A model generated the notes under the pieces. That model was given only the letters and a program-made list of their open reading frames with translations, had not been told where the DNA came from and made no database searches. The position numbers and the translations under genes were made by a program. This document shows, piece by piece, positions 1 through 20,478 of a stretch of DNA of 20,478 nt; position 1 is the first letter of the stretch, and each line of letters begins with the position of its first letter. The stretch covers positions 1 through 20,478 of the IMG/VR virus record IMGVR_UViG_3300037156_000195. The stretch is one strand, 5' to 3'. This DNA comes from a virus.

Positions 1-681
1 GGCACGCCGAGCGGCATTACCAATGCGCAGAACACCTTGCAAGGCATTTCCGGATACCAGCCGACGAGTATCCTGAATGCTGATCTCAGCAAGTACATGA
101 ACCCCTACACGCAGTCGTCTATCGACGTGCAGAAGGCGCAAGCGACGCAGGATTACAACCAGCAGCAGAACAGCCGCGACGCATCCGCCGTGCAGGCCGG
201 AGCCTTCGGCGGTGACCGCGCCACTATCGCCAACGGCATCGCCCAGCAGAACCTCAACACCAATCTGCAAGGCATAGAGGCAACCGGGCTCAACACCGCC
301 TACAACAACGCCACGAGCCTGTTCCAGAACGACCAGACCAACGCCTTGCAGGGTAACCAGCTCGGCATCAATGCTGCTACCGCCGAAGGCAACATGGCGG
401 CCACGGCCAACACCACCGGGTTGCAGAACGCTGCCGCGCTGTCGGGTGTCGGCTCGGCACAGCAGACGCAGAACCAGAACGTGCTCAACGCCCAGAATGC
501 CCAGTGGACGGCGCAGAATCAGTATCCGACGACGCAGGCTGATCTCTATTCGAAGCTGCTCAATGGCACCTACCAAAATCAGACTTCGACGTCGACCACG
601 ACCCCGCCGCCGAGCCTGCTGTCGCAGATCGCCGGTCTCGCCACGGCCGGTGTTGGTGCTTATGGAGCCGCGACACACTAG
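1..681 (+). CDS. Virion/DNA-ejection-associated structural protein, 5' truncated by window edge
   Basis: The frame is open from base 1 and ends at the TAG at 679-681, giving 226 residues of an incomplete protein; the TTG at 37 is not a convincing start. The product is rich in Gln, Asn, Ala and Thr. It carries a segment reading NPYTQSSIDVQKAQ near residues 33-46, followed by an AGAFGG stretch. I recognise this combination from podovirus virion proteins encoded next to internal virion proteins. A Thr/Ser/Pro-rich tract and a short hydrophobic Ala/Gly-rich C-terminus (LATAGVGAYGAA) end the protein. The next gene starts at the adjacent base (682), so the two are translated in tandem. The virion role is inferred from composition, this motif and the neighbours; a tail or injection-apparatus component cannot be distinguished. 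Confidence 0.7.
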   Translation, partial: GTPSGITNAQNTLQGISGYQPTSILNADLSKYMNPYTQSSIDVQKAQATQDYNQQQNSRDASAVQAGAFGGDRATIANGIAQQNLNTNLQGIEATGLNTAYNNATSLFQNDQTNALQGNQLGINAATAEGNMAATANTTGLQNAAALSGVGSAQQTQNQNVLNAQNAQWTAQNQYPTTQADLYSKLLNGTYQNQTSTSTTTPPPSLLSQIAGLATAGVGAYGAATH

Positions 682-2784
682 ATGCCGAACCTGATCGACC
701 AGATGGAAATCCTGAAGAACCTGCCGGATGGCGCGCTGGCTGGCGAGCTCAGTCAGCCGTCGGGCGCCGTGCCGCCTTATCTGGTGCTCAGCGAGGTCAA
801 TCGGCGCAAGGACATGCGCCAGCGTTTCAGCGGCCAGATGGCGCTGCAAAAGCCGCAAACCACCGTCGCCCAGGACATGTCATCCAGTCTCGCGCCGCCT
901 TCTGGCGCTGCCGCGGGGCAGGGCGCGCCGATGGCCATGCCGGGGGGTATCGGCTCCCCTCCTGCGATGCCTGGCGCGCCTATGCCCGCTCCTACCGGAA
1001 TCGCCGCAGCGGCCGGCTATCGTAACGGCGGTGCTGTCCACTACGCCTCGGGCGGCTACGTCGGCAATCTTAATGACCTGATTCCACCCGAGCCGGGCAC
1101 GTACATAGGCGGCGTCCCGCTGCCGACAGGCGGCAATCTCGGCAGTTACGGCTATGACCCGAGCCAGTCGGCGGCGGCAGGAATCGCCGGGGCTATTCCG
1201 GCGGGCGCCAACGGCATCCCGATTGATATGTCGGCCGCCGGTGCGTCCACAGCCGATGTAGCTCCAGCTATCAGTGTGGTGCCGAGCGCCGACAACGGCT
1301 TACCGCCTGCCGACGGGTCCATCGCCGCCGCGCCGTTCGGGCAGGACTATTCGGGCCTGACCAAGCAGTATACGAAGGAGTTAGCCGACGCCAACGCCGC
1401 CAAGGCGCGCGATCCATGGCTCGCCCTGATGCAGGCGGGGCTATCCATTGCCGGCGGTACTTCACCCTATGCGCTGAGCAACATCGGTACCGGTGGCGCC
1501 GAGGGCCTCAACACTTACACCGCGATGATGAAGGGCGACAACGCCAATGCACACGAGGCGACAGCCGGGCTGATGGGCATCAAGGCGCAGCAGACCAAGG
1601 ACCAGATCGAGCAGGCGGACCAGGCCAACGAGGCTGCGAAAATTGCCCTGGGGGTTAAGACGAATCAATCCCCCCAGGGGCTTTTCGCTGATGAGTACGC
1701 CGCCGCGTCGCCGGAGAAAAAAGCGGCCATGATGGCGGCGCTGACTCGGCAGCCGAACGCTTTTGGCATAGCCCCCGATAGTGGCGCGAGCGATACGATG
1801 CCCGGTCCGCCCGTGCCCTTCGGTTCGCCGGGCACCGCGAACGCGCTAAATCTGACTGGCACGGTACCGACGGTGCTAGCCGACGGTACACAGCTTACCA
1901 CGAAAAGCGCGCCACTGGTTGCGCGGCTACCTCCGGGCATATCCGAAGCGGGAGCTAAAATATTCGCGGACAAGGCCGAACGTGACCCACAATACGCGGC
2001 AGAGTTGGCCTCGGTGCTAAATTACAGCGCCGATCCTAAAGCCATACCTGCTCGGGGGTCTCAGAATTCTATCCAGCGCCCACAACTGCTAGCCGATGCG
2101 CATCGTATCGACCCAACTTATGATGAAATGCAGTTCGCCGCCCGCAATACCGCGCTGAAGTCCTTTGTCGGCTCAGGTGGCAATGCTACCAGCATACAGT
2201 CGATGAACAACATCACCGGCCATTTGGCAGAGCTGTCAGACGCCTACGACGGGTTGCAGAATTCAAACATCCCCGGCTGGAATGCTGTCGCCAATACGGC
2301 CAAGGCCGCCACCGGCGCAGGGCCGATCAAGTCTTTCAACGACGCCGCCACGGCGGTGTCGACGGAAATGGACCGCGCGCTTAAAGGCGGCGCGACTGAC
2401 GTCACCGGCGTGAATGCCTGGCGCGCTAATCTAGATTCGAATTCCTCGCCCGACCAACAGAAAGCAGCGGTCACGCAGGCACTTAACCTGCTCGACACCC
2501 GCGCCGCGTCGATCAAGGAGAACTATGCCCGATCCATGGGCCGGCCCTACACGGCTCCACTGTTGGATAGCTCCTCGGCGGCCAAGCTCACCGCTGTCGC
2601 GCAGAAATATGGCGTGGATCTCAGCCAGTATAAGAATTTGCTTGAAGGCCCCGCGTCGGCCGCCCCTGGTGCATCGAACACCGGCGACGCTCCAGCCACG
2701 GTTGCGAATGACGCCGATTACAACGCGCTGCCGTCGGGCGCGACCTTCCGCGGCCCTGATGGGCACGTCAGGCAGAAACCCTGA
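682..2784 (+). CDS. Putative internal virion / DNA-ejection protein (700 aa)
   Basis: The gene starts at the ATG directly after the stop of the preceding gene. The N-terminal third is rich in Pro, Ala, Gly and Met and carries a GYRNGGAVHYASGGYVG segment near residues 113-129. This Gly-Gly/aromatic pattern recurs in phage virion proteins. Residues about 215-320 form a long helical region (KARDPWLALMQAGLSIAGG, then many Gln/Ala/Glu). The C-terminal part has the STEMDRALKGGATDVTGVNAW and PDQQKAAVTQALNLLDTRA stretches, and the protein ends with an SGATFRGPDGHVRQK tail typical of phage structural proteins. Base use changes after about 1680, with more AT-rich codons than the start of the gene, suggesting mosaic assembly. 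No enzymatic motif is visible. The virion role is inferred from motifs and from its place between two similar proteins. Confidence 0.7.
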   Translation: MPNLIDQMEILKNLPDGALAGELSQPSGAVPPYLVLSEVNRRKDMRQRFSGQMALQKPQTTVAQDMSSSLAPPSGAAAGQGAPMAMPGGIGSPPAMPGAPMPAPTGIAAAAGYRNGGAVHYASGGYVGNLNDLIPPEPGTYIGGVPLPTGGNLGSYGYDPSQSAAAGIAGAIPAGANGIPIDMSAAGASTADVAPAISVVPSADNGLPPADGSIAAAPFGQDYSGLTKQYTKELADANAAKARDPWLALMQAGLSIAGGTSPYALSNIGTGGAEGLNTYTAMMKGDNANAHEATAGLMGIKAQQTKDQIEQADQANEAAKIALGVKTNQSPQGLFADEYAAASPEKKAAMMAALTRQPNAFGIAPDSGASDTMPGPPVPFGSPGTANALNLTGTVPTVLADGTQLTTKSAPLVARLPPGISEAGAKIFADKAERDPQYAAELASVLNYSADPKAIPARGSQNSIQRPQLLADAHRIDPTYDEMQFAARNTALKSFVGSGGNATSIQSMNNITGHLAELSDAYDGLQNSNIPGWNAVANTAKAATGAGPIKSFNDAATAVSTEMDRALKGGATDVTGVNAWRANLDSNSSPDQQKAAVTQALNLLDTRAASIKENYARSMGRPYTAPLLDSSSAAKLTAVAQKYGVDLSQYKNLLEGPASAAPGASNTGDAPATVANDADYNALPSGATFRGPDGHVRQKP
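1646..1679 (+). other. Intragenic GC-rich hairpin followed by a T run
   Basis: A perfect nine-base inverted repeat (CCCTGGGGG at 1646-1654 and CCCCCAGGG at 1671-1679) encloses a 16-base loop and is followed by GCTTTTCG. It lies wholly inside the 700-aa virion gene, around codons 322-333, where it encodes ordinary residues. It resembles a weak intrinsic terminator or a translational pause structure. Function is not known. Confidence 0.5.
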
Positions 2785-4475
2785 TGGCCGGGTGGCAGGA
2801 CGCGCCAATCGTAGGCGGTGGTAGTAGCGGAGCTACCCCCGCGTGGCAGTCGGCGCCTATCGTTGGCGCCGGCGCTTCACCCGTTCCTGGCTATGTTCCA
2901 GGGCAGCCGACGACGCCCACCAGGACCGCGCCAGCGGACGCGCTGGGCGGCGGCTTGCAGACCTACGCCAACAACACCATCGAGAGCCTGCCGATCGTCG
3001 GCGGTCCGCTCAAATGGCTGCGCCAGCAGGAAGAGCAGAGCCTAGGCGTGAGCCCGAGCGAAATGCAGGCGAACGAAGACACTCTGAACAAGGCCAACCC
3101 GTTACAGCAGGCCGCCGGACAGGTGACCGGCAGCGTCGCGCCGTACCTGGTCGGCGGCGAAATCCCCGCGGCGGCCAAGCTGCTCGGCATGGACGCCACC
3201 ATGGGTCTCGGTGCGCGCGTCGGACTCGGCGCCGCGTCGCAGGCGGCCATCAGTGGCGCCGATGCGGCAACGCGCGGCGGCGACCTCGGGCAGATCGCGG
3301 GCAGCACCGCACTTGGCGCGGTGGGTGGCGTAGCCGGACCGTTGATCGGCAAGGGCGTGGGCGCGGTAGCGGACAAGCTGGGCGGCATCCTGCCTGGCAT
3401 GGCGCAGAAGTCGGTAGTGGATGCTGCCATTGCCAATGCCCCGGATAGGGCGGCGCTGCGCAGCGCCGGATCGCAACTGTTCCAGAGTTCGGTAGATACC
3501 AACCCGGTCATGCTCAACGGCAACTCGTATCTCGACATGCTGGACGGCATACAGAGCGCCACCAAAGGCTACCGGCCCACGATCGAGAACAATCCGGAGG
3601 CCATTGGGCTGCTCAAGAAGCTCTACTCGGTGGCCGACGACATAACCGCGCCGGGGTCCAACACCGTGGTGGATCTGAAAGACCTGCACATGCTGCGCAT
3701 GAATGCGAACGAGGTGGCGAACAGCACCTCGGCCTCGCCGACCACGCGCAAGCTTGGCGGCATCGTCGTCGACAAACTGGACGACTATGTCAACGGGCTG
3801 GACTCGACCGATACGCTGGGCGGCGTCAACCCGACGCAGGATTCCAAGGACCTGATGAACGGCATCTCGACCTGGGCGCGCGAGTCGCGTGTCGGGCTGC
3901 TCGAGGACGCCATAAAGAACGCCGACACCTACGCCAGCGGGCCCACCAACGGCTTGAAGCTGTCCTTTCTCCAACTGATGAAACGCTCGGATTTTAACCA
4001 GTTCAGCCCTGTCGAGCAGGCCGCTATTCGTCAGGTGGCCAAGGGCACGACGACGCAGAACGCGCTGGGCCTGATCGGCAAGATGGGCTTCTCGCTCGGC
4101 GGTGGCGCCGGACACAACATCATGGGCGGCATAGGTGGCGCGATGCTGGGCGGCGAGGCGCTGGCCCCGGTGTTTGGTCCTAGCGCGCCCTTGGTCGCGG
4201 CCGGTCTGGAGTCGGTCGGCGCCGGCGTGGCACGCGGCATGGCCAAGCGGATCGGGTTCAAGAACGCCCAGCGCGCCGCCGACATCGTGGCTACACCCGG
4301 TGTGCCGGCAGGTGTGACGCGACCGGCGTACACCGGACCGAACCTTGCCGAGCAGTTGGCGCGAATTGGCGCGCAGGGAGCGACAATGACGGGATCAGAA
4401 GCGCTGACCGGCCAACCGACAGCACCGAACCCTTACCCGGTGCCAGCGGGCATCAGCGTGTCCCCGGCGCGTTAG
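2784..4475 (+). CDS. Putative DNA-ejection / internal virion protein with Trp-Gln-x-Ala-Pro-Ile-Val-Gly repeats (563 aa)
   Basis: The ATG at 2784 overlaps the last base of the preceding stop (TGATG), so translation is probably coupled. The N-terminus has two copies of WQ[DS]APIVG (residues 4-11 and 21-28). This W-x-x-APIV pattern is common at the start of podovirus ejection-type proteins. Several Gly/Ala-rich hydrophobic stretches follow, around residues 130-200 (for example ALGAVGGVAGPLIGKGVG) and 430-480 (GGGAGHNIMGGIGGAMLGG). These could insert in membranes or pack as glycine zippers, as expected for a protein that helps DNA cross the cell envelope. The middle, around residues 225-420, looks soluble and helical. 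Its end overlaps the stop of a small minus-strand gene by four bases. Confidence 0.7.
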   Translation: MAGWQDAPIVGGGSSGATPAWQSAPIVGAGASPVPGYVPGQPTTPTRTAPADALGGGLQTYANNTIESLPIVGGPLKWLRQQEEQSLGVSPSEMQANEDTLNKANPLQQAAGQVTGSVAPYLVGGEIPAAAKLLGMDATMGLGARVGLGAASQAAISGADAATRGGDLGQIAGSTALGAVGGVAGPLIGKGVGAVADKLGGILPGMAQKSVVDAAIANAPDRAALRSAGSQLFQSSVDTNPVMLNGNSYLDMLDGIQSATKGYRPTIENNPEAIGLLKKLYSVADDITAPGSNTVVDLKDLHMLRMNANEVANSTSASPTTRKLGGIVVDKLDDYVNGLDSTDTLGGVNPTQDSKDLMNGISTWARESRVGLLEDAIKNADTYASGPTNGLKLSFLQLMKRSDFNQFSPVEQAAIRQVAKGTTTQNALGLIGKMGFSLGGGAGHNIMGGIGGAMLGGEALAPVFGPSAPLVAAGLESVGAGVARGMAKRIGFKNAQRAADIVATPGVPAGVTRPAYTGPNLAEQLARIGAQGATMTGSEALTGQPTAPNPYPVPAGISVSPAR

Positions 4476-4621
4476 CGGCTCCGGAGGTACCAGAAGACCA
4501 ACCCGAGAAACACCGCCTGAGCCATTCGGCCCCAGAAGCGCCCGGGCTCATCCCAGCCGGGCGATTTGCGGTTGAGCCGCTTCCACCAGGCGCCGGCGGC
4601 GCGAACGGTCGAGGGCTTCAT
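4472..4621 (-). CDS. Small membrane protein (49 aa)
   Basis: This short reading frame starts at an ATG that overlaps the stop of the gene upstream on the same strand (ATGA at 4618-4621). It encodes 49 residues: a basic, Trp-rich N-terminal half (KPSTVRAAGAWWKRLNRK) and one hydrophobic segment (MAQAVFLGLVFWYL, about residues 33-46), ending in Arg-Ser-Arg. The four-base overlap and the coherent topology are the evidence that it is real. It converges on and overlaps by four bases the end of the virion gene. Function is unknown; a small accessory membrane or lysis-related protein is possible. Confidence 0.55.
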   Translation of the reverse strand: MKPSTVRAAGAWWKRLNRKSPGWDEPGRFWGRMAQAVFLGLVFWYLRSR

Positions 4622-5049
4622 CGATTGCCATCCGGAAGGAACCCGGGCCCGCCGCGCTTGACCGGCGTCTTGCGCGGCGAGCGCACGCGCTCGGCCTGGG
4701 CGCGCTCATAGCCCCGGCGCTCGGCGGCACGAAGCTCGTCTTCTTCCTGCCGCTGCTCGAGCGAATCCAGGTACTCGCGCCCGATGGCGGTGACCTGCCG
4801 CATCTCCGTTGCAACGTTATGGAATTCCACGGCAACCTCTTGCACCGCGGCGGTGTGCTCACGAATGGCGGTCGAGTCGAGCGACATCATGGCGATCTGG
4901 GCGGAGCCGGTTTGGCCCTCGGCGGGGGTAAGGCTACCGCGCAGCTTGCCATAAAAGGTGGTGACACCGACGACCGCGATACCTAGGGCGAACAGGGCAC
5001 CGGTGATAGCGTTTACCCACGGGGGAAAGGAAGACAGGTCAGGCCACAT
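4618..5049 (-). CDS. Single-pass membrane protein with coiled coil (143 aa)
   Basis: The ATG at 5049 (MWPDLSSF) is chosen over an upstream in-frame start at 5160 because the upstream extension overlaps the preceding gene and lacks its character. One hydrophobic segment lies at about residues 14-32 (INAITG-like start, ALFALGIAVVGVTTF), followed by a long charged helical region around residues 55-115 rich in Glu, Gln, Arg and Ala, and a basic tail (SPRKTPVKRGG). An N-terminal anchor followed by a coiled coil is the general shape of i-spanins and other envelope-attached phage proteins, but a spanin pair is already present elsewhere. It overlaps the gene upstream by 11 bases and the next gene by four. 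No family recognised. Confidence 0.6.
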   Translation of the reverse strand: MWPDLSSFPPWVNAITGALFALGIAVVGVTTFYGKLRGSLTPAEGQTGSAQIAMMSLDSTAIREHTAAVQEVAVEFHNVATEMRQVTAIGREYLDSLEQRQEEDELRAAERRGYERAQAERVRSPRKTPVKRGGPGFLPDGNR

Positions 5050-5488
5050 GAGCCCCGTACTCCCCGACGTCGTGGGCCGCACGGTAGACATTGATGATTT
5101 CGACCACCAGGATGGGGATGCAGATGGCAATCCACCCGCTAGGAATGCCGGAAAGTGCAAAGCTGAAAAGAAGAATCGAGAAGAGCATGAAGCCCGCCCC
5201 GGCTGATACGACGCGTATCCACGGGGTTATGTCTTGCCGGGCGCCATTTACGGTAAGGCCGACGAGGCGCAGCACGCCGAAGAACGCCATAACACCGCCG
5301 AGCACGTTCTCGCTTACTATATGTCGGGCGTAGCTATAGACGGGGGAGGAATCGAAAGTGTCGTAGGGAAGCAGCAGGATAACGCCGTAGAGCAAGGTCT
5401 GGACCGCGATCATCCATTCGGACAACCGTAAACCGAAGCGCGTTTTGATGCGCACATAGATATTCACCGGGCCGGCTCGATAAAGCAT
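5039..5488 (-). CDS. Multi-pass phage membrane protein (149 aa)
   Basis: This gene encodes an integral membrane protein with about four hydrophobic segments: WMIAVQTLLYGVILLLP (residues 25-41), NVLGGVMAFFGVLRLVGL (61-78), a third around 91-110 (AGAGFMLFSILLFSFAL) and a fourth around 113-132 (IPSGWIAICIPILVVEII). The start at 5488 has a modest GGGAA element just upstream; GTG eight codons in is an alternative. It lies first in a group of three small membrane-protein genes, with a possible promoter at 5514-5546 and a terminator further upstream isolating it from the preceding gene. Function is unknown. Confidence 0.6.
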   Translation of the reverse strand: MLYRAGPVNIYVRIKTRFGLRLSEWMIAVQTLLYGVILLLPYDTFDSSPVYSYARHIVSENVLGGVMAFFGVLRLVGLTVNGARQDITPWIRVVSAGAGFMLFSILLFSFALSGIPSGWIAICIPILVVEIINVYRAAHDVGEYGAHVA

Positions 5489-5513
5489 GCATTTCCCATG
5501 CGGCTTGAATGCC

Positions 5514-5546
5514 TTAATAGGTAGCGGGGTTGCGCTTTTTCGTCAA
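5514..5546 (-). promoter_or_regulatory. Candidate promoter for the three small membrane-protein genes
   Basis: Read on the minus strand, TTGACG (5541-5546) is followed by TACCTA at 17 bases or TATTAA (5514-5519) at 21 bases. The -35 is good and the -10 is poor or badly spaced. The site sits between the terminator at 5571-5602 and the gene starting at 5488, where a new promoter would be expected. Confidence 0.35.
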
Positions 5547-5570
5547 CTGCTGACGTGGCGATCAAAACAA

Positions 5571-5602
5571 AAAGGCCACCCCAATGCGCAGGAGTGGCCT
5601 TT
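5571..5602 (-). terminator. Rho-independent terminator
   Basis: A perfect nine-base stem (AAAGGCCAC at 5571-5579 and GTGGCCTTT at 5594-5602) encloses a 14-base loop. On the minus strand it runs into TTTTTGTTTTGAT, a good U tract. It lies 22 bases beyond the stop of the dual-start gene, which it should terminate. The plus-strand reading ends in TTTCTT, so weak action in the other direction is possible. Confidence 0.75.
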
Positions 5603-5624
5603 CTTCGTTGTCCCTTATAAGGAC

Positions 5625-5939
5625 CTAGGCCGCCGGGGCGGCCGGCGTATTCGCGGCGACAGCCGAGGCCAGCGCGGTCGAGGACGCGGTCAGCGAGGCG
5701 GTGAGCGCCGAAAGCTTGGCGGGATCGGTGCCGGCCGCGGTGATCTGGGCGGCGAGACCCTGGATCAGGGTGACGGCCGAAGCTTCAACAGTGGTGTCCT
5801 GAGCGACTTCAGCGGTCAGGGCGTCGAGTTCTGCAGACATGGTAATCTCCTGTTTGTAGATAATGTTCAGGCCGGCGAGGACCGCATCGACCTTGTGTTC
5901 TAGGCGCTTGAAGTCCTGGTAGCTGGCGAAGAGTGGCAC
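5625..5939 (-). CDS. Small Ala/Thr-rich phage protein with two in-frame starts (104 and 71 aa)
   Basis: The long form starts at a GTG (5939) preceded by GGAGG at a six-base spacing. A second ATG (5840) has its own AGGAG with a six-base spacing, so a shorter 71-residue form is also expected. The first 33 residues (MPLFASYQDFKRLEHKVDAV and following) form a charged amphipathic helix. The rest, from MSAELDALTAEVAQDTTVEA onward, is an Ala/Thr/Ser-rich helical protein. I recognise its pattern (TVEASAVTLIQGLAAQI) from numerous phage genomes, where it is annotated without function. The sequence fits a coiled coil. The gene ends 22 bases before a strong terminator. Whether both forms are made is inference from the two ribosome-binding sites. 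Confidence 0.7.
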   Translation of the reverse strand: MPLFASYQDFKRLEHKVDAVLAGLNIIYKQEITMSAELDALTAEVAQDTTVEASAVTLIQGLAAQITAAGTDPAKLSALTASLTASSTALASAVAANTPAAPAA

Positions 5940-5985
5940 CGTCAGCCTCCTATGGCGTTACCGGGCACAACGAGTACGAAAGGTA

Positions 5986-6014
5986 TTGTGCGCGCACTTT
6001 TGCTAACGTATGCT
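5986..6014 (+). promoter_or_regulatory. Candidate promoter for the HNH endonuclease gene
   Basis: TTGTGC (5986-5991) and TATGCT (6009-6014) are separated by 17 bases. The predicted transcript would begin at or next to the ATG at 6021, giving a leaderless or nearly leaderless message; this fits the lack of a clear ribosome-binding site there. An own promoter is expected for a gene facing against its neighbours. Confidence 0.4.
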
Positions 6015-6020
6015 CGGGAC

Positions 6021-6611
6021 ATGTCACATGCAAGAAACACGTCTATCACCCTATTGTGCTGCATATGCGACAAGCCTTTTCATCCGTGGGGCGGAAGAGA
6101 AGCCACCAGCCCTGTGTGCAGCCGAAACTGCAACGGTCGATATCAGACAGCACGCAGGGTAAAAAATGAGCTAACCGAGTTCAATAAACGCATCAAACGT
6201 TCAGAAGGTTGCTGGGAATGGCTAGGATACGTGGCCACCAACGGATACGGGCTTTTCATCTGCAATAGCAAGGTGGAGTTTGCTCATCGGTACGCGGCAA
6301 AAGTATTCAAGCACGTCGACATAGAAGGAAAAGTAGTCGCGCATCATTGTGATAACCCTCCCTGCGTTAACCCTGACCACCTATTCGTAGGCTCTCAACT
6401 AGACAACGTGAAAGATATGGACGCGAAAGGCCGGCGTAAAAACGGCGCTGTTCCGTGTGGAGAAGAACAACATCTTCATAAATTAACTGAATCCGATGTT
6501 CATCGTATACGCAAAGATACGCGCCTACCTAGAATAATAGCTGACGAGTATGGGGTGAGCGTAAGCGCTGTTCGCAAGGTATTGTGGCGCACTACATGGA
6601 AGCATGTCTAG
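6021..6611 (+). CDS. HNH homing-type endonuclease with N-terminal zinc finger and C-terminal HTH
   Basis: The protein is about 196 residues from the ATG at 6021; an ATG at 5952 would add 23 residues but has no ribosome-binding site. It has three parts. A Cys-rich zinc knuckle has Cys13/Cys16 and Cys33/Cys37. An HNH_3-type nuclease core follows: GCWEWLGY at 63-70, AHRYAAKVF at 88-96, VAHHCDNPPCVNPDHLF at 106-122, with His108/109, Asn117 and His120 as the motif residues. A C-terminal helix-turn-helix (DEYGVSVSAVRKVL, then TTWKHV) is the usual target-recognition element. It lies antisense between minus-strand genes and its stop overlaps the stop of the Rz1-like gene by four bases. This is the arrangement of a selfish homing gene inserted between phage genes. 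Confidence 0.88.
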   Translation: MSHARNTSITLLCCICDKPFHPWGGREATSPVCSRNCNGRYQTARRVKNELTEFNKRIKRSEGCWEWLGYVATNGYGLFICNSKVEFAHRYAAKVFKHVDIEGKVVAHHCDNPPCVNPDHLFVGSQLDNVKDMDAKGRRKNGAVPCGEEQHLHKLTESDVHRIRKDTRLPRIIADEYGVSVSAVRKVLWRTTWKHV

Positions 6612-6805
6612 GAAACTGCGCACAATGCGTGCACAACTCTATTATGTGCACGCACCTGCGTAATCGTCTCGGGCGTGTCGTTCTTCGAATAGTTTATGAC
6701 CTTGAACGACTGGCATGAACTATCGATGAACCTAGTCCCGCTGGTCAGGGTCGTGCACCCCGCCAGCAAACTTGTCAGCATCAGCCCGAGCAGCATTCGC
6801 CGCAT
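6608..6805 (-). CDS. Rz1-like outer-membrane spanin lipoprotein
   Basis: The 65-residue form starts at the ATG at 6805 (MRRMLLGLML), nested in another frame within the Rz-like gene. It has a basic N-terminus, a short hydrophobic core and a lipobox (LLAGC) with the lipidated Cys at residue 17, leaving a 49-residue mature protein. The C-terminal half (CQSFKVINYSKNDTPETI, then QVRAHNRVVHALC) matches a pattern I recognise in phage lysis lipoproteins. A gene overlapping its partner in a different frame is the classic Rz/Rz1 arrangement. Together with the inner-membrane partner it should disrupt the outer membrane at the end of lysis. A 12-residue upstream extension to 6841 is less likely because it would bury the signal peptide. 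Confidence 0.72.
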   Translation of the reverse strand: MRRMLLGLMLTSLLAGCTTLTSGTRFIDSSCQSFKVINYSKNDTPETITQVRAHNRVVHALCAVS

Positions 6806-6941
6806 CGATACGCTTCTGCTGTTCGGCGTTAGCTTCGGCATCGGCGGCGGCCTTTCCTTGCTGGTACCATTGCTGCTGTTGGAAGATCGTGATCAGGGCG
6901 TTGACCAGCTTGAACAGCTGCAGGGCGAGCGAGATGCTCAT
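6732..6941 (-). CDS. Putative Rz-like inner-membrane spanin (69 aa)
   Basis: The protein has an N-terminal hydrophobic segment (residues 3-20, SLALQLFKLVNALITIF) followed by a Gln/Ala/Glu/Arg-rich helix likely to form a coiled coil (QQGKAAADAEANAEQQKRI). That is the topology of an i-spanin, though shorter than the lambda Rz protein. Its ATG overlaps the stop of the holin-like gene (ATGA at 6938-6941), and its 3' part overlaps the start of the Rz1-like lipoprotein gene in another frame. The call depends mostly on that overlap and on the lysis neighbourhood. Confidence 0.6.
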   Translation of the reverse strand: MSISLALQLFKLVNALITIFQQQQWYQQGKAAADAEANAEQQKRIDAANAARADADKFAGGVHDPDQRD

Positions 6942-7546
6942 GGAATCGGGGCAAACGGCGACGCGGTGATAAGGGGGCTATCGACGACGGTGACCAGACC
7001 GAGCGGCGCCGCGGCGCCGGCGTTGCTCGGCACCGAGGGCGCGGCCACGATGACGTTGGCGCCGACCACCTGTGCATTGTCAGGCAACAGCGCCTGCACC
7101 CGGCCGATGATCTTCTGGGCGATCAGATCCTTGCCGCCCATCCACTGTACCAGCCATGCCGGGCCGTGCGCGATGATGTACTGCACCGCCTGCGCCACGA
7201 CGGCGTTGCCGACGGGCACGGTCCATACCTTGTCCTTGCTGGCACCGGCGACCGCGGCAATGGCCCAGTCGATGGCGTGATCACAAATCTGCTCGACCTG
7301 TGCCGTGATGCCGGCGGTCACGTAGGTGCGGATAGCGGCGGGCAGGCTGCGCAGCGCCCAGGCGACAAGCGCGGTAACGATGGCGAGCAGGGCGTCCTGG
7401 ATGACCGGGGCGATCTGGGTGATCCAGTCGCCGACCGGCACGGCGACCACGGTCGTGGGGCCGGGGATGGTCACGGCGCTCTGCGCGTAGACGACGGTGG
7501 CGAACAGGATAAAGGGCAGCGCGAGAAGGTAGCGGGAAAACTTCAT
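6938..7546 (-). CDS. Signal-peptide/membrane protein, putative LLH-type holin (202 aa)
   Basis: The N-terminus reads as a signal peptide or signal anchor (KFSRYLLALPFILFATVVYA, with a possible cleavage after YA at about residue 21). A second hydrophobic segment lies around residues 44-65 (PVIQDALLAIVTALVAWAL). The region after it (TYVTAGITAQVEQICDHAID, GNAVVAQAVQYIIAHGPAWL) resembles phage proteins often annotated as LLH-family holins or as hypothetical, encoded next to endolysins. The C-terminal 50 residues are Ala/Val/Pro-rich and probably disordered. It overlaps both neighbours by four bases. A holin or a lysis-timing protein is the best guess from position; the sequence alone does not prove it. 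Confidence 0.5.
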   Translation of the reverse strand: MKFSRYLLALPFILFATVVYAQSAVTIPGPTTVVAVPVGDWITQIAPVIQDALLAIVTALVAWALRSLPAAIRTYVTAGITAQVEQICDHAIDWAIAAVAGASKDKVWTVPVGNAVVAQAVQYIIAHGPAWLVQWMGGKDLIAQKIIGRVQALLPDNAQVVGANVIVAAPSVPSNAGAAAPLGLVTVVDSPLITASPFAPIP

Positions 7547-7683
7547 GGCAGACGGGCTCCGGGTTTGAGACGATTACGCACGGCGAGGTAAAGCTGGTTG
7601 CCGAGCAACAGCACGATATTGAAGGCCATCAGGCCGGCGGTCATGAACAGCGCCAGAAACAGCAGCGCCTGCAGCGTGCTCAC
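7543..7683 (-). CDS. Small single-pass membrane protein in lysis cassette (46 aa)
   Basis: This short gene begins with a GTG that overlaps the upstream stop (GTGA at 7680-7683) and ends with a TGA overlapping the ATG of the next gene (ATGA at 7543-7546). Overlaps at both ends with flanking genes strongly support it. The 46-residue product has a long hydrophobic stretch (LQALLFLALFMTAGLMAFNI, then VLLLG) and a basic tail ending RNRLKPGARLP. The topology, with N-terminus outside and C-terminus inside, fits the positive-inside rule. Its place between the endolysin and the putative holin makes a holin, antiholin or pinholin role possible. Confidence 0.65.
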   Translation of the reverse strand: MSTLQALLFLALFMTAGLMAFNIVLLLGNQLYLAVRNRLKPGARLP

Positions 7684-7895
7684 GCGCCGGTCGTAGGGAT
7701 TTCATCGAATGTAGCGCGACGAGAACTAGACAGCCAGAAGTCTCTTTTCTCGCCCGGGTTTACGTGCCCGTCCTCAACCACAATCCAGTCGGCGGACATA
7801 GCCTTCTTCTCGTGATCATACTTCTGGTCTTCGATCTTGACGTGCACTTTCCAGCCGTGGCCAGCCGGAACATCGACAGTGATTTTGGTAGTCAT
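7680..7895 (-). CDS. Small conserved phage protein of unknown function (71 aa)
   Basis: The start at 7895 has a clear GGAG at a seven-base spacing and overlaps the endolysin stop (ATGA). The product is soluble, has no signal or membrane segment, and looks beta-rich (KITVDVPAGHGWKVHVKIED, later EKRDFWLSSSRRATF). I recall similar short proteins beside phage lysozyme genes without a known role. It is linked by four-base overlaps to the endolysin before it and the 46-aa membrane protein after it, so it is part of the lysis cassette by position. Confidence 0.6.
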   Translation of the reverse strand: MTTKITVDVPAGHGWKVHVKIEDQKYDHEKKAMSADWIVVEDGHVNPGEKRDFWLSSSRRATFDEIPTTGA

Positions 7896-8446
7896 GATAC
7901 AGCTCCATTAAAGGCGGTAAGGAAGGTTTCGGCATAGCCGGCGATCAGCGCCGCCTTGTCGGTGCCATTGATGATCCGGCGCGCGCTCACGAAATCGTGC
8001 TTGGTCGGACCGATGTACGTGGCCAGCTGTTTGCCGGTGAACCAGCCGCTAACCATGCCCTGCACCAGGATCTTGGCGGCGATGTCGGGCTCGAGCGCCA
8101 GGTCGTAATTGGCGAGCAACCGGCCGCCGAGGCCAAGGCTGCTATCGGCCTTCTCGTAATTGTAGCGCCAGGTCAGTTGCACCAGTCCGCGGCCGTAGGG
8201 CGCTTTGCCGCTCTGGTCGACCACGCCATAGGGATGGCCAGCGCCGTGACCATACTCGGCGATCGGCTGCATGGTGTGGGCAGTCTCGTGCAGGGCGGTC
8301 GCCAGCACATAGGAGCGCTGCGGCACGATCAGCCCGGCGATGGCGGGCAGCAGGACGTTGAAGCCGTCGACCTGCGGCTGGGCCAGCGAACCGTTGAACA
8401 GGTGCTGGCGAACCGAGGCGAAGAACTTGCTGTCGTCCATGCTCAC
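7892..8446 (-). CDS. Endolysin, GH19/lysozyme-like muramidase
   Basis: This 184-residue protein has the core of the glycoside hydrolase 19/lysozyme-like fold found in phage endolysins. ATALHETAHTMQPIAEYGHG spans residues 49-68, with Glu54 in the HET motif as the likely catalytic acid and Glu64 as a further candidate. YGRGLVQLTWRYNYEKA (84-100) is the conserved substrate-cleft segment. There is no signal peptide, so it needs a holin to reach the peptidoglycan. The GTG at 8446 is chosen because it forms a four-base GTGA overlap with the stop of the primase-helicase gene; an ATG two codons later is possible. No separate cell-wall-binding domain is present. Confidence 0.85.
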   Translation of the reverse strand: MSMDDSKFFASVRQHLFNGSLAQPQVDGFNVLLPAIAGLIVPQRSYVLATALHETAHTMQPIAEYGHGAGHPYGVVDQSGKAPYGRGLVQLTWRYNYEKADSSLGLGGRLLANYDLALEPDIAAKILVQGMVSGWFTGKQLATYIGPTKHDFVSARRIINGTDKAALIAGYAETFLTAFNGAVS

Positions 8447-10791
8447 AACGCCTTCCGCTGGAATGAAACTACGGTGCCGGTAGCTTTTATCGGTCTAGTA
8501 ACGGGCCCATTCTTGCCGATCTCGTCTAGCATGGATTTCAAATCCGACAAAGAGGCCGAGTTGCAAGCGCCGACCAGCCGTACCGAGCGCATCTTGCCCT
8601 CGACCATGTGCCGGTCGGGACCTAGCAGCCGGCGCGATTTCTTCGAGAAGATTCGCTCGGCGGTGCGCTGCCAGTCCTCTGGGAACTCGTAGCCCTCAGT
8701 GAGCATGACGGCTTCGATCAGCAGCAGGAACTGCTCCTTGACCATCAGCGCCCCGGCGGGCTTGGTCAGCACCGCGGCAGCGGCGCGATCCAGATCGGAC
8801 GTCCCGGCGTCGACCATGTCGGCCTTGGCGGCGGTCATCGGCGGCGCGACGAAGGGGTTGTAGCCGGCGAGGTCGACGGCGAGCAGCTCGCGGGCGAAGG
8901 CAGCGACGTTGGCGGGGACGCCGAGCCAACGGTAATACTCGGCAAAGAACTCATTCGAGGGGGCGGTACCATTGGAAAGGATAGCGAAGCGCCGGTCATT
9001 AGACGGGATAACCAGGGCATCGCCATGGTTGGAGGCGATGAAGAACGAGGCGAAGGTCCGCTCGGTGGTGTTCTTCGACCCCTTGCGCTTGACGTGGACC
9101 GTGCGCTCGTCACCGGGGTCGACGATGTTCTTCAGGTGCTCATAGGCGTTGGCGCGCGACTGCCAGCGCGAGGTGTTGGCATCGCTTTCCGAGGCCTCAT
9201 TGACGGCGACGATGAGCGAATCGACCATGAACTCGTTGTACTGGGACTGTGTGCCCTTGCCGATCAAGGTGTCGAAATCGATGGTCCGGACATAGCGCTT
9301 GCCGAACAGGCGCTCGATCAGCTTGACCACCGAACCGCGGCCGGTACCGAAGTTTCCCGGTGCCACCATCACCACGGCCGGCCCAGGTATGTGCGGGTGC
9401 TGCAGCTTGAAGGAGAGCCAGTGCATGAAATAGCGACGCTCATCAGGATCTGGCAGCAAGCTTTCAACCAACCGCAGCCCCATCGTCGCGTCGCCGTTGA
9501 GCGCATCGTGCGCCGGCGGGTCATAGGTGTTGAGGTGGCGGGCGGCATCATTGACAAAGAGCAGCTTACCGGCATGGTCGGGGCGCATCTGTGCGTCCTT
9601 CACCGTCACTCGGGCGGGATGGCGCATCCATTGGTCGAATAGCCAGGTGATCTGTTCCGAGCCGCGCGGCCCAAGCTTGGCCTCATAGAAAGGCGCCATC
9701 TGTTCGCGGAACTGCTTGGTGGTGTTGGTCTGGAAATCCTCGTGCGGATCGAAGATCAGCGCGTCACTGGCAACGAAGATGTAGCGCTTCAGCGCCTTGG
9801 CCAGATTGTCGTCGAGCGGCGCTCGCGGGTCAAGAATCAGGTTCTCCGGCTCGGGCGGCGAGGTTTCCGGGAAGCGCTCGGCGAGTAGCGCGCCAAGCTT
9901 GGCCAGGCTGGCGCTGACGTCATCGGCGAGCGGGAAATGACTGGTGTAGGTGCCGTGGTCCGAGATGCACACGGCGCCGTTGACCAAGCTGACCATACCA
10001 GCCCAAGACCCAGACGTCGGGCGGAAGCTGTCGACGGTGCAGCGCCAGACGTCATCCGGATTAACGGCGAGCGCTTCGGCTATCTCGGCTACCGTCATCG
10101 GCCCCTGGTCCTTGACATCGAACACCATGTCGGGCGTCAGGTCATAGACGTGGGTGTAGCCGCCATCGGTGCCACCCGCCGCGCTGGCCCGGGTCAGGCC
10201 GTGGTTGGCGAAGAACCCCTCGCAGAAATCCTTGAGCGTCTCGACCTGCTGCAGGGTGATGACCGGCAGGTCCATGTACTGGTGGTCGACGAGGCTCTGC
10301 TCGGGCCACTGGTAGGCGGTGTTCTCGTCGCGCTGCCCATAGGCGGCGAATTGGCAACCGGCGCCGAGGATCTCTACGGCGTAGCCGGCGAAACCCTCGG
10401 GGCTGTCGGGCGGCAGGAAGTGCCCGGTGGTGCGCTTTCCGATCTTGTCCTTGGTCCGGTAGACCCAGAGTTCGCGCGGCGGGCGGCCGATACGAACGAA
10501 GAGGCTCTCGTCGACCAGGCCTTCGTTGATCACCGCGTCGAGCAGATCGTTGAGCAGTTTGCCATCGTCGACGTCGAAATCGAGGGCGATGACATCGCCG
10601 CATCTGATGCCCGTGTCGAGGAAGGAATGCGAGCGCGCCCACTGCTTCGACTGGATGATCTCGGGCGTGACCTTGAGCGTGCTCCACTCCTTGATGAGGC
10701 ACATTTTGTTTTTGTTGGCGAGCGGCGAGAAGCCGCCTTCGTAGAGCTTCAGGCGTAGGGCGGTCCGGTCGGCACGCGGATCGAACGTCAT
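8443..10791 (-). CDS. Primase-polymerase / SF3-type helicase replication protein (782 aa)
   Basis: The N-terminal half is a bifunctional primase-polymerase (archaeo-eukaryotic primase) domain: VIALDFD at residues 67-73 supplies the metal-binding Asp71 and Asp73, followed by GRPPRELWVYR (102-112) and VEILGAGCQFAAYG (139-152). The C-terminal half is a D5/SF3-like helicase. A Walker A-like APGNFGTGRGS lies at 477-487 with Arg485 where Lys is usual. A Walker B-like LIVAVNE sits at 526-532. FFIASNH (583-589) is a likely motif C, and NDRRF (598-602) carries a candidate arginine finger. It should prime and unwind DNA at the replication fork. Its ATG overlaps the upstream stop (ATGA) and its own stop overlaps the endolysin start (GTGA). 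Confidence 0.85.
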   Translation of the reverse strand: MTFDPRADRTALRLKLYEGGFSPLANKNKMCLIKEWSTLKVTPEIIQSKQWARSHSFLDTGIRCGDVIALDFDVDDGKLLNDLLDAVINEGLVDESLFVRIGRPPRELWVYRTKDKIGKRTTGHFLPPDSPEGFAGYAVEILGAGCQFAAYGQRDENTAYQWPEQSLVDHQYMDLPVITLQQVETLKDFCEGFFANHGLTRASAAGGTDGGYTHVYDLTPDMVFDVKDQGPMTVAEIAEALAVNPDDVWRCTVDSFRPTSGSWAGMVSLVNGAVCISDHGTYTSHFPLADDVSASLAKLGALLAERFPETSPPEPENLILDPRAPLDDNLAKALKRYIFVASDALIFDPHEDFQTNTTKQFREQMAPFYEAKLGPRGSEQITWLFDQWMRHPARVTVKDAQMRPDHAGKLLFVNDAARHLNTYDPPAHDALNGDATMGLRLVESLLPDPDERRYFMHWLSFKLQHPHIPGPAVVMVAPGNFGTGRGSVVKLIERLFGKRYVRTIDFDTLIGKGTQSQYNEFMVDSLIVAVNEASESDANTSRWQSRANAYEHLKNIVDPGDERTVHVKRKGSKNTTERTFASFFIASNHGDALVIPSNDRRFAILSNGTAPSNEFFAEYYRWLGVPANVAAFARELLAVDLAGYNPFVAPPMTAAKADMVDAGTSDLDRAAAAVLTKPAGALMVKEQFLLLIEAVMLTEGYEFPEDWQRTAERIFSKKSRRLLGPDRHMVEGKMRSVRLVGACNSASLSDLKSMLDEIGKNGPVTRPIKATGTVVSFQRKAL

Positions 10792-11045
10792 CCGATGGCC
10801 ATAGAATTTAACATTGCCCCAGCAATGGTCACGTCGTACCGCGCCATCAGTGACTCGTACAAATTCTCTTCGAACGCCTCCAGGGTAACCGCGAAGCCCA
10901 ATGAGTAGGTCTCCATGGCGTACTGGGTCGGCAGCAAAATCTCAGGCGTCGGCACGAACAGCTTCATCAGCGATTCAGCGCGCACGATAGCTGGCGCGGC
11001 GATCAGCGCACCGGCGCCCAGCATGAAAAAGCGACGATTGGTCAT
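10788..11045 (-). CDS. Small protein with twin-arginine (Tat)-like signal (85 aa)
   Basis: From the ATG at 11045 the protein starts MTNRRFFMLGAGALIAAPAI, an Arg-Arg-x-Phe twin-arginine motif before a weakly hydrophobic core and a VRAE cleavage-like site near residue 24. About 60 residues remain after that; they look helical and contain no motif I recognise. Short phage proteins with the same RRxFF...APAIVRA.SLM pattern occur in several tailed phages, often near structural genes, without known function. A TTG start at 11075 would add ten residues and place the signal internally, so it is less likely. The stop overlaps the primase-helicase start by four bases. Confidence 0.6.
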   Translation of the reverse strand: MTNRRFFMLGAGALIAAPAIVRAESLMKLFVPTPEILLPTQYAMETYSLGFAVTLEAFEENLYESLMARYDVTIAGAMLNSMAIG

Positions 11046-11107
11046 GGTTGGTTTGCCCCGGTTCCCTTCAGTCAATGCGCGCCGTTGAAGCAGGCGCGTC
11101 GCTCAGT

Positions 11108-11407
11108 CTAGTGCCACTCGTACCCGCCCCCGGGTATCGCGTACGCCCGGGCTGGCCAGCGGATGATGACGCCCATCAACTCGACCTGATTCCAGACGTC
11201 GGCTTTCGGATCGACGAACTGGGGCATGTAGAGCAGCTCCGATCCGAGCATCGAACGCAGGCGCATGCCGTCCTCCGGCGACGATAGCTCGACCACTGCC
11301 GGGGTTAGCTGGTGCATGGCGAAGAAGTGCGTTAGGCCGTAAAGGGCCTCCTGTATGTCACTGGTCGCTTTTGGCGACGGCTTATCGCGGAATACGGTTT
11401 TCGGCAT
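11108..11407 (-). CDS. Conserved phage protein of unknown function (99 aa)
   Basis: The ATG at 11407 has GGAGCCGACC directly before it, a good ribosome-binding site. The product is a soluble 99-residue protein ending with an Arg-Trp-Pro segment (VELMGVIIRWPARAYAIPGG). I have seen the hxGhxIRWPA pattern in other phage hypothetical proteins encoded near DNA polymerase. It sits 12 bases after the polymerase stop, clearly in the replication operon. No catalytic or binding motif can be identified. Confidence 0.65.
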   Translation of the reverse strand: MPKTVFRDKPSPKATSDIQEALYGLTHFFAMHQLTPAVVELSSPEDGMRLRSMLGSELLYMPQFVDPKADVWNQVELMGVIIRWPARAYAIPGGGYEWH

Positions 11408-11419
11408 GGTCGGCTCCTA

Positions 11420-13615
11420 TCAGGGGTTCTTGGTGTAGTACCAGCTGGTCGAAATTTCGGCTGCCAGCGGGAGGCCTTCGGTCCAGTCGAAGCCTCGTAC
11501 CATAGTCTCAAGCAGGCGCTCGGCAAAGCCACTAGCCCTAGCCTCGTCGACCTCCGCACCTACCTCGTCATGTGTGTGCAGGACGATTTCGGCTTCGGTC
11601 TCCTCGGCTTCCAGGCGGACAAGCGTCTGGCGCAAGATCGAGGCGGCGGTGGCCTGCGTACCATTCTCAACCTGCAAGCCGTTCCACAGTGAACGGTACC
11701 CCATTCCGTTAAGATAAACGATGGTATCGACCATCTTACCGAACTTCTCGGTCTTCTTTATTTTGGCCTTCGGGTAGACGATTGGCCGGCCGTCCGGCAG
11801 GAAACAGACCAGCGTACCGCCCATCAGGTCAGGGGCAAATTGGTAGCGCAGCTTGCCGGCGCGCTGCATCGACATTGGTGAACGAATGGCAGCGAAGGCG
11901 GCAATCTCGCATTGATCACCAAAGCGGCGGGCCCAGCGATTGCGGTCGCGCCAGCCGTCAACAATCTTTTTCTTCTCCTCGTTGGCCAAACGCAAGCCAT
12001 AGCCGCGCGCCATCGCATTGAGGGCGCCGATCGAGCCAAGGAAACCTAGCGCCAGCACGGCGACCTTTCCCACCTGGCGCATGAACTTGGCTTCCGGGTC
12101 ACCGTTCTTGTAGCGCTCCCACAGGATGTCAGCAGGAATGTTGAAGATGGCCGCGGCATTGTAAATGTAGATATCCGGCAGATCCGGATCGGCGTCGCTG
12201 GCGCGGAACACGTCGAGCACCGCGCGCTCGGCATCGCGGCTGTCAGCCAGCCATGGGTTTACCCGGGCCTCGATAGCTGACCAATCACCCCATACCAACA
12301 GCTTGCCTTCCGGCGCCATAAACGTCGGGCGGATCAACTTGGCGAGCACCGACGAGACCGGCCCGACTTCGCGCAGCTTCTCGATTGGCAACCCAGCAGC
12401 AACCATGTCAAGCACATCGAGCTCGTTATCGAGAAAGGCACGAGGGAGGTTATGGACCTGCACCCCCCGGGAAGAGAACCGTCCTGTCTGCCCCGCGCCA
12501 TTGAAGACATATGAGCCGCCTAGCCGCCCGTCGACGTTCTGGTCCAAGATCTTCTGGAACTTCAACGCCGAGGACGACCGACCGAACTGCAGCACTTCGA
12601 TCAGGTCTATAACCTCATCGGCTGGCGGCGCGTCGCTGACCTGAATTTCCTCGAGTAGGCGCGACATGATGTTCTTGTCACCGGTGAGGTTAGTGACGTA
12701 CCCCTCCTCATCGCGCTTCTTGACCATCAGTTCGGCGAGGTCGTCGGGTAGCCGGTCATAAACCCAGTCATTGATCTGCGCCGTGAAGGTAGGTCCGGGG
12801 ATTTGGCCAGCTGTTATTTCCTTGATCTGCTCAACGACGTAAGCCGCTTCTTCCTCGTGGTACTGTGAAGCGCCTTTACAAACGTCAAGATCGGCGAGCA
12901 TGCCGCGATCGTTGATGCGCTCGGAAACCCAGTATTCCTGCCACTCGCTGGCATCGAGCGGGCGCGTCGTCTTCCACACGGCGCGCATCAGCTCGGTGTC
13001 CTGCACGCTATAGTCGAGGTAGAGCGTCCACGACCCAATGGCGGTCTCAACTGCCTGGGCGCGCGTGCGCCCGTTGGCCATCAGCGCCGCGATGTCGGCC
13101 GGCGAGCCGGGCAGCGGCTCGGCGCGGTTGGCGAAGCGCTGCATGATCGCCTTGCCGCCGATTGTTTTGTGGCCCAATCCTAGAGCTCTTCCCGCCCACT
13201 CAAGGCTGCCGGGCAGGTTGCTGGCTTGGGCTTGCGCCATCGCATCGAGGGTTTTCTCGGTCAACAGCTCGGGGAAATCGTAGTCGGGCGTCGCAATCTG
13301 CTGCCAGACGGCCCGGTCAAAACCGTGATTCCACGCCACGGTATAGCCGTCGTCACGCGCCAAGTGCTTTTCAATGGCCGCCGGTACGCCTGACGGCGCG
13401 CCGTAGTCAGCCATCCGGCTGGTGACGTAGGTCCAAACCTCCTGACAAAGCTCCCCACCCAGGTCCGGGCACCAGAGCTTGATCGGGGCGTCGTCGATCG
13501 CCCAGCTGAGCAGCAGCGGCCGGGTACTCGTGTCGAGCACGTATTTGAGCGTGCCGGTGACCGGCAGGTCGGCGAGCGACTGGGTTTCCCAGTCGAAAAA
13601 GAGCAGGCTGGCCAC
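11420..13615 (-). CDS. Family A DNA polymerase with 3'-5' exonuclease (731 aa), Leu762 type
   Basis: The start is a GTG at 13615, preceded by AAGGA at a seven-base spacing and 13 bases after the methyltransferase stop; the frame stays open for 1.1 kb upstream but that part overlaps the methyltransferase. The exonuclease motifs are DWE (Asp8, Glu10), WNHGFD (Asn96, Asp100) and YSVQD (Tyr202, Asp206). Polymerase motif A is GDWSAIEAR (Asp444, Glu449, Arg451), motif B is [13 protein letters not shown] (Arg513, Lys517), and motif C is HTHDE (Asp683, Glu684). No 5' nuclease domain is present, as usual in phages. At the site matching Escherichia coli Pol I Phe762 there is Leu521, and Phe525 replaces Tyr766. 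It should copy the phage genome together with the primase-helicase. Confidence 0.93.
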
Positions 13616-13628
13616 GGGTTTTTCCTTC

Positions 13629-14789
13629 TCAGGCTTCGATGGTTTGCGTGTCAAGGTAGCTTTCGATCCACGCGATAGCCGCTTCGGCATTGATTGCATT
13701 GCCGTAACCGCGCAGTCGTCCCATTCTGGCGGGAGCCCCATGAGCCAGCGGGAATGTGCCGGGTTCAACTGGCCGCCACTTTCCATCCCGGCAGAAGAGC
13801 CAGTCAACATCTCGCCAGAGGCCGTTAACCGGGCCGGGGTCGCAAACTTCACCGCGTGCTCCAGCGAGACTGTGTGCTTCCGACCGTCCGTCGTCATGCC
13901 CGAGATGCTCATCTTGTCCGTCGACACCGAGCGTCCGCCGCTTGGTGTGTTCGGTGTCGGCCAGCCCGCAAACTGTACCTGATGGTCGAGTGTCGTCGCT
14001 ACTGGCCCCGCGCCGGCCCCAATTTTCCGGGCTATCGCCTGCTCTGGCGTCCCGCCCGGTGCCGAGGCGTTCGGGGTGCCCCAGCCCGCCAGCCAGCACA
14101 CCCGCCCCAGCAAGGCGTTCAACGGCACGTTCACGTCCGGGTTGCCGCCGTCCTTCCAATCCCTCGTCGTCGTCGTCGGCCAGCCAGTCAAGCTTACCGC
14201 TGCGGCCAGGTCCGGGCCGTGATTGCGCATCGCCTCGATCAATGCGCCTTCCTCCGAACGGACGCCCTTGTTCGCTAGCGCCGAAGTTGGCGTCGGCCAC
14301 CCAGTACGTTCGGTCGCGGATGTGCGGCGCACCGACGCCCGCAGACGGGAACGCACAAGCCCCGAAGGCATAACCCAGTCCTTCCAGGTCAGCTTGTACA
14401 AGGTCGAGCCAAGGCTCTGCGTCCTTGCTCGCAACCTGCTCACCAAAGAGCGTTCGAGGGCCGCACTGTTCGATGAGGTGGAAGCCGGCGGGCCAGAGGT
14501 GCCGCTCGTCAGCAAACCCTGCTCCTTTACCTGCCGCGCTGAAAGGCTGGCACGGGAAACTCCCGGTCCATACAGGTCGATCGTCATCCCATCCGGCTCG
14601 CCGGAGGGCGTAAGACCAGACGCCAATTCCGGCGCAGAGATGGACCTGGGTGAAGCTCCGAAGGTCGTCGGGCTGGACGTCCCAAAGGTCGCGTTCGTCG
14701 ACTTCGCCATCGGCAATGTGTCCTTGCTTGATCAGCTCGCGCAGCCACGCGGCGGCCTTCGGGTCGAACTCCGAATAGTAGGCGGGCAT
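13629..14789 (-). CDS. DNA cytosine-5 methyltransferase
   Basis: The start is the ATG at 14789 (MPAYYSEF), with GGAAGGA about 11 bases upstream; a 39-residue extension to 14906 would overlap the HNH gene. The 386-residue product has motif I LCAGIGVW (51-58), the catalytic motif [10 protein letters not shown] with Cys80, a motif VI-like GEQV (116-119), motif VIII RDRTYW (158-163) and motif X GYGNAINA (361-368). The variable region between (about 166-330) is rich in Gly, Arg and Asp and has LAD-type repeats; it looks poorly ordered. It transfers a methyl group to C5 of cytosine, plausibly shielding phage DNA from host restriction. A second long frame runs through the gene on the same strand. 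Confidence 0.9.
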
Positions 14790-14822
14790 GGTTTGGTTTT
14801 TCCTTCCGAGAAGACAGCAAGA

Positions 14823-14843
14823 CCGGCGGCGCGACACCGCCGG
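14823..14843 (-). other. GC-rich hairpin between HNH and methyltransferase genes
   Basis: A perfect seven-base inverted repeat (CCGGCGG at 14823-14829 and CCGCCGG at 14837-14843) encloses a seven-base loop. The minus-strand reading continues TCTTGCTGTCTTC, a poor U tract. It may be a weak terminator, a processing site, or a remnant of HNH insertion. Confidence 0.35.
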
Positions 14844-14866
14844 CCTCGTAGGTTTGTCGCGAAAGC

Positions 14867-15430
14867 TCAGTTGTATAAGTCTCGGTCCAGCGGAACGTGG
14901 TTCCAACTGATACCTTTCGCGATGTCTATCAAAGTAGAGCGGTGCAGATTAAAGCGCCGTTCCAGCGCCACCAATCCACCAGCCACACGTTCCGCCTTGA
15001 CGCGACGGTACTCGCGTCGAATGTACCGGACGTCATCTTCGGTTATCTTAGCGCGTCCGTTGTTCTCGCCCCGTGATTCGGTGCCGTGCAGAATGCGGTC
15101 ATCGTGGTTCTCAATCTGCAGCGCCCAGCGCAGCACGCTATAGTGACAGCCGACGCGCGAACCGTTCCCGTGCGCTACTTCGTGTTTGTCTGACGGTGCA
15201 GGGCCCAAAAACGCCTCCGCAACAAGTACGTGCGCCGCTATCGCACGTTTTATTCCCTCCGTGTCGCGCACCGAGTAACGAAGATAACCGTCAGCATCAA
15301 TAAAACCATGGAAACGAGTGTTTAGCCGGCGTGTAGGGCGCGCGGCGACTAACCGCAAATCACCATATTCGGACACTTCGTACGTCGGAAAACGCGGGCA
15401 TACTCGCCATTGCATAGCTACCGTGGTCAT
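14867..15430 (-). CDS. NUMOD4/HNH-type homing endonuclease-like protein with degenerate catalytic motif
   Basis: The ATG at 15430 follows GAGGG at a six-base spacing. The 187-residue product begins with a NUMOD4-like segment (WRVCPRFPTYEVSEYGDLR, residues 8-26). An HNH_3-type region (AHVLVAEAFLGP at 66-77, HEVAHGNG at 83-90, LRWALQIEN at 100-108) and a helix-turn-helix (LERRFNLHRSTLIDIAKG, 156-173) follow, ending SWNHV. In the family, the stretch after HxNG normally has NNR and a later NL; here it reads VGCHYSVL, so the central Asn and the second Asn are not evident. It may be a nuclease-dead or remodelled HNH protein. It lies in the same direction as its neighbours, between GapR-like and methyltransferase genes. 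Confidence 0.82.
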   Translation of the reverse strand: MTTVAMQWRVCPRFPTYEVSEYGDLRLVAARPTRRLNTRFHGFIDADGYLRYSVRDTEGIKRAIAAHVLVAEAFLGPAPSDKHEVAHGNGSRVGCHYSVLRWALQIENHDDRILHGTESRGENNGRAKITEDDVRYIRREYRRVKAERVAGGLVALERRFNLHRSTLIDIAKGISWNHVPLDRDLYN

Positions 15431-15462
15431 ACGAAACCCTCTGTTATTCGGCTTGCTAGGTA

Positions 15463-15487
15463 GGCCGGCGCCTACGCGGCGCCGGTC
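15463..15487 (-). other. Strong GC hairpin between GapR-like and HNH genes
   Basis: A perfect eight-base stem (CCGGCGCC at 15465-15472 and GGCGCCGG at 15478-15485) with a five-base loop can be extended by a G-U and a G-C pair to 15463 and 15487. No U run follows on the minus strand. A processing, attenuation or pause element is possible. It lies in the 68-base gap before the HNH gene. Confidence 0.4.
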
Positions 15488-15498
15488 TCGAGCACGGC

Positions 15499-15741
15499 TT
15501 ATGAACCGACCGCGCCTTCGTAAGTTTCTAGCAGCGCATCTTCTTCGTCGCGCTTGGCCTTCTCCATGGCGCGACGAGCGATCATTTTGCGAACGATCTT
15601 AGGCGTAAACCCCGCCGATTTTACCTCGGTGTAGAGGTCCTTTCGGTCGACAGCCAGACTGTCGATCTCAGCGTTGACCCGCTCTATCCGGTCCACGTAG
15701 CTCTTCAACTGCTGAATCGAATTACCGCCGATGCTATCCAT
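15499..15741 (-). CDS. GapR-like (DUF2312) DNA-binding protein
   Basis: The 80-residue protein matches the DUF2312/GapR family in length and pattern: LKSYVDRIERVNAEIDSL (12-29), then DLYTEVKSAGFTPKIVRKMI (35-54) and EEDALLETYEGA (66-77). GapR of Caulobacter is a small helical nucleoid-associated protein that clamps overtwisted, AT-rich DNA ahead of polymerases and helps topoisomerases. Members are typical of Alphaproteobacteria and their phages, which supports the host inference. The ATG at 15741 lies three bases after the preceding stop, so it relies on translational coupling. In the phage it may manage supercoiling during replication or modulate host chromatin. Confidence 0.85.
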   Translation of the reverse strand: MDSIGGNSIQQLKSYVDRIERVNAEIDSLAVDRKDLYTEVKSAGFTPKIVRKMIARRAMEKAKRDEEDALLETYEGAVGS

Positions 15742-15744
15742 GGC

Positions 15745-16569
15745 TTAGCGCCGAACACGCCGGCGCGGCGCCGGGTTCTCGGCTGCGGCCGCTTCGTACT
15801 CGGCCTTGAGGGCAGCGTCTTCTTCGCCGAGCTCTTCCTTCGGCGGGTCGCCTACGACGGTCCGTTCAACTACCGGAGCCGCGGCGCGGCGACGGCTAAC
15901 CGGCTCCGGCTCAGGTTCCGGCTTGTCCTCGACCGGCGAGGCGTCATCGGCAGTCCGCCACTCGACGATCTGGAAGATCGGGTTGTTGATCTTGCCGTAC
16001 TGCTTATGCTTGTACGAGTCGAAGGTTAGCTTGCCGACCGGCACGAACTCGTCGCCCTTGCTGGCCTGGTCGAGGATCGCATTGATCAGGACCCCAAACA
16101 GCTTCATGGCGCCGGTCGACGACTGCTTGTACTCGACCGTCGTGCCAGCGTCATCACCCAGCACGCATGTCAATTCGACGCTGCGCTGCTGCTGGTAGGT
16201 GAGCTGCTCGGCTCGGCCGCTCTTCTTGTCCGGCGTGCCCGTGCCGAGAACCGGCAGGCTGTCCTGCGCTGGCAACGGGCGATTGAGCGCCGAGACCATG
16301 ATCTCCTGCACCGGGGCGCCGCCGCCGTTGGTATCCCAGGCGACCCAGCCGTGCTTGAGCGACAGCGGGTTGGCGGCCCATAGGCTGGTATCCTCTACGA
16401 CGGTCTCTTCCTGACCGAACAGCCAGTCACCGCTGCTCTTGTCCATTTTCAGGAAGGCCATGTCACCGCCGACACTCGGCATCGCCATGGCGGCGTTGTT
16501 GAGCGATTTGGCGAGATCTTCGCGGCTGATCAGTCCGGTGCCACCGGTACGTGCTACGATCGCGTTCAT
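15745..16569 (-). CDS. Conserved phage replication-module protein of unknown function (274 aa)
   Basis: Residues 1-205 look like a folded domain; recurring features include FLKMDKSSGDWLFGQE (39-54), WAANPLSLKHGWVAW (64-78), ELTCVLGDDAGTTVEYK (132-148) and SYKHKQYGKINNPIFQIVEW (185-204). I recognise this arrangement in hypothetical proteins of replication regions of many phages. The C-terminal 65 residues are low-complexity: Pro/Glu repeats, Arg clusters, an acidic stretch and a terminal Arg-rich end. A single-stranded-DNA-binding or recombination accessory role would fit its size, acidic tail and place between nuclease, GapR-like protein and polymerase, but the basic C-terminus differs from known single-strand binding proteins. 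Function is not established. Confidence 0.7.
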   Translation of the reverse strand: MNAIVARTGGTGLISREDLAKSLNNAAMAMPSVGGDMAFLKMDKSSGDWLFGQEETVVEDTSLWAANPLSLKHGWVAWDTNGGGAPVQEIMVSALNRPLPAQDSLPVLGTGTPDKKSGRAEQLTYQQQRSVELTCVLGDDAGTTVEYKQSSTGAMKLFGVLINAILDQASKGDEFVPVGKLTFDSYKHKQYGKINNPIFQIVEWRTADDASPVEDKPEPEPEPVSRRRAAAPVVERTVVGDPPKEELGEEDAALKAEYEAAAAENPAPRRRVRR

Positions 16570-16606
16570 ATTTTCTCTTTGCTTTTAGGTTTCAGGTTAC
16601 TAAATT

Positions 16607-16626
16607 GCTTCGGAAACCGCCGAAGC
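16607..16626 (-). other. Hairpin in intergenic gap, possible attenuator
   Basis: GCTTCGG (16607-16613) and CCGAAGC (16620-16626) form a seven-base stem with a six-base loop, followed on the minus strand by AATTTAG. It lies in the 90-base gap between the 125-aa gene and the 274-aa gene, one of the larger gaps in the leftward operon, and could reduce readthrough. The weak U tract keeps this uncertain. Confidence 0.35.
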
Positions 16627-16659
16627 GCCGGATGCGTGGTTGCCCGCGAATTTTTACGC

Positions 16660-17037
16660 CTATCCGGCGGGGTCGGTATCGGGCATGTTCTGGAAGACGT
16701 CGTCAATGGCGTGCTGCACACCAAGCGTGATCTCAACCATCATCTCGTTATAGTGGCCGCGCAAATAGCCTTCAAATACCAGTGCGGCGTCGAGCACCTG
16801 CTTCGAATCCGTGGCACGGAAGTTGGCGCCGTTCAGCTTCATCGTCTGGTACATCTGGCTGTCCCTGACGATGGTGTCCTTATGGTAAGAGACCGCCATC
16901 ATCAGCGCCGACATGCGCAGCTTTTCATCGCGGGATAGCTCGAGGTTCATATCGAGAATCTTCGGCACGTTCGGCAAGCCGGTGGCTTCTACCGCTTGAG
17001 CTCGGATATCGGCGTCAATTTCTGGTTCGTCAGTCAT
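16660..17037 (-). CDS. Conserved hypothetical protein (125 aa)
   Basis: The ATG at 17037 follows AAAGGA at a four-base spacing. The 125-residue product is acidic and appears mostly helical, with segments NLELSRDEKLRMSALMMAVS and KQVLDAALVFEGYLRGHYNE. There is no signal peptide, membrane segment or catalytic motif I can name. It lies nine bases after the Cas4-like nuclease gene in the replication operon, so a role in phage DNA metabolism is possible by association only. Confidence 0.6.
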   Translation of the reverse strand: MTDEPEIDADIRAQAVEATGLPNVPKILDMNLELSRDEKLRMSALMMAVSYHKDTIVRDSQMYQTMKLNGANFRATDSKQVLDAALVFEGYLRGHYNEMMVEITLGVQHAIDDVFQNMPDTDPAG

Positions 17038-17046
17038 TGGTTCCTT

Positions 17047-18249
17047 TCAACGAGCCGAAAGTCTCTCGGCGAGGAGCTGCAGCGCTTGCGGGGCCATGAC
17101 CACAGCGGGTCGCTTGTCGTCCGCTAGAGCTAGAGTTGTGCCGGACGAGACCTTCTCGACCAGCTTCTTTTTCTGGAATAACTCCGGCAGTTCACTCGGA
17201 AGCCGGTTGCGTTTCAAGGCCTCGTTCGCCTGATTAGGCGAAACAAGTTTCTTGACATAGCGATCCGGCGCCGGGAGGCCGACCTTGGTCAGGTACTTGA
17301 GCGCCAGTTCTTCATCGATCCACTTACGGCGCGCCTGGTTGGCGACGAGTTTCCATCCGGGAATGGCCATGCCCTTCTCCAACTGATCGTGGGCCAGCGT
17401 CTTAATGAAGGTACCGAGCTCAATCAATAGGTCAGCCTGCGGCAGCCACTCGGCCAGGTGCTCGCGCATGTCATCATGTCCCATCTGCTGGGCGTTGGCA
17501 GCGAGATTCTGATAGAGCGGGCAGCCAGATTTCGCTGAGCAGAACTTGCAGTAGGGACCCATCTTCAGCGGCGCATCGGGGAGCAACGCCGTCTCGACGG
17601 CCACGCGCAACTCGACGCCGAACGCCTCGAGCTGCCTTGTCGTGGTCATCCAGCGCGTGAAGCGCTCGCCATCGTTCACCCTCGGCTGGGCAATGAACAC
17701 CTCGACAGGCTTATCATCGGCAAAGAACTTCGCCGTTGCCGGCGTGTGCATGGCTGCTAGGGCGTAGTATTTCAGCTGCGGATTGTCCTCAGCATCAACT
17801 GCGACCCCGCGCCCGAATTTAAAGTCATAGACCACAGTTCGATCTTTTGCGGATCCAACAAGGTCGGTAGTACCAAAGGCATTTTCGATGCCGGGGAACA
17901 CAACACGTTGCTCGGAGAAGAAATCGATGCCACCGAGGGATTTATCGAGATCGTCCCAATGCGCGAGAACCGGGGCCACTGCATCACGGAACATCTCCTC
18001 GTCGATTGTGTAGCCGTTGAAAGTCAAGCCGATCACGTCGGTGTCAGTCTTGGCAATGCCCGACATGATCATGTCCATCGCCATATGAAGTGCTGTACCT
18101 TCCGCGGCGAACTCGGACTCGACGTTCGGGTAGCTGGCGCACAGCTGCACGCTGCCGGGGCACTGCAGCACCCGGCCCGCGCTCGAGCCGCCGACAACGG
18201 TTGAGTGAGCGCGAGCGGTATGGTCGGCGACGGCAAGGATGTTGTTCAC
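17047..18249 (-). CDS. Cas4/RecB-like PD-(D/E)XK nuclease with predicted Fe-S cluster (DUF2800 family)
   Basis: The 400-residue protein opens with SSAGRVLQCPGS (22-33) and AAEGTALH (48-55), the signature N-terminus of the DUF2800 family. Nuclease residues follow: Asp129 in GTTDLVG, Asp142 and Lys144 in VYDFKFG, and Gln158 in NPQLKYYA. Four cysteines (Cys30, and Cys234, Cys237 and Cys243 in YCKFCSAKSGCP) are placed as in Cas4 and AddB-type nucleases that bind a 4Fe-4S cluster. The C-terminal 130 residues look helical and may contact DNA or partners. It probably acts as an exonuclease in recombination or DNA processing. Start is a GTG overlapping the upstream stop (GTGA at 18246-18249). Confidence 0.85.
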   Translation of the reverse strand: MNNILAVADHTARAHSTVVGGSSAGRVLQCPGSVQLCASYPNVESEFAAEGTALHMAMDMIMSGIAKTDTDVIGLTFNGYTIDEEMFRDAVAPVLAHWDDLDKSLGGIDFFSEQRVVFPGIENAFGTTDLVGSAKDRTVVYDFKFGRGVAVDAEDNPQLKYYALAAMHTPATAKFFADDKPVEVFIAQPRVNDGERFTRWMTTTRQLEAFGVELRVAVETALLPDAPLKMGPYCKFCSAKSGCPLYQNLAANAQQMGHDDMREHLAEWLPQADLLIELGTFIKTLAHDQLEKGMAIPGWKLVANQARRKWIDEELALKYLTKVGLPAPDRYVKKLVSPNQANEALKRNRLPSELPELFQKKKLVEKVSSGTTLALADDKRPAVVMAPQALQLLAERLSAR

Positions 18250-18566
18250 GAGGACACCTTCTCGGCAATCTCGAACAGCCGCCGAATGTCCCCGTCATCC
18301 GTCCCGTAGTGGACCGGAATGCCGCGCAGCTTCTCGGCTAGGTTGCGCAGGTAGGTATGGTCGGCCTGATCATCCTTGTGCTCAGGCGTGTAGCCGAGAG
18401 GACCCTTGGTGGCGTCCGGCACTCCATGGATCAAGTGCGCCAGCGGCGCGATCTGAAACCAGTTATCGCGAATGAAATCCCCCAGCCTTTGATCATCAAT
18501 CATGACGTCGAGCTTCAAGGCGATCAGACCGGCAAGTTTCTTTTCAGCGAGACGGTTGGTGCTCAT
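18246..18566 (-). CDS. Conserved hypothetical protein (106 aa)
   Basis: The ATG at 18566 follows AAAGGG at a six-base spacing, and the stop overlaps the nuclease start by four bases. The 106-residue product is soluble and mixed in charge. It has an amphipathic N-terminal half (LAGLIALKLDVMIDDQRLGD) and a region rich in His and Asp (TPEHKDDQADHTYLR). No family is recognised. Close coupling to the Cas4-like nuclease gene hints at a shared function or at co-regulation, not at a mechanism. Confidence 0.6.
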   Translation of the reverse strand: MSTNRLAEKKLAGLIALKLDVMIDDQRLGDFIRDNWFQIAPLAHLIHGVPDATKGPLGYTPEHKDDQADHTYLRNLAEKLRGIPVHYGTDDGDIRRLFEIAEKVSS

Positions 18567-18577
18567 TTGGTACCCTT

Positions 18578-19015
18578 TCAGTCTTCATACGTTTCGGTTA
18601 ACGGCTTGGTCATGATGGCGGGGCGGCCGGCGCCGGCGCGCCGAGAGCGCGCGGCATGCTTGTTCGATGGCGCCGGGACGTTGTTGAAGTCGGCGCCGCT
18701 GCTGCGATGCTTGCGAAGCATCTGGCCGAGTACGGCGCTGCGGCTGACGCGGTACTGGCTGGCCCAGCGGTCGAGCAGCACCACCTCGGGCTCGAAGAAG
18801 AACACATGCACGTCATAGCGCTTGCCGCGGCCCACCGGGACATCGGTGATCGGCGGTTCGCCGGCGGCCAGGTGCGCCTTGATCAGCTCGGCCAGCACGG
18901 CGCTTCGGCTGGTACGATAGGTCTTCGCCAGCGTGTCGAGCACGCGCATCTCGGGCGGGTAAAAGCCCAGATGGGTGTCGACCTTGTCGCCGCGGTCGAG
19001 CTGCTCAAGACTCAT
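18578..19015 (-). CDS. Tandem ribbon-helix-helix DNA-binding protein (145 aa)
   Basis: Two copies of a ribbon-helix-helix-like unit lie in one chain: residues 13-49 (DTHLGFYPPEMRVLDTLA, then YRTSRSAVLAELIKAHL) and 68-104 (DVHVFFFEPEVVLLDRWA, then YRVSRSAVLGQMLRKH). Each has a beta-strand followed by two helices with the SRSAVL turn typical of Arc/MetJ/CopG-type proteins. The units share roughly half of their residues and probably arose by duplication. They could fold as a single-chain pseudo-dimer that binds DNA. The tail is basic (KHAARSRRAGAGR). It is the second gene after the divergent promoter zone, a usual place for an autoregulator. Its ATG overlaps the upstream stop by four bases. Confidence 0.75.
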   Translation of the reverse strand: MSLEQLDRGDKVDTHLGFYPPEMRVLDTLAKTYRTSRSAVLAELIKAHLAAGEPPITDVPVGRGKRYDVHVFFFEPEVVLLDRWASQYRVSRSAVLGQMLRKHRSSGADFNNVPAPSNKHAARSRRAGAGRPAIMTKPLTETYED

Positions 19016-19257
19016 TTCGATGCCTGCAAGCGCTTAGCCTCTTCGGCTGAAACAGCCTTAAAGGTGGCGTGGTAGCTGTCGGCTTCCAACCGGTTGATCA
19101 GCTTGCGCATCGACTGCACGCGTGCCTTGAAGCGATCCTCGATCGCATCCTGTACATCGGGATGCGCCGAGCCGACGAAGGCATAGTCGGCAGCAGCGCT
19201 CAGCAGGGCGTTCAAAGTCTGCATAGCCCCGGCGCTGATCTTGTATTCCTTGGCCAT
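19012..19257 (-). CDS. Small helical protein, first gene of the leftward operon (81 aa)
   Basis: The ATG at 19257 (MAKEYKISAGAM) is chosen because CGGAG lies seven bases before it; starts at 19275 and 19404 are less well placed, and the latter would cross the promoter. The 81-residue product is predicted to be helical, basic at the end, and has no motif I recognise (QDAIEDRFKARVQSMRKLIN, then AEEAKRLQASK). As the first gene of the long leftward transcript it would be among the earliest expressed. Phages often place small host-acting proteins there, but no evidence for that role is visible here. Confidence 0.6.
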   Translation of the reverse strand: MAKEYKISAGAMQTLNALLSAAADYAFVGSAHPDVQDAIEDRFKARVQSMRKLINRLEADSYHATFKAVSAEEAKRLQASK

Positions 19258-19275
19258 GATCGGCTCCGTTTTCAT

Positions 19276-19304
19276 TTGACAGCGACCCTCATAACGTATT
19301 AAAG
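19276..19304 (+). promoter_or_regulatory. Candidate rightward promoter
   Basis: A consensus -35 box TTGACA (19276-19281) is followed by TATTAA (19297-19302) at 15 bases or TTAAAG (19299-19304) at 17 bases. Transcription would start near 19311, about 40 bases before the ATG at 19352. The -35 is perfect and the -10 imperfect. Confidence 0.5.
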
Positions 19305-19317
19305 GGAGCCTCGTCAA
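19288..19317 (-). promoter_or_regulatory. Candidate leftward promoter interleaved with the rightward one
   Basis: On the minus strand TTGACG (19312-19317) is followed at 18 bases by TATGAG (19288-19293). Transcription would start near 19281, just before the first gene of the leftward operon. Its -10 lies inside the spacer of the rightward promoter, so both cores occupy the same 42 bases. Confidence 0.5.
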
Positions 19318-19351
19318 CCCATAAAGTTGGATAAATCTGAAAGGACCTGAA

Positions 19352-19588
19352 ATGCGGGTCAGAACTTTGCCACAAGTCGCCCACTCGTGGACGAAGGCAG
19401 CCATGGTCTGCTACGGACTCACCAACGACAAGGTGTACCGCAAGTGCTTTTTCTCCACACTATCGGCGCTGAAGAAAGGCGACCTTCAACAAGCTAGGGC
19501 GAACTGTTTCCGTTTTGCCGACGACGCCTACTGGCGTGAGCACCACCAAAACTCTTGGGAAATCGTTGTGAAAGGACCAACCAAATGA
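19352..19588 (+). CDS. Small hypothetical protein, first gene of the rightward operon (78 aa)
   Basis: The ATG at 19352 follows AAAGGA at a six-base spacing. The 78-residue product is basic in the middle and rich in aromatic residues (AMVCYGLTNDKVYRKCFF, then DDAYWREHHQNSWEIVVKG). It has two or three cysteines but no zinc-binding arrangement and no membrane segment. Its stop overlaps the next start (ATGA at 19585-19588), so it is coupled to the solenoid gene. No family is recognised. Confidence 0.6.
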   Translation: MRVRTLPQVAHSWTKAAMVCYGLTNDKVYRKCFFSTLSALKKGDLQQARANCFRFADDAYWREHHQNSWEIVVKGPTK

Positions 19589-20139
19589 AGCATCTCGGCA
19601 ACATGACCGTCACCAAGGAAAACGCCCTGAGCTTTCCGGCCGTCACCGAGTTCTACGGGCACCTGACTATCGCACCGGGTGCCGAGCTGCGCGCCCCCGA
19701 CCTGGTGAGCATCCGCGGCTGGTTGACCATCGGCAAGGACGCCGGCTTTGCCGCGCCGCGCCTCGGGCACGTCGACGGCTGGATCAATCTGCAGCCGGAA
19801 AGCAGTATCATGGCCGAGCACCTAACCGAGATCGTCGGCGACCAGAGCAGCCTGACCATCGGTGCCGACGTCAATCTCGACTTCCGTTCGCTGCGCACCA
19901 TCGGCGGCATGGTCATCCTGCAGCGCGACGCCGTGCAGGATCTGGAAGAGCTGGAAAGCTGCGGCGGCATCGCCGTCGAAGCGCACGGGGCACTGGGCGC
20001 CCCGAAGCTGGTGCGCGTCGGGCGCTCGATTACCCTGCGCGATGGAGCGTCCTTGCGCGCCCCGCTGCTCACGCACATCGGCGGCTATTACGACGGCGAC
20101 GAGACGGCCACGCTGTACGCACCGAGGTTCGGGTCATGA
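19585..20139 (+). CDS. Repeat-solenoid protein (about eight 20-residue repeats, 184 aa)
   Basis: The ATG at 19585 has AAGGA eight bases upstream and overlaps the preceding stop. Almost the whole product is built of repeats of about 20 residues with the pattern LxAPxLxxIxGxLxIxxxA, for example LRAPDLVSIRGWLTIGKDAG, FAAPRLGHVDGWINLQPESS and LRAPLLTHIGGYYDGDETAT. This suits a parallel solenoid with one strand or turn per repeat, related in style to leucine-rich or receptor-L-type repeats seen in some phage proteins. Such surfaces usually bind other proteins, and no catalytic residue is evident. The stop overlaps the start of the VRR-NUC gene by four bases. Confidence 0.7.
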   Translation: MKHLGNMTVTKENALSFPAVTEFYGHLTIAPGAELRAPDLVSIRGWLTIGKDAGFAAPRLGHVDGWINLQPESSIMAEHLTEIVGDQSSLTIGADVNLDFRSLRTIGGMVILQRDAVQDLEELESCGGIAVEAHGALGAPKLVRVGRSITLRDGASLRAPLLTHIGGYYDGDETATLYAPRFGS

Positions 20140-20478
20140 CCAAGCGCGAGCTTGAAAGTGCCTTGGAACTACGCTGCGTCGCCAAGGTCGAGGCGATCGG
20201 CGGCAAGGCGCTGAAGCTCAGGCTCGAAGGCGTGCGGGGGTTTCCGGATCGGACGGTGCTCTTGCACGCGCGTAACCCGCCCCCGATCAAGCCCGGCGAA
20301 TGGCGCGATACATCGCAACACGACGGACAGGTATTCTTCGCCGAGTTCAAGCGGATGCAAGTCGGCGTGATCAGCGCCCAGCAGTCGAAATGGCGCTTCA
20401 TGCTCAATCTGCTCGGCTTCGAGGTCTACATGGTGGACACCGACGAGCAGTTCGGCGCGATCCTGGAGGAATGGAAAT
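20136..20478 (+). CDS. VRR-NUC nuclease, 3' truncated by window edge
   Basis: The ATG at 20136 overlaps the preceding stop (ATGA), and the frame stays open to the end of the window, giving 114 residues. The pattern matches the VRR-NUC branch of PD-(D/E)XK nucleases: an N-terminal Glu-containing helix (TKRELESALELRCVAKVEAI), GFPDR (35-39, Pro37 and Asp38), FFAEFK (67-72, with Glu70 and Lys72), then QQSKWRFMLNLLGFEVYMVD (82-101). Such phage proteins are structure-specific nucleases thought to resolve junctions or trim replication intermediates. Being in the early rightward operon, it probably acts in phage DNA metabolism. Only a few residues are likely missing. Confidence 0.85.
   Translation, partial: MTKRELESALELRCVAKVEAIGGKALKLRLEGVRGFPDRTVLLHARNPPPIKPGEWRDTSQHDGQVFFAEFKRMQVGVISAQQSKWRFMLNLLGFEVYMVDTDEQFGAILEEWK

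Follow-up and report, generated by a model that had tools for sequence, protein, structure and literature searches.

Gene layout at the divergent junction

The window, by which we mean the whole 20,478-bp stretch of DNA that was analysed (G000), is a virus record that carries no completeness estimate and is probably a fragment. Two blocks of genes diverge in it from a 94-bp gap (19258-19351), which has a G+C content of 45% compared with 62% overall and is the site of a 42-base element at 19276-19317, TTGACAGCGACCCTCATAACGTATTAAAGGGAGCCTCGTCAA. Leftward from the gap lie the genes for an 81-aa protein, a ribbon-helix-helix (RHH) protein, a 106-aa protein and a DUF2800 protein, followed by a gene that we take to be DUF2815-like and then by the polymerase gene, these last two being kept in relatives. 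Rightward lie the genes for two small proteins and an endonuclease, which is presumably of the VRR-NUC type. The relatives referred to below are L002 and L003, which are viral contigs with the window's replication genes, and a distant clade, L053-L056.

17047-18249, minus strand: gene for a DUF2800 / PD-(D/E)XK exonuclease-like protein, part of the replication operon that runs leftward
18578-19015, minus strand: tandem RHH protein, 145 aa, the candidate regulator
19012-19257, minus strand: first leftward gene, 81 aa, without a counterpart in L002 and L003
19276-19281, plus strand: rightward -35 box TTGACA, identical in L002 and kept at the corresponding place in L003
19276-19307: 32-bp block identical in L002, spanning the rightward -35, both -10s and the leftward start region
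19288-19293, minus strand: leftward -10 box TATGAG with an 18-bp spacer, aligned with TATGGT of L053-L056
19297-19305, plus strand: rightward -10 region, a weak consensus match of uncertain assignment
19312-19317, minus strand: leftward -35 box TTGACG, aligned with the leftward TTGAC of L002 and L053-L056
19318-19334: CCCATAAAGTTGGATAA, the putative equivalent of what in relatives is the nuclease gene's Shine-Dalgarno side (alignment A5)
19352-19588, plus strand: first rightward gene, 78 aa, relative not detected
19585-20139, plus strand: second rightward gene, 184 aa, present in L002 too
20136-20477, plus strand: VRR-NUC-type endonuclease gene, running to the window end (PHROG 93 endonuclease, E 2.1e-12)

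Sequence searches found no relative of the 81-aa protein among deposited phages or viral contigs and none of the 78-aa protein among deposited phages. Both small flanking genes (19012-19257 and 19352-19588) are without detectable relatives and the same putative promoter has other neighbours in L002; the conserved promoter looks as if it were a border for gene swapping.

Further along the leftward block, a 1098-codon open frame (11420-14716, minus strand) has the polymerase as its C-terminal part. Its N-terminal part is overlapped over about 1.1 kb, on the same strand but in a different frame, by an ORF for a C5 cytosine methyltransferase (13632-14906; PF00145, E 1.2e-11). Methyltransferase and polymerase lie in a single open frame in L002 (7489-11184). 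The helicase of L002 and L003 (L003 261-2741 and L051 921-3398, both on the minus strand) has an insert of about 310 residues (437-747) that is missing in L053-L056 and that, from its motif, we take to be intein-like; a 225-aa HNH-like ORF with no Pfam match lies inside this insert in another frame. At 3185-4119 of L003 (minus strand), just upstream of a complete endonuclease gene, the initial ~33 endonuclease residues occur a second time, joined to an HNH-like ORF, as if a homing-type gene had been inserted.

Two interleaved promoter-like pairs in 42 bases

The original prediction of two interleaved divergent promoters within these 42 bases is borne out, as promoter-like pairs, by the sequence itself, by shuffled controls and by the relatives, and each -10 does lie inside the spacer of the other (-10s at 19288-19293 and 19299-19304). 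The rightward -10 that had been named, TTAAAG at 19299-19304, stands in its position and its 17-bp spacer but is a poor match to TATAAT (3/6), and the overlapping hexamers TATTAA (19297-19302, 15-bp spacer) and TAAAGG (18-bp spacer) score slightly higher. Both -10 boxes of the window are without the conserved final T, and a strict consensus scan, which requires A2 and T6 in the -10, found no promoter in the window. Transcription is predicted to start near 19281 leftward and near 19309-19311 rightward, about 28-30 bp apart. An alternative rightward site, TTAAAG-17-TAAAGT (19299-19327), scores 6.99 in the window and in L002. Immediately beyond the element, CCCATAAAGTTGGATAA is probably vestigial in the window; 19319-19333 is identical in L002.

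Sites were scored with a sigma-70 weight matrix for which we set the penalties ourselves, and which may not suit the sigma factor of the host; on this scale the two sites are the 7th and 8th among 40,886 window starts. Of 2000 dinucleotide-shuffled versions of the 94-bp gap, 0.2% contained an interleaved pair at a cut-off of 7.7, as did 2 of 100 shuffled versions of the entire window, and every interleaved pair in the real window, even at a cut-off of 6, falls at the 19276-19317 site. The interleaved divergent promoter-like pair is real and above chance expectation.

The symmetry of the element carries less weight, and its earlier description as a quasi-palindrome was overstated. Symmetric positions number 11 of 21 pairs, a value matched or beaten (at least 11) at 281 of the 20,435 even centres in the window, and 5 of the 11 are supplied by the two TTGAC boxes. 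Since 11/21 is not rare in the window and the value by position in L003 is 4/16, the palindrome was demoted as the main signal. A T7-like phage promoter was also considered and rejected: the core has TAATACG, yet the 21-mer CCCTTTAATACGTTATGAGGG is single-copy in G000 and G002 and has no copy in G001 at up to 3 mismatches, and phage-type promoters are expected as a repeated set.

Conservation in close relatives

The DUF2800 proteins of L002 and L003 are 86% and 87% identical, respectively, to that of the window over the alignment (85% in the best segment for L003). The gap region of L002 is 84% identical to that of the window over 107 columns. L002 keeps 38 of the 42 bases, 32 of them consecutive, and the sole changes are four bases at 19308-19311, with both -35s, both -10s and the spacings unchanged. 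The 32-bp identical run opens with the rightward -35 box and is the tied sixth-longest identical run between the window and L002. Change rates inside and outside the 42-mer do not differ significantly in L002 (4/42 vs 12/55, Fisher p=0.17), that is, the 42-mer is not significantly better kept than the rest of the gap, and the argument from conservation in L002 alone is therefore moderate. L002 has neither the 81-aa nor the 78-aa gene; there the RHH gene begins immediately at the element, and on the rightward side the element is followed by a different ORF, of 68 aa.

The 32-bp block was not found in L003, in which the rightward TTGACA is kept with a good -10 (score 9.38) and TTGTAA replaces the leftward box. 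The best nested pair in L003 was equalled in 45 of 1000 shuffles. Judged by its sequence, L003 has lost the interleaved pair, and it carries an inverted repeat, TAGCAG-N6-CTGCTA. This region was poorly placed by MAFFT, and the 33-bp form of the element in L003 was read from the sequence by eye. The original prediction was to be abandoned if neither -35 box were conserved in close relatives, and this check did not refute it: both boxes are found in L002 and L053-L056, though L003 keeps the rightward TTGACA only.

A shorter form of the element in a distant clade

L053, L054, L055 and L056 were found with the polymerase alignment, at 58-59% identity; L056, with 99.8% identity to L055 over 3 kb, does not count as an independent case. 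The endonuclease gene, here the first rightward gene, and the RHH gene are back to back in all four, with start codons about 72-80 bp apart. At this junction each record has TTGACNNTA-N14-TANNGTCAA with no mismatch, and this arrangement was found nowhere else in the four records at one mismatch or fewer. The spacers are exactly 17 bp and each -35 overlaps the opposite -10 by three bases, an overlap that is absent in the window and L002. Scored with the weight matrix, TTGACA/C/G-17-TATGGT, which reads toward the RHH gene, is the top promoter-like site of each locus, and TTGACC-17-TAATGT/TAAGGT/TAGCGT, which reads toward the endonuclease gene, ranks 4-6 per locus. A nested pair equal to the real one appeared in none of 1000 shuffles of the gap for each of the four loci. 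Among L053, L054 and L055, invariant columns make up 16/18 of the promoter boxes vs 3/14 of the middle (Fisher p=0.0002). The predicted starts in L053 are 39 bp apart.

TTGAC-N19..36-GTCAA is present at the junction in 6 of the 7 loci, or in 5 of 6 when only distinct loci are counted; its single other occurrence in these loci is in L054. The window, L002 and L053 have in common TTTATGG-N-TTGAC upstream of the leftward -35, and the elements therefore look homologous, beyond mere likeness. The arms span 32 bp in the distant clade and 42 bp in the window and L002, where there are about 10 extra bp between the two -35s; alignment A5 places nine of these in the stretch from the leftward -10 to the rightward -35. 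As a control, the podovirus MW202483, which is the nearest deposited phage by DUF2800 (36%), has a divergent pair at the junction, with the element absent and no RHH gene annotated between the pair.

No close relatives were found in deposited phages by DNA or by RHH protein, none were confirmed in genome contigs, and viral contigs searched with the RHH or 81-aa sequence alone yielded no relative. Searches with RHH alignment A2 and DUF2800 alignment A3 each recovered just the two known contigs. A loose gapped pattern gave 42 stretches (L004-L045), of which L029, on the same contig as L002, was the one examined. L057 was dropped, having 29% polymerase identity and no RHH match. A lysogeny switch was also considered: integrase PF00589 was found in 0 of the 7 records and HTH_3 in 3 of the 7 (above the cut-off in 1), although these records carry no completeness estimate and are possibly fragments.

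The RHH protein as candidate regulator

The RHH gene is adjacent to the element in five of the seven loci and second from it in the other two, a placement that strengthens the original choice of this protein as an obvious candidate regulator. The view of the 145-aa protein as a tandem RHH is likewise upheld, by its predicted fold. Its counterparts are shorter, with 92 aa in L002, 91 aa in L003 and 55-64 aa in L053-L056; the additional length of the window protein comes from a duplicated domain, which is single-copy in the six relatives. An AlphaFold2 model (m7d6eaeae56f7), for which the input was a three-row alignment, predicts two beta-alpha-alpha units, within which the mean pLDDT per block is mostly 78-85, the overall mean being 68. 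A Foldseek search gave no match at E <= 0.001; the best match was to F-plasmid relaxosome chains (E 0.002), presumably TraY, and weaker ones were to a permuted single-chain Arc (1u9p) and viral AvtR (4hv0). The window protein has no Pfam match. Pfam RHH_1 fell below the cut-off in L002 (E 0.026) and L053 (E 0.03), such profile misses being common for a short domain, and the profile from alignment A2 found no PDB sequence. It counts against the reading proposed below that the identification as RHH depends on a predicted fold and on family matches that are weak or sub-threshold.

P22 Arc is a small RHH phage repressor. The predicted fold of the window protein is like that of Arc-like repressors, as are the single-domain versions of 55-64 aa in L053-L056, although no family model scores above its cut-off and the window copy is tandem. 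Strand residues 13, 15 and 17, which we presume from RHH structures to face the DNA, are D-H-G and D-H-F in the two copies of the window, D-H-T in L002, D-H-W in L053-L056 and E-H-H in L003. The last of these would fit a different operator in L003, a match that is suggestive only.

Comparison with known systems

Overlapping boxes within promoters have been described in general terms (PMC11661796). The closest case is that of Pc and Pr of the Bacillus subtilis plasmid pLS20, which are overlapping divergent promoters with mapped starts; by the inference of the authors, each promoter has its -10 at the -35 of its partner (PMC4207663). The likeness lies in two divergent housekeeping promoters on the same DNA, one of which drives the gene of a regulator; the coincidence of boxes is close to the geometry of L053-L056 and is no longer seen in the window. 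The pLS20 system differs in serving plasmid conjugation, in its regulator RcoLS20 and in DNA looping between two operators. At the sequence level, opposite-facing -35/-10 pairs are present on the same DNA between divergent genes in our case, and to that extent the switch point is real and of a kind already known, namely overlapping divergent promoters of the pLS20 Pc/Pr type.

The bidirectional promoters of E. coli and Salmonella have a shared, near-symmetric -10 and starts 7-25 bp apart, 18 being commonest (PMC12825309, PMC10268837). They resemble the element as proposed here in that RNA polymerase binds in opposed directions at a single short stretch of DNA, in many cases between divergent genes. 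The window nevertheless falls outside this class, as defined by Warman and Grainger, in that its -10s are separate and its predicted starts about 28-30 bp apart; the 39 bp between the predicted starts of L053 likewise lie outside the range of 7-25 bp. In five E. coli bidirectional promoters no basal competition was reported, and strong activation of one direction repressed the other (PMC12825309). The literature searched, the coverage of which was partial, yielded no phage or RHH case of such an arrangement.

Proposed mechanism and alternatives

The explanation that we consider probable is that the element consists of overlapping divergent host-type promoters for the RHH/replication and nuclease operons, and that the RHH protein represses both. 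We read the 42 bases as promoters because the pair is rare in shuffles, unique in the window and recurs at homologous junctions. They would form the shared core of two overlapping promoters of the housekeeping type, the leftward one serving the 81-aa gene, the RHH, DUF2800 exonuclease, DUF2815-like and polymerase genes and onward, and the rightward one serving the small genes and the VRR-NUC endonuclease, together with the helicase in relatives. RNA polymerase bound in one orientation would cover the other promoter, so that at any moment it could sit here in a single direction. The RHH protein most likely binds the element and represses both directions, including that of its own gene. This repression would be the likelier control and polymerase interference secondary, because five E. 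coli bidirectional promoters showed no basal competition (PMC12825309). The mutual exclusion of the two operons in the original prediction would thus hold for polymerase occupancy at one instant, but at the level of operons it was overstated, because the five E. coli promoters competed after strong activation and not at basal activity (PMC12825309).

The form found in L053-L056, in which the TTGAC boxes overlap the opposite -10s, may be ancestral, a direction of change that we infer. The extra 10 bp or so in the window and L002, roughly one helical turn, would have separated the boxes and goes with a weaker rightward promoter.

An alternative that we judge unlikely is that the leftward promoter alone is real, the rightward TTGACA being kept as an operator or within the leftward initial transcribed region, and that transcription of the rightward genes begins at a different site, for example TTAAAG-17-TAAAGT (19299-19327). 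The poor rightward -10 of the window (3-4/6) would then be accounted for, and the alternative site does score 6.99 in both the window and L002. Against this, the rightward site of L053-L056 lies at exactly 17 bp, keeps T1, A2 and T6 and ranks 4-6, and L003 keeps TTGACA with a good -10 (9.38) where the leftward one is gone.

It is also possible, although improbable, that the TTGAC/GTCAA arms are primarily half-sites of an RHH operator and that their likeness to -35 boxes is incidental. The RHH gene adjoins the element, symmetric TTGACNNTA words stand at both ends in L053-L056, and L003, where the RHH protein differs at the presumed outward strand residues, has TAGCAG-N6-CTGCTA instead. However, -10-like hexamers stay 17/18 bp from the leftward TTGAC at arm spans of both 42 and 32 bp, and arms so distant would need more than one RHH tetramer, as follows from the geometry of such tetramers. 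That the pair arose by accident, in a gap richer in AT than the genome as a whole (62% G+C), and is conserved under other constraints is very improbable: the 45% G+C of the gap does raise promoter-like scores and the strict scan was empty, but composition-matched shuffles rarely reproduce the pair, which is present again at the homologous junctions of L002 and of three distinct members of the distant clade.

The explanation by overlapping promoters under RHH control also has a bolder version, which is tentative and which we think unlikely. Here the 9-bp word TTGACNNTA would stand twice as an inverted repeat, 14 bp apart, and each end of this repeat would act at once as a -35, as the opposite -10 and as a half-site for an autorepressing, Arc-sized RHH protein. 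If true, the early decision between replication and nuclease/helicase would be wholly encoded in 32 bp, and in the window lineage the added helical turn and the doubled RHH domain would have co-evolved as a rewiring of this decision.

For this uncultivated phage group, the element provides a compact, sequence-defined and phylogenetically supported candidate for a switch between two early operons, with the RHH protein as its candidate regulator. Its natural variants, with forms of 32, 33 and 42 bp and with single or tandem RHH proteins, make the orientation of the polymerase and the control by the repressor directly testable.
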